From Marispirochaeta aestuarii (GTDB taxonomy: Bacteria; Spirochaetota; Spirochaetia; JC444; Marispirochaetaceae): 64,000 bases of DNA. Of the stretch, positions 1-64,000 are shown piece by piece. Position 1 is the stretch's first letter. Every line of letters starts with the position of its first letter. Position numbers and translations under genes: made by a program. Location of the stretch: assembly GCF_002087085.1 (NCBI RefSeq), contig NZ_MWQY01000009.1, forward strand, positions 1 through 64,000. Reading direction: 5' to 3'. The notes beneath the pieces are model-generated. The model saw nothing but the letters and a program-made list of their open reading frames with translations. It had not been told where the DNA came from and made no database searches.

Positions 1-41
1 CCCTCCAGAGCTCATCACCCCGTCGCTTCAGCGTGATCGCA

Positions 42-70
42 GTTATATCACTACAGCCTCTTTATGTCAA
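42..70 (-). promoter_or_regulatory. Sigma-70-type promoter firing out of the left edge (downstream of a tandem pair)
   Basis: On the minus strand TTGACA (70 to 65) is followed after exactly 17 bp by TATAAC (47 to 42), nearly consensus. A short inverted repeat CGCTTCAGCG lies just past the expected start at 24..33. The transcribed gene is outside the window. Tandem strong promoters often serve rRNA, tRNA or other highly expressed operons, but nothing visible here settles that. Confidence 0.7.
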
Positions 71-219
71 GCCGGTTTTTACCGGATTTCCTTGAAAAAG
101 CTGTTGATGATTCCGCTGCAACAGCAGAACCGTATCAGTGTCAGGTTCGAAAAATCTTGAAGAAAATCGACTCTGTTGACTGGTTCTGAAGATGTTCCCT
201 TTTGGCGGGAACGAAGGTA

Positions 220-248
220 AATATAGTTAAAACCTGTATTATTGTCAA
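220..248 (-). promoter_or_regulatory. Sigma-70-type promoter, upstream member of the tandem pair
   Basis: TTGACA (248 to 243) and TATATT (225 to 220) on the minus strand are separated by 17 bp. The expected start falls next to an inverted repeat GTTCCC-N7-GGGAAC at 194..212, which could be a hairpin at the extreme 5' end of the transcript or an operator. The promoter lies directly after the stop codon of the HAD gene, so it is independent of that operon. No open reading frame with a ribosome site appears between here and the window edge. Confidence 0.7.
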
Positions 249-256
249 GCACTAAT

Positions 257-1051
257 TCAGGCTCTTTTTGAAACTGACAGGATAATTCCGGCGGCTTCTG
301 CAAATCCCTCTCCATGTGATTTGTTGGTAACAAAGGAGGGCGGGTTTTTCATCAGGGTCAGGAAAGGTTCAATATTCCTGACCCCGCAGGCCAGAGGAAA
401 AAATGAGAACATTGGCTCATCATTGGGAGAATCTCCGCAAAAAAAGACACGTTCCTTCTGATCCTGCTCCGTCAATTTGTAATGAGTAGCCAGCAGCTCC
501 CTGGCCATATCCAGCTTGCTGTAGTCGCCGAACCAGGTGTTCACGTGAATGGAGCTGATTTTTGCTGTCGCACCCTTCGATTCACACAACTCCTTTATCC
601 TGACCGCCGTCTCCATGCCGAAGCGTGGAGGATCCTCCGCAAAATCCAGGGCCAGGTCGAACCAGCGAAAAGACTGGTCTCTTGCCACCTTAAGGCCGGG
701 AATCTCTTCCAGAACAAAATCACGGATATCCTTCAGCCTTTTTTGTACATCATCCCCGGCTACCGACCTGTGCATGATCAAATCATATCCGAATTGAGTC
801 CGAAGCATGACAAAGGCACCGTTCTCTCCAACCACCGCATCCACAGGCCATTGCCTGATGATCATATCACACCAGCCGGCGGGTCTTCCGGTAACCGGAA
901 CAATCCTTAACCCGGCACGGTACAGGGACCACAGGGCTTCGTAAGCCTGGGGCAGCAGAAAACCGTCCCGGGTTAGGGTGTCGTCAATATCGCAGAGTAT
1001 AAAGTCTATCCGGGAGGCGCTGCTCTCCGGAAGGGCCTGTATCGACTGCAC
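257..1051 (-). CDS. HAD-superfamily hydrolase (Cof/IIB-like phosphatase)
   Basis: A 264-residue cytoplasmic HAD phosphatase. Motif I is DIDDTLT at residues 21-27, with the nucleophile and general acid aspartates as D21 and D23. Motif II is the VTGRP threonine near residue 54, and motif IV is GDSPNDEPM near residue 207. The large cap between motifs II and III fits the IIB group, which includes sugar-phosphate and mannosyl-3-phosphoglycerate phosphatases; the substrate cannot be read from sequence. The GTG start is chosen because AGGAG lies 6 nt upstream and D21 needs this N-terminus. It is last in the minus-strand run and starts 3 bp after the pgsA-like gene ends, so the two are probably cotranscribed. 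Confidence 0.85.
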   Translation of the reverse strand: MQSIQALPESSASRIDFILCDIDDTLTRDGFLLPQAYEALWSLYRAGLRIVPVTGRPAGWCDMIIRQWPVDAVVGENGAFVMLRTQFGYDLIMHRSVAGDDVQKRLKDIRDFVLEEIPGLKVARDQSFRWFDLALDFAEDPPRFGMETAVRIKELCESKGATAKISSIHVNTWFGDYSKLDMARELLATHYKLTEQDQKERVFFCGDSPNDEPMFSFFPLACGVRNIEPFLTLMKNPPSFVTNKSHGEGFAEAAGIILSVSKRA

Positions 1052-1054
1052 CCC

Positions 1055-1645
1055 TTACTCCTGAAAGGAATCCCGCAATACCGGCACAGCAGCCTTTAAA
1101 TAGGTAATAAAGGAAGCTACCGATGCCACCGCAGCCATAATGAATACCGCCAGGGTAACCCTTTCAAACAGATGCAGGTAGGATGAGAACAGGTTCAGCC
1201 TGAAGGCGGAAACAGTCACCAGACCCAGAACTCCGGCAATCGCGTATGTAACGGCCTTGAGTTTTCCCCAGACACTGGCTGCCATGGCAACACCTTTTCG
1301 AATAAGCACCATTCGCAAAAAAGTAATGGAGAACTCCCTGTAGAGCAGTACAGCGAGGATTACCACCGGCATGATTCCCGCAGCGGTAAAACAGATAAAA
1401 TAGGTTATGCGGCTCAGAACATCCGCAAAAGGGTCCAATACCTTTCCCAGGTCCGAAACCAGGTTGTACTTTCGCGCGATATAACCGTCCAGAACATCGG
1501 AGCTCTCAATCAGCAGGTAAAGCAGCCAGACAATAATAGTGCCGGGAAGCGTCATTGCACTGATCCAGTCGGGTGCAAGAAAAAAAAGCAGGAAAAGCGG
1601 TGTAATTACAATCCGCAAAACAGTCAGTTTATTCGGCAGGTTCAT
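1055..1645 (-). CDS. pgsA: CDP-alcohol phosphatidyltransferase, probably phosphatidylglycerophosphate synthase
   Basis: A 196-residue integral membrane enzyme with several hydrophobic segments. The family signature D-x2-DG-x2-AR-x8-G-x3-D-x3-D is complete: DVLDGYIAR near residue 50, then G, D and D at the required spacing. Enzymes of this family move a phosphatidyl group from CDP-diacylglycerol to an alcohol. Length and overall look favour glycerol-3-phosphate as acceptor (PgsA), the first step to phosphatidylglycerol, but phosphatidylserine or inositol synthases share the motif. It precedes the HAD gene by 3 bp. A HAD phosphatase beside PgsA suggests phosphatidylglycerophosphate dephosphorylation, although that HAD protein lacks the membrane anchor of known PGP phosphatases, so this is only a hint. 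Confidence 0.8.
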   Translation of the reverse strand: MNLPNKLTVLRIVITPLFLLFFLAPDWISAMTLPGTIIVWLLYLLIESSDVLDGYIARKYNLVSDLGKVLDPFADVLSRITYFICFTAAGIMPVVILAVLLYREFSITFLRMVLIRKGVAMAASVWGKLKAVTYAIAGVLGLVTVSAFRLNLFSSYLHLFERVTLAVFIMAAVASVASFITYLKAAVPVLRDSFQE

Positions 1646-1731
1646 ACCGAAACCCTATAGCGCGGAGATTGCCTTGTCAATAAGAGCGGCATGAGACTTC
1701 CGTTTAAATCAGAGGAAGAAAATGAAGGATC

Positions 1732-2022
1732 TTACACTGCATGAAAATCAAATTCCTGCAACAACGCAATGTATCGTTTATTTCTCGCAAATCGATAAAG
1801 GACCTTGTAGCCCTGGGAGACCTTCTTTCGCAGAATCGACCGCAATGCGCGGTCCATTTCACGGGCCGATTCATAGAGATAGACCTTCTCTCTTCCTGCG
1901 TTCGGCTCCCTGCCCCACACTACTGTGAGAGCATATTCGGTAAAAAGGTTTCCCTGGCGATCATGAACCGAGTAGTACCAGAAACTCCCTTTTGCATCTT
2001 CTTTAAAAAAGGTAATTATCAT
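1732..2022 (-). CDS. Stand-alone WGR-domain mini-protein
   Basis: About 96 residues, nearly all a WGR domain. It has a beta-rich start ending in VVWGR (about residues 34-38), a short turn (EPNAGREKVYL), then the helix SAREMDRALRSILRKK and the closing GYKVLYRF. In eukaryotic PARPs and in some bacterial DNA-repair or regulatory proteins WGR domains contact nucleic acid. Here no catalytic domain is attached. The start is placed at the ATG at 2022; an in-frame TTG three codons upstream is possible. It lies between the membrane protein and pgsA with about 50-85 bp on either side. Its role is unknown; nucleic-acid binding is an inference from the family. Confidence 0.7.
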   Translation of the reverse strand: MIITFFKEDAKGSFWYYSVHDRQGNLFTEYALTVVWGREPNAGREKVYLYESAREMDRALRSILRKKVSQGYKVLYRFARNKRYIALLQEFDFHAV

Positions 2023-2079
2023 GCAGTCCAAGTATCGGACTATTTTGCAGGAAATAATAGGGGGCTTGTCCGCTTTTTT

Positions 2080-2817
2080 TCAGTATCCTTCTTCTGAATG
2101 GAAAAAGACGGAATCTATGGTATAGGATTGAAGTAGATGGATATTGAAAAAACCCTTTGAGAGGTTCGCTCTGTGCCAGATGCCCAGGTCTCCCATCAAG
2201 TGAGAGAGAACCTCTGACAGGTCTAAAACAGGCCTGTCTTCCTGAAACTCAGAAAGAGAGACCTCCTCGCCCGCTTCGGTTACAAGGCCTCTCGCATACA
2301 GATACTCCCGCCGGGGCCATGGTACATACGGAGTCAGGCTGATCGATTCTCCCTCAATGGAAAAACTTTCTCCTTCAATTTCGATCAGTTGCGCCTTACC
2401 CCGATGACTCAGTTCCAGCACGCTTCCGGTATCGGTAAACCTGAGAACCGAGATCCGCAGGGGATACTCATGCACAGGTATTCCCGGTTCATTCTGTATC
2501 TGAAGGTATACCAGCAGATAAAGAGCTCCGAAAACCAGCAGAACCGGAGGAAATGATGCAAAAGGAAAACGTCCGATGAGAAATCCGATTACAGCAGCAC
2601 CGGTAAAGGGCAGCAGGAGAAGAACAGGAGCGGAAAGAAAATCCGGCGATACAACTATTCCTGAGCTGAAGGCCGTCAGTGCTACACTGAGAAAAAGAGC
2701 GAAACCGGTACCGCCGCTTTTGTCTTTAGAGAGTCTTTTAAAAAGGTACCCCAGGGAACAGCCCGCCGCCAGGCCTGAAAGATAGACCCAGAAAAAGGGG
2801 TTCCTCAGCAATTCCAC
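2080..2817 (-). CDS. Membrane protein of unknown function
   Basis: 245 residues. The first 110 or so form three or four hydrophobic segments (about residues 8-25, 40-58, 62-83 and 92-108). The remainder is a soluble domain rich in beta-prone stretches, likely facing one side of the membrane. I recognise no family. The GTG start is supported by GGAGG 7 nt upstream. It begins 21 bp after the M32 carboxypeptidase stop, so it is probably transcribed with that gene, and it is followed by the WGR gene. No catalytic motif is visible. Confidence 0.7.
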   Translation of the reverse strand: MELLRNPFFWVYLSGLAAGCSLGYLFKRLSKDKSGGTGFALFLSVALTAFSSGIVVSPDFLSAPVLLLLPFTGAAVIGFLIGRFPFASFPPVLLVFGALYLLVYLQIQNEPGIPVHEYPLRISVLRFTDTGSVLELSHRGKAQLIEIEGESFSIEGESISLTPYVPWPRREYLYARGLVTEAGEEVSLSEFQEDRPVLDLSEVLSHLMGDLGIWHRANLSKGFFNIHLLQSYTIDSVFFHSEEGY

Positions 2818-2838
2818 CTCTGGTCCTCCAGATCTGAA

Positions 2839-4353
2839 TCAGAATCCGTAAATCCCCCGATACTTGTTCTCCAGATAGTCCTGAAGAAAATCAGGCTTCA
2901 AGTCTTCTCCGCTTACTTCCCTGCACAGTTCCCCGGCAGTTTTTGATGCGCCATGACGATGTATTGAATCCCGGAGCCAGTTTCGAAGAACCGGGAAATC
3001 ACCGTTCCTGATTAAAGTATCGGTATCATGTACCGTATTCTCAAAGGCGGCCCAGAACTGGGCACCGTACAGATTTCCCAGAGCATAGGTGGGAAAATAT
3101 CCGATAGCTCCCATGGACCAGTGTATGTCCTGGAGTTCTCCCTCTGCACTTGTCTCCGGTTCTATCCCGAGAAGATCTCTGGAGGCCTCCCGCCAGGCGC
3201 CGGTAAGATCATCCACCTTCAAGTCTCCCCTTACCAGGGCCAGTTCGAGCCTGAAACGCAGGATAATATGGAGGCCGTAGGTTACCTCATCCGCATCTAT
3301 TCGGATATGGGTGGGAGAAACCCTGTTGATTCCCCGATAAAACGTATCCAGCCCGACATCTTTAAACTGGGAGGGAAAATACTCCCTGGCGAGGGGCAGG
3401 TAGTGTTCCCAGAAGGCCCGGCTGCGCCCGACCACGTTCTCCCAGGTACGGGACTGGCTTTCATGAATCCCCAGGGACGTTCCGGTGGCCAGGATATTTC
3501 CCGTTATTTCTTCATCAAAACCCTGCTCATACAGAGCATGTCCCGTTTCGTGAATAAGACCGAACAGCCCGGTCCCGAAGTATTCCTCCCGAAAGCGGCC
3601 GGTTATGCGCACGTCCCGGGCACCCAGGGTTGTGGTAAAGGGATGAGCGGTTTCGTCGATTCGGCCCCCGGAAAAATCAAATCCCAGCTCTTTTACAATC
3701 TGACGGGCAAATTTCCGCTGTTTTTCCAGGCTGAAGGACTGATAGAGGAATGCGTCGTCAACCTGGGGTCTTTCTGATATCCGGGAAGCGAGACCCTTTA
3801 AAGAGGATTCCAGACCGGAAAAAACCCGGGAGATCTCCGATGTGGTCATCCATGGTTCGTACTCATCCAGGAGCGCATCATAGGGATGATCCTGGTACCC
3901 CACGGCCTGGGCCTTCTCCACTACCAGGGAGAGAACTTTTTCCAGATACGGCTTAAAGAGGGCAAAATCGTTTTTTCCCCTCGCCTCAGCCCAGGCAGCC
4001 TGCCCCGCACTGGTGGCCCGGGCAATGGCTTCTACAAGGGTCGAGGGAATCCGGATCTGCCGTGTATATGCACGATAGAGCTCCCGCAGATAGGCTCCGT
4101 CCCGGGTATCCGCCCCGGCTGAACCCCAGGGTGCGTCATCACTGCAACCGCAGGCTGCAAGAAGTTCTCCAACCCTTGGGGAGGTAAGTTTTTTATGTGC
4201 CAGGGATTGCAGCAGAGCCAGCTGTTCTCCCCTCTCCGGCAGGGCCGCCGGGGGAATATAGGTTTCCTGGTCCCAGGCAAGGATCGCCGAGGATTCGTTC
4301 AAAAGCTGATACTCCCGGGTCATGCCTTTCAGTTCGCCGATATAATCCCTCAT
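2839..4353 (-). CDS. Carboxypeptidase Taq, M32 metallopeptidase
   Basis: 504 residues, the usual length for M32 carboxypeptidases. The zinc site is clear: HETGH at residues 268-272 and the third ligand Glu298 in GIHESQSR. The M32 signature HPFTTTLG (about 237-244) and a C-terminal block rich in conserved Trp/Tyr are present. These cytoplasmic enzymes remove C-terminal residues broadly, sparing proline, and recycle peptides. The ATG start has AGGGG upstream. It starts 9 bp after the thrS stop codon in the same direction, so it is likely read through from the thrS transcript. Confidence 0.92.
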   Translation of the reverse strand: MRDYIGELKGMTREYQLLNESSAILAWDQETYIPPAALPERGEQLALLQSLAHKKLTSPRVGELLAACGCSDDAPWGSAGADTRDGAYLRELYRAYTRQIRIPSTLVEAIARATSAGQAAWAEARGKNDFALFKPYLEKVLSLVVEKAQAVGYQDHPYDALLDEYEPWMTTSEISRVFSGLESSLKGLASRISERPQVDDAFLYQSFSLEKQRKFARQIVKELGFDFSGGRIDETAHPFTTTLGARDVRITGRFREEYFGTGLFGLIHETGHALYEQGFDEEITGNILATGTSLGIHESQSRTWENVVGRSRAFWEHYLPLAREYFPSQFKDVGLDTFYRGINRVSPTHIRIDADEVTYGLHIILRFRLELALVRGDLKVDDLTGAWREASRDLLGIEPETSAEGELQDIHWSMGAIGYFPTYALGNLYGAQFWAAFENTVHDTDTLIRNGDFPVLRNWLRDSIHRHGASKTAGELCREVSGEDLKPDFLQDYLENKYRGIYGF

Positions 4354-4362
4354 GCCAGGCCC

Positions 4363-6138
4363 CTAGAGTTCCTTTTTGTCAGAAATAACCGAGTTTGTCC
4401 TGGCTATAAAGTCATTAAGGGGTATTCCGTTCTCCTGTTTTCCGCTTCTGAAGCGTACAGATACAGCCCCGGCTTCGGCCTCTTTTTCTCCCAGAATCAG
4501 CATGTAGGGAATCTTGTCCTGCTGGGCGTTTCGAATCTTGGCATTCAGCCTGTCATCACTGTCGTCAAGATCGACCCGGAATCCTGCCTCCTTGAGTTGC
4601 CTGTAGACAGTGTCGGCATACTCTTCAAAGGCGGCGGCCACGGGGATAACCATAATCTGGGTCGGGGCAAGCCAGACCGGAAAAGCCCCGCCGTAGTGTT
4701 CTATCAGTACGCCGAAAAATCGTTCAAGAGATCCCAGCAGGGCACGGTGCACCATGTAGGGACGTTTCTCGGCACCGGACTTGTCGGTGTAGGTCATGTT
4801 AAAACGTTCAGGTTCGTTGAAATCGAACTGAACCGTTGAAAGCTGCCAGGAGCGGCCCAGGGCATCCTTGATCTTAAGGTCGATCTTGGGTCCGTAGAAG
4901 GCTCCTCCCCCTTCATCCACCTCATACTCCAGCCCCTCTGCTTCAATGGCTTTTCTGAGGGATTCTTCCGCCAGCTTCCACTGATCGGGATCTCCCACGG
5001 CCTTCTCGGGCATGGTTGAAAGGTAGGCCTGAATATCCTTGAATCCGAAGGACCTGAGCATATGGAGAGAAAAGCGCAGTACTTCGAGGATTTCGTCCTC
5101 CACCTGCTCGGGGGTACAGAAAATATGCGCATCGTCCTGGGTAAATCCACGAACCCGCAAGAGCCCGTGGAGGGTTCCCGACTTTTCATAGCGATAGACC
5201 GTTCCCAGCTCCGCCCAGCGGAAGGGCAGCTCCCGGTAGGAGTGCTTGTTGGTCTTGTAGATCATTATATGAAAAGGGCAGTTCATGGGCTTGGCATAAT
5301 AGTTGGCCTTATCCATGATCATCTCGGGGTACATGCCTTCGGCGTAGAAATCCAGGTGTCCGGAGGTTTCCCAGAGCCAGGATTTACCCACATGGGGGGT
5401 AAAGAGGAACTCATAGCCGTTTTTGCGATGCTCGTCCCGCCAGAAATCTTCGATGGCCACCCGGATGCGAGCCCCTTTGGGATGCCAGTACACGAGTCCG
5501 GGCCCCGCCTCTTCATGGGTGCTGAAGAGATCCAGTTCCCGTCCGACCTTCCGGTGGTCCCGCTTTTCCAGCTCCTCCAGCTGCTGAAGATAAAGCCTCA
5601 GGTCCTTGGGATTGGTCCAGGCGGTTCCATAGATACGCTGCAGCATGGGACGCTTTTCGTCTCCCCTCCAGTAGGCACCTGCAATGGAGAGGAGCTTGAA
5701 ACTTTGAGGATTCAGCTTCGAGGTGCTCTCCACATGAGGCCCCCGGCACAGGTCGGTAAAATCCCCCTGGCTGTAGATCGAGATCTCCTCGCCCTCCGGC
5801 AGTTCGTTGATAAGCTCTACCTTGTAGGGCTGGTCGGCAAATCGCTCCAGGGCGTCCTCCCTGGTTATAACCCTTCTCTCAAAGGAAAGTCCCTTCCTGA
5901 TGATCTCCTGCATGCGCAGGGTAATATCTTCCAGGTCCTCCTCTTTCAGGGAACGGGGAAGATCAAAATCGTAATAAAAACCGTTCTCTATGGCCGGCCC
6001 GATGGCGACCTTTCCGTCCGGAAACATCTGCAGCACCGCCTCGGCCATTACATGGGCCATGGAGTGGCGTATCCGGTGAAGTTTCTCCTCTTTGGCGTCT
6101 GCCTTGGATTCTGCCGCTTTGATATCCTCTTTGCTCAT
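4363..6138 (-). CDS. thrS: Threonyl-tRNA synthetase lacking the TGS domain
   Basis: A class II aminoacyl-tRNA synthetase of about 591 residues. It lacks the N-terminal TGS domain of the roughly 640-residue E. coli enzyme and opens almost directly into the editing domain (HSMAHVMAEAV near residues 25-35, later C-x3-H in LCRGPH). The catalytic core shows motif 2 (FRWAELGTVYRYEKSG), the zinc Cys in MNCPFH, and the C-terminal anticodon-binding domain (APTQIMVIPV onward). I place the start at 6138 because GAGGTG lies 7 nt upstream; the in-frame ATG at 6177 has no ribosome site. Expression is almost certainly under the T-box leader at 6326-6690. TGS-less ThrRS enzymes are known and functional. Confidence 0.95.
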   Translation of the reverse strand: MSKEDIKAAESKADAKEEKLHRIRHSMAHVMAEAVLQMFPDGKVAIGPAIENGFYYDFDLPRSLKEEDLEDITLRMQEIIRKGLSFERRVITREDALERFADQPYKVELINELPEGEEISIYSQGDFTDLCRGPHVESTSKLNPQSFKLLSIAGAYWRGDEKRPMLQRIYGTAWTNPKDLRLYLQQLEELEKRDHRKVGRELDLFSTHEEAGPGLVYWHPKGARIRVAIEDFWRDEHRKNGYEFLFTPHVGKSWLWETSGHLDFYAEGMYPEMIMDKANYYAKPMNCPFHIMIYKTNKHSYRELPFRWAELGTVYRYEKSGTLHGLLRVRGFTQDDAHIFCTPEQVEDEILEVLRFSLHMLRSFGFKDIQAYLSTMPEKAVGDPDQWKLAEESLRKAIEAEGLEYEVDEGGGAFYGPKIDLKIKDALGRSWQLSTVQFDFNEPERFNMTYTDKSGAEKRPYMVHRALLGSLERFFGVLIEHYGGAFPVWLAPTQIMVIPVAAAFEEYADTVYRQLKEAGFRVDLDDSDDRLNAKIRNAQQDKIPYMLILGEKEAEAGAVSVRFRSGKQENGIPLNDFIARTNSVISDKKEL

Positions 6139-6325
6139 TGAAGCACCTCGCTTTATCCTGTTGGTTCTTTTGGGCATCTCTGAAAACTATTCTTTTTCCC
6201 ACATTCTGCGTCGTCAAGATTTCCCGCGGTCCTCACCACTTGTTATCACAAGAGTTTGCGGGCGCTACAAAACCTTTCCTCCCTGACTATGAAAAAAATA
6301 CCACGCTTTCAGAGGTTCCCAATAT

Positions 6326-6690
6326 ACAAAAAGCCTTCAGGGCTCATCCCACCCACGACCCCTGATACGGTCGTACAGGTAAGGACGAAGGCCTGAAGGC
6401 TCTCCGCGGTTCCACCTTACTTCGCCGTTGGCAGTCTATTTTCCTTTTACGGGTACGACTGACGGCGCCCTCAATTCTTCCCTTTTCCCGCTCTTCAGAG
6501 CGGAAGGCATCACCCTACGGCGGAAGTTTCTCCGGCACAGCTTAATGGGAGACAGTCTCCGTTCAGCCTGCAGCTCGGAAGGGGTTTTCTCCCCGGACGG
6601 AACAGGCGGCTTCCAGCCATCTACCAAACGGCCGCCCTCTCTGGTGATCCGCACCCGAAGATACTCGTCTTCGTCACAGCTTTATATTAT
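6326..6690 (-). ncRNA. T-box leader (tRNA-sensing riboswitch) of thrS
   Basis: The minus strand carries the T-box AAGGTGGAACCGCG (6418 to 6405), the sequence that pairs with the free CCA end of uncharged tRNA. Upstream a stem I is recognisable: AGAGAG (6642 to 6637) followed by a GGCGGC/GCCGCC stem enclosing a GGTAGATGGCTGG-type apical region. The antiterminator pairs GTAAGG (6420 to 6415) with CCTTAC (6384 to 6379). The competing terminator pairs AGCCTTCAGG (6401 to 6392) with CCTGAAGGCT (6341 to 6332), followed by a run of T. A threonine codon ACC at about 6585-6583 is a candidate specifier, but I could not fold stem I with certainty. This leader accounts for the gap between thrS and the iclR gene. 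Confidence 0.88.
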
Positions 6691-6719
6691 TAGATACTAA
6701 AAAGAGCCCCCCCTGTCAA
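6691..6719 (-). promoter_or_regulatory. Promoter of the thrS T-box transcript, overlapping the iclR stop codon
   Basis: TTGACA (6719 to 6714) overlaps the TGA stop of the IclR gene, and TATCTA (6696 to 6691) follows after 17 bp. Transcription would start about 6684, just at the beginning of the T-box stem I, which is where a T-box promoter should be. Confidence 0.65.
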
Positions 6720-7489
6720 CCATAAACCGGTGTCCTGCCCCTGTACCCCATGCGAAGACTGATGGATCTGGCAGTTTCCATGACAAGCCGGGCATTACGC
6801 TCGGTTACATCAGCCTCCGTATAGGACAGGTCCCAGGAGGTACTTACGGCGGCAATAACCATATTCCGGTAGTCCAGGATGGGGGCGGAGACGCATTTCA
6901 TCCCCAGCTCCACCTCTTCATTATCGATGGAGTACCCCCTCTCCCGGGAGATATGAATCTCCCGTATCAGGGATTCCACGTCGGTGATGGTATTGTCTGT
7001 GAACCGGCTCATGGCAGCGGGGTCGACGATCTCCCGTATCTCGTCATCAGAGCAGCCGGTTAGCAGAGATTTTCCCAGAGCCGTACAATACAGGGGGCGT
7101 CGCTGTCCTATAAAACAGTAGTCCCGTATCTCGTTGTGCTTTTCCGTCTTGTCGATATAGACCACCTCACCGTCCTGCTGTATCGCCAGAAAAACCACCT
7201 GCCCGGTCTGCTGCATCAGTTTTCGAAGGTAAACCTGAGCCTCGGTCTTAAGCTCGAGACTGTTGAGCAGGCCGCTGCACAGCTCGATAAAGGCGAGCCC
7301 CAGACGGTAGACATTCGGAGATTCGCTCTTTTCAATGTAGTTACGGTCCCTGAGCACCTTCAGCAGACGATGCACCGTGCTCTTGGGCAGATCGATCTTT
7401 TCGCTGATCTCGGTAAGAGAGAGTCCGCTTTCAAAATGCGACAGCAACTCAAGGATATCAAAGGTACGGTCGATGGATTGTACGCTCAT
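6716..7489 (-). CDS. IclR-family transcriptional regulator, likely of the uronate operon (KdgR-like)
   Basis: About 257 residues: an N-terminal winged helix (SLTEISEKIDLPKSTVHRLLKVL) and a C-terminal effector domain in IclR arrangement (GKSLLTG, ERGYSIDNEE, CVSAPILD). IclR proteins called KdgR control pectin and uronate genes in many bacteria. This one follows kduD in the same direction, so it is probably the local regulator. The start at ATG 7489 is preferred because the protein then begins MSVQSIDRTFDILELL, as family members do, with AAGGAG 11 nt upstream; an in-frame TTG at 7519 is the alternative. The likely target is the palindrome in the dctP promoter at 12124..12142. Confidence 0.88.
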   Translation of the reverse strand: MSVQSIDRTFDILELLSHFESGLSLTEISEKIDLPKSTVHRLLKVLRDRNYIEKSESPNVYRLGLAFIELCSGLLNSLELKTEAQVYLRKLMQQTGQVVFLAIQQDGEVVYIDKTEKHNEIRDYCFIGQRRPLYCTALGKSLLTGCSDDEIREIVDPAAMSRFTDNTITDVESLIREIHISRERGYSIDNEEVELGMKCVSAPILDYRNMVIAAVSTSWDLSYTEADVTERNARLVMETARSISLRMGYRGRTPVYG

Positions 7490-7559
7490 GTTAGGTGTTA
7501 CTCCTTCCGGGTCTGACAATCAACCCATCAACCATACAACTTTTTGAAATCTTTTTCAT

Positions 7560-8318
7560 CTATCGGGCCAGCCAACCACCGTCGACTGCAATGGTATAGC
7601 CCTGAATGTAATCCGAAGCCGGCGACGCCAGAAATACAACCGGTCCCTGCAGGTCTTCCGGAAGCCCCCAGCGTCCCGCGGGTATACGTCCCAGTATTTC
7701 CGCACTCCGCTCTTTGTCTGCGCGGAGAGGTGCCGTGTTGTTTGTGGCCATATAACCGGGGGCAAGGGCATTCACATTGATATTGTACTTTGCCCATTCG
7801 TTGGCCATCAGACGGGTTATTCCCATAACCCCGCTTTTACTCGCGGTATAGGAAGGAACCCTGATACCTCCCTGAAACGAAAGCATGGATGCAATGTTTA
7901 TGATCTTGCCGCCCTGTTTCTGTTTGATGAACTGCCGGGCCGCGGCCTGGCTCATGAAAAAGACCGTTTTGACGTTGATGTTCATGACATCATCCCAGTC
8001 CTTCTCGCTGAAATTTATCGAGTCCTCCCGCCGTATAATGCCTGCATTGTTGACAAGAATATCGATTCTGCCGAATTCTTTGACCGCCTTCTCAATAATT
8101 CCATCTATCGGTTCAATACTCATCAGGTCGGCTTTGATTTCCAGGTATCTCCTTCCTGATTTATCAACAAGAGCGGCGGTCTCCTGGGATTCAACATAAT
8201 CCACACCTACAATATCAGCCCCTGCGGCTGCCAGCCCCAGGGCCATTCCCTGACCAAGTCCGGTGGATGCACCGGTTACGATTGCAACTTTTCCACTGAG
8301 ATCAAATGACAGGCTCAC
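7560..8318 (-). CDS. kduD: 2-dehydro-3-deoxy-D-gluconate 5-dehydrogenase (short-chain dehydrogenase)
   Basis: 252 residues, a classical short-chain dehydrogenase. It has the nucleotide motif TGASTGLGQGMA (about 16-27), NNAG near residue 90, catalytic Ser in IASML, and YTASK with catalytic Tyr and Lys near 157-161. KduD reduces or oxidises 2,5-diketo-3-deoxygluconate with NAD(H), the last step before KDG kinase in unsaturated uronate breakdown. The assignment rests on similarity plus the adjacent kduI. The GTG start has AAGGAG 8 nt upstream. It lies 18 bp after kduI. KDG kinase and aldolase genes are not in the window. Confidence 0.88.
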   Translation of the reverse strand: MSLSFDLSGKVAIVTGASTGLGQGMALGLAAAGADIVGVDYVESQETAALVDKSGRRYLEIKADLMSIEPIDGIIEKAVKEFGRIDILVNNAGIIRREDSINFSEKDWDDVMNINVKTVFFMSQAAARQFIKQKQGGKIINIASMLSFQGGIRVPSYTASKSGVMGITRLMANEWAKYNINVNALAPGYMATNNTAPLRADKERSAEILGRIPAGRWGLPEDLQGPVVFLASPASDYIQGYTIAVDGGWLAR

Positions 8319-8336
8319 CTTTCTTCTCCTTGTTCC

Positions 8337-9167
8337 TTATTTGAGAGCTTCCATGGCTATATGGTCCATATCCGTGAATGTCTGGTTTTCGCCAACCATG
8401 CCCCAGATAAAAGCGTAGCGTCCGGTTCCGACGCCGGAATGGATCGACCAGCTGGGCATTATAAGCGCCTCCTTGTTTTTAACGATAATGTGCCTGGTTT
8501 CGGAGGGTTCCCCGATAAAATGGAATACCCGCGTGTTTTCCTCCATACCGAAGTAGAGATACACCTCCATTCGACGATCATGGGTATGGGCGGGCATGGT
8601 GTTCCAGATGGAGCCCTCTTTAAGCAGGGTCATCCCCATTACCAGCTGACAGCTCGCCACCACATCGGGATGCACATACTGGTGAATGGTCCGCTCATTC
8701 GATTCTTCCCGGGACCCGAGATTGACCTCTTTGGCATCCTTCAGGGTGATTATCCTGGAAGGACATGATTTGTGGGCCGGAGCGCTGTTGATATAAAAAT
8801 TCGCAGGATTATCGGAGGATCCGCTTTCGAAGCGGACCTCTTTCGTTCCCGCCCCAAGATAGAGCCCGTCCCGGGGGCCGAGCTTATAGGTCGTCTCTTC
8901 CGTGACGATTCTGCCCGGTCCCCCGATGTTGATGATCCCCGCCTCCCTTCGCTGGAAAAAGAAATCAGCCCCGAGTTCACTTCCCGCTTCAAGAGAAAGT
9001 GCCTCGTTGAGGGGTACCGCACTTCCGGCTATTATTCTGTCCACATGACTGTAGGTAAGGCGGATCTCTCCGGGGGCAAACAGGTCATCGATCAGAAAAT
9101 GCCTGCGCAGAGCCGATGTATCAAAGGTCTTCCCGTGTTCGGGATGTACTGCATAACGAACATCCAT
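8337..9167 (-). CDS. kduI: 5-dehydro-4-deoxy-D-glucuronate isomerase
   Basis: 276 residues, the usual KduI length. It is a zinc cupin, and the metal-site region reads MPAHTHDRRMEVYLYF (about 194-209), with histidines and a glutamate in family spacing. It converts 5-keto-4-deoxyuronate, the spontaneous product of unsaturated galacturonate from pectin or related uronans, to 2,5-diketo-3-deoxygluconate, the substrate of KduD next door. The start has AAGGAG 7 nt upstream. It follows the TRAP permease gene by 21 bp, which links uptake to breakdown. Confidence 0.93.
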   Translation of the reverse strand: MDVRYAVHPEHGKTFDTSALRRHFLIDDLFAPGEIRLTYSHVDRIIAGSAVPLNEALSLEAGSELGADFFFQRREAGIINIGGPGRIVTEETTYKLGPRDGLYLGAGTKEVRFESGSSDNPANFYINSAPAHKSCPSRIITLKDAKEVNLGSREESNERTIHQYVHPDVVASCQLVMGMTLLKEGSIWNTMPAHTHDRRMEVYLYFGMEENTRVFHFIGEPSETRHIIVKNKEALIMPSWSIHSGVGTGRYAFIWGMVGENQTFTDMDHIAMEALK

Positions 9168-9188
9168 TGTGTTCTCCTTGTAGAGTTA

Positions 9189-10466
9189 TTATTTCATCAA
9201 TAATTCCGGCAGCCACAGAGTTAACTGGGGAACAAAGCTGATGAGCAAAAGGGTTATCAAATTGGCCGCCAGAAACGGCATTGCACCATAGAAGATTTTT
9301 CCGATACGCAGCCCCGATATGGCAGAAGCAACATTGAGACACATTCCCACAGGCGGTGTAACAAGACCGACTGCCAGTCCGGAGATCAGAAGGACCCCGA
9401 ACTGCACGGGATTCATTCCGAAGCTCTGCACTATGGGCAGCAGTACCGGGGTCAGCAGAAGAATTGCGGGACTCACATCGATGAAGGTCCCTGAAACAAG
9501 GATTACCAGGTTTACAGCTATTATGATCCAGACCCCCGGCATATTCAGCTGGCTGATGAACATGGACAACTGCTGGGGTACATGCTCGATGGCAAGAATC
9601 CAGATATAGAGCTTTGACAGGGCAATTATTATCATGACATTGGCGCTTGTCATGATGGCATCCTTCATGAGTTTCGGGATTTTTTTGATCTTCAGGGTTC
9701 TGAATATTACGGTCCCCACGACAAAGGCATACAGAACACCTATTCCTGCGGATTCGGTGGCGGTGGCGATACCGAAAACCACGGAGCCGATCACAAAAAG
9801 GGGCATTATCAGGGCCAGGATCGCCCTGTTAAAGGTCTCGATCTTCTTTTTCTTATCAAGACTGAACTCCTCCCTGGGGAATTTCCTGAAGGAAGAAATT
9901 CCAACGGTTATAACCAGCATCAGAATGCCGATCATGAGCCCTGGAAACAGGCTTCCCAGGAAGAGCCGTCCAACGGACTCCTCGGCGGCCAGAGCATACA
10001 CGACCATCGGCACACTGGGGGGAATAATCATTCCCATGGTGGAGGAGGCAACGGTTATGCCGCTTGCAAATTCAGGAGAGTATCCCTTGTTCTCCATCTC
10101 CGGAATAAGAACGGCTCCGATGGATGCGGTATCGGATACTGAAGATCCGGAAATACCGCCGAAAATCATACTGGCCAGAACATTAACCAGTCCCAGACCA
10201 CCCCTGAGGCGTCCGACAAAGAGCAGGGAAAAATCGATAAGCCTGCGGGTAATACCTCCCTCGTTCATGAGAAAACCCATCAGACAGAAAAGGGGCAGGG
10301 CTATCATTGTATAGGAGTTCATCCCCGCGAACAGGCGCTGGGGCAGTATGGCAATCAGTTCCGGATGAATGAGAATAAAATAGAGGAAGGAAGAAATTCC
10401 CAGGGAATAGGCTATGGGAACACCGATAACAAGAAGAATCAGCAGGCTGATAAGGAGAACACTCAT
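9189..10466 (-). CDS. dctM: TRAP transporter large permease subunit (DctM)
   Basis: 425 residues with about twelve hydrophobic segments and the DctM-type signatures SGSSVSDTASIGAVLIPEM and PPSVPMVVYALAAEE. It is the ion-coupled membrane channel of a tripartite ATP-independent periplasmic transporter and works with DctQ and the binding protein DctP encoded just upstream. Its start overlaps the dctQ stop by 4 nt (ATGA), so translation is coupled. Given kduI and kduD in the same operon, the cargo is most likely an unsaturated uronate, galacturonate or related acid; this is inferred from context. Confidence 0.93.
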   Translation of the reverse strand: MSVLLISLLILLVIGVPIAYSLGISSFLYFILIHPELIAILPQRLFAGMNSYTMIALPLFCLMGFLMNEGGITRRLIDFSLLFVGRLRGGLGLVNVLASMIFGGISGSSVSDTASIGAVLIPEMENKGYSPEFASGITVASSTMGMIIPPSVPMVVYALAAEESVGRLFLGSLFPGLMIGILMLVITVGISSFRKFPREEFSLDKKKKIETFNRAILALIMPLFVIGSVVFGIATATESAGIGVLYAFVVGTVIFRTLKIKKIPKLMKDAIMTSANVMIIIALSKLYIWILAIEHVPQQLSMFISQLNMPGVWIIIAVNLVILVSGTFIDVSPAILLLTPVLLPIVQSFGMNPVQFGVLLISGLAVGLVTPPVGMCLNVASAISGLRIGKIFYGAMPFLAANLITLLLISFVPQLTLWLPELLMK

Positions 10467-10960
10467 GCTTCCTCTCCCTTTGCGGAATCATGAAACCGCC
10501 ATATTTTGTATATATCGTAAGCACAGTACAGTACTGCCAGGGAACAGCCGATGGGGACGCTGATCATCGCCACCCAGGACGGCAGCCTCAGTACCGGAGA
10601 AGCCGCGTCGCCGACCTTGGCAATCCAGGGAAAACTCAGGCGTAACAGGACGACATTGATTAACAGAACAAGAAGCAGAGAAAAGGTATCAACCACGGCC
10701 CGGGAAAACGGCGGCAGCTGATCGACAAAGTAGGTCACTTTGATATGGCTCCGCTTTCCCAGGGAGACCGCAGCGCCCAGCGCAGTAGTATAGATAAAGA
10801 GAAACTCCATGAGCTCATTACCTCCGACTATGGAGGTATTGAAAAGGTATCGCAGGATCACAAGCAGAATTGTCAAAAGCAGAATCAATCCGAAAAAGGC
10901 TGTGACAACAGCCTCCAGGAAAGAACTGATCTGTTTTTCAACGGCGGTTATTCCTTTCAT
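10463..10960 (-). CDS. dctQ: TRAP transporter small permease subunit (DctQ)
   Basis: 165 residues with four transmembrane segments (about 15-38, 48-66, 90-110 and 133-152) and the typical DctQ stretch GNELMEFLFIYTTALGAAVSLG followed by HIKVTYF. It forms the small membrane partner of DctM. It lies 82 bp after dctP, a gap that often carries a weak stem limiting expression of the permease relative to the binding protein, though I see no strong terminator here. Confidence 0.92.
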   Translation of the reverse strand: MKGITAVEKQISSFLEAVVTAFFGLILLLTILLVILRYLFNTSIVGGNELMEFLFIYTTALGAAVSLGKRSHIKVTYFVDQLPPFSRAVVDTFSLLLVLLINVVLLRLSFPWIAKVGDAASPVLRLPSWVAMISVPIGCSLAVLYCAYDIYKIWRFHDSAKGEEA

Positions 10961-11042
10961 AGATATTCAAACCTCGAAAACGAAATCGCTTTGATATGCC
11001 GCATCCCCGGACACAGGTCCGGAGATGCAGCGGTTTTGTGAT

Positions 11043-12062
11043 TTACTTATTTGCTATTGCAAGAACTTCGTTGATCTCGTCCCAGGTAAAAAGCCCTTCA
11101 TCCACATAGCCCTGCCATACCGGCTTGACAGCTTTTACGAAGCCTTCCCGGGCAGCGGAATCGATTTCGTTTACTTCCAGTTTTTCCTGCAGAACCAGGT
11201 AATAGTCCTTTTCGGAACTCAGCCACAGTTCGTTGGAATAGTCCATGGTGGCCTCTGCAACGGAATCGAATACTGCTTTCAGATCTTCGGGCAGGGACTT
11301 ATACCAGTCCGGATTCACATAGAAGGGATCGGGATGCACCTGCCAGTTGACAACTGAGAGATAGCGCTGGGGTTCATAGAACTTCATGTCCACGGTGTTG
11401 GAAAAGGGGTTTTCCTGTCCGTCGACCACACCGGTTTTCAGGGCCATATAGGTTTCGGTGTAGGCAACCTGCTGAGGGTTTGCACCAATAGCTTTAAAGG
11501 TTTTGATGGTCATATCTATGGGAGGCGTCCTCATCTTGAGGCCGCGAACATCCTCTACAGTTCTGATGGGGCGTTTGCTGTTGGTAATGTTTCTGAATCC
11601 TCCGGCTACACCGGTTGCGGGTATATAGAGCCCGTTCTCCATGGCGCTTTCGTTGACTTTGGCTCCAAAATCACTGTTCATAACCTTGAGAACCTGATCG
11701 ATATTTTCGAACATAAAGGGCAGGGTATAAATCAGATACATGCCGCTGGCCCTCTCAAAAAGTCCGCCCCGGCATCCCTGAATAGTGCCGATTTTTACCT
11801 GGTCAAGAACTTCAGCTTCAGTTCCGAGGACGCCGCCGGTATACAGCTCAACCTTTATACGTCCATTACTGGCTTTTTCCAGCTTGTCCTTGAAAAAGAA
11901 CATGGACTGACTTCGGGGGTGGGAATCTGATTGTGAATTGGAATATTTAAAGACATAGGTTTTTTCAGCAGCAGCGCTTTCACTCTCCTTTTGACCTTCC
12001 GCCATCAGTACGACGGAAAACACCAGACTCAGCACACAGACGAACAGAACAATTTTTTTCAT
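11043..12062 (-). CDS. dctP: TRAP transporter periplasmic solute-binding protein (DctP)
   Basis: 339 residues with a signal peptide (MKK, then hydrophobic to about residue 20) followed by the DctP fold. Family landmarks are LTLPFMFEN-like YTLPFMFEN, the ligand-carboxylate arginine region GLKMRTPPIDM (about 178-188), and GVVDGQENP. It captures an organic acid in the periplasm and delivers it to DctQM. It is the first gene of the operon, with AAAGGAG before the ATG and a consensus promoter about 60 bp upstream. Its cargo is inferred to be a uronate from kduI/kduD in the same transcript. Confidence 0.93.
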   Translation of the reverse strand: MKKIVLFVCVLSLVFSVVLMAEGQKESESAAAEKTYVFKYSNSQSDSHPRSQSMFFFKDKLEKASNGRIKVELYTGGVLGTEAEVLDQVKIGTIQGCRGGLFERASGMYLIYTLPFMFENIDQVLKVMNSDFGAKVNESAMENGLYIPATGVAGGFRNITNSKRPIRTVEDVRGLKMRTPPIDMTIKTFKAIGANPQQVAYTETYMALKTGVVDGQENPFSNTVDMKFYEPQRYLSVVNWQVHPDPFYVNPDWYKSLPEDLKAVFDSVAEATMDYSNELWLSSEKDYYLVLQEKLEVNEIDSAAREGFVKAVKPVWQGYVDEGLFTWDEINEVLAIANK

Positions 12063-12107
12063 CTCTTCTCTCCTTTGGATTTATGTTCCATTATGTGATA
12101 CATACAT

Positions 12108-12120
12108 TCCACATCGTGGA
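12108..12120 (-). promoter_or_regulatory. Small inverted repeat in the dctP 5' untranslated region
   Basis: TCCAC-ATC-GTGGA at 12108..12120 lies between the operon promoter and the dctP ribosome site. It could be a second operator half, or a weak hairpin near the 5' end of the mRNA. Only the symmetry is seen; no protein partner is known. Confidence 0.4.
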
Positions 12121-12123
12121 CTT

Positions 12124-12154
12124 CTCATTATACTATAATGAGACTTAGTGTCAA
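12124..12154 (-). promoter_or_regulatory. Promoter and palindromic operator of the dctPQM-kduID-iclR operon
   Basis: On the minus strand TTGACA (12154 to 12149) and TATAAT (12132 to 12127), both perfect consensus, are separated by 16 bp. A perfect 19-bp palindrome, CTCATTATA-C-TATAATGAG at 12124..12142, covers the -10 and half of the spacer. A repressor sitting there would block RNA polymerase outright. The natural candidate is the IclR-family protein encoded at the end of the operon. A promoter this strong needs a repressor to be regulated at all. Confidence 0.85.
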
Positions 12155-12219
12155 GAAAAAAAGAGAAAATAACTGAAGTCAGGATTATAAAGAGGAGGTT
12201 CCGGTAAGATCAGGAATTA

Positions 12220-13725
12220 TCAGGCACCTGTCTGTAAAGCGATCCTGAGCCCGTCAACCGCGGAACTCATAATGCCTCCGGCAGAACCGCTGCCTTCACC
12301 GGCGATATAGAGCCCCGGAATGCCGAGAACTTCTCCTGAATCACTGCGCAGGATTTTCAGAGCGGCGGAACTTGTCGTTTCGAGGCCCAGAATAAGACCG
12401 GTATCAAAACCCCTGATCTGCCGGGCAAAGCGGGATATCCCGTCGGAAAGATCCTGCAGAAGCCATTCGGGGTAGAGCTGCCGATAGTCCAGAGGAACTA
12501 CAGGAAAAGGAAAACTCGATTGCGGCAGAGAGCTGTAGAGCCGGCCCCCGGGGAGTCCCGGCGGAAGGGTCCCGGGAACCTGATATGCCCCAAGATGCTC
12601 AAAGGCCCGGGCTTCCAGAGCTTCAAGACTGTCCAGCACCGCCATGGGAGTATCGGCTTTCGGGAAGATTTCCTCAGGCTTAACAGCTGCCAGGACCGCT
12701 GCGTTGGACCAGGGGCTGCTGCGCTCATACATGGACACCCCGTTTACGATGTTGAGCCCTTCCCTCCAGGCCGCAGGAACCACAAAACCACCGGGGCACA
12801 TACAGAAGGTGTAGATTCCCCGTCCCGACTCCGCTTTCGCCGCCAAACGATACTCGGCAGCCTTGAGGCCCGGGACCGACTCCCTCCCCCACTGGGCACG
12901 GTTGATCAGTTCCCGGGGATGTTCGATCCTGAAGCCCAGGGAAAAGCCCTTGCTCTGAAACCCGGCGCCCCGGGCATAGAGTCTGCGGAAGAGGGGAAAC
13001 GCCGAATGCCCCGGGGCCAGAAGGGTGTAATCCGCGGGGAACTCATCAGTATCGGTTCTTACCCCCGAACAGCGGCCCCTGTGCATGAGCAGGTCGACAA
13101 CACGCTGTCGGAAGCGCACATCCACGCCCCTCTCCAGCAGATCCTGTCGCCCCTGCTGTACCAGGGTAAAGAGATTGTTGCTTCCAATGTGCGGATGAGC
13201 CATCCAGAGGATCTCCTCCGGGGCACCGTACTGCACGTAGCGGAGGCGGATATACTCCCGCTCCATGGATATATGTTTGGTACGGCTTGTCAGTTTTCCG
13301 TCAGAGAAGGTCCCCGCCCCGCCCTCTCCGAAGGCGTAATTCGATCTGTCCAGAAGGGGTCCGCCCTTCTCAAAGGAGAGGATATCTCCGCGGCGCTCCC
13401 GGGCCGGGGGGCCCTGTTCCAGCAGGGTAACGGAGAAACCTGCACGATTCAGAATATCAGCAGCAAAGAACCCGGCGGGGCCGGAGCCCACCACCACGGC
13501 CCTTCCCCGCCCCTGACGGCGCGCCACAGGAAGAAGATGCTCCGGGGAGGGAGATACAGGAAGGACACCGGTTGAAATCCGGTATTTCCAGAAGAGCTTC
13601 GGCTTCCTGCGGGCGTCCAGGCTCTGCCTGAGGATGCGGTAGGGTCCGGTTCCGAACCTTTGTCGTATTGTACGGTCGAGGTCCTCCCTGGAGGAACCTG
13701 CCGGCAGGCTTATCTCTGTTTCCAT
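12220..13725 (-). CDS. FAD-dependent oxidoreductase (COG2509-type flavoprotein)
   Basis: 501 residues. An N-terminal stretch of about 85 residues precedes a Rossmann FAD site VVGSGPAGFFAADIL (about 77-91) and VTLLEQG. A long middle region has FGEGGAGTFSDGKLTSR and a C-terminal block GLYIAGEGSGSAGGIMSSAVDG that closes the FAD site. This matches a widespread group of uncharacterised FAD-dependent dehydrogenases whose substrate is unknown. It precedes nothing obviously related; the alpha/beta hydrolase gene ends 12 bp upstream, so the run from 17263 to 12220 may be one transcript. Confidence 0.85.
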   Translation of the reverse strand: METEISLPAGSSREDLDRTIRQRFGTGPYRILRQSLDARRKPKLFWKYRISTGVLPVSPSPEHLLPVARRQGRGRAVVVGSGPAGFFAADILNRAGFSVTLLEQGPPARERRGDILSFEKGGPLLDRSNYAFGEGGAGTFSDGKLTSRTKHISMEREYIRLRYVQYGAPEEILWMAHPHIGSNNLFTLVQQGRQDLLERGVDVRFRQRVVDLLMHRGRCSGVRTDTDEFPADYTLLAPGHSAFPLFRRLYARGAGFQSKGFSLGFRIEHPRELINRAQWGRESVPGLKAAEYRLAAKAESGRGIYTFCMCPGGFVVPAAWREGLNIVNGVSMYERSSPWSNAAVLAAVKPEEIFPKADTPMAVLDSLEALEARAFEHLGAYQVPGTLPPGLPGGRLYSSLPQSSFPFPVVPLDYRQLYPEWLLQDLSDGISRFARQIRGFDTGLILGLETTSSAALKILRSDSGEVLGIPGLYIAGEGSGSAGGIMSSAVDGLRIALQTGA

Positions 13726-13737
13726 CGGGCACCCCGC

Positions 13738-14499
13738 CTAGAGTAAACCGCGCACCAGTCCGGCGACATTTTCCGATTGCTCCGCGTGGACCCAGTGGCT
13801 GGCACCTTCAAGGGTCTCAATCCGGAAATCGGGAAAACAGCCCTGAAGGAGAGGCAAATCCTCGTCCAGGATATAATCCGATGCACCGCCCCGAATAAAA
13901 AGGACCCTGCCATGGTAGCTTCGGGAGGATTGGGGAAAATCCAGGAGTTTTTCAAGATTATTCTGAATCCCTTCAATGTTGAGCCGCAGGGAAAAGCCGT
14001 CATCTTTTTCGGATACCATATTCTTCAGCAGGAAACGGGCGACCGCCGGATTCCCCAGCCTTTTTATCATCCACTGTTCGGCTTCGGAACGCTGTGTAAA
14101 CTCCCCGAGGGGCAGCTCGGCGAGGGCCCGGACCTCCCGTTCCAGCCGGGGAGGATACCTTTTGGGAGCTATATCCTCAACCACCAGGGCTCGAAGCAGC
14201 TCAGGCCGGGAAAGAGCAAGCTCCATGGCTGTCTTGCCGCCGACGGAATGGCCGAACACCATTGCCGGAGCGATTCCGGTCTCTTCGATAAAAGCAGCCA
14301 GGTCTGCCGCCATCACCTGGTAGCTCATGTCCGGATCATGAAAGGATTCCCCATGGTTCCGCAGATCCGGCGCGTAGACAGTAAAATCGTCGGAAAGTTT
14401 ACGGGAAAGCCCGTGAAAGTTCTCCTTTGAGGCAAAAAGTCCGTGGAGAAGGACCAGCGGAACCTGCCCAGTACCAGACTTTTTATATGCAAGGTTCAC
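13738..14499 (-). CDS. Alpha/beta-fold hydrolase (YbfF-like esterase)
   Basis: 253 residues. The oxyanion region LLHGLFASKENF (about 18-29), DLRNHGES (about 46-53), the nucleophile elbow GHSVGG (Ser about 85) and a C-terminal GASHWVHAEQ with the catalytic His are all in place. The general look is of the YbfF and proline-iminopeptidase-related esterases; the substrate is unknown. The GTG start overlaps the stop of the preceding HAD gene as GTGA, so the two are translationally coupled. Confidence 0.88.
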   Translation of the reverse strand: MNLAYKKSGTGQVPLVLLHGLFASKENFHGLSRKLSDDFTVYAPDLRNHGESFHDPDMSYQVMAADLAAFIEETGIAPAMVFGHSVGGKTAMELALSRPELLRALVVEDIAPKRYPPRLEREVRALAELPLGEFTQRSEAEQWMIKRLGNPAVARFLLKNMVSEKDDGFSLRLNIEGIQNNLEKLLDFPQSSRSYHGRVLFIRGGASDYILDEDLPLLQGCFPDFRIETLEGASHWVHAEQSENVAGLVRGLL

Positions 14500-15287
14500 A
14501 AAAAGGCACCCACATTGTCGAGAATAAAGTGGGGACTGTAGGCAAACTCGGCGATTTCATCCCGGGAGGTCACCCCGGACAGAACAAGCAGGGTATCGAT
14601 TTCCGACTCAATCCCCGCAATGATATCAGTATCCATCCGGTCTCCGATGATTATGGACTCTTCCCTGCGGCATCCCAGCTTTTTCAGGGCGTGGCGCATC
14701 ATAAGGGGATTGGGCTTACCCACAAAGTAGGCCTTGGAACCCGTGGCGAGCTCAATGGGAGCAATCAGCGAGCCCGTACCTGGTACAATCCCGACCTCCG
14801 CCGGTCCCGAAACATCCGGATTTGTACCGATCAGACGCGCCCCGTTAAGTACCAGGTTTATGGCTTTCTGCAGGGTATCAAAGGTATAGGAATGGGATTC
14901 ACCCACCACTACATAATCCGGGTTGACGTTGTTCATCGAGAAGCCCGCATCATAAAGAGCATTGATAAGTCCCGCCTCACCGATTACAAAGGCACTGCCA
15001 CCGGGAGACTGGCTTTTTAGAAAAGCGGCGGTAGAGAGGGCGCTGGTATAAAAATGTTCTTCCGAAACATCTATCCCCAGGCGCGCGAGCTTCTGATCGA
15101 GCTCCTTGGGTGAGCGTTCTGATGAGTTGGTAAGAAACAGAAACTGCTTTTTCTCCTGTCTCAGCCAGGCGACGAACTCCCTGGCCCCCGGAAGCAGACG
15201 GTTTCCGTGGTAAAGAACGCCGTCCATGTCGCATATAAAACCCTGCTTGTTCCGGATCGTCTCTATGTCTCTGGTTGTCACGTTCAT
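14496..15287 (-). CDS. HAD-IIA family sugar-phosphate phosphatase (NagD-like)
   Basis: 263 residues. Motif I is DMDGVLYHG (about 20-28), the motif II region is LFLTNSSE (about 50-57), there is a C2-type cap in the middle, then GKPNPLMM and motif IV GDRMDTDIIAG. This is the NagD and 4-nitrophenylphosphatase group of HAD phosphatases; substrate unknown. Its start codon overlaps the ispH stop codon by one base and its stop overlaps the next gene, so ispH, this gene and the hydrolase form a coupled set. Confidence 0.9.
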   Translation of the reverse strand: MNVTTRDIETIRNKQGFICDMDGVLYHGNRLLPGAREFVAWLRQEKKQFLFLTNSSERSPKELDQKLARLGIDVSEEHFYTSALSTAAFLKSQSPGGSAFVIGEAGLINALYDAGFSMNNVNPDYVVVGESHSYTFDTLQKAINLVLNGARLIGTNPDVSGPAEVGIVPGTGSLIAPIELATGSKAYFVGKPNPLMMRHALKKLGCRREESIIIGDRMDTDIIAGIESEIDTLLVLSGVTSRDEIAEFAYSPHFILDNVGAFL

Positions 15288-16141
15288 TACTTTTCTCCCT
15301 GCAGTTCAAGGATACGGTCCGCTGTTTGATGTATGCTTTCATCCGGAGTGGAAGCTCCTGCGCTTATGCCGACGGTCTTCAGCTCTCCCACCTCTGGCGG
15401 CACGTCACCGGGCCCTTCAACATGCCATGCGGGAATTCCCGTGGACAGGGCAAGTTCGTAGAGTCTGCGTGTATTGGCGCTGTTTTTTCCGCCGATCACC
15501 ACGATGCCGTCCACCTCCTGTGCAAGCTGCCGTACCGCTTCCTGCCGTGACCGGGTAGCGGGACAGATGGAAGTCTCAACCCGGCAGTCCTCCACCCTGG
15601 AACAGATTATTTCGGCGATCTTCCCGTAGATCTCCTCATCGAAGGTGGTTTGTGCAATCAGGGTTACCTTCGTGTTGAGACTCACACTGCGGGCACCCTG
15701 GAGGTCGGCAATAACCTTTGCAGACGCAGGATTGGCAAGAGACCCCGCCACGGCAAGCATTTCACCATGCCCGGCGTCCCCCACCAGAAGGACCTGTCTC
15801 CCCTCTGCCTCTGCCTGACGGGCTTTACGGATTGAAAGAGCAACCTTGGGACAGGTTGCATCCACGATCCAGGCTCCCCGTTCTTCCAGGGAACGTCTGA
15901 CCCCGCCGGGAACCCCATGGGCCCGGATGACGACCCGGTCCCCCCGCTGTGCCTCCGCAGGATCCTTTATGCTGCGGACCCCCCTGGCCTCGTAGGATGC
16001 GACCACCTGGGGATTGTGAATAAGAGGGCCGTAAGTGGCCAGAGGCCCCGATTTATCCTTGTCCAGTTCCTTCTCTATCAGAGCGACCGCCCTGCGGACA
16101 CCCATGCAAAAGCCCATCTCCCGGGCAAAAATTACAGACAT
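15287..16141 (-). CDS. ispH: 4-hydroxy-3-methylbut-2-enyl diphosphate reductase
   Basis: 284 residues. This [4Fe-4S] enzyme makes isopentenyl and dimethylallyl diphosphate in the last step of the MEP pathway. The three cluster cysteines are Cys12 (FCMGVRRAV), the Cys in DATCPKV (about 96) and the Cys in ETSICPATRSRQ (about 192). The substrate motif TYGPLIHNPQVV and the C-terminal GISAGASTPD are present. It starts 24 bp after the KamA-type gene ends. Confidence 0.95.
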   Translation of the reverse strand: MSVIFAREMGFCMGVRRAVALIEKELDKDKSGPLATYGPLIHNPQVVASYEARGVRSIKDPAEAQRGDRVVIRAHGVPGGVRRSLEERGAWIVDATCPKVALSIRKARQAEAEGRQVLLVGDAGHGEMLAVAGSLANPASAKVIADLQGARSVSLNTKVTLIAQTTFDEEIYGKIAEIICSRVEDCRVETSICPATRSRQEAVRQLAQEVDGIVVIGGKNSANTRRLYELALSTGIPAWHVEGPGDVPPEVGELKTVGISAGASTPDESIHQTADRILELQGEK

Positions 16142-16165
16142 ATTTCTTCCTTCCGGCTGTACCGG

Positions 16166-17263
16166 CTATACCGGCTCCTCAGGGTACCTGAAGATCCTGC
16201 CGTCGATACTGCGAATATGATACTCACCGTCATGAAGCCCGGCAATAGCTTCAGCCCCAAGACGCACCTTGCCGCCGCCTCCCGGGAGATCCACAGCGTA
16301 AGCGGGAAGGGCCAGCCCGGAAACCATTGAACTCAGTTCCCGGAAAATACTGAGCCCCCGGGAAAGGGGAACCCGCAGATGCGAGGTTCCGGGAGCCAGA
16401 TCTCCCTGAAAAAGATAGTAGGGTTTTACCCCCGCGGCAACAAGTCCACGGAAAAGCTTTGCCAGAATCTCCGGATCATCATTCACACCCTTGAGAAGCA
16501 CACTCTGGCTCAGCATCGGAATCCCCCGCTTCGCCAGCAGATCGACTGCCGCAAGAAACTCCGGACTGATCTCCGCGGGATGGTTTATATGGATGACCTG
16601 CCATACCCTGGGACCGGAGGAGAGAATCCCGGCGAGAGCGGCGGTAATCCGCGACGGAAGAACCACCGGGATACGGCTGGAAAGCCGAAGAGAACGAACA
16701 CTGCCGGCATTGCCCAGGATCCCGATAATGGAATCAAGCTTCCTGTCCGGCAGCATCAGCGGGTCGCCCCCGGACAGGATCACCTCCCTCACTTCGGGAT
16801 GGCTTTCGAGATAGTCCTTTACAGCCCGGATCTCTTCGTCCCCCAGTACACCCCGGTTCTCCCCGGTAAAACGACGCCGGAAACAGTACCGGCAGTAAAG
16901 GGCGCAGGCATCGGTAAGGAGCACGAGCACCCGGTCCCGGTAACGGTGTATGCAGCGGTGGACGACCTCGTAGGGTTCTTCGTGCAGGGGATCTGGCGTT
17001 TCGTAATCCAGGACCGTCCATTCCTCGCCCCGGGGTATGGCCATACGGCGCAGGGCCCCGGAGAGATCCTTTTTCATGAGTTTGAGGTAATGGGGGGTGA
17101 TACGCAGGGGGAGCCCCGGATTCTCCTTCCCCGACCTGAGCCAGGCCTCTTCTTCGGGGCGGAGGGGGACAGACTCTCTCAGGATCTCAATATTTTCAAT
17201 AGCCTTAACCGGGGTGTTACCAGAATTTCCCATACCCCCCGGAAGGTACCATGGATTGACCAT
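16166..17263 (-). CDS. KamA-family radical SAM enzyme (lysine 2,3-aminomutase or EF-P lysine mutase)
   Basis: 365 residues. The radical SAM cluster motif C-x3-C-x2-C is in DACALYCRYCFRR (about 117-129), followed by SGGDPLMLP (SAM binding). The two lysine-binding aspartates of the family are kept in QGDLAPGTSHLR and VDLPGGGGK. At 365 residues it is between EpmB (about 340), which prepares beta-lysine for elongation factor P, and clostridial lysine 2,3-aminomutase (about 415). No epmA or efp gene is in the window, so the choice stays open. It is divergent from the patatin gene with only 27 bp between them. Confidence 0.85.
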   Translation of the reverse strand: MVNPWYLPGGMGNSGNTPVKAIENIEILRESVPLRPEEEAWLRSGKENPGLPLRITPHYLKLMKKDLSGALRRMAIPRGEEWTVLDYETPDPLHEEPYEVVHRCIHRYRDRVLVLLTDACALYCRYCFRRRFTGENRGVLGDEEIRAVKDYLESHPEVREVILSGGDPLMLPDRKLDSIIGILGNAGSVRSLRLSSRIPVVLPSRITAALAGILSSGPRVWQVIHINHPAEISPEFLAAVDLLAKRGIPMLSQSVLLKGVNDDPEILAKLFRGLVAAGVKPYYLFQGDLAPGTSHLRVPLSRGLSIFRELSSMVSGLALPAYAVDLPGGGGKVRLGAEAIAGLHDGEYHIRSIDGRIFRYPEEPV

Positions 17264-17290
17264 CCCTTCTACTCCCTGTAGCCTGTTTCC

Positions 17291-18145
17291 ATGAAATGGG
17301 CACTGGTTCTTTCAGGGGGCGGCGGCACCGGCCTCTCCCATATAGGAGTACTCAAAGGGCTTGAGGCCCTCAGGCTGAAACCGGACCTGATTGCCGGAAC
17401 CTCCATCGGGGCTATCATCGGCGGGGCCTATGCCTGCGGGATGGAGGTTGAAGACTTTGAAGAGCTTCTGAGGGATTTCAACATCTTCCATTATCTGGAA
17501 GGACGCAGTTTTCAGCTGAACATCGGGGCGGTAACCCGTTTCCTCCAGGCCCAGGAGGCGGTCAACCGCATGCTTATGAGCCGGGGAGCCGACGGGGGTT
17601 CAAAAATCCTGAAACTCCTCCACCGCATTACAAACAATGCGACTTTCTCGGATACCCGGATTCCGTTTTACTGTAATGCCGTCGATCTGAGAAGCGGCAG
17701 GGAGATCCTGATGCACCGTGGATCGGTGGCAGAGGCGATACGCGCGTCCATGGCTTTTCCCGGGGTATTTACCCCGGTGGAGCGGGACAAGCTGCTGCTC
17801 TGCGACGGTGCGGTGGCGGATAACCTGCCGGTCTGGATTCCCCGAAGTCTTGGAATAAAACGGGTCATCGCGGTAAACGTGACCCCCAGACGGACAGCGA
17901 CAAAGGAGGATATCGCCAACGGCTTCTCCATATTCCTGCGGGCCTTTACCATTGCCTGTTACGGCCAGACCAGGACCCCCAAAGACACACCCTCCCTGGA
18001 ACTTGTCCCGGGCAATACTGACCGCCCCTTTGATTTTTCATCTCCCGGGGAGTTAATCCGCATAGGTTACGAAACTGTGGTGGAACAGAAAAAGAAGATC
18101 CTTGGTATCACCACGCCCTGGTATCGGAGCCTGACCCGGGGATAA
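17291..18145 (+). CDS. Patatin-like phospholipase
   Basis: 284 residues with all patatin landmarks: the oxyanion loop SGGGGTGLSHIGVL (about 8-21), the nucleophile motif GTSIG (Ser about 39) and the catalytic aspartate in LLCDGAVADN (about 172-181). Bacterial patatins are serine-aspartate acyl hydrolases; this one has no signal peptide, so it probably acts at the inner face of the membrane. The ATG at 17291 has no clear ribosome site, yet the protein begins exactly as relatives do. The only plus-strand gene between 7 and 29 kb. Confidence 0.92.
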   Translation: MKWALVLSGGGGTGLSHIGVLKGLEALRLKPDLIAGTSIGAIIGGAYACGMEVEDFEELLRDFNIFHYLEGRSFQLNIGAVTRFLQAQEAVNRMLMSRGADGGSKILKLLHRITNNATFSDTRIPFYCNAVDLRSGREILMHRGSVAEAIRASMAFPGVFTPVERDKLLLCDGAVADNLPVWIPRSLGIKRVIAVNVTPRRTATKEDIANGFSIFLRAFTIACYGQTRTPKDTPSLELVPGNTDRPFDFSSPGELIRIGYETVVEQKKKILGITTPWYRSLTRG

Positions 18146-18149
18146 AAAA

Positions 18150-18186
18150 AGCTCCTGCTTCGGAACTGCCTTCCGCTGCAGGAGCT
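18150..18186 (-). terminator. Terminator between the convergent patatin and SPOR genes
   Basis: AGCTCCTGC (18150..18158) pairs with GCAGGAGCT (18178..18186). On the minus strand the stem is followed by seven T residues, so it ends the SPOR transcript. It may also weakly stop patatin transcription from the other side. Confidence 0.85.
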
Positions 18187-18209
18187 TGTACACAGATGAA
18201 ACCGAAAAC

Positions 18210-18881
18210 CTATAAGGTTTTCTCCACATACACCTCGAAAATCTGGCTTCCTTCGAAGCTGGAGATGTTCTTCACGTAGGAGAGGAACTTTTCCGCCTCG
18301 GCTTTATGTCTGTACGGCCCGATGCGGACCCGGAAATACTCTGTTCCGTTAATATTTCTGGTAAAGATTACCGAGTCAAATTCCTTTTCCTTCAGACTCT
18401 CCCTGGCCCGCTCCGCGCTGGACCGCTGGGTGAAGGAACCGGCCTGTATCCAGTATTCCGTTACCCGTACCGTTTTAGGGGGAGCGGGTTTTACAGGAGC
18501 CGGAGCTGGCCGGGGGGCCCGTACGACCTCCTGGGGTTCAGGGGCGGGCTTTGTCTCCGGAACCTGAGCCGAAGCTTCCACGCTTCCTGTTTCACCTTTC
18601 GTCGGTTCTGCCGACGCGGGTTCCGGCTCTGCGTCTTCCGTTACGCCGATAACAAAGCTCGTTTCCTCCTGTGCCGGTTCCTCAGGCTCGAGGGCGAGAG
18701 GCTTATCGCCGTTTTTCAGATGCTCGGTTACATCGAATATGTCTTCATCTACCGCTGCAATACCCTGATCGGCCACAGAACTCTCTGCCGGGGGAACAAA
18801 TAAGATAAACGCCGCGGCGACAACAACCAGGAAACCCGTTGCCAGGGCGAATACTATCCATAAAAGTTTCTGCTGTTCCAT
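18210..18881 (-). CDS. Membrane-anchored SPOR-domain protein
   Basis: 223 residues: a single N-terminal transmembrane segment (about 7-30), a long Pro, Glu and Ala rich linker (about 40-140), and a C-terminal SPOR domain (VTEYWIQAGSF onward, with FRVRIGPY). SPOR domains bind glycan strands stripped of stem peptides, so such proteins gather at the septum or other sites of wall remodelling. The gene begins 20 bp after coaE ends, likely in one operon polA-coaE-SPOR. Confidence 0.88.
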   Translation of the reverse strand: MEQQKLLWIVFALATGFLVVVAAAFILFVPPAESSVADQGIAAVDEDIFDVTEHLKNGDKPLALEPEEPAQEETSFVIGVTEDAEPEPASAEPTKGETGSVEASAQVPETKPAPEPQEVVRAPRPAPAPVKPAPPKTVRVTEYWIQAGSFTQRSSAERARESLKEKEFDSVIFTRNINGTEYFRVRIGPYRHKAEAEKFLSYVKNISSFEGSQIFEVYVEKTL

Positions 18882-18901
18882 TATCTGTATCTCCGTATCT
18901 G

Positions 18902-19456
18902 CTACAACAGGTCAAGAATACGGCGCTCAAACCTGCGCCGGTTGCCATTGTTAGCTACTCTAGATATATCGACATTTTCGCCGACTTTTTGAGGATACAA
19001 TTTGCGCTGGGAACGAAGTCTTCGAATGAACCCGCAGGGAGTAAGGGAATCCCGGCGCCGGGCGCGCAGAAAACGCACAGGAAGGGACGCGGTAATCCAC
19101 AGGACCTTGTCGCAGAAGCTGTGCAGTCCCATGGGAAAAAGCAGCGCCGCGTTTATGACTCCGTCTTTCCCTTCCCGCCTCAGGGAATCCACCCGGCGCC
19201 CGACCTCGTCTATCATCCAGGGATGAACAATCGCTTCCAGACGCCTGAGCTGCTCCGCATCGCTGAAAACGATTCTGCCCAGTTCCCTTCGGTCCGTTGT
19301 ACCAAAGGCTTCTTCAACCTCCCGCGCCATACGCTCTCGAGCGTAATGCCCCAGGGAATCCACATCGATCTCTTCATATCCCCTGCTCCGGAGGATCTCC
19401 GCCGCCAGGCTTTTTCCGGCACAGTAAAGACCCGCGACCCCGACGATCCTGCTCAA
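18902..19456 (-). CDS. coaE: Dephospho-CoA kinase (divergent)
   Basis: 184 residues. The P-loop is GVAGLYCAGKS (about 6-16). Asp in IDVDSLGH (about 33), IVHPWM (about 78) and the LID arginines (RFLRARRRD) follow CoaE order. It phosphorylates dephospho-CoA, the last step of coenzyme A synthesis. The C-terminus after about residue 140 is unlike typical CoaE and lacks a clear RxxxQ helix. The start must be the TTG at 19456, since no other codon precedes the P-loop; it overlaps the polA stop by 4 nt, so translation is coupled to polA. Confidence 0.85.
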   Translation of the reverse strand: MSRIVGVAGLYCAGKSLAAEILRSRGYEEIDVDSLGHYARERMAREVEEAFGTTDRRELGRIVFSDAEQLRRLEAIVHPWMIDEVGRRVDSLRREGKDGVINAALLFPMGLHSFCDKVLWITASLPVRFLRARRRDSLTPCGFIRRLRSQRKLYPQKVGENVDISRVANNGNRRRFERRILDLL

Positions 19457-22149
19457 TGGACGGCACCCCAGCTGTCGCCGTCCTCGATGCTCACCTTAAG
19501 GGGTACCGAAAGCTCAACAGCCGTCTGCATGGTATGAACGACAAGCTCCGAGACCCTCACGACTTCGTCCTCCGGGGCCTCCAGAATCAGTTCGTCATGG
19601 ACCTGGAGCAGCAGTTTTGTCCGGTACCCGCCCTCCATCAGGGCCATGTCGAGCTTGATCATGGCTGTCTTTACAATATCCGCCGCTGATCCCTGCACCG
19701 GCGTATTCACGGCAATCCGCTCTGCGCCGCTCTTTTCCGTCCTGTTGCGGCTGGTAATTCCCGGAACAAAACGCCGGTGTCCCATGAGGGTCCGCACATA
19801 ACCGCTTTTCTCGGTCTCGCTGACGGTGGCGTCTATAAACTCCCTCACCTTCGGATACTGGGCAAAATAGGCTTCTATAAAATGTGCGGCATCCGAGCGG
19901 GAAATGCGGAGCTCATTGGAAAGCCGGAAAGGGCTCATTCCGTAGATAACCCCGAAGTTGATGGTTTTAGCCACCCGGCGCTGATCCGGACTGACCTCCG
20001 CTTCATCCACACCGAAAATCAGAGCCGCGGTCTGGCGGTGGATATCCGTCCCCTTTTCAAAGGCCCTGCTCAGAGTCTCATCCCCCGAAAGATGGGCAAA
20101 AACGGCAAGCTCGATCTGAGCATAGTCGGCGCTGATAAAGCGGCACCCCTTGCGAGGAATAAAGGCGCTCCGGATGGCCCTGCCTGCCTCATCCCTGACG
20201 GGGATATTCTGCAGGTTGGGGTTCTTGCTGGCCAGACGTCCCGTGGCGGTACCGGTCTGTTGAAAACTGGTATGGATGCGTCCGGTGTGGGGGTTAATCT
20301 CCTTTGGAAGGGTATCCACGTAGGTGGACTTGAGCTTTGCCAGCCCCCGGTGCTTCAGAATAAGCTCCGGGACAGGATCCTCCTCGGCGAGCTGTTCAAG
20401 AACGGAGGTGTCCGTGGAGTATCCGGTCTTCGTCTTTTTTACAGGATTCAGTTTCCGTTCCTCGAACAGGATCTCCTGCAGCTGCTTGGTGGAGTTGATA
20501 TTGAACTCCCTGCCGCAGAGGTCCCAAATCTCTTTTTGAATCCCGTCCAGGGCTTTGGCAAGCTCCTTTCCATAGCGTTCCAGGGATTTTCCGTCCAGTC
20601 CGATTCCGGCATACTCCATCTCTGCGAGGACCCGGGTCAGCGGCATTTCAAGATCTCGAAAGGTCCGGGCAAGATCTTCCTCCTCGAGCCGGGGTTTCAG
20701 GTATTCGTAGAGCCGGAAGGTAATGTCCGCATCCTCCGCGGCATAGGCAGTCGCCTCCTTGAGGGGAACATCCTTGAACTCTTTTCCCTTGGGAACCACA
20801 TCGTCAAAATGGATGGTCCTGTACTGCAGCAGCCGTTCAGCGAGGGCGTCCATCCCGAAGGTATTGGCGGTGGAATCGAGGAGCCATGCTGCAACCATGG
20901 TGTCGAACAGCTTGGCCTGTATATCTTCTATTCCCCAGCGTTTGAGGACCTTGTAATCGTACTTCAGGTTCTGACCGACCCAGGTACAGTCCGGGTTCTT
21001 GAGGATCTCCGCGATCATACGCCGAACTCCCTCTTCCTCGAGGGTTTCGGTCCCCTCGCAGATCAGGGGAATATACCAGGCCTGCCCGGCCTCCAGAGCA
21101 ATGGAGACTCCCACGGGACGGGCCTTCATGGGATCCAGAGAGTCGGTTTCCACATCCAGGGCAAAGAGCTTCGCCTCGAGAAGAGCTTTTTTCAGCCGAT
21201 CCAGTTCATCCGCAGCAAGCAGGGAAATATATTCTGCATTTTCTCCGGAATAGCTGTCCTCTTTCTTCTCCGCCCGAACCTCCTTTGCCGTCCCCAGCTG
21301 TTCGGCAAGACTGCTTGCCCCCTCTCTCAGGAAGAGCCGAATTACCTGCTCCTTATCGTAATCTCCCAGAACGAGCTCTTCTGGGGGAGGAAGCTCCTGA
21401 ACATCGGTTTTGAGGGTGATCAGCTCCCGGCTTAAAAAAGCGTTCTCCCGCTCCTGCTGCAGTTTCTCCTGCTGCCCGGGACTCAGTTGATCGAGGTTCT
21501 CATAGATTCCTTCCAGGCTTCCGAACCTGCGGATCAGGTCCACCGCGCCCTTGGGGCCGATACCCTTTACCCCCGGAACATTGTCCGACTGGTCCCCCAC
21601 GAGGGAGAGGTAGTCCAGGATCTGTTCCGGGGCAACACCGAATTTTTCGGAAACTTCCTCCGGACCGACTTCGGCATAGCCGCCGCTTTTATCCGGAATC
21701 ATGGCACTCACGCTCTTTCCCACCAGCTGCATCAGATCCTTGTCTCCGGTAATGATGACGCAGGGCCAGCCTTCCGAAGCTGCCCGGGACGCATAGGTGG
21801 CGATGATATCATCAGCCTCCACCCCATCCTGTCTCAGCTGAGGGAATTTCATGGCCTTGAGAATCTCCTCGATTACAGGAACCTGGGCATGGAGATCCTC
21901 GGGAGCCTTTTCCCTGGTGGCCTTGTAGGCCGGATATTTTACATGGCGAAAGGTCGGCGTCATGGAATCGAACACCACCGCCAGGGATTCCGGGGAATAC
22001 TGCTGCATAATGCTCAGGAGGGTACGGAAAAAGCCGAAAACCGCAGAACTGTTCCGCCCCTGGGGATTAAACAGGGGTTTGCGGATAAAGGCAAAATAGG
22101 AACGGTAAATAAGGGCGTATCCGTCTACAAGATAGAGTTTTTTTGACAT
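19453..22149 (-). CDS. polA: DNA polymerase I
   Basis: 898 residues, family A. The N-terminal 5' nuclease (about 1-290) has LVDGYALIYRSYFA and VEADDIIAT. The 3'-5' proofreading domain (about 315-490) keeps its metal ligands: DVET, the Asp in LKYDYKVL and AYAAEDAD. The polymerase domain (about 500-898) has FISADYAQIELAVFAHLSGD, the O helix RRVAKTINFGVIYGMS and the VHDEL of motif C. It fills gaps in repair and removes Okazaki primers. It is first in a coupled polA-coaE-SPOR run. Confidence 0.97.
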   Translation of the reverse strand: MSKKLYLVDGYALIYRSYFAFIRKPLFNPQGRNSSAVFGFFRTLLSIMQQYSPESLAVVFDSMTPTFRHVKYPAYKATREKAPEDLHAQVPVIEEILKAMKFPQLRQDGVEADDIIATYASRAASEGWPCVIITGDKDLMQLVGKSVSAMIPDKSGGYAEVGPEEVSEKFGVAPEQILDYLSLVGDQSDNVPGVKGIGPKGAVDLIRRFGSLEGIYENLDQLSPGQQEKLQQERENAFLSRELITLKTDVQELPPPEELVLGDYDKEQVIRLFLREGASSLAEQLGTAKEVRAEKKEDSYSGENAEYISLLAADELDRLKKALLEAKLFALDVETDSLDPMKARPVGVSIALEAGQAWYIPLICEGTETLEEEGVRRMIAEILKNPDCTWVGQNLKYDYKVLKRWGIEDIQAKLFDTMVAAWLLDSTANTFGMDALAERLLQYRTIHFDDVVPKGKEFKDVPLKEATAYAAEDADITFRLYEYLKPRLEEEDLARTFRDLEMPLTRVLAEMEYAGIGLDGKSLERYGKELAKALDGIQKEIWDLCGREFNINSTKQLQEILFEERKLNPVKKTKTGYSTDTSVLEQLAEEDPVPELILKHRGLAKLKSTYVDTLPKEINPHTGRIHTSFQQTGTATGRLASKNPNLQNIPVRDEAGRAIRSAFIPRKGCRFISADYAQIELAVFAHLSGDETLSRAFEKGTDIHRQTAALIFGVDEAEVSPDQRRVAKTINFGVIYGMSPFRLSNELRISRSDAAHFIEAYFAQYPKVREFIDATVSETEKSGYVRTLMGHRRFVPGITSRNRTEKSGAERIAVNTPVQGSAADIVKTAMIKLDMALMEGGYRTKLLLQVHDELILEAPEDEVVRVSELVVHTMQTAVELSVPLKVSIEDGDSWGAVH

Positions 22150-22185
22150 AGAGAGCTCCTCCGTGCGGATCGTGCCGCAGGGCGG

Positions 22186-22521
22186 TCAGCACGATATATC
22201 TAAAAAAGTAGTGTTTTCATCGTACAGGCGCCTGGGACGTGGAGGGAGGGTACCCTTTTCGAGGCGCCCCTGCAAGAGGTTTTTCTTTTGGGAGATCCGG
22301 TCCTGAAGCGTCCGCTGCCGGCGTGTTACATCCCGGATCTCCTGTTCCAGTTGTCCATCGGGAAGATTCAGGCCTGTCCAGACCTTTAAAGAGGCTGCAA
22401 AGCGCCGGAACAACTCACGCTCCAGTTTCAGGTGTTCGGCGAAAACCGCAGGAAGATCTTTCTCGAGGTCGGCGGACAGAAACGTAAGAACCCGCCGGTA
22501 TTCCGATGCTGTCTGCAGCAC
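22186..22521 (-). CDS. Small helical protein after fliS (possible flagellar export chaperone)
   Basis: About 111 residues, almost wholly helical and charged, with a C-terminal tail ending in DISC. It follows fliS by 34 bp in the same direction, the position where fliT- or flgN-like chaperone genes often lie, but I see no sequence that proves this. The GTG at 22521 is preferred because AAGGA lies about 5 nt upstream. The same frame stays open to an ATG at 22641, inside fliS, but those codons have no ribosome site. Confidence 0.6.
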   Translation of the reverse strand: MLQTASEYRRVLTFLSADLEKDLPAVFAEHLKLERELFRRFAASLKVWTGLNLPDGQLEQEIRDVTRRQRTLQDRISQKKNLLQGRLEKGTLPPRPRRLYDENTTFLDISC

Positions 22522-22555
22522 CCGTTCCTTGAGCTCCGCCGCGTACGGGTGATTC

Positions 22556-22990
22556 TTACCCTGCGATATTGACGCCGCGGTAGCTGCTGGCATTTTCATC
22601 CATGGAGGTATTGGCATTGGCGGATATCTGCTGCCAGGCATTGCGTAACTCAGCCATCAGTTTCCGTACCGGTTTAAGGATCTCCGGTTTTTTGCGGATG
22701 TTGGCATCCAGAAGCTGCTGGTTAAAGTAGAAGTAGATATTATTCAGGTTCCTGGCTATATCGCCGCCCTTCTCAAAATCCAGGGATACCGTCAGTTCTG
22801 TAACCATATCCTGGGCACGGATAATGGCGTTATTGACCCTGTCAAGACGTTTATCTCCCTGCTCCATCAGCTCTATGGCAGTATCTATCTGCCGCAGGGC
22901 TTCGTCATAGAGCATTATCACAAGCTTTACGGGACTTGCGGTCTTGATATTGGTCTCTTTGTATGCATTCAGTGGGTTTGCTGAACTCAA
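22556..22990 (-). CDS. fliS: Flagellar export chaperone FliS
   Basis: About 144 residues. The start SSANPLNAYKETNIKTASPVKLVIMLYDEALRQ is split over helix 1 and is typical of spirochaete FliS; it keeps flagellin unfolded and escorts it to the export apparatus. I place the start at the TTG at 22990, because a strong AGGGAGGGGGGAG precedes it and the protein then begins like its relatives. The frame is open to an ATG at 23068, but that would add 26 unrelated residues encoded by a likely promoter. A sigma-28-like promoter lies at 23025..23052. Confidence 0.85.
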   Translation of the reverse strand: MSSANPLNAYKETNIKTASPVKLVIMLYDEALRQIDTAIELMEQGDKRLDRVNNAIIRAQDMVTELTVSLDFEKGGDIARNLNNIYFYFNQQLLDANIRKKPEILKPVRKLMAELRNAWQQISANANTSMDENASSYRGVNIAG

Positions 22991-23024
22991 AGCACTCCCC
23001 CCTCCCTGGTAATTATCAGTTATA

Positions 23025-23052
23025 GTATCGACGGAGGCAACTGTAATCTTGA
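23025..23052 (-). promoter_or_regulatory. Candidate sigma-28 (FliA) promoter of fliS
   Basis: On the minus strand TCAAGATT (23052 to 23045) and GTCGATAC (23032 to 23025) are separated by 12 bp. They match the flagellar consensus TAAAGTTT-N11-GCCGATAA at six of eight positions in each half. The site lies 35 bp upstream of the TTG start of fliS, which would place it correctly, and is the main reason for rejecting the longer start. Confidence 0.5.
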
Positions 23053-23079
23053 GCCGTCCGTCGACCATCCAGGAGGTAT

Positions 23080-25356
23080 CTACCTGGCATGTTCCATCAA
23101 TTCGCTGACCGGAACCAGTGTATACCCCAAGGATATCAGTTCGTCAATCAAGATATCAAGGGAATTAAAGAGATAATCCTCCCTCTCCGGATGAGTTTTG
23201 CCAATCCTCACCGGAATTATTGATCCCGGCTTCTTCTGCCGCAGGATTCTCTCCAGGATATCCGCCGCAGGAGCGTAGAGTTCTGCAAGGCGCCCGGAGC
23301 TGCAGGGGGTAATCCAGTCCAGAGGATCGACATCCCTGCCCACATAAGTATAGTTCATCTCCCTGGAGGCTTCAATTATATCGCTGTTTATAAAATAATA
23401 TGGAGCATGCCACAAAAGGGAGAGCTCATCCCCGGTTATTTTAAAGTAATCGTCCTCATTGCGGGCGAGTCCTCGCTTGATGAACTCCTTGTCCACGTCA
23501 AAACGGCTGTCAGTCATATCGAAGTAGGCATAAAACAGAGACCCCACTTCGTGACCGGAGGCGGAAATTTCGCGTACCGCGTCGGGATGCCGGCGCATGA
23601 ACTCCCCGTTAACAAAAAAGGTTCCCCGGATACCATAGTCCTTAAGGGTATGCAGAACCCGGGTAAGCCCTTCAATAGAGTCTATGGCATTGAAGACAAG
23701 AGAGACCTCACGGCGCCGGATCCGGGACCCATGGGTAAAGTTGGTGAAATCGACCGGGTCCTCCCTGTTCGGGAAGACATCGTAGCGCTTTTCAGGATAC
23801 CGGAAGAGGGTTTCCGTAACCAGACCCCGCAGATCCCGCACCATTACAGTGTTACGATAAGCCCCGCCTGTTCTGTCTTCCACATAAACACGGTAGTTGT
23901 CCGTCGCCACATTGACCGGGACCAGTTCGTCATCACCGGCGCTTATCCAGGTATCGCCAACCCGGTCCAGGGAGCTGCCGTCATGGCTAAGAACGCGAAT
24001 GGCGCCCTCGGGAGAAAAACCGGCGGCATCATGCTGGGAGAGGGAAATGAGAGAGGAACTTCTTTCCTCGAGATCGTACAGTCTGGTTTCATATGCACCG
24101 GCTATAATCAGCTGGGAGTCGCTGCGCCACAGAACATGGAGGGGGCGATTATAGCTTACCGACTGGATTATGTTGAAGGAGTAGTAGTTCCGGATTTCAA
24201 CCCGGTCCGCAAGAATCAGGGAACACATCTCCCCTCTTGGAGAAAGAACCAGGTTCTCCACTCCATCGATATCGACCCGGCTGAAGCGGGTCTCACCCGC
24301 CGGGAGATTGAGCCGGAACAGCTGTGACTGATCACTGCCTTTTACCAGGCCATCGGTTAGCAGGGTGACGATATCGCCGGAGGACCAGAGAACCTTCCTG
24401 ACCATGGAGTTCCGGGGCAGATAAAGATACGGCAGGGTAGTGGCATCCCCTGTACTGATATAGTCATCGGGGGAGAGGGGATACAGGAAGATATTCTGTC
24501 CCCCCTTGTTCAGAAGAATCCTGGAACCATCGGGAGATATCCAGAAAGCGTCGAAGACCGGGTCAAACTCAAAGGGAATTTTTCCGGCAATGTGGCCGAC
24601 TTCAAAAAGACCGGTATAAATGGAACGGGTAAAGAATTCGGGGCTCAAAACCTGATATACAAGGTTTCCCGTAACATAGTACAGATCGCTCTGCCCGGCC
24701 CAGCGGATACTGGACAGGCCTCCCTTTCCCAGGGCCCGAAAGCTCTCATCTATAACCCGGTCTCCCATCAGCTGGTCCATGGAAAAATAATAGAGATATC
24801 CCCCCTTCTGATACACAAAAAAACGGGAATTCGGGGCCCAGGAGGCGTTGGGACTGTCCAGGACCATCTCCACCGCCGGAGAGATCAGGAACTCCTTTTC
24901 CTGGCCCACATGATACAGCATCAGATCCGCATACCCATGGCTTGTCGCAGAAAGATAGAGAAGATAACGGCCGTCCGGGGAAGCACTGAGGGTATTGATC
25001 TTGCCCGTCTGTATTTCCGTACCATTTACAAAGGCGTTGAAGGTACTGAGGGGACGCATAGTATTCAGGGAGTCGTCGCTGCGGAACACCCCGAAACGGT
25101 TTTGGATCTGCAGTTTCTCTCCTCCGTTTATCAGGGCTGTCTGTTCCGGAAAAAAGGTGAGTTGTCCCATGTTCCCGGAGGAAAGATCGGCCTGAAAAAG
25201 GGTGGAATAACTGCCGAAACTCGGAGAAGCGGCATTTGCCTTGAACAGCAGAATGTCATCTGAGGAGAGCCGGAGATCCGAGAAACGTACTTGTCCTGAC
25301 AAGGGTGCCGTGAGGACCGACAGGATAAGCAGAATAAAGGAATACCTGTACTTCAT
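23080..25356 (-). CDS. Secreted beta-propeller protein with a degenerate polysaccharide deacetylase domain
   Basis: 758 residues. A signal peptide (MKYRYSFILLILSVLTAPLSG) opens a TolB/WD40-like propeller (about 25-510) with repeated units such as LSASPDGRYLLYLS and WISPDGSRILLNKG. The last 220 residues follow the NodB deacetylase fold (IRGTFFVNGEFMRRHPDAVREI, SASGHEVG), but the catalytic motifs are altered. Motif 1, normally TFDDGP, is FNAIDS. The motif 2 histidines (H-x3-H) are replaced by Leu and Tyr in GHEVGSLFYAYF. The late LHD is PVRIG. It may therefore bind glycan without cleaving it. It starts 35 bp after the PhoH gene. Confidence 0.8.
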   Translation of the reverse strand: MKYRYSFILLILSVLTAPLSGQVRFSDLRLSSDDILLFKANAASPSFGSYSTLFQADLSSGNMGQLTFFPEQTALINGGEKLQIQNRFGVFRSDDSLNTMRPLSTFNAFVNGTEIQTGKINTLSASPDGRYLLYLSATSHGYADLMLYHVGQEKEFLISPAVEMVLDSPNASWAPNSRFFVYQKGGYLYYFSMDQLMGDRVIDESFRALGKGGLSSIRWAGQSDLYYVTGNLVYQVLSPEFFTRSIYTGLFEVGHIAGKIPFEFDPVFDAFWISPDGSRILLNKGGQNIFLYPLSPDDYISTGDATTLPYLYLPRNSMVRKVLWSSGDIVTLLTDGLVKGSDQSQLFRLNLPAGETRFSRVDIDGVENLVLSPRGEMCSLILADRVEIRNYYSFNIIQSVSYNRPLHVLWRSDSQLIIAGAYETRLYDLEERSSSLISLSQHDAAGFSPEGAIRVLSHDGSSLDRVGDTWISAGDDELVPVNVATDNYRVYVEDRTGGAYRNTVMVRDLRGLVTETLFRYPEKRYDVFPNREDPVDFTNFTHGSRIRRREVSLVFNAIDSIEGLTRVLHTLKDYGIRGTFFVNGEFMRRHPDAVREISASGHEVGSLFYAYFDMTDSRFDVDKEFIKRGLARNEDDYFKITGDELSLLWHAPYYFINSDIIEASREMNYTYVGRDVDPLDWITPCSSGRLAELYAPAADILERILRQKKPGSIIPVRIGKTHPEREDYLFNSLDILIDELISLGYTLVPVSELMEHAR

Positions 25357-25391
25357 ATCCTTTTCATTGTCGGCATACGCATGCCAAATCG

Positions 25392-26690
25392 TTACAGCAG
25401 TTCCGCCGCCAGTTCCGCCAGGGCGCTGCGCTCCGATTTATCCAGGGTTACATGGCCAAAGAGTGCCTGCCCCTTCAGGGTCTCCACCAGGTAGGTCAGT
25501 CCGTTGGAGCTTGAATCCAGGTAGGGACTGTCAATCTGGTAAGGATCCCCCGTCAACACCACCTTGGTCCCCTCCCCGGCCCGGCTGACGATGGTCTTGA
25601 TCTCATGGGGCGAGAGGTTCTGGGCCTCGTCGATGATGATATACTGATCCGGCAGAGACCTTCCGCGGATATAGGTAAGGGCCTCCAGTTCCAGCAGGTT
25701 GTTATTGAGAAGAGAATCCACGCTTTTGATGTTCTGTTTTTTATAAACCGAAAGAATATACTCCAGGTTATCGAAAAGCGGCTGCATCCAGTGGGACAGC
25801 TTCTCGTTTTTGGCCCCCGGCAGGTACCCGATGTCTTTTCCCATGGGTATCACCGGCCGGCTTACCAGGACCCGTTTATAGGCATTCTGCTCCAGCACCT
25901 GAGAAAGCCCGGCGGCGATGGCAAGCAGGGTTTTACCCGTTCCCGCCTTGCCGACCAGACTTACGAGACGGATTTCCGGGTCCTGCAGCAGTTCAAGGGC
26001 CATCCGCTGCTTCTCGTTCAGCGGAACTACACCGCTGACGGCTTCCATCTCACCAAGAATAGCCTGTACCATGCCGTCCCGATACCGGCCGAGAACCCGG
26101 GTCTCCGTTTTGGGATGCCCCGCCAGAACAAACTCGTTGGTAAAGAGTTTCTGTTCCAGGGAAACGGCTTCACCCCGCTGCAGCTGGTCGAGAATCTCCA
26201 CGGAGGTCTCGAGCTCCCGCCATCCCGGGTAGAGTTCCATGATATTGACCTTCTGGCGCTCATAATCCACGGCCTTGAGCCCCAGGGCAGTAGCCTTTAC
26301 CCTGGCGTTTATGTCCTTGGAAACGAAAAAGACCTTTTTCCCTTCACTCTTCAGGGACATTGCGGTGAGAAGGATTTTATTGTCCACCTTTTCCCGGCTC
26401 AGGTCGGCGGGGATTTTACTCGCCTGGGCAAAGGAGACCCTCAGCAGTATCCCGTCCCCGACTTTGGCTCCCTTGTTCAGATCTCCGTGCTTTCCCACCT
26501 CATCCAGAAAGCGGATGGCCTGACGGGCGTTGCGCCCTTTTTCATCACTGAAGGTTTTCAGCTTGTCCAGCTCTTCCAGGACCCAGAGGGGAACAACCAC
26601 TTCGTTATCGCGAAACGAGAGAATGCAGTCCGGTTTATGGATGAACACGTTGGTATCAAGTACAAAGGTCTTCATTTCGTCCCTGGCCAT
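25392..26690 (-). CDS. PIN-PhoH fusion ATPase (PhoH2/YlaK-type)
   Basis: 432 residues. An N-terminal PIN nuclease domain (TFVLDTNVFIHKPDC, Asp about 11, then VVPLWVLEELDKLK) is joined to a PhoH ATPase with Walker A GKAGTGKTLLA and Walker B IIDEAQN, then TKVVLTGDPYQID. Proteins with this pairing are toxin-like RNA-processing ATPases in some actinobacteria and are otherwise common single-copy genes. The start at ATG 26690 has AGGAG 6 nt upstream; the same frame stays open for 82 more codons to 26936, but those lie inside the DUF4349 gene and read as a shadow. Confidence 0.9.
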   Translation of the reverse strand: MARDEMKTFVLDTNVFIHKPDCILSFRDNEVVVPLWVLEELDKLKTFSDEKGRNARQAIRFLDEVGKHGDLNKGAKVGDGILLRVSFAQASKIPADLSREKVDNKILLTAMSLKSEGKKVFFVSKDINARVKATALGLKAVDYERQKVNIMELYPGWRELETSVEILDQLQRGEAVSLEQKLFTNEFVLAGHPKTETRVLGRYRDGMVQAILGEMEAVSGVVPLNEKQRMALELLQDPEIRLVSLVGKAGTGKTLLAIAAGLSQVLEQNAYKRVLVSRPVIPMGKDIGYLPGAKNEKLSHWMQPLFDNLEYILSVYKKQNIKSVDSLLNNNLLELEALTYIRGRSLPDQYIIIDEAQNLSPHEIKTIVSRAGEGTKVVLTGDPYQIDSPYLDSSSNGLTYLVETLKGQALFGHVTLDKSERSALAELAAELL

Positions 26691-26712
26691 GGGAACTCCT
26701 TCACTGTTGTCT

Positions 26713-27756
26713 TTACAGCCCCTGAGCTGCCGTACGCACCCACTCTTCAATCGCCGTATAATGCATATCGAAGGCCTCAAGTTTACCGGCGATTTCAACG
26801 AGACACAGATCCTTTCCGTCAGGAATGATCGCCAGAGCGTAGACATACTCCTCCTGCCCGTAGGGAAGCAGCCAGCGCAGCATAAAACCCCGCTTTCCGC
26901 TGTTCCCAAGCCGTATGCCGTCTCCCCGCTGCTCATAGCCCGATTCCACCAGATACTTTGTGACTGCCGACTGCCAGAAGCTGAGATCCATGGAGGGTTC
27001 GGGCCTCACCTCCCTTACCCGTATCCGGACCCCGTCGGGGGATACCGCACGAAAAAGCCGGGAATCCCGGTAGACGGAAAAACCTTCGGGTCCCTCATTA
27101 ACCGGGGCAAAACGGGGCAGCCAGGTAAATCGCCGTTTCTGCGGCTCGTCCTCCATAAAGCTGTAAAAATCGAGGCTGTTTATCCAGGTAAAACTGGAAA
27201 ACTTTCCGTTGTCAGGAAAATGCCCCTGACTCCGCAGATTCAGACGGACAGCGGCAAAGCGGATGTTGTTCTTCAGCTGGGAAATTCTTGCTCGCAGACT
27301 TTCGATTTCACTGATCAGATCGCGAATCTCCCGCTCTATGGCCAGGGTACCGGAAAAATCAGCTCCGCCAAGAAGCTCAAGATTCCGGGACAGAACCTCC
27401 TCCCGGGATGAAAGGGAAGCTTCAGTCCTCTGCAGTTCTTCGCTGAGGTCGGAGGCGATCAGCGTATATTCCTGAAGCTCTTCACCGAATCCTTTGAGCC
27501 TCTCCTGTATTCCCTCAAGCAGGCCGAAGGGCAGACGCCCCTCCACGTATTCTCCGTGACGGGCGGTAAAGTATCCGCCGGAGGACTCAAACCATTCCAC
27601 GATACGGTCCCCCGCAGCATCAGAATCATAGACCACCAGACGTGCTTCCACATGGTATGAAACGGAAGCCGTGTCCTCACTCTCGGCGAAGGATACAGTG
27701 GACAGGATACCGCACAGAACGAAAAGGATGCCCCACAGTCGTGTTCTTACCGTCAC
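26713..27756 (-). CDS. DUF4349-type secreted protein (second of a pair)
   Basis: 347 residues with a signal peptide (about 1-24, ending VSFAES). The domain opens with VSYHVEARLVVYDSDAAGDRIVEW and GGYF and continues into a coiled coil (about 105-165, ERQ-type heptads with SEELQRTEASLSSREEVL). The layout matches DUF4349 lipoproteins, whose role is unknown. It is paralogous to the next gene upstream and overlaps its stop by 4 nt (GTGA), so the two are coupled. It lacks the lipobox Cys of its partner, so one copy may be soluble. Confidence 0.75.
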   Translation of the reverse strand: MTVRTRLWGILFVLCGILSTVSFAESEDTASVSYHVEARLVVYDSDAAGDRIVEWFESSGGYFTARHGEYVEGRLPFGLLEGIQERLKGFGEELQEYTLIASDLSEELQRTEASLSSREEVLSRNLELLGGADFSGTLAIEREIRDLISEIESLRARISQLKNNIRFAAVRLNLRSQGHFPDNGKFSSFTWINSLDFYSFMEDEPQKRRFTWLPRFAPVNEGPEGFSVYRDSRLFRAVSPDGVRIRVREVRPEPSMDLSFWQSAVTKYLVESGYEQRGDGIRLGNSGKRGFMLRWLLPYGQEEYVYALAIIPDGKDLCLVEIAGKLEAFDMHYTAIEEWVRTAAQGL

Positions 27757-28916
27757 GGCAGCACCTCCATAAGCGCGGCATGGAAGCTTTCCATCAGGGA
27801 AGGAGAGTCGCTTTCAGGAAAAACCCCTTCCGCAATATAGAGCTCACCTTTACGGGGAACCGCGTAAACCTCGTACCGGAACCCCGGACTGCCGGGGATA
27901 CGGCAGCTTACGCCGTAGATCGGCTCATTTCCGGCCAGTTCCATGGGGACAAGCTCCGCAAACAGGGGTGTCAGGTAGTAGAGCATGCTCTTCTGCCAGA
28001 ACATGGCATCCCCGTCGGGTTCATTCGGGATGCTCCCGAGTCGAACGATGGAGCCCCCGGCGCCCTCGGCATAGAAGGCCTCCCCCTGAGGCGGATCCTT
28101 AAAGACCGCGAAATCGGCCCCCAGATCGAGGGGAAGCCTTTTGGCCAGCCGCGGCAGGGTGACAGCAAAGGGATCCAGCTCCCTCATCCAGGAAAAAGGA
28201 ATCCGTTCCCGGGCCTCCCCCTGAGAGGCGGTACGGGATTTCAGGGCAATACTGACCCTGGAGAAGGCAATTCTGGACCGGAGAGTCATCAGCTGTGCCT
28301 CCTGGGCTTCGATGGTTTCGGTCAGACGCCTGATTTCCCGGAGAATCTTAAGACGCTCCTCCGTATCTTCCGCCCTTTCCAGAAGCAGATACAGTCTCTC
28401 CCTGGCCTCTGTGGCCAGACGAAGCCGGGTCTCCGTATCAGCGAGGCGATCGGTTACGTCGAAGGCATCGATTCGTTTGTCCAGAACCTTGCCCACGGAT
28501 TCCAGATCCCGGAGGAATCCGAGAAATCCCGCCGCCGGGACCCTGACGATGATACTGTCCGGGTAGATACCGTCGATCCGACCATCAAGCTCCTTTGCCA
28601 TGGACTCAATTCTCTTTAAAGCCTCATCAGTTCTGGTAACCTCCAGCTCGACGGAAGCAGAGTATATTCTCTGACGTGAGGCTGGTGTGGGTTCAGGGGC
28701 TTGTGCGGCATTGGAAAAGGAGACCGCCATAGAGTCAGAGGCGGCTTCAGGCATCGGGGCGCTTCGGCCTGCGGCCTTTTCCATGAGGGGGGCTTCAAAC
28801 TCCGCCTGGAACGTATCCTGAGGGGGTGAAGCCACGCAGGAAGCAAACAGCAGCACAGAAAGGATAAAACATGCGGACAGGAATATCCGCATGTTCAGGG
28901 GATTCGCTTTTATCAT
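27753..28916 (-). CDS. DUF4349 lipoprotein (first of a pair)
   Basis: 387 residues. The signal sequence ends in a lipobox LFASC (Cys about 26), so it is lipid-anchored. The domain starts RIYSASVELEVTRTDEALKRIES with LDGRIDG and goes on through SIIVRVPAAGF into a coiled coil (about 155-215). Its partner at 26713-27756 repeats the same plan. The first ATG (28916) has no ribosome site; the ATG at 28892 would keep the lipobox. A gene pair of this kind suggests two chains meeting through their coiled coils at the envelope. Confidence 0.78.
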   Translation of the reverse strand: MIKANPLNMRIFLSACFILSVLLFASCVASPPQDTFQAEFEAPLMEKAAGRSAPMPEAASDSMAVSFSNAAQAPEPTPASRQRIYSASVELEVTRTDEALKRIESMAKELDGRIDGIYPDSIIVRVPAAGFLGFLRDLESVGKVLDKRIDAFDVTDRLADTETRLRLATEARERLYLLLERAEDTEERLKILREIRRLTETIEAQEAQLMTLRSRIAFSRVSIALKSRTASQGEARERIPFSWMRELDPFAVTLPRLAKRLPLDLGADFAVFKDPPQGEAFYAEGAGGSIVRLGSIPNEPDGDAMFWQKSMLYYLTPLFAELVPMELAGNEPIYGVSCRIPGSPGFRYEVYAVPRKGELYIAEGVFPESDSPSLMESFHAALMEVLP

Positions 28917-28959
28917 GTTTCAACTATATCTCATAATACCTGATATTTGAACAGTCTCC

Positions 28960-29172
28960 TCAGGCGTTCTTTTCGAGGCGGGACCTCTCCTTCATGGCTT
29001 CCTTGACCGCTTCGGCTGTAATAAATCCCTTACGCACCGCAATGCGTCCGAAGGCTTCATAATCGTCCTCGTCCAGGTTTTTCTGTTCTTCCGCCACAGC
29101 CCGCTCTTCTTCCACTGAGAGCAGTCCTCTGGCAACCAGAAACTTTCCTATGGGTACTCTTTTTTTCTTCAT
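28960..29172 (-). CDS. Small protein of two MshEN-like half-repeats
   Basis: 70 residues made of two similar units: IGKFLVARGLLSVEEERAVAEEQ (about 7-29) and FGRIAVRKGFITAEAVKEAMKER (about 42-64). The pattern, hydrophobic-G-x2-hydrophobic-x-x-GLIT then an acidic helix, is that of the N-terminal domain of type II secretion and pilus ATPases (MshEN, which binds cyclic di-GMP in MshE). Here it stands alone. The start at ATG 29172 has AAAGGAG 8 nt upstream. It follows the DUF4349 pair in position but is divergent from RlmKL. Cyclic di-GMP binding is only a guess. Confidence 0.65.
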   Translation of the reverse strand: MKKKRVPIGKFLVARGLLSVEEERAVAEEQKNLDEDDYEAFGRIAVRKGFITAEAVKEAMKERSRLEKNA

Positions 29173-29297
29173 ACTAACCGCTCCTTTACGCATTCCGCGT
29201 ATTTTTTCAACCTTTATGGTTTGATTGTCGTCAGCTTGCCGGTTCCGGTTGATACCACCCCTTGAGGTGTGCCGGAGTTACCATCTATAGTACAGCA

Positions 29298-31436
29298 ATG
29301 CAAATGCTTTCTGTCCGTGCAATCCCCCTGCCCCATTGCGAAGATCTCCTTTCTGCAGAGATCAGCCGGATGGGAATCACCGTTACCGCTTCCGGACCCC
29401 GGGGTGTGGAGTTCTCCGCGGCATTCGAACCAGTCTACCGACTCCTAATGGAGAATCGTAGCGCAACTCGCATTATAATTCCAGTTTCGTCCTTTACTAT
29501 AGATACTGCCGATGAGCTCTACGGGCAAATTCGGAATATCCCCTGGGAGGATCATATCTCCCTGGATTCAAGCTTCCGCATTGACGGAAACGTAAAAAGC
29601 AGCCTTTTCCGGCATACAAATTTTCCGGTTCTGAAGATCAAGGACGCCATAGTCGACCGCCTGAGAGAAATCTTCGGGAGCCGCCCGGACGTGGATACCG
29701 ACAAACCCGGCACCATCCTGGCTGTCCGTATCCATCATCAGGAGGTGGATATATCCGTTGACATCGGCGGCGGGAGCCTTCATCGACGGGGTTACCGCGG
29801 GAAAGGAATCCCCGCCCCCTTACGGGAGAACCTGGCAGCGGCCGTTCTCTACCGGGCGGGCTGGCCTGAAACAGCGGCATCGGGAGGCGGATTCTACGAT
29901 CCCTTCTGCGGAAGCGGCACCCTCTGCATAGAAGCGGCCATGATGGCGGGGGGAATCGTTCCCGGTCCCCTGCGTCCCGATCAGGGAGGACTGGGCTGGC
30001 GTCAGCACGACCGGGAGCTTCTGGAAAGACTCCGAAAAGAATACCTTCTGTCAAACAGGGAGGCCTGCAACAGGCTGGCAAAGTCCCCTGTCTCCATTGA
30101 AGGCAGCGACATAGACCCGGCAGCCGTCAGCATCGCCCGAAAAAGCGTCCTGCGTGCCGGGCTCGAGGGAATCGTGCATATTCACGAATGTCCGGTTCAC
30201 AAAGCCTCTCCCCGACGGGGAACCGTGCCGGGACTGATCGCGACCAATCCCCCCTACGGCGAACGACTGGAGACGAGTACCCAGGCGGAGATCATCTATA
30301 CGGATCTGGGACTCAGCGCCCGCCGCGCTTTTCCGGGCTGGAGGATATCCTTCCTCTCTCCGGACAAGGAGCTGGGCCTCGCCACAGGCATACAGGCTGA
30401 AAAGGTGCACAAGCTTGCCAACGGACCGATCCCGGTACAGCTTGTCCACGCGAAAATTGAAGAGTACAGCCCCTCCCAGGGCACACAGATGTTCATGAAC
30501 CGGCTCAGGAAGAACCGTAAGGCCCTGAAACGCTATATAGCTGATGGCCCGGTCAGCTGCTACCGCCTCTACGACAAGGACATGCCGGAATACGCCTTTG
30601 CCGTGGATATCTATGAAGAAAAGTGGTGCCATCTGCAGGAATACGCCGCCCCGGCCCAGATTGAAGACCGGGCAGTCCGACGCCGTCGCAGGGAGGCAGT
30701 TGAAGGGCTTATACAGTATCTGGACATCGGTTCGGAGGGGATATTCCTGAAGGAACGTCGGAAACTCGGCGTCAGCGATCGTTACGGACGGCAGAATCCC
30801 TCGGACACTGGGAGCGGACGCCTGATCTGCCGTGAAGGGGATCTTCGTTTCTTCGTCAATTTTTCCGAATACCTGGATACCGGTCTCTTTCTCGACAGCC
30901 GGGAGCTGCGACGGATTATCCGCGACCTTTCGAAGGGGAAACGTTTTTTGAACCTATTCGCCTACACCTGCAGCGCCACTGTAGCAGCCGCCGCGGGAGG
31001 GGCTGAATCCAGCCTGAGCGTGGATGCCTCTTCCCGTTACCTCCAATGGGGACAGGACAACCTTCGTCTCAACCGCATGGATACGGGAAAACACCGCATA
31101 CGGCAGGCGGACAGCATCGATTTCCTCCGTTCCGCCGCCAGAGGGAAAGAACGCTTCGATCTGGCCTATATCGATCCTCCCACCTACTCGAATTCCAAGG
31201 ACCGGCGGCGGGACTTTGATGTGCAGAGAGATCACAGGGAACTCATTGATCTGACGTCGAAAATCATGCGCCCCGGGGGAACGATTATCTTCTGTACCAA
31301 CTTCAGCCGCTTTGAACCGGATGCGGAACTTTTTGACCGGTATAAGGTGGAAGAACTCAGCTCAAAAAGCATACCCCCGGATTTTTCCCGGCGCAGCAGG
31401 ATTCATCGGTCCTTCCGAATCGACATTTCTGCATAA
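29298..31436 (+). CDS. rlmKL: 23S rRNA (guanine) methyltransferase RlmKL, bifunctional
   Basis: About 712 residues, the usual fusion length. An N-terminal THUMP region (about 40-150) leads to the RlmL methyltransferase (YDPFCGSGTLCIEAAMM, TNPPYGERL), which makes m2G2445. The C-terminal RlmK half (FLNLFAYTCSATVAAAAGG, YIDPPTYSNS) makes m7G2069. The start is taken as ATG 29298, where the protein begins MQMLSVRAIPLPHCED; the frame is open to a TTG at 29262, and neither has a strong ribosome site. It is the first gene of the long plus-strand block. Confidence 0.93.
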   Translation: MQMLSVRAIPLPHCEDLLSAEISRMGITVTASGPRGVEFSAAFEPVYRLLMENRSATRIIIPVSSFTIDTADELYGQIRNIPWEDHISLDSSFRIDGNVKSSLFRHTNFPVLKIKDAIVDRLREIFGSRPDVDTDKPGTILAVRIHHQEVDISVDIGGGSLHRRGYRGKGIPAPLRENLAAAVLYRAGWPETAASGGGFYDPFCGSGTLCIEAAMMAGGIVPGPLRPDQGGLGWRQHDRELLERLRKEYLLSNREACNRLAKSPVSIEGSDIDPAAVSIARKSVLRAGLEGIVHIHECPVHKASPRRGTVPGLIATNPPYGERLETSTQAEIIYTDLGLSARRAFPGWRISFLSPDKELGLATGIQAEKVHKLANGPIPVQLVHAKIEEYSPSQGTQMFMNRLRKNRKALKRYIADGPVSCYRLYDKDMPEYAFAVDIYEEKWCHLQEYAAPAQIEDRAVRRRRREAVEGLIQYLDIGSEGIFLKERRKLGVSDRYGRQNPSDTGSGRLICREGDLRFFVNFSEYLDTGLFLDSRELRRIIRDLSKGKRFLNLFAYTCSATVAAAAGGAESSLSVDASSRYLQWGQDNLRLNRMDTGKHRIRQADSIDFLRSAARGKERFDLAYIDPPTYSNSKDRRRDFDVQRDHRELIDLTSKIMRPGGTIIFCTNFSRFEPDAELFDRYKVEELSSKSIPPDFSRRSRIHRSFRIDISA

Positions 31437-31492
31437 GACTGGCGTTCAGAATCCTTGCACAGATTCTGCATGGAGAGTAGGATAAGGAAAGT

Positions 31493-32260
31493 ATGAAAGA
31501 GAACAACTTGGAAAAGCTCGCGGTGCTTATCGATGCCGACAATGCTCAGGCTTCGATTATCGACGGGCTCCTGGCGGAGATTGCCAAATACGGGACCGCC
31601 AGCGTAAAAAGGATATACGGCGACTGGACAAGCCAGAAACTGCGAAGCTGGAAGGAGACCCTTCTGGATTATTCCATTCAACCTATACAGCAGTTTAGCT
31701 ACACCACCGGCAAAAACGCTACGGATTCGGCCATGATCATCGACGCCATGGATCTGCTGTACACCGGAGACATTGACGGTTTCTGTATAGTCTCCTCGGA
31801 TTCGGACTATACCAAGCTCTGCGCCCGATTACGGGAAGCAGGTAAAACGGTATACGGCTTTGGAGAAAAGAAGACTCCCAAGCCTTTCGTTGCCGCGGTC
31901 GACAAATTTATCTACACAGAGATACTCCGGGAATACTCCGAGGAGGAAGAGGATGACGAGGAGACCAGCAACAAGCGGCGGATGACCATAAACGAACTGC
32001 GCCAGGACTCCAAACTTGTCCATATTCTGCGAACGGCAGTGGAAGCCTCGGCCGACGATTCCGGATGGGCCTACCTGGGGAACATCGGCCAGAACATAGC
32101 CAAGAAAACCCCGGACTTTGACCCCAGAAACTACGGTTTCAAGAAACTGAGTGATCTTATAACAGCCACCAATCTTTTTGAAATAGAAGAGAAGGTTCAG
32201 AACAACGCCCCGGGTAAACAGATTTACTTCAGAAGGGCTCCGCGGAAAAAGCGTAAATAG
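31493..32260 (+). CDS. NYN-domain nuclease with OST-HTH/LOTUS-like C-terminus
   Basis: 255 residues. The NYN domain (a PIN-like nuclease of the LabA/DUF88 group) shows LAVLIDADNAQA (about 9-20, metal-binding Asp pair), KNATDSAMIIDAMD and FCIVSSDSDYTKL. An acidic linker (YSEEEEDDEE) leads to an OST-HTH region ending in NYGFKKLSDLITATNLFEIEE (about 215-235). Proteins of this plan bind or cut RNA. The gene lies 56 bp after rlmKL with AGGATAAGG-type spacing to its ATG; possibly both serve RNA metabolism. Confidence 0.88.
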   Translation: MKENNLEKLAVLIDADNAQASIIDGLLAEIAKYGTASVKRIYGDWTSQKLRSWKETLLDYSIQPIQQFSYTTGKNATDSAMIIDAMDLLYTGDIDGFCIVSSDSDYTKLCARLREAGKTVYGFGEKKTPKPFVAAVDKFIYTEILREYSEEEEDDEETSNKRRMTINELRQDSKLVHILRTAVEASADDSGWAYLGNIGQNIAKKTPDFDPRNYGFKKLSDLITATNLFEIEEKVQNNAPGKQIYFRRAPRKKRK

Positions 32261-32275
32261 GATCTTGATGGTCTG

Positions 32276-32304
32276 AAAAAAATAAGCCGGTCGAACGACC
32301 GGCT
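32276..32304 (-). terminator. Terminator between the convergent NYN and small membrane protein genes
   Basis: AGCCGGTCG (32285..32293) pairs with CGACCGGCT (32296..32304). On the minus strand the stem is followed by TTA and a run of seven T. It overlaps the last base of the small ORF stop, so it acts for that gene, and probably also slows the NYN transcript. Confidence 0.8.
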
Positions 32305-32441
32305 CAGGCTCCTTCTTTCTGATCCTCCAGGGGATCTTTCTCTTCGCTGTTCCATCTGAAGAGTCCAAGGAAAATACATCCGAAAATACTTCCAAATAAA
32401 ATCATGTATCCCACAGAAAACGCTGCATCGAGCATTAACAT
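32304..32441 (-). CDS. Small membrane protein, 45 residues
   Basis: The frame reads MLMLDAAFSVGYM, then a hydrophobic span ILFGSIFGCIFLGLF, then RWNSEEKDPLEDQKEGA. It is a single transmembrane helix with a charged C-terminal tail. GGGAG lies about 3-8 nt before the two possible ATGs (32441 and 32435), a plausible promoter (TTGTAA-N16-TATGCT, 32469..32496) lies upstream, and a terminator follows. All three signals fit a real gene. I recognise no family. Confidence 0.65.
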   Translation of the reverse strand: MLMLDAAFSVGYMILFGSIFGCIFLGLFRWNSEEKDPLEDQKEGA

Positions 32442-32468
32442 TTCTCCCTGGTCTTTTTCGCTGAATAG

Positions 32469-32496
32469 AGCATATCACACTTTATGGAAATTACAA
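32469..32496 (-). promoter_or_regulatory. Candidate promoter of the 45-residue membrane protein
   Basis: TTGTAA (32496 to 32491) and TATGCT (32474 to 32469) on the minus strand, 16 bp apart, 28 bp before the first ATG. Moderate match to sigma-70 sites. Confidence 0.5.
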
Positions 32497-32638
32497 AAGA
32501 TGTTCATGTGGATATATTGTGAATAATGTGTTGATACCTGAACGGGCGTGTAGTTTTCGTTGTTTCCACTTGCCCATGAATAGAAGGAGGGGTAGACTGT
32601 TTCCTGACAAAGACTCTGCTGTAAAGTGAGGAATTTTC

Positions 32639-33832
32639 ATGAAAATCGTCTTTGCTACCGACACCTATTGGCCACGATGCAACGGGGCGACCGTCTCCAT
32701 AGACGCATTTAAACGGGAATTCGAAAAGATGGGCCATGAAGTTCACATCATCGCCCCGGAATATCCAAACATGAAAAACACCTCCGATCCAGGCATTCAT
32801 CGGTTCAAATCCTTCCAGTTTATCTTCAGCCCGGAGGACCGTCTGGTCTGGAAAACTGAGCGATGGAAGATTTTCCGGCTCCTTAAAAGTATTCAGCCCG
32901 ATATCATTCATTGCCAGACCGAGTTTGACCTTTCCATGATGGTCCTGAAATACGGACATAAACGGAATATTCCGGTGGTCTTTACCTGTCATACCTACTG
33001 GGAAGAGTATATCAACCTCTACCTCCCTTTCCCCGACAAGATCGGGCGCCAGGTGGCCCGGAGCATGCAGCGCACAGCCCTGAAGTCCGTGGACCGGGTT
33101 ATAACCCCTACCGAACCGATGAAGCAGGTACTGCTCTCCTACGGGATAAAAAAGCAGATTGACGTGCTTCCCACGGGAGTTCCGGAAGAGGAGTTCGGGA
33201 ATGTGGACCGGGAAGAGACCAGAAAAAACTCCTTTCTTTTTGCGGATTATCCCTTTTTGAAGGACCATCCGATTCTGCTGTACGTAGGGAGGGTCACCAG
33301 GGAAAAGAATATGGATTTTATTCTGGATCATTTCAGGATAATCCAGGAAACCCATCCCGAAACACGCCTCGTGATTACCGGAGGAGGCCCATATCTGGCG
33401 GATCTGAAGAAGCGGGCGGTCAGAGAAAACCTGAGCGACAGGATAGCCTTTACCGGCTATGTGCCAAGGGACCGGGTAAAAGAACTCTACGCTCTGGCAA
33501 ATGTTTTCGTTTTTGCTTCGAAAACGGAGACCCAGGGTCTGGTAACAATAGAAGCCATGATGAGCGGAACACCTGTGGTGGCCATCGGAGAAATGGGAAC
33601 CAGGATTGTGATGAACGGCGACAACGGCGGTTTTATGGTGCCCGAGGATCTCCAGCTCTTTTCCGCCAGGGTTCGGGAGCTGCTGGACGATCCGGATTTA
33701 TGGAAGCGAAAATCCCTGGAAGCCAGGGAGTATTCCAGAAACTGGAGCAGCCGCAGCATGGCAGAAACCCTGAACGCAATTTATCTTGAGCTGATCGAAA
33801 AGAAACGTGAAGAGCAGGCTCGAACACCTTGA
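32639..33832 (+). CDS. GT4-family glycosyltransferase (likely diacylglycerol glucosyltransferase)
   Basis: 397 residues in GT-B fold. The N-terminal half (VFATDTYWPRCNGATVSID, HCQTEFDLSMMV, VFTCHTYWEEY) and the C-terminal nucleotide-sugar site (LYVGRVTREKNMDFIL, ASKTETQGLVTIEAMMSGTPVV with the E-x7-E pair) follow GT4 enzymes. The start resembles the 1,2-diacylglycerol 3-glucosyltransferases that make membrane glycolipids, as in other spirochaetes; the acceptor is inferred. GAGGAA precedes the ATG by 6 nt. cysE begins 31 bp after the stop. Confidence 0.88.
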   Translation: MKIVFATDTYWPRCNGATVSIDAFKREFEKMGHEVHIIAPEYPNMKNTSDPGIHRFKSFQFIFSPEDRLVWKTERWKIFRLLKSIQPDIIHCQTEFDLSMMVLKYGHKRNIPVVFTCHTYWEEYINLYLPFPDKIGRQVARSMQRTALKSVDRVITPTEPMKQVLLSYGIKKQIDVLPTGVPEEEFGNVDREETRKNSFLFADYPFLKDHPILLYVGRVTREKNMDFILDHFRIIQETHPETRLVITGGGPYLADLKKRAVRENLSDRIAFTGYVPRDRVKELYALANVFVFASKTETQGLVTIEAMMSGTPVVAIGEMGTRIVMNGDNGGFMVPEDLQLFSARVRELLDDPDLWKRKSLEAREYSRNWSSRSMAETLNAIYLELIEKKREEQARTP

Positions 33833-33863
33833 CAGACCGGAGGTAAGGCCGGAGAGTAGGAGT

Positions 33864-34745
33864 ATGGACAAGCTTCGTAAATGGCTGGATACCTCCCTGC
33901 CTGATGTTGTCAGCCAGATCGAGAAGAGTATCAACTCGGAATACCATCTGGAAGACGACGATTCCCTGTCGATTACCGCCCGGGACGAGATATACCGAAT
34001 TCTGGATACCCTTCATTCCGTACTTTTTCCAGGTCGCTATGGGGTCCGCTGTCCCGCCACCGGCGAAGACCTCCACTTTTTCCTGCACACCTCCCTTCTG
34101 GAGGCAGCTGCCCTCCTGAAGCAGCATCTGAACAGGATTTTCTCCAGGGAGACCAAGGACGAGGACCAGCGGGAAGAGCGGGTAACCCGGGTTATATCCA
34201 CCCTCTTTCAGGATCTTCCGTCGATTCGGGGACAGCTTATCGACGACATCCGCTCCGCCTACGACGGAGACCCGGCGGCGGCTTCCTTTGATGAGATTGT
34301 CCTGAGTTACCCCTTTATCGAGGCCATAGCGACACACCGCGTGGCACACTGTCTCTACCGACAGAAGGTCCCGATTATTCCGAGAATCATGAGCGAACGG
34401 GCTCATTCAAAAACCGGGATAGATATTCATCCCGGAGCCCGGATCGAACCCGGGTTTTTTATCGACCACGGCACGGGTGTTGTAATCGGAGAAACCTGTA
34501 CCATCGGCCGGAATGTAAAAATCTACCAGGGGGTTACCCTGGGGGCCCTTTCTCCCTTCGACAAGGACGGCACGCCTAAAAGAGGTCTGAAGCGTCATCC
34601 GGATATTGAGGACGACGTCATTATCTACGCCAACGCTACCATTCTGGGCGGTAAAACCGTCATCGGCAAGGGCTCGGTTATTGGGGGAAACACATGGATT
34701 GTAAGCTCCGTAGCTCCAGGTTCAGTTATCTACAATAAGGAATGA
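33864..34745 (+). CDS. cysE: Serine O-acetyltransferase
   Basis: About 293 residues. The N-terminal helical part (about 1-160) precedes the left-handed beta helix with hexapeptide repeats. The active site shows the Asp and His pair in FIDHGTGVVIGE, then QGVTLGALSPFDKDG and RHPDIEDDVIIYANATILGG. It makes O-acetylserine for cysteine synthesis. At this length and with the extended N-terminal part it matches the longer bacterial forms. The start at ATG 33864 has AGGAG 3 nt upstream; the frame runs open further upstream into the glycosyltransferase gene. Confidence 0.93.
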   Translation: MDKLRKWLDTSLPDVVSQIEKSINSEYHLEDDDSLSITARDEIYRILDTLHSVLFPGRYGVRCPATGEDLHFFLHTSLLEAAALLKQHLNRIFSRETKDEDQREERVTRVISTLFQDLPSIRGQLIDDIRSAYDGDPAAASFDEIVLSYPFIEAIATHRVAHCLYRQKVPIIPRIMSERAHSKTGIDIHPGARIEPGFFIDHGTGVVIGETCTIGRNVKIYQGVTLGALSPFDKDGTPKRGLKRHPDIEDDVIIYANATILGGKTVIGKGSVIGGNTWIVSSVAPGSVIYNKE

Positions 34746-34756
34746 CACAATCTTTA

Positions 34757-34802
34757 TACCTACATTTATGTATATATAAACATAATTACCTACATTTTTG
34801 TA
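34757..34802 (+). promoter_or_regulatory. Two identical palindromic boxes upstream of amtB, exactly 30 bp apart
   Basis: TACCTACATTTATGTA (34757..34772) and TACCTACATTTTTGTA (34787..34802) agree at 15 of 16 positions and start exactly 30 bp apart, close to three helical turns, so both face the same side. Each contains an inverted repeat (TACAT/ATGTA in the first, CTACA/TGTAG in the second). They lie 121-166 bp before the sigma-54-type -24 element. This is the usual distance for enhancer sites bound by an NtrC-like activator. The sequence differs from the enterobacterial NtrC site. Confidence 0.7.
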
Positions 34803-34922
34803 GCTAAAGAAAATAACAGATACATTCCTGAGGGCCGGATAAGCTTAGTCTTCATAAACCGTCTCCTGTTAATTATTTGTGCAGCAAAGACTTATTTGTT
34901 GACACCCAATCCAGGCAAAACT

Positions 34923-34938
34923 TGGCATGTCTCCTGCA
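34923..34938 (+). promoter_or_regulatory. Sigma-54-type (-24/-12) promoter of amtB-glnK
   Basis: TGGCATGTCTCCTGCA matches the consensus TGGCACG-N4-TTGCA at all but two fixed positions and keeps the required 10-bp gap between GG and GC. It ends 41 bp before the amtB ATG. Ammonium transport and PII genes are classic sigma-54 targets, and paired upstream boxes lie at enhancer distance. Confidence 0.75.
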
Positions 34939-34979
34939 TTAACAAAGATGAATTGAACACATCCTTTGTGGAGGAGTCT

Positions 34980-36335
34980 ATGAAACGAATCTTCGTAATT
35001 GTTGTCCTGCTTGCCCTGGCTTCCATATCCGTGGTTGCCGATGAGCTAAGCGACACCCTCGCCCTGTACAGCGATGCCTTTGACATGATCTGGCTGATAC
35101 TGTCCGCGGCTCTTGTATTTTTCATGCAGGCAGGTTTTGCCATGGTCGAAACAGGATTGACCCGGGCAAAAAACGCCTCGAACATTCTCATGAAAAACCT
35201 GATGGATTTTTCAGCCGGTGCTGTTGTCTTCTGGGCCCTCGGCTGGGGACTCATGTACGGCGCCGACGCCCTGGGCGGATTTCTGGGGAGTGACGGCTTC
35301 TTCCTCGCCTACACCGCCGAGTCAATGGAAGGCTACGGTGTATCCGACATGTCCGCCATATTCAGGGACTGGATGTTCCAGGTCGTCTTTGCCGCCACTG
35401 CCGCGACAATCGTCTCCGGGGCCATGGCGGAGCGGACCAAGTTTTCCGCTTACCTTGTCTATTCGGTATTTATCTCGGGCCTGCTCTATCCCATCTCCGG
35501 ACACTGGATATGGGGCGGCGGCTGGCTCGCGGAGCTCGGGTTCCACGATTTTGCAGGGTCCACCGTAGTACACTCGGTAGGCGCCTGGGCCGCCCTCGCC
35601 GGGGCCATTGTTCTCGGTCCCCGGATCGGAAAATACGTCAAGGTCGGCGACAAGGTGAATGTCAGGGCCATTCCCGGGCACAATATGCCCCTGGCTGCCC
35701 TGGGTGTATTCATACTCTGGTTTGGATGGTACGGCTTTAACGCCGGTTCCACCCTCTCCGGGACGGACCTGTCCATAGCAGCGGTCGCAACAACCACGAC
35801 CCTGGCGGCTTCTGCGGGAGCCATTCTGGCCATGACAACTTCCTGGATCTGGTTCGGTAAACCCGATCCCTCCATGTCACTGAACGGCGCCCTGGCGGGA
35901 CTGGTTGGAATAACCGCTCCCACGGGGGTAACGACTCCCGGAGCAGCCATTCTGATCGGCGCGATTGCGGGTATACTGGTTGTCGCCAGCGTGGAGTTTA
36001 TCGACAAGGTGCTGCATATTGATGATCCGGTGGGTGCCATTTCCGTCCACGGGGTCTGCGGAGCCTGGGGCACCATGGCGGTGGGGCTCTTCTCCAGTAA
36101 CCCCGACGTTGGTCTGGGCCTGTTTTACGGCGGAGGGTTCTCCCTTCTCGGCGTACAGCTGCTTGGAATCGCGGCCGTTTTCGCCTGGGCCTTTCTGGGT
36201 GCCCTGCTGCTGTTCACGATAATCAGGGTGAGCATTGGCCTAAGGGTAAGCGAAAAGGAAGAGATGCAGGGCCTGGATATCGGCGAGCATGGAACTGAGT
36301 CCTATTCGGGCTTCCAGATTTTTCAGAACATGTAA
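34980..36335 (+). CDS. amtB: Ammonium transporter
   Basis: About 451 residues: a signal-like N-terminus ([20 protein letters not shown]), then eleven transmembrane segments. The conserved [19 protein letters not shown] opens helix 1. The pore histidine pair is in [13 protein letters not shown] and [16 protein letters not shown]. The start at ATG 34980 has GGAGG-type GAGGAG 4 nt upstream; the frame is open further upstream but that part is the promoter. It conducts ammonium inward and is normally shut by GlnK, encoded 11 bp downstream. Confidence 0.95.
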
Positions 36336-36346
36336 GGAGGTTGGGG

Positions 36347-36688
36347 ATGAAGTTAATTATTGCGTACATTCAGCCCGACAAACTGAACGAAGTAAAGCAG
36401 GAGCTCTATCGTGCGGAAGTCTACAAGATGTCCGTAACCAACGCCCTGGGATGCGGGCAGCAGATGGGTTTTACCGAAACATACCGCGGAGTGGCGATAG
36501 AGGTAAACCTGCTCAAGAAGGTCCGGATCGAGATTGCCGTCAATGATGATTTTGTGAAGAAAACCGTCGACGCCATCATCAAGGGGGCCAAAACAGGGAA
36601 CATTGGAGACGGTAAGATCTTTATTGTACCCCTGGAAGAGACAATACGCATCAGAAGCGGAGAGACCGGTTCTGATGCCATAGGATAA
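36347..36688 (+). CDS. glnK: PII signal protein GlnK, lacking Tyr51
   Basis: 113 residues with the whole PII fold. It starts [13 protein letters not shown], and the C-terminal nucleotide loop reads [20 protein letters not shown]. The T-loop is full length, but where E. coli has YRGAEY it has YRGVAI, so the uridylylated Tyr51 is an isoleucine and control by GlnD is excluded at that site. It could still sense ATP, ADP and 2-oxoglutarate and block AmtB. GGAGG lies 5-6 nt before the ATG. The gene follows amtB by 11 bp and is followed by a terminator. Confidence 0.93.
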
Positions 36689-36716
36689 AGAAAGAGTATT
36701 TAAAAAACCATGCCAT

Positions 36717-36742
36717 GCCCGCCTCTTGCAGGCGGGCTTTTC
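36717..36742 (+). terminator. Terminator after glnK
   Basis: GCCCGCCT (36717..36724) pairs with AGGCGGGC (36730..36737), followed by TTTTCTT. It separates amtB-glnK from metH, whose start is only 46 bp further, leaving little room for a leader riboswitch. Confidence 0.88.
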
Positions 36743-36788
36743 TTACTGTGCCCTTCCGTAAGAACAGTATTTTCGGTAATGTGAAGAA

Positions 36789-39700
36789 ATGAACTTCCTT
36801 GAACGAATAGAAAAGGGCCCTGTCATCTTCGACGGAGCTATGGGGACACAGATACAGAACCTGAACTTGAGTGATACAGACTGGGACAACAAACCCGGCT
36901 GCAGCGAAATCCTGAACCTGACGCTTCCTGATACCATAGAAGAGATACACCGCCGTTATCTCGAGGCCGGGGCGGATGTTATAGAAACCAATTCCTTCGG
37001 CGGGAACAGGATTGTCCTGGCGGAATACGGTCTCGAGGATCGGATTGTCGAGATAAACCGCGCCGCTGCCCGGATTGCACGAAGGGCGGCGGATGCATAT
37101 TCAGACCAGGAGAAACCGCGCTACGTTGCAGGTTCCATGGGCCCGGGAACAAGGCTCCCCTCCCTGGGGCAGATCAGCTTTGATGAGCTCTATGATTCCT
37201 ACCGGCTCCAGGTCCAGGGCCTCATAGAGGGGGGCGTGGACCTTCTCATAATCGAAACCTGCCAGGACCTGCTCCAGATCAAGGCCGCCCTCATCGCGGC
37301 CCTTGACCAGCGCACCGATATGGGGGTCTCCACCCCCGTGGGAGTCTCTGTTACCATCGAGACCACCGGCACACTGCTGATCGGCTCCAGTATCGGAGCG
37401 GTCATTACAGCCCTCTCCCCCTTCCCTCTGGCCTTTCTGGGACTCAACTGCGCCACCGGCCCTGACAGAATGCGAAGCTATATTCACGAAGCCTCGAGGC
37501 TCTTCCCGGGACCGGTATTCGTCATGCCCAACGCCGGCATGCCGGAAAACCGGGGCGGACAGACGGTCTATACCCTGGAACCTGCGGACTTTGCCCGTCC
37601 TCTGGCGGAAATGGTCGGTTCCGAGGGAGCAGCAATCATCGGCGGCTGCTGCGGGACGGATCCTTCCTACATTGCCCAGCTCTCCCGGCAGATCGCCTCC
37701 ATTACACCTGCAGCCAGAACAATCCAGCCCATGGAAGCAGTCAGCTCCCTCTTTACAGAAAAGGAGCTTACCCAGGAACCGGCACCCTTCCTCATTGGAG
37801 AGCGCACCAACACAAACGGCTCGAGGCTGTTCCGGAACAAACTTCTAAAAGAAGACTGGGACGGGATTCTCGACGTCGCCCGGGAACAGGCCGCCTCGGG
37901 AGCCCATGCTCTGGACCTGTGTGTCGCCTACACCGGACGTGATGAGATCCGGGACATGAAAGAAGCCCTGTCAAGGATAGTAACCCAGGTCGATCTGCCC
38001 CTGGTCATAGACTCCACCTCTCCTCAGGTTATTGAAGAGGCCCTCAAGATGATCGGGGGCAAGTCCATCATCAACTCCATTAACCTGGAGGACGGCGAGG
38101 AGCGGGCCAGGAAGATTTGCCGCCTTGCCAAACGCTACGGTTCGGCCCTGATTGCCCTGACCATTGACGAAAAGGGAATGGCCAAAGAGGCTTCCAGAAA
38201 AGAGGAGATAGCGAAGCGCATCTACAGAATGGCTGTTGAAGAGGAGGGAATTCCCGCCAGGGATCTGCTCTTCGATACCCTCACCTTCACCCTCGGCAGC
38301 GGAGACGAGAGCCTGCGTACTGCCGGAACAGAGACCATGGAAGGAATCCGCAGGGTAAAGAAAAGCTGCCCCGGGTCGCGCACCGTACTGGGAGTCAGCA
38401 ATATCTCCTTCGGACTCTCCCCCTACTCCCGGGAGGTTTTGAACTCGCTCTTCCTGGACGAGGCAATACAGGCGGGTCTGGATGCCGCCATTGTAAATGT
38501 GCGTAAGATCATGCCCTTGAGCTCCATTCCGGAGGATGAGAAAAGGCAGGCCCTGGACCTTATATATAACCGGGGCAAAGATCCGCTTTTCGGATTCATC
38601 CGTTTCTTTGAAGGCAAAGAGGGCAAGGTACGAGAGGAACTCGACGACTCCCAGGGAACCCCGGAGGAACGGCTCTCCCGAAGGCTTATCGGCGGAAGCA
38701 AATCCGGTATCGAAGAGCTTCTTCAGGAACTCATGAAGCAGATGTCCCCGACGGATATCATAAACACCCTTCTTATTCCCGCCATGAAGGAGGTCGGCCA
38801 GCTCTTCGGTTCCGGGAAAATGCAGCTCCCCTTCGTACTGCAGTCCGCTGAAGTCATGAAGAAGGCAGTATCATACCTGGAACCCTTTATGGAGAAGACC
38901 GAAGCCCAGGCCTCCCTGCAGATAGTACTTGCAACCGTCAGGGGAGATGTCCACGACATAGGCAAAAACCTGGTGGACATTATCCTCAGCAACAACGGCT
39001 ACGTGGTCCATAACCTGGGGATAAAATGCGAAATCGAGACCATCATCCGGAAGGTGGAAGAAACCGGTGCCCAGGCCGTGGGCTTGAGCGGGCTTCTTGT
39101 CAAATCAACGGCCATTATGAAGGAGTATCTGGAAGAGATGGAACGCCGGGGAATCCACGTTCCCGTTCTGCTGGGAGGAGCGGCCCTTACCCGGGACTAT
39201 GTAGCCAATGACTGCGTACCCGCTCTTTCTGCCCCGGTTGTCTACTGTCCGGATGCCTTCGCCGGTCTGGCAGCCATGAACAGTCTCAAGGAGGGCAGCC
39301 TGCTCTCCACAAAGGCAGCAAAAAGGGCCGCACCTCTGAAACGGACAGCTTCGCCGGAGGCAAAAGACGCCCCGCTCCAAAAGGTGGCCATACCGAAAGC
39401 CCCCTTTTACGGTTCCCGGACGGTTACGGAGATTCCCCTCGAGGAGATCTACCCACTCCTGACGGAACAGGTCCTTTTCCGGGGACGCTGGGGGTACCGA
39501 AGAGGTACTTTATCGGCGGAAGAATACGAGGAACTTCTTCGAGGGGAGGTACGCCCGCTGTTTGAACAGCTGAAGGAGAAGGGAATCAGGGAAGGCCTTT
39601 TCGAACCCAAAGTGGTGTACGGTTACTACCCTTGCTACAGCCACGGCAACGACGTCGTTATACTCAATCCGGAAACAGAAAAGGAGGTGGGACGCTTCAG

Positions 39701-40178
39701 CTTTCCGCGGCAGACCGAGCCTCCCCACCAGTGTGTGGCGGACTATTTCCGATCCCGTGAGGAGGGGCCGGACATCATAGCCCTGCAGGTGGTAACCATC
39801 GGGGAGAAGGCTCACCGGAAGTCGCAGGAACTGTACGACGCGGACGCATATAAAGAGTATCTGCTGTTTCACGGCTTGTCCGTGGAACTGGCGGAAGCCC
39901 TTGCGGAATACTGGCACCGCCAGGTCCGTCTTGAACTGGGTATCGCCGGGGAAGACGGATCCGGAATCGATGCCTTTGTCGTTCAGGAATACCGGGGATC
40001 CCGCTACTCCTTCGGATATCCGGCATGTCCGGACATGAAGGGCAACGAACTGATCTTTGATCTCCTTACTCCCGAAAAAATCGGCGTAAGCTTGAGCGGA
40101 GAGGGACAGATGGTTCCGGAACAGACGACCTCGGCGTTTATTGTCCATCATCCGCAGGCAAAGTATTTCAAGATATAA
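36789..40178 (+). CDS. metH: Cobalamin-dependent methionine synthase
   Basis: 1129 residues with all four modules. Homocysteine domain (about 1-310): zinc cysteines in LNCATGP (about 221) and GGCCGTDP (about 286-287). Pterin domain (about 320-610): [12 protein letters not shown] and CVAYTGRDE. Cobalamin domain (about 640-860): DVHDIGKNL (about 721-729), with the cobalt-ligand His. Activation domain (about 900-1129): [11 protein letters not shown] near 1073. It makes methionine from homocysteine and methyl-folate. No cobalamin or SAM riboswitch is visible in the short gap upstream. The ATG has only a weak site (GAAGAA). A rubredoxin gene follows by 11 bp. Confidence 0.96.
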
Positions 40179-40189
40179 GGGAGGAAAAG

Positions 40190-40348
40190 ATGACCAGGTA
40201 CATCTGCACCAACTGCGGTTACATTTATGACCCGGAACTCGGCGACGACACCCAGGGAATCCCTCCGGGAACTCCCTTTGAGGATCTGCCGGAGGACTGG
40301 ACCTGCCCCATCTGCTACGTGGGAAAAGAACTTTTTGATCCGGTATAG
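40190..40348 (+). CDS. Rubredoxin, co-directional with metH
   Basis: 52 residues: C-x2-C in [13 protein letters not shown] (Cys6, Cys9) and C-x2-C in WTCPICYVG (Cys39, Cys42), the one-iron site. The aromatic core (Tyr11, Tyr13, Trp37) is present. GGGAGGAAAAG precedes the ATG. The gene follows metH by 11 bp, so it is likely on the same transcript. Rubredoxins carry electrons to superoxide reductase, flavodiiron proteins or rubrerythrin; here it may also help MetH reactivation, but that is speculation. Confidence 0.93.
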
Positions 40349-40366
40349 AGGGAAGATATAAAAATA

Positions 40367-40389
40367 CCCCTGGGCCGACGGACCAGGGG
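40367..40389 (-). terminator. Terminator between the two convergent rubredoxin genes
   Basis: CCCCTGG (40367..40373) pairs with CCAGGGG (40383..40389). On the minus strand the stem is followed by TATTTTTATA, so it ends the perR-sor-rubredoxin transcript; from the other side no T-run is seen. Confidence 0.8.
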
Positions 40390-40413
40390 CTGTCTGATAC
40401 GATTCAGAGGAAT

Positions 40414-40575
40414 CTACTCCTCGGGAGAAAAATCTTCCTTGCCTACTCCGCAAACAGGACAGGTCCAGTCATCGGGGAGGTCTTCGAAAGCCGTTCCGGG
40501 TTTGATTCCATTATCGGGGTCACCTTCTGCGGGATCGTAGATATAACCGCAGGCATCACATACATATCGCTTCAC
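40414..40575 (-). CDS. Rubredoxin of the superoxide reductase operon
   Basis: 53 residues: Cys6 and Cys9 in [12 protein letters not shown], Cys39 and Cys42 in WTCPVCGVG. It is 70% or so like the rubredoxin at 40190 and faces it tail to tail. The start is the GTG at 40575, with AAGGAG 6 nt upstream; the frame is open to 40635, but that stretch has no start signal. It lies 16 bp after the desulfoferrodoxin gene and probably feeds electrons to it. Confidence 0.92.
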
Positions 40576-40591
40576 ATCAGACTCCTTATTC

Positions 40592-40966
40592 TCAGGATTT
40601 CCATAATCCGTGAACATTGCAGTGCTCACGGGCACTTACATTATCGGCGCTAATGCAGAAATTTGCAACCGGTTCATCACCTGGTTTCAGGTACTGAATA
40701 TAGGAAACACCGTCTGCAATGAGCTCAATCCACTGGATATGATGCTCTTCGGTCATCGGGTGTATTGTACTGCCTACGGTTACCTTGAAACCGTCGGCGG
40801 TCTTTTCAATTACCGGAACATGCTTCTCCGTCGTCTTGTCGGCGGTCTTTTCCTCCAGCAGGGTCATAGGCTCCCCGCAGCAGACCAGCTCGCCTACACT
40901 GCCATAGAGTACTTCCACGATGTTTCCGCATTGCTCACATTTGTACACTTCCATTCTTTTAGCCAT
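40592..40966 (-). CDS. dfx: Desulfoferrodoxin (two-iron superoxide reductase)
   Basis: 124 residues. An N-terminal desulforedoxin centre (C-x2-C in YKCEQCGN and the adjacent CC in LVCCGEPM) is joined to the superoxide reductase domain. The His4Cys iron site is spread over [17 protein letters not shown] and [21 protein letters not shown]. It reduces superoxide to hydrogen peroxide without making oxygen, as suits an anaerobe. It is preceded by the PerR-like gene (69 bp) and followed by rubredoxin (16 bp). Confidence 0.95.
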
Positions 40967-41035
40967 AGGAATCCTCCGTTCTATTATATCTCTGCTCCGG
41001 CCTTGTCTGAACCGGAGCTGAAAACCAGAGTTACG

Positions 41036-41431
41036 TTATTTATCCTCAGCAGAGCATTCAGCGCAGACACCTTCCAGTACAAGAGTTCCGCCATTTATGT
41101 TCACGCTTTTAAGAGACTCGGAATCTATAATTTCCGTCCATGCCGGAGAAGTCCCGTTCTTCCACTTCAAATCCGAAACCTGACGGCAATGGGTGCAGAA
41201 AAAATGGGGATGTATTGCCGGATTCGGGTCGAAATGGGCATGATCACCACCGACCTCCAGACGCTGAATGATCCCCTTGTTTGCCAGTACATCAAGGTTC
41301 CGGTATACAGTTCCGAGACTTATGCGGGGAAGAATCTGCCGTACTTCCGAGTAAATAGTGTCAGCACCCGGATGATCGGTATGAGTATGCAGCTGTTCCA
41401 GTATTACCTTTCGTTGTATGGTAGTTCTCAT
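41036..41431 (-). CDS. Fur-family regulator, PerR-like
   Basis: 131 residues. A winged helix (MRTTIQRKVILEQL, HPGADTIYSEV, ISLGTVYRNLDVLANKGII) precedes the metal sites: HAHFDPNPAIHPHFFC and a structural zinc from CTHC plus CAEC. Heading an operon for superoxide reductase and rubredoxin, it fits PerR (peroxide sensor) better than Fur. A palindrome overlaps its own promoter, so it probably represses itself. The ATG at 41431 has no clear ribosome site. Confidence 0.88.
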   Translation of the reverse strand: MRTTIQRKVILEQLHTHTDHPGADTIYSEVRQILPRISLGTVYRNLDVLANKGIIQRLEVGGDHAHFDPNPAIHPHFFCTHCRQVSDLKWKNGTSPAWTEIIDSESLKSVNINGGTLVLEGVCAECSAEDK

Positions 41432-41458
41432 GATTAATCAGCGCCTTAACAGGTAGGA

Positions 41459-41499
41459 ATTGTTATTGACAATATAGGAAGAAACAGCGGATCTGTCAA
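41459..41499 (-). promoter_or_regulatory. Promoter and Fur/PerR-type operator of the perR-sor-rubredoxin operon
   Basis: On the minus strand TTGACA (41499 to 41494) and TATATT (41476 to 41471) are 17 bp apart. Overlapping the -10 and the start is ATTGTTA-T-TGACAAT (41459..41473), a 7-1-7 inverted repeat with one mismatch, the layout of Fur-family boxes. It sits 28 bp before the regulator gene. Confidence 0.75.
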
Positions 41500-41531
41500 A
41501 TCTATTTTTACTTTTTCAGCGGATTATCAGA

Positions 41532-42182
41532 TTATTTTACCGAATACTCCACAGAGATGATCCCCGACAGATCAAGCTCCCGTTCCGATTCAGTACCGTC
41601 ATTGAGAAGGCTTATGCCGACCAGTATCCCCGGAAGGTCTCTGTTCATACGTATGTCCCTTATCAGGCAGTTTACGGAAAGCGTTTTTTCTCCGTTGAAG
41701 AAATCAACCTGCACTGGACGGGAACTGAGCCAGGCCTCACCTATTCGCTCCAGCTGTTCCCAGTATGCAGGATTAACCTCCTTGTCCTCCGCGTCGAGGC
41801 AATCGGAGGCGCTGTCGAGTTGCTTTCCCAGGGCGGGAGAAAATGTTTTGACGAAAGAGGAGAGTTTTCTGATTGCCGCAGCCCCTTCGGGGAAGCGATA
41901 GAGAGAGTTTTCAGCAAAGTATCTGAGGCCAAGATAAAAGCTTAAACCTTCAAGGAGTCCTATATGTCCCAGTCGGGTGGATTGGGAAGACTTGATTCCT
42001 ACCCGAAAATCCTGTTCCCACAGGGGAATACGGGCGCTCAACTCGTCGATATAACGTCCAGCCGTAGCCCGGTGCACGCCAAGCCGTCTGGCGATTTCCG
42101 CCCTCCTCAGTCCCTCGGGATGAGAAAGCAGAAGAAGTTCCAGCTGGTTCAGTCGTTCACTTTTGTTGCCTGCATATTTCAT
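41532..42182 (-). CDS. HTH transcriptional regulator of unknown role
   Basis: About 216 residues. The N-terminal winged helix reads LNQLELLLLSHPEGLRRAEIARRLGVHRATAGRYIDEL (about 12-49), of the HTH_11/DeoR kind. The rest (SLYRFPEGAAAIRKL onward) is a mixed domain I cannot name; a reduced WYL-like sensor is one option, not shown. The start at ATG 42182 has AAGGA 7 nt upstream. It lies 33 bp after the perR promoter region and is transcribed the same way from its own promoter, where an inverted repeat TGTTGC-N7-GCAACA lies at 42245..42263. Confidence 0.7.
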   Translation of the reverse strand: MKYAGNKSERLNQLELLLLSHPEGLRRAEIARRLGVHRATAGRYIDELSARIPLWEQDFRVGIKSSQSTRLGHIGLLEGLSFYLGLRYFAENSLYRFPEGAAAIRKLSSFVKTFSPALGKQLDSASDCLDAEDKEVNPAYWEQLERIGEAWLSSRPVQVDFFNGEKTLSVNCLIRDIRMNRDLPGILVGISLLNDGTESERELDLSGIISVEYSVK

Positions 42183-42244
42183 CTCCAAGTCCTTGTCATG
42201 TAGCTGAAAGTTCTCCTCACACAAGTGTCTTTATAACAGTTCAG

Positions 42245-42263
42245 TGTTGCAGCCACCGCAACA
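42245..42263 (-). promoter_or_regulatory. Inverted repeat upstream of the HTH regulator gene
   Basis: TGTTGC-AGCCACC-GCAACA, two perfect 6-bp arms, just upstream of a TATAAA-type -10 on the minus strand and about 65 bp before the regulator start. A likely site for autoregulation. Confidence 0.5.
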
Positions 42264-42341
42264 AAGACAAATAAATTACAATTTTTTAGTATTTTGAGTT
42301 ATTTGATAAGTATAACAGTATTACAGCAACTAGTAAAGATA

Positions 42342-42368
42342 ACTATTCCCCGTAGCCCGGGGAATAGT
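42342..42368 (-). terminator. Hairpin after the unknown 156-residue gene
   Basis: ACTATTCCCCG (42342..42352) pairs perfectly with CGGGGAATAGT (42358..42368), an 11-bp stem with a 5-base loop. On the minus strand it is followed by TATCTTT, a weak T-run. It lies 38 bp past the stop codon at 42406 and is probably the end of the nqr transcript. Confidence 0.65.
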
Positions 42369-42405
42369 CAGAACATAAAAGGTAAAGAAAGGAGATAAAA
42401 AGAGA

Positions 42406-42876
42406 TCAGGCTTCCTCGCGAGAGACCTCGAGAACTTCAACCAGCGCTTCTGGATCGAGCCGGAAGGCAAAGCCTTTTCCCTCGTAAAAACCATGCTCCC
42501 GGATAAGATGGATATGCAGATCAGAGTACGAGATCTCCCTGCCGTGCTTTTCATTACGCACCGTCGTGGTGGTCTTCTCAAAAAGCCCTTGATCCTCGAA
42601 AGGGCATGGCAGTTTTCCCCTGACCGAATCGACCCGCACAAGAATTCCGGGTTCTACGGTTACAAATTCTCCCAGACCCTTTGCACCACCGTCCCGAAGG
42701 AACTGCATCCTGTTGGCTATAGCCTCATGGCTGACGTCCAGACGCTGGACTGCAGCTTCATCTTCTATGATTATATCCAGCAGGTGTCTCTGGTCCCTGC
42801 CCAGGAAACCTTCAAGAGTCAGTACCCCGGGAGCCATGTTTGCCTGGGCCCGCTTCATTTGCTGGGTTTGCTTCAT
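42406..42876 (-). CDS. Conserved-looking protein of unknown function downstream of nqrF
   Basis: 156 residues. A basic, Gln-rich start (MKQTQQMKRAQ) leads to LTLEGFLGRDQRHLLDIIIEDEAAVQRL, then GEFVTVEPGILVRVDSVRGKLPCPFED, and SDLHIHLIREHGFYEGKGFAFRLDPEALVEVL near the end. I recognise no family. The start has GGAGGAGCG 7 nt upstream. It lies 41 bp after nqrF in the same direction and before a terminator-like hairpin, so it is the likely last gene of the nqr operon. No membrane span, no redox-metal motif (two lone cysteines at most). Confidence 0.65.
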   Translation of the reverse strand: MKQTQQMKRAQANMAPGVLTLEGFLGRDQRHLLDIIIEDEAAVQRLDVSHEAIANRMQFLRDGGAKGLGEFVTVEPGILVRVDSVRGKLPCPFEDQGLFEKTTTTVRNEKHGREISYSDLHIHLIREHGFYEGKGFAFRLDPEALVEVLEVSREEA

Positions 42877-42917
42877 GTTTTCGCTCCTCCTTAAATTCCG
42901 AATAGTAAAACAGCAAA

Positions 42918-44027
42918 TCAGCCGAACTTGTCAAAATAGATAAGATCTTCGGGAACACCGTTTTTCGTGAGGACATTCACGCAGGCGTCGATCATTCCCG
43001 GGCTGCCGCAGAGGTAACCTTCCACATTTTCCCCGCTCTCCATATGGCGGTCCAGCACGTCCGTGATGAGTCCGACCTCACCTTCCCATTCGTCTTCCGG
43101 TTCAGGCTCCGAGAGGGCGGGAATGAACTGAAAGTTGGGCAGTTTCTTTTCAAGTTCCCGCATTTCATCTATCAGGAACAGGTCCTTTTTGGTTCGGGCG
43201 CCGAAAAAGTAGCGCACCCTGCGGTTTATCCCCTTGTCGAGCATATCCAGCAGAATTGCCTTTATGGGGGCCATACCCGAACCGCCGGCGATGCAGACGA
43301 CCTCGCGCTCTGTATCCCGCAGGAAGAAATCCCCGTAGGGACCATTGATGGTTACCTGGTCCCCCTCTTTCAGATACTTATGCACATAGGTGGTACAGAT
43401 CCCGTTGGGGACCAGACGGATCTCGAGTTCAATCTCTCCGGTACTCGAAGGCGGAGAGGACATTGAATAGGCCCGGTAGACAGGTTCATCGGTGAGTTCG
43501 TACTCCGGCACCTGAAACTGGATAAACTGACCGGCGACCATGTCTATGGTGTCCGGATCATTCAGGGTAAGGGTAACTTCCTTGATATCGTGAGTAAGAT
43601 CCCGGATGCGCTTGACGGTTGTTGCATACTCCTTGACGTTGAAGAGTTCTTCCGGAATCCGGATCCGCATATCCTGCTTTACCTTGAGCTGGCAGGAAAG
43701 ACGGACGTTCTTTTCCCGTTCCTCTTCGCTTATCCAGGGCAGCTCGGTGGGAAGATACTGCCCGGCTCCCTCTTCTACAACGACCTTGCACAGTCCACAG
43801 GATCCCCGCCCGCCGCAGGCGGAGGGAATAAAGACCTCCTGTTCCATAAGAGTGCCCAGAAGGGGTTTTCCGCCGCGGACGGTGTATTCGTGATCGTCGT
43901 TGATAGTCAGTTTTACCTCGCCGTAATTCGCGATTGTCGCATCGGCAATAACCATCAACAGGGCAAGGAAAGCGGAAATGGCAGAGACGGCTCCAATACT
44001 GATCAAAAATGCCGACAGGGGAAACAT
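42918..44027 (-). CDS. nqrF: Na+-translocating NADH:quinone reductase subunit F
   Basis: 369 residues. One N-terminal transmembrane helix (about 5-27) is followed by a [2Fe-2S] plant-type ferredoxin domain (ACGGRGSCGLC and LSCQLK), then the FAD domain (YRAYSMSSPP) and the NADH domain (CIAGGSGMAPIKAI). NqrF takes hydride from NADH and starts the electron path through the complex. This arrangement is diagnostic of NQR rather than Rnf, which has RnfC and RnfB instead. It is slightly shorter than the usual 400-410 residues. It starts 10 bp after nqrE. Confidence 0.93.
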   Translation of the reverse strand: MFPLSAFLISIGAVSAISAFLALLMVIADATIANYGEVKLTINDDHEYTVRGGKPLLGTLMEQEVFIPSACGGRGSCGLCKVVVEEGAGQYLPTELPWISEEEREKNVRLSCQLKVKQDMRIRIPEELFNVKEYATTVKRIRDLTHDIKEVTLTLNDPDTIDMVAGQFIQFQVPEYELTDEPVYRAYSMSSPPSSTGEIELEIRLVPNGICTTYVHKYLKEGDQVTINGPYGDFFLRDTEREVVCIAGGSGMAPIKAILLDMLDKGINRRVRYFFGARTKKDLFLIDEMRELEKKLPNFQFIPALSEPEPEDEWEGEVGLITDVLDRHMESGENVEGYLCGSPGMIDACVNVLTKNGVPEDLIYFDKFG

Positions 44028-44037
44028 AGGGCCTCCT

Positions 44038-44631
44038 TTAGTTGATGTTGATCATGCCGGTAAAGCCCATGAAGGCCAGAGCCATCATGCCGGTGATAAT
44101 CAGGGTGATTCCGGCCCCCTCCATTCCCCGGGGGACCTTTGCCTTGGCCAGCTTCTGCCGGATTCCGGCCATTGCCATTATGGCGAGCCACCAGCCGAGC
44201 CCCGACCCGAGCCCGTAGAAGAAGCTGGACAGCAGGGTGTACTCCCGGATCACCATGAAGAGACTTACTCCCAGAATCGCGCAGTTAACGGTAATGAGGG
44301 GAAGAAAGATACCCAGCGCAGCGTACAGGGGCTCCGAGACCCGCTCGATTATCATCTCCACCAGCTGTACAAAGGCCGCGATGACGATGATGAATACGAT
44401 AAAACGCAGATAGGTGAGTCCCAGGGGATCCAGAATGAAGTAATAGACCAGATAATTCAGCAGACTGGTAGAGGCCATGACAAAGGTCACCGCCGTCCCC
44501 AGCCCCAGGGAGGTCTTTATTTCCCGGGAAACGCTCAGGAATGAGCACATTCCCAGATAATTTGTAAGAAGTATATTATTGGTAAAAATGGCGCCAAAGA
44601 ATATTGCCATTGCCATACCCCAGTCCATCAT
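44038..44631 (-). CDS. nqrE: Na+-NQR subunit E
   Basis: 197 residues, six transmembrane segments. The two conserved cysteines that help bind the intramembrane iron are in YLGMCSFLSVS (Cys about 28) and TVNCAILGVS (Cys about 115). NqrD and NqrE are inverted-topology homologues (RnfA and RnfE in Rnf) and form the core of the pump. Its start overlaps nqrD's stop by 4 nt (ATGA). Confidence 0.92.
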   Translation of the reverse strand: MMDWGMAMAIFFGAIFTNNILLTNYLGMCSFLSVSREIKTSLGLGTAVTFVMASTSLLNYLVYYFILDPLGLTYLRFIVFIIVIAAFVQLVEMIIERVSEPLYAALGIFLPLITVNCAILGVSLFMVIREYTLLSSFFYGLGSGLGWWLAIMAMAGIRQKLAKAKVPRGMEGAGITLIITGMMALAFMGFTGMININ

Positions 44632-45245
44632 GCTTTGGCCTCCTCTTTTTCTTTCAGAAATACCCCTTTAACGACCCAGATAAAGATCGCCAGCATAAAA
44701 AAGGCACCAGGGGGCATAACCATGATCGCCCAGTTTGTCCACCAGTCTCCCATTACCTGAAAACCGAAAATGGTACCCGAACCCATGAGCTCCCGGAAAA
44801 AGGCAATGACCAGGAGTACATAGGAGTAGCCGATACCCGATGCCACTCCGTCAATCAGGGAGATTCCCGGGGGATTGTTCAGGGCAAAAGCTTCGGCGCG
44901 GCCCATGATAATACAGTTGGTTATGATCAGGCCGACATAGGGCCCGAGCTGACGGGAGATATCCGGCAGATAGGCCTTCAGCACAATATCCACAATAATC
45001 ACATAGGAAGCGATAATCAGGGTCTCCGCCATCATGCGTACCCGGCCTGGTATTTTCTTCCGCAGCAGGGATACGGTAAATCCCGAAAGGGTGGTAGTAA
45101 ACAGCACTCCCAGGCTCATTACCAGGGTATTTCGGAAGTTATTGGTAACCGCCAGGGTTGAACATATTCCCAGAATCTGGGCAAATACGGGGTTATCAGC
45201 GCCTATGGCGCCGACGAATACTTTCTTGGCCTGTCCTCTGGCCAT
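44628..45245 (-). CDS. nqrD: Na+-NQR subunit D
   Basis: 205 residues, six transmembrane segments. The iron-ligand cysteines are in GICSTLAVTNNF (about 28) and IITNCIIMGRAEAFA (about 110). The stretch GRAEAFALNNPPG is typical of the RnfE/NqrD group. It directly precedes nqrE and starts at the nqrC stop (one-base overlap). Confidence 0.92.
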   Translation of the reverse strand: MARGQAKKVFVGAIGADNPVFAQILGICSTLAVTNNFRNTLVMSLGVLFTTTLSGFTVSLLRKKIPGRVRMMAETLIIASYVIIVDIVLKAYLPDISRQLGPYVGLIITNCIIMGRAEAFALNNPPGISLIDGVASGIGYSYVLLVIAFFRELMGSGTIFGFQVMGDWWTNWAIMVMPPGAFFMLAIFIWVVKGVFLKEKEEAKA

Positions 45246-45850
45246 CAGCGCACCTCCTTCAGCAGTGCAGCCGCTTCTTCAGGGCTGTCGTTAACCATGT
45301 CCCGGACATAATTTGAGGTATAGGTTGCTCCGGTAATGGCATTGACCTCATTGGGACCGGTATTTTCCGCATCCTCCCTGACAAGGGAAAAGGGCGGAGA
45401 TTTCTGCCGGAACTGGGTCTTGAACCATTCTTCTTCGATACGGGCTCCGAGTCCGGGGGTCTCATTCTGTTTAATGAAGTCTATACCTGTCATGGTCTTG
45501 AGATCTGCATCAAAACCGATCAGGGCCTCAATCTCTCCCCAGAGACCAGGTCCGGTGACGCGAAAAGCGTAGGCCTGGCCTCCGTCGATCTCAAAAACGC
45601 CGGGTTTACCGTCCACCATGTATTCCTTTACATGCTCGGAGTAGACCTGGTTTATCTGATTGTTGCTTTCCGGGACCTGGATACCCGCACTGAAAAGCAC
45701 TGCCTTCTTCAGGAATATGGTCTCGTTCTCCTCCACCAGAGAAGCGGTCTGCAGGTAGATACCCGAGATAGCCGAGATAAAAACCACGGTGAGAAATACC
45801 ATAAAGAGAATGGGATAGACTCTTTCCTTGAAAAACGATACCTCCTGCAT
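45245..45850 (-). CDS. nqrC: Na+-NQR subunit C
   Basis: 201 residues: one N-terminal transmembrane helix (about 12-33), then a periplasmic FMN-binding domain. The covalent FMN attachment motif (S/T-GATxT) reads ITGATYTSNYV near residue 180, with the acceptor Thr. The chain is shorter than the usual 250 or so, mostly in the middle region. It overlaps nqrB's stop and nqrD's start by one base each. Confidence 0.9.
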   Translation of the reverse strand: MQEVSFFKERVYPILFMVFLTVVFISAISGIYLQTASLVEENETIFLKKAVLFSAGIQVPESNNQINQVYSEHVKEYMVDGKPGVFEIDGGQAYAFRVTGPGLWGEIEALIGFDADLKTMTGIDFIKQNETPGLGARIEEEWFKTQFRQKSPPFSLVREDAENTGPNEVNAITGATYTSNYVRDMVNDSPEEAAALLKEVR

Positions 45851-46812
45851 TACGCTGCTCCTTCTGCTTTGGCCTTCTTCCGCTTCCGGGTTTCAACTAT
45901 TGTATAGTTTAGAAGGGGGGCAAACATGTTGGCAAGAAGAATGGCGAAGGTGATTCCCTCCGGCCAGATGGAAAAGGTACGTATAAGAACTGTGAGAATC
46001 CCGATAAAAGCCCCGTAAATCCAACGGCCCAGGTTGGTTGTCTGCGCCGACGAAACGGGGTCGGTCGCCATGTACATCATTCCATAGAGAATACTGCCGG
46101 CGAACAGCGCGTAGTGGGGAGGAATGGCCCCCTCGACCCCGGAGAAGAAGAGGATGCTCTGCATGCCAAGAAAACCGAGAATCCCCGGCACCACAATATG
46201 CCAGGAGGCAGTCTTCTGTATCATCAGAATCAGACCGGTTATTATGATCAGCACAGCGGAGGTTTCTCCCAGAGACCCGGCGGTGGAACCGATGAAAAGA
46301 TCCATAAAGGGGACTGCTTTTCCCGCTGCAAGATCAATCAGCGGTGTAGCCTGGGATACCGTATCGACCGCAGGCTGCCAGGCGACAAAGCCTCCAAGGG
46401 CTCCTCCTACGGGCTGCACAAAGCGTGAGGAGAGGTGATATCCGAAGCTTGCGTAGATAAACGCCCTGCCGGAAATCGCGGGATTGAATACATTGCGCCC
46501 GAAACCGCCGAAAACCATCTTTCCGAAGATTACTCCGAAGGCTATGCCCACCCCGGCAATCCAGAAAGGGATTGTGGGGGGAAGGGAGAGGGCAAAAAGG
46601 AAGTTGGTCACAAAGACCGCAGAAGAGACCTTCTGCTTCCCTCCCCTGACAAAGATGTACTCCGATAGAAAACCAACAACATTTACAAACGCCAGAATCG
46701 CAAGGGATCGCCAGCCGTAAAAATAGACCGAAGCGATCACCAGCGGTATCAGGGCATAGACAACCTTGAGCATTATCGGCTGCTTCTGAATAACGCTATT
46801 TATTTTTGCCAT
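45850..46812 (-). CDS. nqrB: Na+-NQR subunit B
   Basis: About 320 residues with about ten transmembrane segments. The covalent FMN threonine lies in VSQATPLIDLAAG (about 160), and GRNVFNPAISGRAFIYASF follows the RnfD/NqrB signature. It is shorter than Vibrio NqrB (about 410), missing the extended N-terminus. The start at ATG 46812 is chosen for AAAGGG at the right spacing; the ATG at 46818 is too close to it. It is the first gene of the cluster: no nqrA precedes it. Confidence 0.88.
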   Translation of the reverse strand: MAKINSVIQKQPIMLKVVYALIPLVIASVYFYGWRSLAILAFVNVVGFLSEYIFVRGGKQKVSSAVFVTNFLFALSLPPTIPFWIAGVGIAFGVIFGKMVFGGFGRNVFNPAISGRAFIYASFGYHLSSRFVQPVGGALGGFVAWQPAVDTVSQATPLIDLAAGKAVPFMDLFIGSTAGSLGETSAVLIIITGLILMIQKTASWHIVVPGILGFLGMQSILFFSGVEGAIPPHYALFAGSILYGMMYMATDPVSSAQTTNLGRWIYGAFIGILTVLIRTFSIWPEGITFAILLANMFAPLLNYTIVETRKRKKAKAEGAA

Positions 46813-46824
46813 ATTCATCCCTTT

Positions 46825-46852
46825 ACTATATAAGACTGCTGAGAAATGTCAA
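46825..46852 (-). promoter_or_regulatory. Promoter of the nqrBCDEF cluster
   Basis: TTGACA (46852 to 46847) and TATAGT (46830 to 46825) on the minus strand are 16 bp apart. The start would be only a few bases before the ribosome site AAAGGG, giving a very short leader. This shows that nqrB really is the first gene. Confidence 0.7.
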
Positions 46853-47054
46853 TTTAAAGCTATCGACTGCTTCAATATAGATGTTCCTAAAGTTTAACGT
46901 CAAAGAAAAAAGAGAATTTCCCAAGGAGAATTTTTATTAGTACCTTAACGATGAAAGATGTTTGCCGGTAAGACCAATTCTTACTATTTTCATCAGGTTA
47001 TATGCGGCCGGTCCGGCATCTTTCGGAAAACATGCCAGAAAACAGGAGAGTAGA

Positions 47055-47495
47055 ATGACAAAATCGGCTTTTATGCAGGAACTTGAAAACATGCTGGATA
47101 TCGCAAAGACTGCGGTCCTTGCAACGGTCAGCGCAGACGGGTCGCCGGCAATGCGCTGGATGACGCCCTCGGTAATTCGCGGTCGTGCCGGGGCCCTCTA
47201 TGCGGTCACCTCCCGCACCTTCGCAAAAAGCGAACATCTGGCAAAAAACGCACAGGTTCAGTGGCTGCTGCAGAGCAAATCCCTGGACAAAATCATTACC
47301 GTCAACGGCAAGGTCAACATAATCGAAAACTCAGCCATGAAAGCGGAGGTCCTTGAAGCTATCGGGCCACGGCTCCCGGTTTTCTGGCGTGTCAATCCGG
47401 ATCCCGCGAATCTGGTGGTACTGGAAACAGTTGTGACAGAGGGCACCGTATTCATTCCCATGCGGGGCGAAAAGGATACGGTAAAATTCAATTAA
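47055..47495 (+). CDS. Pyridoxamine 5'-phosphate oxidase-fold protein (general stress 26-like)
   Basis: 146 residues in the split-barrel flavin fold: TAVLATVSADGSPAMRWMTPSVI (about 17-40) and LYAVTSRTFAKSEHLAKNAQVQWLL. Many relatives bind FMN or F420, but the reaction is unknown. The ATG at 47055 has GGAG 6 nt upstream; the frame is open upstream to 46962 without a start signal. It lies 14 bp before pdhA, so it probably belongs to the pyruvate dehydrogenase operon and is its first gene. Confidence 0.85.
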   Translation: MTKSAFMQELENMLDIAKTAVLATVSADGSPAMRWMTPSVIRGRAGALYAVTSRTFAKSEHLAKNAQVQWLLQSKSLDKIITVNGKVNIIENSAMKAEVLEAIGPRLPVFWRVNPDPANLVVLETVVTEGTVFIPMRGEKDTVKFN

Positions 47496-47509
47496 GCCAA
47501 GGAGGCTCC

Positions 47510-48490
47510 ATGAGTCTGGTAAAAAAATACGGAAAAGAGACGACCCTTTCCCTGCTTCAAAGCATGCTTTTGATGCGACGCTTCGAAGAAAAAGCGGGTC
47601 AGATGTACGGTCTGCGAAAAATCGGCGGCTTCTGTCACCTGTATATCGGCCAGGAAGCAGTTGCTGCGGGGACAATCGGAGCACTGGATTTAAAAAGTGA
47701 TTATATCATAGGCGGCTACCGCGACCATGGCCACGCCCTCGCAGTGGGGATGGACCCCAAGGCGATCATGGCGGAGCTCTACGGCAAGGCCACGGGCTGT
47801 TCAAAGGGCAAAGGCGGCTCCATGCACATGTATTCCGCGGAAAAGCATATGCTCGGAGGAAACGGGATTGTGGGCAGCCAGATTCCCGTCGGCACAGGGG
47901 TAGCCTGGAAAATCAAGTACATGGAAGAAAATGGAGTGGTCCTCTGCTATTTCGGCGACGGGGCCATACACCAGGGCGCGTTTCACGAAAGCCTCAACCT
48001 TGCAAAGATCCACGACCTGCCCATCATCTACATAGTGGAGAACAACCAGTACGGCATGGGCACCGATTTCAAGCGGGTCTCCGCGGTTCATGATCTGGCT
48101 CAGATGGGTTATGCCTACGATATACCCGGCAAGCAGCTTAACGGTATGCAGGTCATGGAGGTCTATGATGAGTTTGTAAACGCCGTCAAAAGCATCCGGG
48201 AAAAACCCCATCCCCTTTTCTACGAAATCAAGACCTATCGCTACCGGGGACATTCCATGAGCGATCCGGCGAAGTACCGAACACCCGAGGAACTTGAAGA
48301 ATACAAACAGCAGGACCCGATATCCATACTCCTCAAACAGATGCAGGAAGAAAAACTCATCACCGAGAAGGAGTACAAGAAGATGGACAACGATATCAAG
48401 GCTATCTGCGACGAGGCGGTGGATTTTGCGGAAAAGAGTCCCGAACCCGAGCTTTCCGCGCTTTACGAAGACGTCTTCGCTGAAGCATGA
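47510..48490 (+). CDS. pdhA: Pyruvate dehydrogenase E1 component, alpha subunit
   Basis: 326 residues. The thiamine diphosphate motif runs from GDGAIHQGAFHESLNLAKI (about 150-168) to VENNQYGMGT. The family start RRFEEKAGQMYG and the loop TYRYRGHSMSDP are present. With pdhB it decarboxylates pyruvate and passes acetyl to lipoate on E2. AAGGAGG lies 5-7 nt before the ATG. It is the acetoin/pyruvate heterotetramer type; the complete E1-E2-E3 set favours pyruvate. Confidence 0.95.
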   Translation: MSLVKKYGKETTLSLLQSMLLMRRFEEKAGQMYGLRKIGGFCHLYIGQEAVAAGTIGALDLKSDYIIGGYRDHGHALAVGMDPKAIMAELYGKATGCSKGKGGSMHMYSAEKHMLGGNGIVGSQIPVGTGVAWKIKYMEENGVVLCYFGDGAIHQGAFHESLNLAKIHDLPIIYIVENNQYGMGTDFKRVSAVHDLAQMGYAYDIPGKQLNGMQVMEVYDEFVNAVKSIREKPHPLFYEIKTYRYRGHSMSDPAKYRTPEELEEYKQQDPISILLKQMQEEKLITEKEYKKMDNDIKAICDEAVDFAEKSPEPELSALYEDVFAEA

Positions 48491-48530
48491 CCGGGAAACA
48501 TCTACCACCGCATACAAGGAGGAGGCGAAA

Positions 48531-49514
48531 ATGCCGGTAATTACATTCAGAGAAGCATTACGACAAGCCATGGACGAGGAGATGGCCCGGGACGATCGGG
48601 TCTTTCTGCTGGGAGAAGAAGTCGCCCAGTACAACGGCGCCTACAAGGTAACCCAGGGCTTGTGGGAAAAATACGGAGATAAACGTGTCGTCGACACGCC
48701 GATAACCGAGGAAGGCTTTACCGGCCTCGGGGTAGGTGCAGCCATGGTGGGGCTACGGCCCATTGTTGAGTGGATGACCTTAAATTTTGCCCTGATGGCC
48801 TATGACCAGGTGGTATCCAATGCCGCCAAAACGCGATATATGTCCGGCGGTCAGTTCAAACTGCCTATGGTCATGCGGGGCCCCAATGGTCCGGCTGAAT
48901 ATCTGGCCGCCCAGCACTCCCAGGCGCTTCAGTCCATATTTGCCCATATTCCCGGGCTCAAGGTTGTATCTCCCTCTACCCCCTACGACGCCAAGGGCCT
49001 GTTGAAAACCTCGATCAGGGACGACAACCCGGTAATCTTTCTCGAAGGAGAACTGATGTATGCCTGGAAGGGAGAAGTGCCCGAGGAGGAGTACCTGATA
49101 CCCCTGGGAAAGGCTGATGTAAAGCGGGAAGGCAGCGACGTTAGCCTCGTGAGTTACGGAAAGCCGATGCGGGTAACCCTGGAGGCGGCGGAGAAACTCG
49201 AAAAGGAAGGAATAAATGCGGAGGTAATCGATCTTCGCAGCATAAAACCCCTCGACGAGGAAGCCGTTTACGCTTCGGTACGCAAGACCCACTGCTGTGT
49301 GATTGTCGAGGAGTCCTGGCCCTTCGCGTCGGTGGGTTCCCACCTTGGATGGCTGATTTCCAGGAATGCCTTTGATTATCTGGACGCCCCGGTTGAGATG
49401 GTGGCCTCGGAGGAGGTCCCCATGCCCTACAACCATAAGCTTGAGCTCGCAGTACAACCCCAGGTACCGAAGATTGTCGCCGCCGCCAAAAAGGTCCTCT
49501 ACCTGGACAACTGA
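48531..49514 (+). CDS. pdhB: Pyruvate dehydrogenase E1 component, beta subunit
   Basis: 327 residues. The start MPVITFREALRQAMDEEM has AGGAGGAGG just upstream; the frame is open for 79 more codons inside pdhA but that is a shadow. FLLGEEVAQYNGAYKVTQGL, TPITEEGFTGLGVG and MRGPNGPAEYLAAQHSQ are standard E1-beta blocks. It forms the active site with pdhA. 40 bp after pdhA, 25 bp before E2. Confidence 0.95.
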   Translation: MPVITFREALRQAMDEEMARDDRVFLLGEEVAQYNGAYKVTQGLWEKYGDKRVVDTPITEEGFTGLGVGAAMVGLRPIVEWMTLNFALMAYDQVVSNAAKTRYMSGGQFKLPMVMRGPNGPAEYLAAQHSQALQSIFAHIPGLKVVSPSTPYDAKGLLKTSIRDDNPVIFLEGELMYAWKGEVPEEEYLIPLGKADVKREGSDVSLVSYGKPMRVTLEAAEKLEKEGINAEVIDLRSIKPLDEEAVYASVRKTHCCVIVEESWPFASVGSHLGWLISRNAFDYLDAPVEMVASEEVPMPYNHKLELAVQPQVPKIVAAAKKVLYLDN

Positions 49515-49539
49515 ATAGAAATATAGGAGAAGCTAGAGT

Positions 49540-50841
49540 ATGGCAGAACAAATATTGATGCTGGCCCTCTCCCCCACCATGGAAGAGGGAACCATAGCAA
49601 CGTGGAAAAAAAAGGAAGGCGACAAGGTATCAGAGGGAGATATAATCTGTGAGGTCGAGACCGACAAGGCGACCATGGATTACGAAAGCATACAGGAAGG
49701 GGTGCTCCTTAAAATCCTCGTCCCTGAAGGTGAAGACGCCGCTGTCGGTGTTCCCATAGCCATTATCGGGGAGGAGGGAGAAGATATCTCCGCCCTCGAA
49801 AAAGAGGCTTCTGAAACCGCCAAGGAGGCGGAAAAAGAAGAGGAAGCTGCCGGGGCCTCCGCGTCAGAAGAAAAGCCTGAAGCGAAGAAAGATAAACAGG
49901 AGAAGCCTGAAACTGCAGAAGACAAGACAGAAAAGGAGAGAGCAGACAAGCCCGCCGCAAAAAAGGAAGCGGTCACCACCGACGGATGGGTAAAAGCATC
50001 TCCCCTGGCCAGGGAGATAGCCCGGCAGAGGGGAATCGATATTGCTGCAATCGAGGGAAGCGGTCCCGGGGGCCGGGTCGTTAAAAAGGACGTCGAGTCT
50101 GCCCCGACCAGAGCCGGACGACCGGCAGCCTCTGGATTTGCACCGGCCCGGGCGGCAGGAGAGGACCGCACGGTCAAGGTCTCCAAAATGCGCAAGGCCA
50201 TTGCCGGCCGTCTGGCGGAATCAAAGTTCACCGCACCCCACTTCTACCTGAATGTCTCGGTCAGGGGCGAAGCCCTTATGGAGGCCAGAAACAGGATCAA
50301 TAAATCCCTCCAGGAAAAGATATCCGTAAACGCCTTTATCATGAAGCTGGCTGCGGAAGCGCTCAGGCGTCACCCCCGGGTTAACGCGGCCTGGGAGGGC
50401 GATACCATCAGGGAGTTCGGATCCGTTGACATAGGATTGGCGGTGGCCCTGGATGACGGGCTGATAACCCCTGTGGTACGAAACTGCGGAAACAAGGGAA
50501 TCGTCGAAATCGACGGCGAACTGAAGGAACTGATCCCCAGGGCTCAGGAAGGAAAACTCGCACCCGAAGAATACAGCGGAGCGGGATTCTCTGTCAGCAA
50601 CCTGGGTTCCTTCGGTATCGAGGAGTTTACCGCGATCATCAACCCCCCGGGATCGGCAATCCTTGCCGTGGGCACCCTGAACAAGGTTCCGGTGGTCCAG
50701 GAAGACGGGAGTCTCGGAACGGGGCTTGTCATGAAGTTTACCCTCTCCTGCGACCACAGGGTAGTCGACGGGGCGGAGGGTGCACGCTTTATGGCGACCC
50801 TCAAAAACAACTTTGAAAACCCCATGTCGGCTCTTCTCTAG
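49540..50841 (+). CDS. pdhC: Pyruvate dehydrogenase E2, dihydrolipoamide acetyltransferase
   Basis: 433 residues. One lipoyl domain (about 1-80) with the lipoylated lysine in VETDKATMDYE (about 42-46), then a Glu, Lys and Ala rich linker (about 85-145). The E3-binding domain is SPLAREIARQRGIDIAAIEGSGPGGRVVKKDV (about 150-182), and the catalytic domain (about 210-433) ends with the active His in SCDHRVVDGAEGA (about 405). The linker's charged repeat is unusual in base composition but normal for a flexible arm. Confidence 0.95.
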   Translation: MAEQILMLALSPTMEEGTIATWKKKEGDKVSEGDIICEVETDKATMDYESIQEGVLLKILVPEGEDAAVGVPIAIIGEEGEDISALEKEASETAKEAEKEEEAAGASASEEKPEAKKDKQEKPETAEDKTEKERADKPAAKKEAVTTDGWVKASPLAREIARQRGIDIAAIEGSGPGGRVVKKDVESAPTRAGRPAASGFAPARAAGEDRTVKVSKMRKAIAGRLAESKFTAPHFYLNVSVRGEALMEARNRINKSLQEKISVNAFIMKLAAEALRRHPRVNAAWEGDTIREFGSVDIGLAVALDDGLITPVVRNCGNKGIVEIDGELKELIPRAQEGKLAPEEYSGAGFSVSNLGSFGIEEFTAIINPPGSAILAVGTLNKVPVVQEDGSLGTGLVMKFTLSCDHRVVDGAEGARFMATLKNNFENPMSALL

Positions 50842-50852
50842 GGAGTGAAGAG

Positions 50853-50948
50853 ATGAAAAAGCGAAAGAACGGGTCCCCGGGCTTTCGCGCCAGGCAGAGC
50901 GGAGCCGGAGGCAGCATGCCGATGGCGACCGTAAGAAAGGAGTACTGA
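50853..50948 (+). CDS. Possible 31-residue leader ORF between pdhC and lpd
   Basis: ATG 50853 has GGAG 6 nt upstream, and the frame runs 31 codons to TGA at 50946, immediately followed by the ATG of lpd. The peptide is basic (KKRKN start, then GFRARQSGAGG, MPMATVRKEY). The lpd ribosome site GAAAGGAG lies inside it. Terminating ribosomes could restart at lpd, so the frame may serve only to couple translation. It could also be chance; no homologue is recalled. Confidence 0.4.
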   Translation: MKKRKNGSPGFRARQSGAGGSMPMATVRKEY

Positions 50949-52352
50949 ATGAGCGAAATAAGCACTGATCTTGCGATTCTCGGTGCGGGCCCCGGCGGTT
51001 ATGTGGCCGCCATACGGGCCGCCCAGCTGGGTCTCAAGGTAACGATAATAGAAAAGGAAAAGCTCGGAGGGGTCTGCCTTAACATAGGCTGCATTCCTTC
51101 CAAGGCTCTGATTCATCAGGCGGAGATCTTCAGACATGCCAGAGAAGCGGAAGCCCTGGGCATAAAGCTGGACCTCTCGGGCTTTGATTACGGCAGGGTC
51201 TTCAAGAAATCCAGGTCCGCCGCGGACCGGCTCTCCAAGGGCGTCGGTTTCCTGATGAAAAAGAACGAAATTCAGGTAGTTAACGGTACGGGGACTATAC
51301 TGGAGCCGGGCCTTATTGAGGTTACCGGAGCTGAGAACAAGAAAACACAGGTAAAGGCAAAAAACATAATCATAGCCACCGGCTCCCGACCACGCTCCAT
51401 TCCGGGCTTCGATTTTAATGAGAAAACAGTTCTCTCATCCACCGGCGCCCTGATGCTGGAGGAGTTGCCGAAGCGGCTGGTTATTCTTGGTGCCGGTGCC
51501 ATAGGCTGCGAGTTCGCCCATATAATGAGCAGCTTCGGTACGGAGGTTACCCTGGTGGAGATGCTGGACCAGATTCTCCCTGCAGAGGACCCGGATGCAT
51601 CCAAAGTCCTGGCGGCGGACTTCAAGAAACGGAAGATAGCTATCCACGTAAAAACAAGGGCCCTGGGATATAAAGAGACGAAAGAGGGACTCAGCATAGA
51701 GCTTGAAGGACCGGAGGGTAAGAAAAACACCATCACGGCTGATAAATTGCTTGTGGTAACTGGCAGAGTGCCCAACACCGGAGAGATCGGGCTTGAAAAC
51801 CTTGGAATAGCTTCGGAGAAGGGATTCATTCCCGTTGGCGATTTCTACCAGACCACCGTACCCCATGTTTATGCCATCGGGGATGTCGTATCGACTCCCC
51901 TGCTTGCCCACGTGGCCAGCAAGGAGGGAGAAATCGCCGTGGAACATATTGCAGGGCACTCTCCCGCTCCCGGGATCGATCCGAACCTCATTCCATCCGC
52001 CGTCTATACGGAACCGGAGATCGCCAGCTTCGGACTTACCAAAGACAAGGCCATACTGAAAGGTTTTTCCGCAGCTGAAACCAGCTTTCCCTACCGGGGA
52101 GCGGGAAAAGCGGTGGCCACCGAAGCGGCAGAAGGGATGGTGAAGATAGTCTACGATACGGGATCAAAGGAGATTCTTGGAGCCCATATCACCGGCAGCA
52201 GGGCAACGGAGATACTGCATGAGGTACTTCTGGCTAAATCATCTGAACTGCTGCCGGAGGACGTTGCTTCCATGATCCATGCCCACCCGACTCTGTCGGA
52301 AACGGTAATGGAATCAATGAAGATGATAGAAGGGGCTGCCATACATATTTAG
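50949..52352 (+). CDS. lpd: Dihydrolipoamide dehydrogenase (E3)
   Basis: 467 residues. FAD motif LGAGPGGYVAAIRAAQLG (about 11-28), the redox disulfide GGVCLNIGCIPSKAL, NAD motif LGAGAIGCEFAHIM, and the C-terminal His-Glu pair in HAHPTLSETVME (about 447-458). It reoxidises lipoamide and makes NADH. AAAGGAG lies 7 nt before the ATG. It closes the complex pdhA-pdhB-pdhC-lpd. Confidence 0.96.
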   Translation: MSEISTDLAILGAGPGGYVAAIRAAQLGLKVTIIEKEKLGGVCLNIGCIPSKALIHQAEIFRHAREAEALGIKLDLSGFDYGRVFKKSRSAADRLSKGVGFLMKKNEIQVVNGTGTILEPGLIEVTGAENKKTQVKAKNIIIATGSRPRSIPGFDFNEKTVLSSTGALMLEELPKRLVILGAGAIGCEFAHIMSSFGTEVTLVEMLDQILPAEDPDASKVLAADFKKRKIAIHVKTRALGYKETKEGLSIELEGPEGKKNTITADKLLVVTGRVPNTGEIGLENLGIASEKGFIPVGDFYQTTVPHVYAIGDVVSTPLLAHVASKEGEIAVEHIAGHSPAPGIDPNLIPSAVYTEPEIASFGLTKDKAILKGFSAAETSFPYRGAGKAVATEAAEGMVKIVYDTGSKEILGAHITGSRATEILHEVLLAKSSELLPEDVASMIHAHPTLSETVMESMKMIEGAAIHI

Positions 52353-52415
52353 TGGTCCCCGGGGAACTACTTTAGTATATTGATAAGGATTATAAATCAG
52401 TATAAGGAGATAATT

Positions 52416-52922
52416 ATGGAACGATCTGTTTCAACCATGCACGGAAACGCAATAACCCTGGTAGGTCAGGAACTGAAAGTCGGAGACAAGGCGCCGGATT
52501 TTACTGTCCTGGATAATGAACTGATGCCGAAATCCCTGAGTGACTACGCCGGGAAAAAGAAGCTCATCAGCGTCGTGCCCTCCCTGGACACAGGCGTGTG
52601 CGATGCCCAGACCCGCAGATTCAACGAGGAGGCGTCGAAACTTGGCGCTGATGTTGTAATTCTCACCATCAGTATGGACCTGCCTTTTGCCCAGAAGCGC
52701 TGGTGCGGTGCAGCCGGGGTGGATCAGGTAATAACCCTTTCGGACCATCGGGACGCGGATTTCGGACAGCGCTACGGTATGCTGATCAAGGAACTCAGGC
52801 TGTTGAACCGCGGTATTTTCGTTGTTGATGAAAACGACGTCATACGCTACATTGAAACAGTAAAAGAGAATACAAATCACCCCGACTATGATGCCGCGCT
52901 GAAGGCTCTTAAAGCATTATAG
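52416..52922 (+). CDS. tpx: Thiol peroxidase (Tpx)
   Basis: About 168 residues, an atypical 2-Cys peroxiredoxin. The peroxidatic Cys is in [15 protein letters not shown] (about 61) and the resolving Cys in QKRWCGAAG (about 95). [10 protein letters not shown] opens the fold. It reduces peroxides with thioredoxin. AAGGAG lies 5 nt before ATG 52416. It is 63 bp after lpd and 41 bp before the flavodiiron gene, which suggests a shared oxidative-defence role. Confidence 0.94.
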
Positions 52923-52963
52923 GTCTCTCCCTGGAAGGAGAGTTCCGGGGAAAAGAGGGATCA

Positions 52964-54160
52964 ATGATTGCGACGAGCTTACGTGATAATGTCTATGCAA
53001 TAACAGTTAACGATCGGACCACAGACCTTTTCGAAGGTCTGTGGCCCATCAGTCAGGAGGGGGTTTCCTACAACTCCTATCTGATTCAGGACGAAAAGAC
53101 GGCCCTGATCGATCTGACCAAGGAGTTCAAAACCGATGAGCTCTTTGACAATGTGGGGATGATCAAGTCCCTGAAAGAGATTGATTACCTTGTGGTCAAT
53201 CATATGGAACCGGACCACACCGGAGCAATGAAAGCCCTCAACCGTCTTAATCCGGATATAACCATCCTCTGCACCCCCAAGGCACGTCCCATGATAGAAA
53301 ACTATTACGGGATTACCGAGAACGTGCGGGAGGTATCCGACGGAGAGGAGATCTCCCTGGGTAAAAAGACCCTGAAGTTCTTCCATACCCCCTTTGTTCA
53401 CTGGCCGGAAACCATGATGACCTATCTGGTGGAGGAGAAAATCCTCTTCTCCTGCGACGGTTTCGGCGGTTACGGAGCTCTTACAGGGGCGATATTCGAT
53501 GACCAGATACGGGACCTGGATTTCTATATCAAGGAGTCCCTGCGCTACTATACGAATATTGTCGCCAAGTTTACAAAGCCTGTCCTCAATGCCATAGAAA
53601 AACTGGCTGACTATCCCATCGAGATTATAGCCCCTTCCCACGGCCTGATATGGCGGGGGAATCCCGGTAAAATCGTGGAACTCTATCAGAAGTGGTCCGA
53701 ATACGGAAAGGGGGATAACGAAAAAGGCGTTACCCTGCTGTACGGGACCATGTATGGAAATACCGAGACCATGATGAACCACGTAGCCAGGGGACTCGGT
53801 TCCGAGGGTGTCCCGGTCGATATCTTCGATGTCGCCCGTACCCATATGAGCTATATCCTTCCCTCCCTCTGGGTGAACCGGGGAGTCATTATCGGGGCCC
53901 CGACCTACGAGGGAAGCCTTTACCCCGCCATGTCCCTGGCTCTGGAGGAGGCATCGATTAAACGCGTATTAAACAAAAAAGCGGCCTATTTCGGCAGCTT
54001 CGGCTGGTCCGGCGGGGCCCTGCGGCAAATACAGAAGATGGTTGAACCCCTGAAATGGGAAATCCTGGACACCCTGGAGTTTCCCGGCGGTCCCACCGAC
54101 AAGGAGCTGGAAAAAGCCTTTGAGTTCGGCGCCGCCTTTGGCCGCAGCATCAAGGCCTGA
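52964..54160 (+). CDS. fprA: Flavodiiron protein (A-type flavoprotein, oxygen or NO reductase)
   Basis: 398 residues: a metallo-beta-lactamase-like diiron domain (about 1-250) and a flavodoxin domain (about 255-398). The iron ligands are in VNHMEPDHTGAM (H-x-E-x-D-H, about 82-88), HWPETMMTYL with the later CDGFGGYG, and PSHGLIWRG. The flavodoxin FMN loop is YGTMYGNTETM. Such proteins reduce O2 to water or NO to N2O with electrons from rubredoxin, of which two genes lie in this window. AAGAGGGATCA precedes the ATG. A terminator follows. Confidence 0.95.
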   Translation: MIATSLRDNVYAITVNDRTTDLFEGLWPISQEGVSYNSYLIQDEKTALIDLTKEFKTDELFDNVGMIKSLKEIDYLVVNHMEPDHTGAMKALNRLNPDITILCTPKARPMIENYYGITENVREVSDGEEISLGKKTLKFFHTPFVHWPETMMTYLVEEKILFSCDGFGGYGALTGAIFDDQIRDLDFYIKESLRYYTNIVAKFTKPVLNAIEKLADYPIEIIAPSHGLIWRGNPGKIVELYQKWSEYGKGDNEKGVTLLYGTMYGNTETMMNHVARGLGSEGVPVDIFDVARTHMSYILPSLWVNRGVIIGAPTYEGSLYPAMSLALEEASIKRVLNKKAAYFGSFGWSGGALRQIQKMVEPLKWEILDTLEFPGGPTDKELEKAFEFGAAFGRSIKA

Positions 54161-54184
54161 TCAGATCAGTCTGAAGAATATAAA

Positions 54185-54217
54185 ACTGCCGGGATAATAA
54201 TTCCGGCAGTCTTTTTT
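54185..54217 (+). terminator. Terminator after the flavodiiron gene
   Basis: ACTGCCGG (54185..54192) pairs with CCGGCAGT (54203..54210), followed by CTTTTTT. It ends the plus-strand block and lies before the convergent DUF190 gene. Confidence 0.88.
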
Positions 54218-54228
54218 ATAGGGCTCCC

Positions 54229-54570
54229 TTATGTACCCCCGCTGTGGCGATACAGGAGAACCTCCAGGTTCTCCAGGGTTACCATTCCGTTATCGACCAT
54301 CGAGTCGATAAGCGGCAAAAAGGCTTCGATCTTTTCGGGGGTGTCCACAATTTCGACAATAACCGGAAGATCTTCCGAGAGTCTCAGGATTTTAGCCGTA
54401 TGAATGCGGCTCTTTTTTCCAAACCCCATCAGCCCCTTGACAACAGTTGCACCGGCAAGGCCCTGCCGCCGCGCCTCACGGACGATTGCCTCGTAGAGGG
54501 GGCGATGATCGTGACGGTCAGCTTCACCAATATAGATTCGAAGCATCTTTGCATCCCCGGATAATTCCAT
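54229..54570 (-). CDS. DUF190 protein (partner of fluoride channel)
   Basis: 113 residues with the PII-like fold of DUF190: KMLRIYIGEADRHDHRPLYEAIVREARRQGLAGATVVKGLMGFG and SEDLPVIVEIVD. DUF190 genes commonly sit next to crcB/fluC; the function is not known, though a regulatory role for the channel has been proposed. TAAGGAGGAGC lies before the ATG. It begins 12 bp after fluC. Confidence 0.88.
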   Translation of the reverse strand: MELSGDAKMLRIYIGEADRHDHRPLYEAIVREARRQGLAGATVVKGLMGFGKKSRIHTAKILRLSEDLPVIVEIVDTPEKIEAFLPLIDSMVDNGMVTLENLEVLLYRHSGGT

Positions 54571-54582
54571 TGAAGCTCCTCC

Positions 54583-54960
54583 TTATATTAATCGTCCTAT
54601 CATCAGACCAAGAAAAAAAGCGGCTATTCCGCTTGTTACCTGAAACAGAACATTGCCGAAGCCTGCAAGCAGCTGCGAGTCGGCAAACAAAAGACCGGTT
54701 TCCGAAATGAAGGTGGAGAAGGTCGTAAAGGCTCCCATGAAGCCACCGAGAATGATGATACGCAGTTCAGGGCTGACAAGATTGCGTTCCCCCGACGCCG
54801 ACCAGATAATCCCGAAAAGCAGGCTTCCGAGGATATTTACCACCGCGGTTCCCCAGGGAAAGGAACTGCCCAGCCACCTGTAGACCAGTCCGCTGAGGCC
54901 GTATCGTGCCAGTGTGCCGCAGGCGCCCGCGGCGGCCAGCCAGAATAGTTTTTCAATCAT
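54583..54960 (-). CDS. fluC: Fluoride channel FluC/CrcB
   Basis: About 125 residues, four transmembrane segments. LAAAGACGTLARYGLSG, GTAVVNILGSLLFG and the pore loop GFMGAFTTFSTFISE are the FluC signatures. As a dual-topology dimer it lets fluoride out of the cell. The start at ATG 54960 matches relatives; the frame is open to 55038, into a terminator. No fluoride riboswitch is visible in the short space before it. Confidence 0.92.
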   Translation of the reverse strand: MIEKLFWLAAAGACGTLARYGLSGLVYRWLGSSFPWGTAVVNILGSLLFGIIWSASGERNLVSPELRIIILGGFMGAFTTFSTFISETGLLFADSQLLAGFGNVLFQVTSGIAAFFLGLMIGRLI

Positions 54961-55007
54961 TATACCGTCCTGTTTCCCCTCAGCGACTATAGCATGGGGG
55001 AGGATAT

Positions 55008-55035
55008 AAAAAAACCGCCCCGCGGAACGGGGCGG
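55008..55035 (-). terminator. Terminator after the hydrogenase operon
   Basis: On the minus strand CCGCCCCG pairs with CGGGGCGG (55015..55035), followed by seven T (55014 to 55008). It separates the hydrogenase transcript from fluC. Confidence 0.9.
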
Positions 55036-55053
55036 CATGTGGACTGTTCTTTT

Positions 55054-56796
55054 CTATTTTCGGTAGAGCGGACGGGGGGTGTAATTCGTGTGGAGCAGTT
55101 CGTGGGCCTTCTTGCTGAGAGGCTTGCCGAGGAACTCCTTGTAGATCTGCTTAATCTCCGGGTTCTGGTGGGAACAGCGGATAACGGATTTTTCGTCATC
55201 GGCATACATACCGGCAATCCTTTTCTCACGTACATCGTCGGTTGTGTTGTAGGGCTGTCCGCCACCGGCGATACATCCGCCCCGGCAGGCCATTACCTCG
55301 ATAAAATGGTAGGGAGGCTCTTTTCCCTTCTCCCGGGCATCCTGAATCTCCCGCATAACATCCCGCACATTGGCCATTCCGTGGGCGACAGCCACACGGA
55401 CCTTTGTACCGTCGATGTCCACTTCACCGCGACGGACACCTTCCATACCGCGTACGGCATTGACCTTAACATCCTCCAGCTCTTTCCCGGTAACCAGGTT
55501 GTAGGCGGTTCGGATGGCTGCTTCCATAACGCCACCGGTGTTTCCAAAGATGGTACCGGCACCGGAGTAGCGTCCGATGGGAGAATCGGCTGCTTCATCG
55601 GGAAGGGAGTTAAAGTCGATGCCCAGGGCTTTAATAAGACGTGCAAGTTCCCGGGTGGTAAGTACAAGGTCCACGTCCTGCTGGCCCGAGGAGTACATCT
55701 TTTCGCAGCGGGTAATCTCGAACTTCTTGGCGGTGCAGGGCATGATCGCTGCAGAGAAGATATTCTCAGGCTTGATGCCCGCCCGGTCAGCGTAATAGGT
55801 CTTGGTTATTGCTCCCTGCATCATCATGGGACTCTTGGCGGTTGAGAAGTGGGGAATCATATCCGGGAAATACTTCTCCATATAGTCGGTCCAGGCAGGG
55901 CAGCAGCTGGTTATCTGGGGCAGAGTTCCCCCCTCGGTCAGGCGCTTTACGAGCTCGGTACCCTCTTCCATGATGGTCAGGTCTGCGGAAAAGTTGGTAT
56001 CAAAAACCGCATCCACACCCATCATACGCAGGGCTGCATAAATCTTGCCGGTACTGATGGTACCGGGCGCCATGCCAAAAGCCTCTCCGATGGCAACCCG
56101 CACTGCCGGGGCAATCTGGACCGCGACATGTTTTTCCGGATCCCGTATTGCCCTCATAAGGGTGCGGGTCTCATCTTTTTCGTAAATGGCGCCTACGGGA
56201 CAATGAGCTGAACACTGGCCGCACTTGATACAGGGTGTTTCATTCAGCAGAACATCCCCCGCTCCAGCCATACGGGTTCCATCCCCGCGGCCGATGAACT
56301 CCAGAGCCCATACGTCCTGCATCTGCTGGCATACGTTTACACAGCGTCCGCATTTGATGCATTTTTCGGGGTTAAGAATTATCGACGGGGTTGAATCGTC
56401 CAGGGGAATCTCGGGAACCCGGTGTTCAAAGGGAACATCCCGGATACCGAAGTCCGCAGCCAGGGTCTGGAGTTCACAGTTGCCGTTTCTCGGACAACTC
56501 AGGCAGTCGTTGGGATGGGTGGACATGATCAGCTGGATCACGGTGCGCCGGATCTCGTAGAGCTCCGGATCATGGGTTATTATCTTCATTCCATCCTGGA
56601 CCTGGGTGGCACAGGCTCTGAAGAGTTTCGGGGATCCCTCAACCTTGACAACACATATTCCACAGGCTGCCCAGGCGGGGAGGTCGGCATGATAGCAGAG
56701 GGTTGGAATCTTGATTCCCACCAATTTAGCCGCTTTAAGAAGGGTCGTTCCTTTTGCAACCTCAAGGGGCAAGCCGTTAACCGTTATATTTACCAT
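55054..56796 (-). CDS. hydA: [FeFe]-hydrogenase catalytic subunit (HydA/HndD-type)
   Basis: 580 residues. N-terminal [2Fe-2S] domain (LCYHADLPAWAACGIC), a His-Cys [4Fe-4S] (HPNDCLSCPRNGNCEL), two ferredoxin [4Fe-4S] sites (CIKCGRCVNVC, CIKCGQCSAHC), then the H-cluster domain: L1 TSCCPAW, L2 MPCTAKKFE and L3 MACRGGCIAGGGQP. This is the group A multimeric type. It lies downstream of NuoF- and NuoE-like subunits, as in electron-bifurcating hydrogenases that use NADH and ferredoxin together to make H2. Start 33 bp after hydB stop. Confidence 0.96.
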   Translation of the reverse strand: MVNITVNGLPLEVAKGTTLLKAAKLVGIKIPTLCYHADLPAWAACGICVVKVEGSPKLFRACATQVQDGMKIITHDPELYEIRRTVIQLIMSTHPNDCLSCPRNGNCELQTLAADFGIRDVPFEHRVPEIPLDDSTPSIILNPEKCIKCGRCVNVCQQMQDVWALEFIGRGDGTRMAGAGDVLLNETPCIKCGQCSAHCPVGAIYEKDETRTLMRAIRDPEKHVAVQIAPAVRVAIGEAFGMAPGTISTGKIYAALRMMGVDAVFDTNFSADLTIMEEGTELVKRLTEGGTLPQITSCCPAWTDYMEKYFPDMIPHFSTAKSPMMMQGAITKTYYADRAGIKPENIFSAAIMPCTAKKFEITRCEKMYSSGQQDVDLVLTTRELARLIKALGIDFNSLPDEAADSPIGRYSGAGTIFGNTGGVMEAAIRTAYNLVTGKELEDVKVNAVRGMEGVRRGEVDIDGTKVRVAVAHGMANVRDVMREIQDAREKGKEPPYHFIEVMACRGGCIAGGGQPYNTTDDVREKRIAGMYADDEKSVIRCSHQNPEIKQIYKEFLGKPLSKKAHELLHTNYTPRPLYRK

Positions 56797-56829
56797 AGTA
56801 CTGTTCTTCTCCTTATTCTCACCGGGTTC

Positions 56830-58617
56830 CTAGACCTTCAGCACCGCATCGAATTTACAAACCGTGTAACATTCGCCGCATTTTATGCACTGACTCTGAT
56901 CAATTTCGTGGGGCGCACGCTTTTCTCCACTGATACAGTTAACCGGACAGCGTCGGGCGCACAGACCACAGCCGATACACTTCTCGGGATTAATCTCGAA
57001 ACGCATCAGCTGCTTACACTTCCCGGCGGGACATTTTTTGTCTTCGATGTGGGCCTTGTATTCATCGATAAAATACTTGATGGTCGACAGGGTCGGGTTT
57101 GGAGCCGTCTGACCCAGTCCGCAGAGGGATGCCCGCTTCATGGCGGCCCCGATTGTTTCCAGCTTTTCGAGGTCCTCCATCTCTCCCTGTCCCTTGGTTA
57201 TCTTGTCGAGGATGTCATACATGGTCTTGCCGCCGACCCGGCAGGGAGCGCACTTACCGCAGGACTCATCCACACAGAAACCGAGGTAGAACTTGGCGAC
57301 GTCCACCATACAGTCGTCCTCATCCATGACGATGAGACCGCCGGACCCCATCATGGAACCAAGTTTGATCAGGTTGTCGTAATCGATGGGAGTGTCCAGG
57401 AAATCATCCTTGAGCACACCCCCGGAGGGTCCGCCGGTCTGGGCGGCCTTGAACTTCTTGCCGTCCTTTATACCACCGCCGATATCGAAGATGATCTCCC
57501 GCAGGGTGGTACCCATTGGTACTTCCACCAGACCGGAGTTGTTGATTTTTCCCGTAAGGGCAAAAACCTTGGTTCCGGTGGAACCTTCGGTACCTATTTT
57601 GGAGAACCACTCACCTCCCCTGGTTATTATAACCGGGATATTGGCCCAGGTCTCAACATTGTTGATTACCGTGGGCTTGCCCCAGATACCCTGAACTGCG
57701 GGAAAAGGAGGCCTGACTCTCGGCATACCCCGTTCTCCCTCGAGGGAAGCGATCAGGGCGGTTTCTTCACCGCAGACAAAGGCTCCGGCACCGAGGCGAA
57801 TCTCTATATCGAAATTGAAACCGCTCCCCAGTATGTCATCACCCAGCAGATTCATATCCCGCGCCTGCTGCATGGCGGTTTTGAGGCGCTTGATCGCCAG
57901 GGGATACTCGGCACGGATGTAGATATATCCCTTGCTGGCACCGACGGTCCGACCGGCAATGGTCATGGCCTCGAGAATGGAGTGAGGGTCTCCCTCGAGG
58001 GTCGAACGGTCCATGTAGGCACCGGGATCGCCTTCATCGGCGTTACAGGCGATATACTTTTCGCTCTCATCCACATCCTTGGTGAACTTCCACTTCATCC
58101 AGGTGGGAAAGCCGGCGCCGCCGCGTCCCCGGAGTTTGGACTTTTTCAGTTCCTCCAGGACATCCTCGGGGCTCATTTCGAAAAGAACCTTCTCCAGGGC
58201 GGCATACCCGTCCCGGGCAATGTATTCGTTTATATCATCGGGGTTGATGAATCCGCAGTTCCTTAAAACGATACGGAACTGCTTCTGATAAAATTCGATA
58301 TCCTCGAGGCCGGTACGGCTCATGCTCAGGGACTTGTCATAGAGCAGCCGGGGGACCTCGCGGCCTTTTACAAGGTGTTCAGCGACGATCTCTTTGGCGT
58401 CGTCCGGTTTTACCTGCACGTAAAAGGATTCGTCGGGAAGAACTTTAACGATGGGGCCCTGTTCACAAAAACCGAAACATCCGGTCTTGAGAATCTGGAC
58501 TTCTTCGCGGATTCCAGCCTTTTCAGCTTCGTGGATAAGGTTCCTGAAGATATCATCGGCCTTCGCGGACTCGCATCCGGTACCACCGCAGACAAGTACA
58601 TAATGTTTGAAGCTCAT
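56830..58617 (-). CDS. hydB: Hydrogenase NADH-binding subunit (NuoF-like, HydB/HndC-type)
   Basis: 595 residues. An N-terminal thioredoxin-like [2Fe-2S] domain (VCGGTGCESAKADD, LKTGCFGFCEQGP) is followed by FMN and NADH sites (GRGGAGFPTWMKW, CNADEGDPGAYMDR), a [4Fe-4S] of the NuoF kind (ESCGKCAPCRVG), then two C-terminal ferredoxin sites (CIGCGLCARRCPVNC, CIKCGECYTVC). It binds NADH and is where bifurcation is thought to occur in such complexes. It begins one base after the HndB-like gene. Confidence 0.95.
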   Translation of the reverse strand: MSFKHYVLVCGGTGCESAKADDIFRNLIHEAEKAGIREEVQILKTGCFGFCEQGPIVKVLPDESFYVQVKPDDAKEIVAEHLVKGREVPRLLYDKSLSMSRTGLEDIEFYQKQFRIVLRNCGFINPDDINEYIARDGYAALEKVLFEMSPEDVLEELKKSKLRGRGGAGFPTWMKWKFTKDVDESEKYIACNADEGDPGAYMDRSTLEGDPHSILEAMTIAGRTVGASKGYIYIRAEYPLAIKRLKTAMQQARDMNLLGDDILGSGFNFDIEIRLGAGAFVCGEETALIASLEGERGMPRVRPPFPAVQGIWGKPTVINNVETWANIPVIITRGGEWFSKIGTEGSTGTKVFALTGKINNSGLVEVPMGTTLREIIFDIGGGIKDGKKFKAAQTGGPSGGVLKDDFLDTPIDYDNLIKLGSMMGSGGLIVMDEDDCMVDVAKFYLGFCVDESCGKCAPCRVGGKTMYDILDKITKGQGEMEDLEKLETIGAAMKRASLCGLGQTAPNPTLSTIKYFIDEYKAHIEDKKCPAGKCKQLMRFEINPEKCIGCGLCARRCPVNCISGEKRAPHEIDQSQCIKCGECYTVCKFDAVLKV

Positions 58618-58618
58618 C

Positions 58619-59011
58619 CTACTTTTCCCCCTTCTCGATGATGTCGACGGCGGGCCGGTCGTAGATATGATCGTTCACCAGCTCATGTGCCATTATATGT
58701 TTGTGAACAATCTTGCGGGCCACCTCGTCATTCACATTCCCGTATATCACCGTCGGCATGCCGGGCATCAGAACTTCCACCGTCGGTTCTGCGTGGCAGA
58801 GCCCCAGACAGCCGGTCTGCTTGACGACAACGTCGGTCAGATTATTCTCTTCCAGTTCATTCAAAAAGGCTTCGTGGGTTTTTCGGGCTCCGGCGGCAAT
58901 ACCGCAGGTTCCTCCACCCACAACAATCTGGATGCTTTTTCCGGAAACATCCCGCCTGTCCATCTCTCTCTTTTTTTGCTCCCGCAGGGCGCGCAGCTCT
59001 TCCAAAGTCAT
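58619..59011 (-). CDS. Thioredoxin-like [2Fe-2S] ferredoxin (HndB-like)
   Basis: 130 residues. A charged helix (LEELRALREQKKREMDRR) precedes VGGGTCGIAAGARKTHEAFLNEL and TGCLGLCHAEPTVEV, the HndB/NuoE-like [2Fe-2S] site, with three visible cysteines in GTCGI and TGCLGLC. A fourth ligand is not obvious, which is common in HndB proteins. It sits between the HATPase gene and hydB, as hndB does in multimeric hydrogenase operons. Role: an added electron-transfer subunit, or an inactive relic. Confidence 0.85.
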   Translation of the reverse strand: MTLEELRALREQKKREMDRRDVSGKSIQIVVGGGTCGIAAGARKTHEAFLNELEENNLTDVVVKQTGCLGLCHAEPTVEVLMPGMPTVIYGNVNDEVARKIVHKHIMAHELVNDHIYDRPAVDIIEKGEK

Positions 59012-59022
59012 GGTACCGCTCC

Positions 59023-59586
59023 TTATTTCTCTTTACCTTGTATCTCTTCTTCATGGGACGCCATATATCGGCGAACCAGGTTCTGGGAGGCAACACTTTC
59101 CAGCTCTCCCAGAGCATCTGTCAGTTCCGATCGTGTAATCCGGTAACTCCGCTCTCCTGAGCTGTCAAGTACACGGTGCAGCAGAACCGCTTCGTACTCC
59201 GTCGGTTTCAGTACAGCCCCGGCGAATGTTTCCGCCAGGTCTCCGACCGGGGGGGTATCGATATTATCAGCAGGAAAGGAGAAGAAAACCTCCGTGCCCT
59301 TTCCAGGTACTGACTCAATCCTGAAATCCCCGCCGCACTGTTCAGCCGCATGTATCAGAAAGGGAATTCCCAACCCGACCTTTCGTCCGGGGTGCTTTAT
59401 TCCATCGGTGAAATAGGGATCCCGAATCCGGGACAACAGTTCCCTGTCCATTCCTGTGCCGTTGTCCCGCAGGGTGACCGAAATCTCCTCATTCGATTCA
59501 AGGATCTCAACCTCAACCAGGTTTGCGCCTGCTTCGAGGGAATTATCCACCAGATCGATGATAAAATCACCGACGGAAAAATGCAT
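59023..59586 (-). CDS. HATPase-domain protein inside the hydrogenase operon
   Basis: 187 residues. The GHKL ATPase boxes are clear: N box DLVDNSLEAGA (about 11-21), G1 DNGTGM (about 41-46), G2 GLGIPF (about 71-76). No dimerisation/phospho-acceptor helix with His is attached, so it is not an ordinary sensor kinase; anti-sigma-factor-like or regulatory use is more likely. After about residue 110 the chain is unlike known kinases. It overlaps hydC's stop codon by one base and precedes hndB by 11 bp, so it is firmly in the operon. Confidence 0.88.
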   Translation of the reverse strand: MHFSVGDFIIDLVDNSLEAGANLVEVEILESNEEISVTLRDNGTGMDRELLSRIRDPYFTDGIKHPGRKVGLGIPFLIHAAEQCGGDFRIESVPGKGTEVFFSFPADNIDTPPVGDLAETFAGAVLKPTEYEAVLLHRVLDSSGERSYRITRSELTDALGELESVASQNLVRRYMASHEEEIQGKEK

Positions 59587-60071
59587 CAGGTATTCCGGAA
59601 CTGGGCAATAACGTCGGGCAGGACGTCCTTTGTTACCTTACCGAAAACCTCTTCCCCTACAACCATTACCGGTGCGAGTCCGCAACAGCCGACACAGCGT
59701 ACAGCCTCGATGGAGAATTCCCCGTCGTCGGTAACCTGGTTCACCCCTATTCCAAGGAGGTTTTCCAGTTCCTGCAGCAGATCTTCTCCGCCTTTCAGGT
59801 AGCATGCCGTTCCCATACATACCTGAATATTGTGCCGCCCCGGTTTATTCAGCTTGAAAAAATGATAAAAGGTAACGACACCATAGATTTTCGCCAAAGG
59901 AACATCCAGCAGTTCCGCGACCTTCATGGCCGCCTGTCGCGGGATATACCCGAACTCTTCCTGTACTCTGTGCAGGATCATAATCAGGTTCCCGGGTTTT
60001 TCTTTCCATTCCTCGATAAACTTCAACAGTTCGGAGGAGAACTGGATATCCGCCACCATTTGAGTAGACAT
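59586..60071 (-). CDS. hydC: Hydrogenase NuoE-like subunit (HydC/HndA-type)
   Basis: 161 residues. An N-terminal helical domain (IMILHRVQEEFGYIPRQAAMKVAELL) is followed by a thioredoxin-like [2Fe-2S] domain with all four cysteines in two pairs: VCMGTACYLKGG (about 90-101) and VRCVGCCGLAPV. It passes electrons between the NuoF-like and catalytic subunits. The start at ATG 60071 has GGGAGG 4 nt upstream; the frame is open to 60146, but that stretch lacks a ribosome site. First gene of the operon. Confidence 0.93.
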   Translation of the reverse strand: MSTQMVADIQFSSELLKFIEEWKEKPGNLIMILHRVQEEFGYIPRQAAMKVAELLDVPLAKIYGVVTFYHFFKLNKPGRHNIQVCMGTACYLKGGEDLLQELENLLGIGVNQVTDDGEFSIEAVRCVGCCGLAPVMVVGEEVFGKVTKDVLPDVIAQFRNT

Positions 60072-60117
60072 GCAACCTCCCTTATCATACAATTGCAGTA
60101 TTAGCCTAGCCGCCTGC

Positions 60118-60146
60118 AGTGTATCGGGAAGCGGCTGTTGTGACAA
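60118..60146 (-). promoter_or_regulatory. Candidate promoter of the hydrogenase operon
   Basis: On the minus strand TTGTCA (60146 to 60141) and TACACT (60123 to 60118) are 17 bp apart, starting transcription about 40 bp before hydC. A partial inverted repeat GACAA-N7-TTGTC overlaps the -35. Confidence 0.5.
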
Positions 60147-60236
60147 GTATTTGTTGTCCCGGAGGAATGAAATATTGCGAAATTTGTAGAAATAATCTTG
60201 TCTAAAATACTAATTTTAAGTAACTTAGCGCAGTTT

Positions 60237-60254
60237 ATGTGAACGATTTCACTT
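60237..60254 (+). promoter_or_regulatory. Rex operator (ROP) upstream of rex
   Basis: ATGTGAA-CGAT-TTCACTT matches the Rex consensus TTGTGAA-N4-TTCACAA at 11 of 14 fixed positions with correct 7-4-7 spacing. It lies 15 bp before the rex ATG, so Rex probably represses its own gene, and, being in the rex-hydC intergenic region, might reach the divergent hydrogenase promoter about 100 bp away. Confidence 0.75.
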
Positions 60255-60269
60255 TATTGAGAAGGTAAC

Positions 60270-60926
60270 ATGAATAAAGAACTTATATTGAGACTGACAA
60301 AATACAAACGGATACTGAGTAAACTGAAAGCCCTCGGACTGGAACGGGTTTTTTCCAACAACCTGGGAGATGCAATCGGCGTATCCCCGGCTCTGGTACG
60401 GAAAGATTTTTCCAATCTCAATCTCCCCGGCAACAAACGGGGGGGGTATAATATAGATGAACTGACCGAAAGGCTGGACCGTGTTCTGGGATACGATGAG
60501 AACCAGAACGTTATAATCGTCGGCTGCGGTCGCATAGGCACTGCACTGATGCGTTTCGATGAGTTCCATCACGAAGGCATCCGAATCAAGGCGGGCTTTG
60601 ATGCCTCCCCTGAGAACGTGGACAACTCCACAGAAATTCCAGTATATCCTCTGGAGAAACTACCCGAGTTTGTAAAGGAAAATGACATCCGGGTTGGAAT
60701 CATCGCCGTACCCGACAGCGCGGCATCCCAGGTCTTCGATCTGATGGTATCCGCGGGAATCAAGGGCATCCTCAACTTCGCCGCGGTCGAGCTGAAATGC
60801 GCCGGCGGTGACAAGGACTGCCCGGCAAACTGTACGGTCCACAACGTCAACATCGGTCTGGAAATCGAACATCTCTTTTACCAGCTCAATCTGACCGAAT
60901 CCGGCATCGGCTGTGAGGACACCTGA
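60270..60926 (+). CDS. rex: Redox-sensing transcriptional repressor Rex
   Basis: 218 residues. Winged helix (RVFSNNLGDAIGVSPALVRKDFSNL), then a Rossmann domain with NVIIVGCGRIGTALM (about 82-96). It binds NADH and then leaves DNA, so fermentation and hydrogenase genes turn on when NADH is high. A Rex box lies just upstream. It is divergent from the hydrogenase operon, the natural target. RmuC follows by 15 bp. Confidence 0.95.
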   Translation: MNKELILRLTKYKRILSKLKALGLERVFSNNLGDAIGVSPALVRKDFSNLNLPGNKRGGYNIDELTERLDRVLGYDENQNVIIVGCGRIGTALMRFDEFHHEGIRIKAGFDASPENVDNSTEIPVYPLEKLPEFVKENDIRVGIIAVPDSAASQVFDLMVSAGIKGILNFAAVELKCAGGDKDCPANCTVHNVNIGLEIEHLFYQLNLTESGIGCEDT

Positions 60927-60941
60927 GACGGGATATTCCCT

Positions 60942-61817
60942 GTGGAAACTCTTCAGATCTATCTGATTGCTGCCATAACAGCGGCCTGTCTGCTTGCCCT
61001 GCTCTCCCTTGTTCTTCTTATACAGATCAGGACACGTAAGCGGGAGACAGCCATGCCGGCGGAACTGATAAGCAGGATGGACCGAATCGACTCAATAGCC
61101 CGGGAGATGGAGACCCTGACCCGGGCTTTTCTTGTTCCCAGGACCAGGGGCGGTATGGGAGAGCAGCTGCTTGAAGATCTGCTCAAGGCATGGCTTCCTC
61201 CCCAGTATATTCTGCTTCAGCACCGTTTCAATAACGGAACCCGGGTGGACGCGGCGGTCAGGGTCGGCGACAGGATAGTCTCCATCGATGCAAAGTTCCC
61301 TTACGAGAGTATCGCTCCGCTTCTGGATAGGGAGACCGGCGGCCAGAACAGAACAAGAACCGGAGAACTGCGAAAGATATTCTGCGGATATGTGGATGAT
61401 ATCGCCGCAAAGTATATCCGTCCCGAAGAAAAAACCTTCCATTTTGCCCTTCTGTATATTCCGTCGGAGAACCTCTACTACCGGGCCTTTATAGAAAACC
61501 AGAACGGACTTATGGACTATGCCCTGAAAAAGAGCGTGGTTCCCGTAAGTCCCGGGAGCCTGTTTATCTACCTTCAGACCATCGCCGTGGGACTCAAGGG
61601 TTTCGCCCTTTCCCGGCACCAGCAAGAACTGATGGAGAGCCTCTATATGCTGCAGCGGGACTTCCGCTCCTTTGCGAAGAGCTATACCGTAACAGGGACC
61701 CAGCTGAGAAACGCGGCAAAAAACTTCGAGGATTCCCTGGGATCTTTTATTCGCCTGGAAACGACCCTGGAGCGGCTGGTGGAAAAAGGTCCGGAAAAGA
61801 GTCAGGACGAGACCTGA
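60942..61817 (+). CDS. rmuC: RmuC-family DNA recombination protein
   Basis: 291 residues, shorter than E. coli RmuC (475) because the long coiled coil is cut down. One N-terminal transmembrane helix (about 5-28) and the nuclease-like core GGMGEQLLEDLL (about 70), DAAVRVGDRIVSIDAKFPYES (about 106-126) with the PD-(D/E)xK residues are seen. RmuC limits inversions between short repeats. The GTG at 60942 is in frame, 15 bp after rex. Confidence 0.85.
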   Translation: METLQIYLIAAITAACLLALLSLVLLIQIRTRKRETAMPAELISRMDRIDSIAREMETLTRAFLVPRTRGGMGEQLLEDLLKAWLPPQYILLQHRFNNGTRVDAAVRVGDRIVSIDAKFPYESIAPLLDRETGGQNRTRTGELRKIFCGYVDDIAAKYIRPEEKTFHFALLYIPSENLYYRAFIENQNGLMDYALKKSVVPVSPGSLFIYLQTIAVGLKGFALSRHQQELMESLYMLQRDFRSFAKSYTVTGTQLRNAAKNFEDSLGSFIRLETTLERLVEKGPEKSQDET

Positions 61818-61830
61818 TTCTTTGCTGTCT

Positions 61831-62853
61831 TTATCGCCTTTCCAACACAAGAAGCAGGGGCAGATGGTCAGAGTAACCCCTCATGGTTTTTCCACTGTAT
61901 GCAAGCGGAGTCCCGTACTCGTTCAACAGCATCGGATCGTCGACCAGAATGCACCCGGCAACATCCCAGCCTGAACCGTCTGAAAGGCTCCGGTTCCAAA
62001 AAAAGTGATCGATCCTCTCCCAGGTGCCGCCGTAAAAATAGCTCCCCCCTTCCGGTATTTCCGACCAGAAGGCGTAAAAATCCTGAGCAGCAGCTGATTC
62101 CCCCCCAACACAAATCACGGGAGGAGCAACGCAGTCCTCCTGTGTCCCCAGAGCGGTCGGATATTCCCGCCCCGTCTCCCAGGGGTCTTCGTTAAAGTCT
62201 CCGGCAAAGAGAATGTTAATACCCGCGAAGTCCCTGTTCAGTTCCTCTGTCCGGCGCTGCAGCAGCAGGGCGGAGCGGAGGCGCTGTGGTTCGGTCGCTT
62301 CGGCTCCTCCAAGGCGGGATTTCCAGTGGTTGTTCATGAGTACGATTCTCTCTCCCCGTTCATCGCCCTCCGGATTAAGCCATATCTCGAGAATATTGCG
62401 CTCGGAGTCGCTCCCGCCGGGGCGATGAACCAGCAGCTTTTCCACCGGAATCCGGGAGAGCAGGCCGGTCTGAACAGCAGCGCCCTGGGCCCGGGGGGCG
62501 GCATGGAAATCGTAGCCCCCCAGGGGGAGAAAATCCCGGGACAGCCGTTCCAGGGTTCCGCTGTTCTCCACCTCCTGGAGAAGGAGAATATCGGGCTCCT
62601 CCGGGGCTTTCTGAATCGCCGCAGCCAGGGCGGCGAGCTTTCCAAGGTAGGTCTCGTTGGTCCATTCCCCCGAAGAGGGATCGTATTCGGGGTATTCTCC
62701 GCCCTGCCGGACGTCATCGAAGAGGTTCTGACAATTATAACTTAAAATAACGAGCCGGTTGTCGCCGTTTCCAAAAGGATCCATGGGACAACCGGCGCAT
62801 CCGGTAAGTACGAAGATAATCAACACTGAAGCCCGGCGGATATTCCTTTTCAC
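61831..62853 (-). CDS. Lipoprotein of the endonuclease/exonuclease/phosphatase family
   Basis: 340 residues. A signal with lipobox FVLTGC (Cys about 19) anchors it to the membrane. The EEP motifs are in order: SYNCQNLFDD (about 39-48), LLLQEVEN (about 94-101), MNNHWKS (about 174-180), AGDFNEDPW (about 218-226), and the final SDHLPLLLV (about 327-335) with the catalytic His. Such enzymes may be nucleases or sphingomyelinase-like phosphodiesterases; the substrate outside the cell is unknown. It converges on rmuC. Confidence 0.88.
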   Translation of the reverse strand: MKRNIRRASVLIIFVLTGCAGCPMDPFGNGDNRLVILSYNCQNLFDDVRQGGEYPEYDPSSGEWTNETYLGKLAALAAAIQKAPEEPDILLLQEVENSGTLERLSRDFLPLGGYDFHAAPRAQGAAVQTGLLSRIPVEKLLVHRPGGSDSERNILEIWLNPEGDERGERIVLMNNHWKSRLGGAEATEPQRLRSALLLQRRTEELNRDFAGINILFAGDFNEDPWETGREYPTALGTQEDCVAPPVICVGGESAAAQDFYAFWSEIPEGGSYFYGGTWERIDHFFWNRSLSDGSGWDVAGCILVDDPMLLNEYGTPLAYSGKTMRGYSDHLPLLLVLERR

Positions 62854-62904
62854 AGAGGCACCTCCACAGGGAAGAACCGCGGAAAAGCCCCGGCGCTTCA
62901 GGAA

Positions 62905-63861
62905 TCAGCGCATTTTCTTTACATATTCGTCAACGGCCGCAACCTCGTCCAGGCCGCCTGCTTCAGGTGTAAAGGTAGTTCCGGTAATACCTTCATAGGC
63001 GCCCACATAACGACGGGCCGTCTCGATACGGACCTCATCGGGGATCTCCGGAGCTTCTCCGTCTCCCATGAATCCCTTGTCCATGAGCCACTGACGAAGG
63101 TACTCCTTATCCAGCTTGTGGGGGTCCTTTCCCGCCCTGAACTGCTGATCATAGGAGTCGGCAAACCAGAAACGGCTTGAATCAGGGGTATGGACCTCGT
63201 CCACCAGGTACACCTGTCCGTTCAGGATACCGAATTCGTACTTTGTGTCCACCAGGATCAGCCCCTGACGGGCACAGTCGTCGGTTCCACGTCGGAAAAG
63301 AGCAATCGCCGCCTTCTGGACGGTGTCCCATACGGCGGGATCAACCAGCCCCTGACGCAGGATCTCCTCGGAAGAGATCGGTTCATCATGCAGTCCCTGT
63401 TCAGCCTTCGTGGAAGGGGTAATAAGGGGTGTTTCAAAGCGCTGGTTCATCTGCATACCCGAAGGCAGGGCGATCCCGGAGACGGGCTTGCCGGCCTTGT
63501 AATCCCGCCAGGCGGAACCGGTCAGGTATCCCCGGACAACGACCTCCACCGGGAGCATCTCGCATTTCCGTACCGCCACGGTTCGGGGGGTAACGCTCTC
63601 GATTATATGGTTGGGCAGGATGTCTTCGGTTCGGGAAAACCAGTGCAGCGCGACCTTGTTCAGGACCTCGCCCTTGCAGGGAATAGTGGACAAAACCCGG
63701 TCGAAGGCGGAGATGCGGTCCGATGTGGAGATAACCAGGGTGTCGCCAAGATCGATGATATCCCGGACCTTTCCGCTGAATACCCTGCTTCCGCAGGGCA
63801 GGGTTTCCGGAAGCCCCTGAAAGGTCCGCTTGATCTCTTTTTCCAGAAAAGAATAGGCCAT
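62905..63861 (-). CDS. purC: Phosphoribosylaminoimidazole-succinocarboxamide synthase
   Basis: About 318 residues. SGKVRDIIDLGDTLVISTSDRISAFDRV (about 29-56) is the ATP lobe; VEVVVRGYLTGSAWRDYK, LILVDTKYEFG and VDEVHTPDSSRFW follow SAICAR synthase order. It joins CAIR and aspartate in purine synthesis. It is the long form (about 300 residues) rather than the 237-residue E. coli type. GGGGGA lies before ATG 63861, and the clpP stop lies 1 bp upstream of it. Confidence 0.95.
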   Translation of the reverse strand: MAYSFLEKEIKRTFQGLPETLPCGSRVFSGKVRDIIDLGDTLVISTSDRISAFDRVLSTIPCKGEVLNKVALHWFSRTEDILPNHIIESVTPRTVAVRKCEMLPVEVVVRGYLTGSAWRDYKAGKPVSGIALPSGMQMNQRFETPLITPSTKAEQGLHDEPISSEEILRQGLVDPAVWDTVQKAAIALFRRGTDDCARQGLILVDTKYEFGILNGQVYLVDEVHTPDSSRFWFADSYDQQFRAGKDPHKLDKEYLRQWLMDKGFMGDGEAPEIPDEVRIETARRYVGAYEGITGTTFTPEAGGLDEVAAVDEYVKKMR

Positions 63862-63862
63862 A

Positions 63863-64000
63863 TTATTCCCCCAGTTCGGAACGGTTTGAGACAATCCGCT
63901 TGATCAGGCCGTAGTCTTCAGCCTCAGCGGCATTCATCCAGTAATCCCTGTCCGTATCCTTTTCAACCTTTGAGATATCCTGACCGGTCTCATCAGAGAT
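63863..64000 (-). CDS. clpP: ClpP-type protease, C-terminal end (truncated by the window edge)
   Basis: 45 residues remain before the stop at 63863: DETGQDISKVEKDTDRDYW, MNAAEAEDYGLIKRIV, ending SELGE. This is the ClpP tail, with the catalytic Asp in EKDTDRD. The rest lies outside the window. It overlaps the purC upstream region and is probably cotranscribed with purC (ATG 1 bp past the stop). Confidence 0.85.
   Translation of the reverse strand: MSDETGQDISKVEKDTDRDYWMNAAEAEDYGLIKRIVSNRSELGE

Follow-up and report, generated by a model that had tools for sequence, protein, structure and literature searches.

The window analysed here, a stretch of 64,000 nucleotides, comes from contig C9 of a Marispirochaeta aestuarii assembly that is 97% complete. 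It carries, on the plus strand, the ammonium transporter gene amtB (34980–36335, 451 residues; PF00909, E 3.4e-127), followed by glnK, which codes for a PII signal protein (36347–36688, 113 residues; PF00543, E 2.7e-25). A likely ribosome-binding site, GGAGGAG, was found from the sequence at 34970–34976 (plus strand) in front of amtB. The operon is probably closed by an intrinsic terminator at 36717–36742 (plus strand), recognised from its sequence and fold as an 8-bp G+C-rich hairpin with a T-rich tail, the fold z-score of which is modest (-1.6).

The first-pass annotation had proposed a sigma-54 promoter before amtB, and all the features on which it relied are present. The -24/-12 element TGGCATGTCTCCTGCA (34923–34938, plus strand) agrees with the consensus TGGCACGNNNNTTGCW at 14 of 16 positions. 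The exact GG-N10-GC spacing that marks sigma-54 promoters can be read directly from the sequence, and a gap of 41 bp separates the element from the amtB ATG at 34980. Judging from the -12 element, transcription of amtB is predicted to start near 34949. The number of 14/16 matches across the window is within chance (6 seen, 6.2 expected); the element at amtB owes its weight to its position and to its conservation in relatives, not to the match alone. Matching -24/-12 elements also precede amtB of spirochaete relatives.

Two near-identical boxes had also been pointed out upstream of this promoter, TACCTACATTTATGTA at 34757 and TACCTACATTTTTGTA at 34787, offset by exactly 30 bp. Both were found, and they stand above chance in the window: with up to three mismatches, three matches were counted against 0.39 expected, and no shuffle reached three or more. 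Each box extends to a 20-bp dyad of the form TA-N2-TACA-N4-TGTA-N2-TA. The distal operator dyad, TACCTACATTTATGTATATA, occupies 34757–34776 with its TACA-N4-TGTA core at 34761–34772, and the proximal one, TACCTACATTTTTGTAGCTA, occupies 34787–34806 with its core at 34791–34802; both were read directly and are given no strand. They score 22.0 and 23.8 bits, respectively, with a motif model derived from the exact pairs described below. Measured from the predicted start, the dyad centres lie ~182 and ~152 bp upstream, and the -12 element follows the proximal dyad at ~140 bp. A reading of the box as a direct repeat of 16 bp was rejected, since what is conserved is the dyad. The same type of dyad precedes amtB of relatives, and the loci of named Spirochaetaceae, Spirochaetales and Treponema mostly consist of one or two dyads, a strong -24/-12 element and then amtB. 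The sites, the promoter-like element and their conservation are near certain.

Paired dyads across Spirochaetia

A blind pattern, TACA-N4-TGTA-N14-28-TACA-N4-TGTA, was searched for in 198 Spirochaetia genomes, and the same pattern read backwards served as the control. The search returned 64 paired dyads in 42 of the 198 genomes, as compared with two matches of the reversed pattern in one genome. The centres of the dyads were 30 bp apart in 44 pairs, which is the commonest spacing, 31 bp in 10, 29 bp in 5, 32 bp in 2, 33 bp in 1 and 40 bp in 2, so that 59 of the 64 pairs fall within 29–31 bp. The members of a pair are spaced by three helical turns, occasionally by four. A sigma-54 element matching at least 13 of 16 positions was present within 260 bp of 49 of the 55 distinct pairs examined, against 5.8% of 1582 control positions; at the 14/16 threshold, it was present by 43 of 55 pairs against 1.2% of controls. 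In the pairs examined, the median distance from the proximal dyad to the -12 element was 133 bp.

Downstream of the pairs lie amtB or amtB-glnK, glutamine synthetase genes of type III (glnN) and type I (glnA), and gltB, the last of which was named from its sequence. An amino-acid ABC transporter is also found in this position, with a lysine/arginine/ornithine binding protein and GlnQ as the nearest models. Family models and gene order point to further targets, namely polyamine-, nitrate/taurine- and oligopeptide-type ABC ATPases and an Amt-GGDEF fusion. In a diazotroph, a homocitrate-synthase-like gene (nifV) lies in this position, as does the gene for a solute-binding protein with molybdate as its probable substrate. 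The box had been expected to recur near other nitrogen genes; it does so across Spirochaetia, as well as before a second amtB-glnK operon of M. aestuarii. The amtB enhancer-promoter is real and is part of a conserved, apparently undescribed nitrogen-assimilation regulon, for which we infer binding and activation by the protein considered in the next section.

Some neighbours of the pairs were recorded separately. In genome G109, two genes resembling hgcA (NVWCAAGK motif, PF03599) and hgcB, a pair known for mercury methylation, were seen at L251:3608–4932 and in L252; they end just before a dyad pair, the sigma-54 promoter of which faces an ABC transporter. Immediately after a dyad pair and its sigma-54 element, a gene for a protein of 104 residues was seen at L250:4079–4393 and L253:4661–4975; the tail of this protein is rich in Cys, no match to it was found in Pfam or NCBIfam, and in L253 its gene is followed by an Amt-GGDEF fusion. 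In genome G183 (L242:1897–2178), aspS and a divergent DUF4954-family gene flank a dyad pair, and the sigma-54 element there (13/16) is on the side of aspS.

The candidate activator and its relatives

An activator other than NtrC had been suggested to act at the boxes, and the comparison of genomes supports this, the candidate being a GAF-AAA+-Fis protein of the NifA/AnfA family. In most named spirochaete relatives, such a protein of ~530 residues is encoded directly upstream of amtB, and in many relatives its gene is immediately upstream of amtB, glnN or glnA. The candidate gene of M. aestuarii is at G000:C1:19425–20975, away from the amtB of the window. Its product, the ortholog of the activators of relatives, shows 54–72% identity to them, while the next best protein of the same genome reaches ~40% over the full length. 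It contains one GAF domain, an AAA+ domain (PF00158) with the GAFTGA motif and a Fis-type HTH (PF02954); an AAA+ domain with a GAFTGA loop together with an HTH is the mark of bacterial enhancer-binding proteins. The score with the NifA model TIGR01817 was 563.4 bits (cut-off 528.85) over profile positions 3–455 of 534, a match which ends before the HTH. The recognition helix, SERIMGLRVKK, is unlike the TPRQ type of classical NifA. The protein is not an NtrC: it has a GAF domain and no receiver domain, and it scored 373.6 bits with the NtrC model TIGR01818 (cut-off 558.6).

The proposed promoter depended on the presence of rpoN, and one copy was found in the genome. The activator was detected in 108 of the 198 genomes and rpoN in 193, so the pairs track the activator and not sigma-54. 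The activator is present in 41 of the 42 pair-bearing genomes, the exception (G080) being 80% complete. A held-out set was made of amtB promoters from genomes without an exact pair, and a dyad was scored at a threshold of at least 10 bits. A dyad was found in 28 of 48 such promoters from activator-bearing genomes, against 0 of 78 reversed sequences, and in 3 of 15 promoters from all genomes scored as activator-negative. One of these three genomes, G162, does carry the activator immediately upstream of amtB, in a gene that a contig end truncates; the other two, with no detected activator, are drafts (G084 and G189, 81% and 90% complete). About a third of the examined amtB genes in activator-bearing genomes are without a clear dyad, and some of these are Amt fusion genes. 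The co-occurrence is strong support but not proof, because shared ancestry is a partial confounder.

Of 43 activator genes, 30 also have a dyad of at least 10 bits in their own upstream 200 bp, often 15–25 bp ahead of the start codon, as compared with 11 of 204 control genes. Dyads in this place suggest negative feedback, by which the gene would be autoregulated. Upstream of the activator gene of M. aestuarii, a dyad of 13.5 bits was found, and at 30 bp from it a weak one of 1.1 bits.

In enterobacteria, glnK-amtB has a sigma-54 promoter preceded by paired enhancer dyads, and its regulator is NtrC, a protein with a receiver domain, a kinase partner and TGCAC-type sites. The spirochaete protein carries GAF in the receiver's place and its site differs, whereas the target genes and the paired-dyad plan are alike. 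The first-pass annotation had called the boxes unlike known sites, which holds with respect to NtrC. They are not wholly new in kind, however, because TACA-N4-TGTA is a special case of TAC-N6-GTA, the AnfA consensus of Rhodobacter capsulatus, which is backed by mutation and gel shift (PMC7294313). In that organism, two direct-repeat AnfA sites lie between anfA and anfH (PMC7294313); AnfA resembles the spirochaete system as a GAF-AAA+-HTH one-component sigma-54 activator with paired sites between its gene and the target promoter. It differs in driving the Fe-nitrogenase operon, whereas the spirochaete targets are assimilation genes, and in the cysteine motif of its GAF domain, whereas the activator of M. 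aestuarii has no cysteine before the AAA+ domain. Neither is there a linked anfHDGK, since a model search of this genome gave no nifH-family reductase (nifH/anfH) over the cut-off.

The likeness to NifA lies in the TIGR01817 score and in a tree, where the activator clusters with NifA/AnfA. The NifA site is TGT-N10-ACA (PMC2820453, PMC7294313), whereas the conserved dyad, taken as the operator of the activator, is TACA-N4-TGTA; control of nif genes is likewise not seen in this genome, which is without a NifH over the cut-off. A spirochaete precedent is EbpA of Leptospira interrogans, a GAF-type activator for which control of amtB together with RpoN was shown by binding and gene disruption (PMC12655853). 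EbpA is described as FhlA-like with two GAF domains, whereas a single one was found in the activator here. DVU1949 of Desulfovibrio vulgaris is a predicted one-component sigma-54 activator of an autoregulated nitrogen metabolism and transport regulon (PMC4641369), and is likened to the spirochaete activator by the description of that regulon. Given the AnfA site, the precedent of EbpA and the predicted analogue DVU1949, the mechanism is of a known kind. What is new is the identity of the regulator, its operator and how broad the regulon is in Spirochaetia; no description of such a regulon in this class was found in the literature searched, which covers few subscription papers.

The assimilation clade of the tree groups with nif-linked spirochaete copies, and the two are jointly sister to proteobacterial NifA and an AnfA-like protein. 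The nif clade has six members, of which L262 alone does not adjoin nif genes. An N-terminal CxxC was found in 0 of 43 members of the assimilation clade versus 5 of 6 members of the nif clade. NifH over the cut-off occurs in just 21 of the 198 genomes, versus 108 for the activator. In the diazotrophic spirochaetes G025, G027, G109 and G001, the NifA-like gene of the second clade (L257, L258, L259 and L261) was observed between the homocitrate-synthase-like gene and nifH. The dyads of diazotrophs are weak before nifH and stronger between nifV and the putative molybdate transporter, upstream of one or the other of these two genes, and they are of the same type as those at amtB.

Proposed mechanism and alternative readings

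Comparison of sequences makes it very probable that the NifA/AnfA-family protein is the activator that acts at amtB-glnK. We propose that, upon nitrogen shortage, dimers of the activator would occupy the two dyads (CCTACA-N4-TGTAGG type), three helical turns apart, and would form an active AAA+ oligomer. DNA looping would carry this oligomer to RNA polymerase-sigma-54 at 34923–34938, and the promoter would open for amtB-glnK. The same activator probably also controls its own gene and the second amtB-glnK operon, and perhaps glnN. Nitrogen status is the probable signal, received by the GAF domain through PII or directly.

In GlnK of the window (36347–36688) and in that at L141:1880–2221, the T-loop Tyr51 was judged by eye to be absent, with Ile or Thr instead. 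We take Tyr51, by alignment to E. coli PII, to be the uridylylated position of the T-loop, and its apparent loss in both proteins would favour sensing by bound metabolites. PII feedback on the activator is plausible because glnK belongs to the operon. AnfA of Rhodopseudomonas palustris is a target of PII proteins, with the GAF domain as the probable site of their action (PMC12093980).

Of the 15 strong sigma-54 activators encoded by the genome, several have receiver domains, and adjoining genes need not regulate one another. The dyads may bind one of the 14 others, two-component NtrC-like proteins among them, with the NifA-like gene being a mere neighbour. We consider this improbable, as the dyad tracks the NifA-like gene across genomes and is found upstream of that gene itself, and none of the four receiver-type activators tested reaches the cut-off of an NtrC model. 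The dyads could also be operators of a repressor or dual regulator from outside the sigma-54 family, acting with an unrelated activator; many activator genes have them 15–25 bp ahead of the start codon, a place that resembles that of repressor sites. Negative autoregulation explains this place equally well, however, and the median of 133 bp upstream of the -12 element is an enhancer position, which leaves such a regulator very improbable. Sigma-54 promoters need an activator with an upstream site. Chance would mean an AT-rich intergenic repeat with a coincidental -24/-12 match, and a match of this quality is expected by itself in a window of this size. This reading is contradicted by the reversed-pattern control, the spacing peak, the promoter coupling and the held-out promoters, and we give it next to no weight.

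With the NifA/AnfA-family protein as the regulator, the activator appears to turn on ammonium uptake and glutamine synthesis across many free-living spirochaetes. Its role as a general nitrogen regulator across the class Spirochaetia is somewhat better than an even prospect. With the same reserve, we favour a broader view, in which a NifA/AnfA-type one-component activator would replace NtrB-NtrC in Spirochaetia as the general regulator of nitrogen limitation. One operator would then serve ammonium transport, glutamine synthetases, glutamate synthase and nitrogen-scavenging transporters. It would be shared by a sister lineage, namely the copies linked to nif genes in diazotrophs. Many nitrogenase-free spirochaetes carry proteins that databases will name NifA; our data suggest for these a role in nitrogen assimilation and an AnfA-type site rather than a NifA site. 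The result offers a concrete operator and a testable regulon for groups of spirochaetes, termite-gut treponemes among them, in which little is known of nitrogen control, and bears on the kinship of the regulators of nitrogen fixation and nitrogen assimilation.

Candidate regulon in the genome

The regulon of M. aestuarii was assembled from pattern searches. The second amtB-glnK operon, on contig C1, was located via one of the two best matches of the 16-mer outside the window, and it has a 22.3-bit dyad and the sigma-54 element TGGCACAGCTCTTGCT. The glnN gene has the sigma-54 element TGGCATGAATATTGCA and a dyad of only 7.5 bits; a possible partner dyad 30 bp further upstream overlaps a terminator-like hairpin and was left out of the argument. 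The 16-mer box at three mismatches gave 39 matches in the whole genome versus 48 for the reversed control, which makes this count uninformative. Exact flanked dyads number seven in the genome, three of them in the two amtB promoters. None of the other four (on C3, C8, C13 and C21) was taken into the regulon; three are without a sigma-54 element of at least 13/16 within 280 bp, and the one on C13 has a 14/16 match but itself falls within an ORF. The match TACCTACGGTTTTGTA near another activator (C5:141595), with 7.2 bits and in a coding region, was also rejected.

A cluster of glutamine synthetase genes was noted at G000:C27:8500–13950 (L159, L161 and L162), where two type III genes and one type I gene stand in tandem on the same strand. 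The type I gene is followed by a partial ORF resembling a GlnE-type adenylyltransferase.
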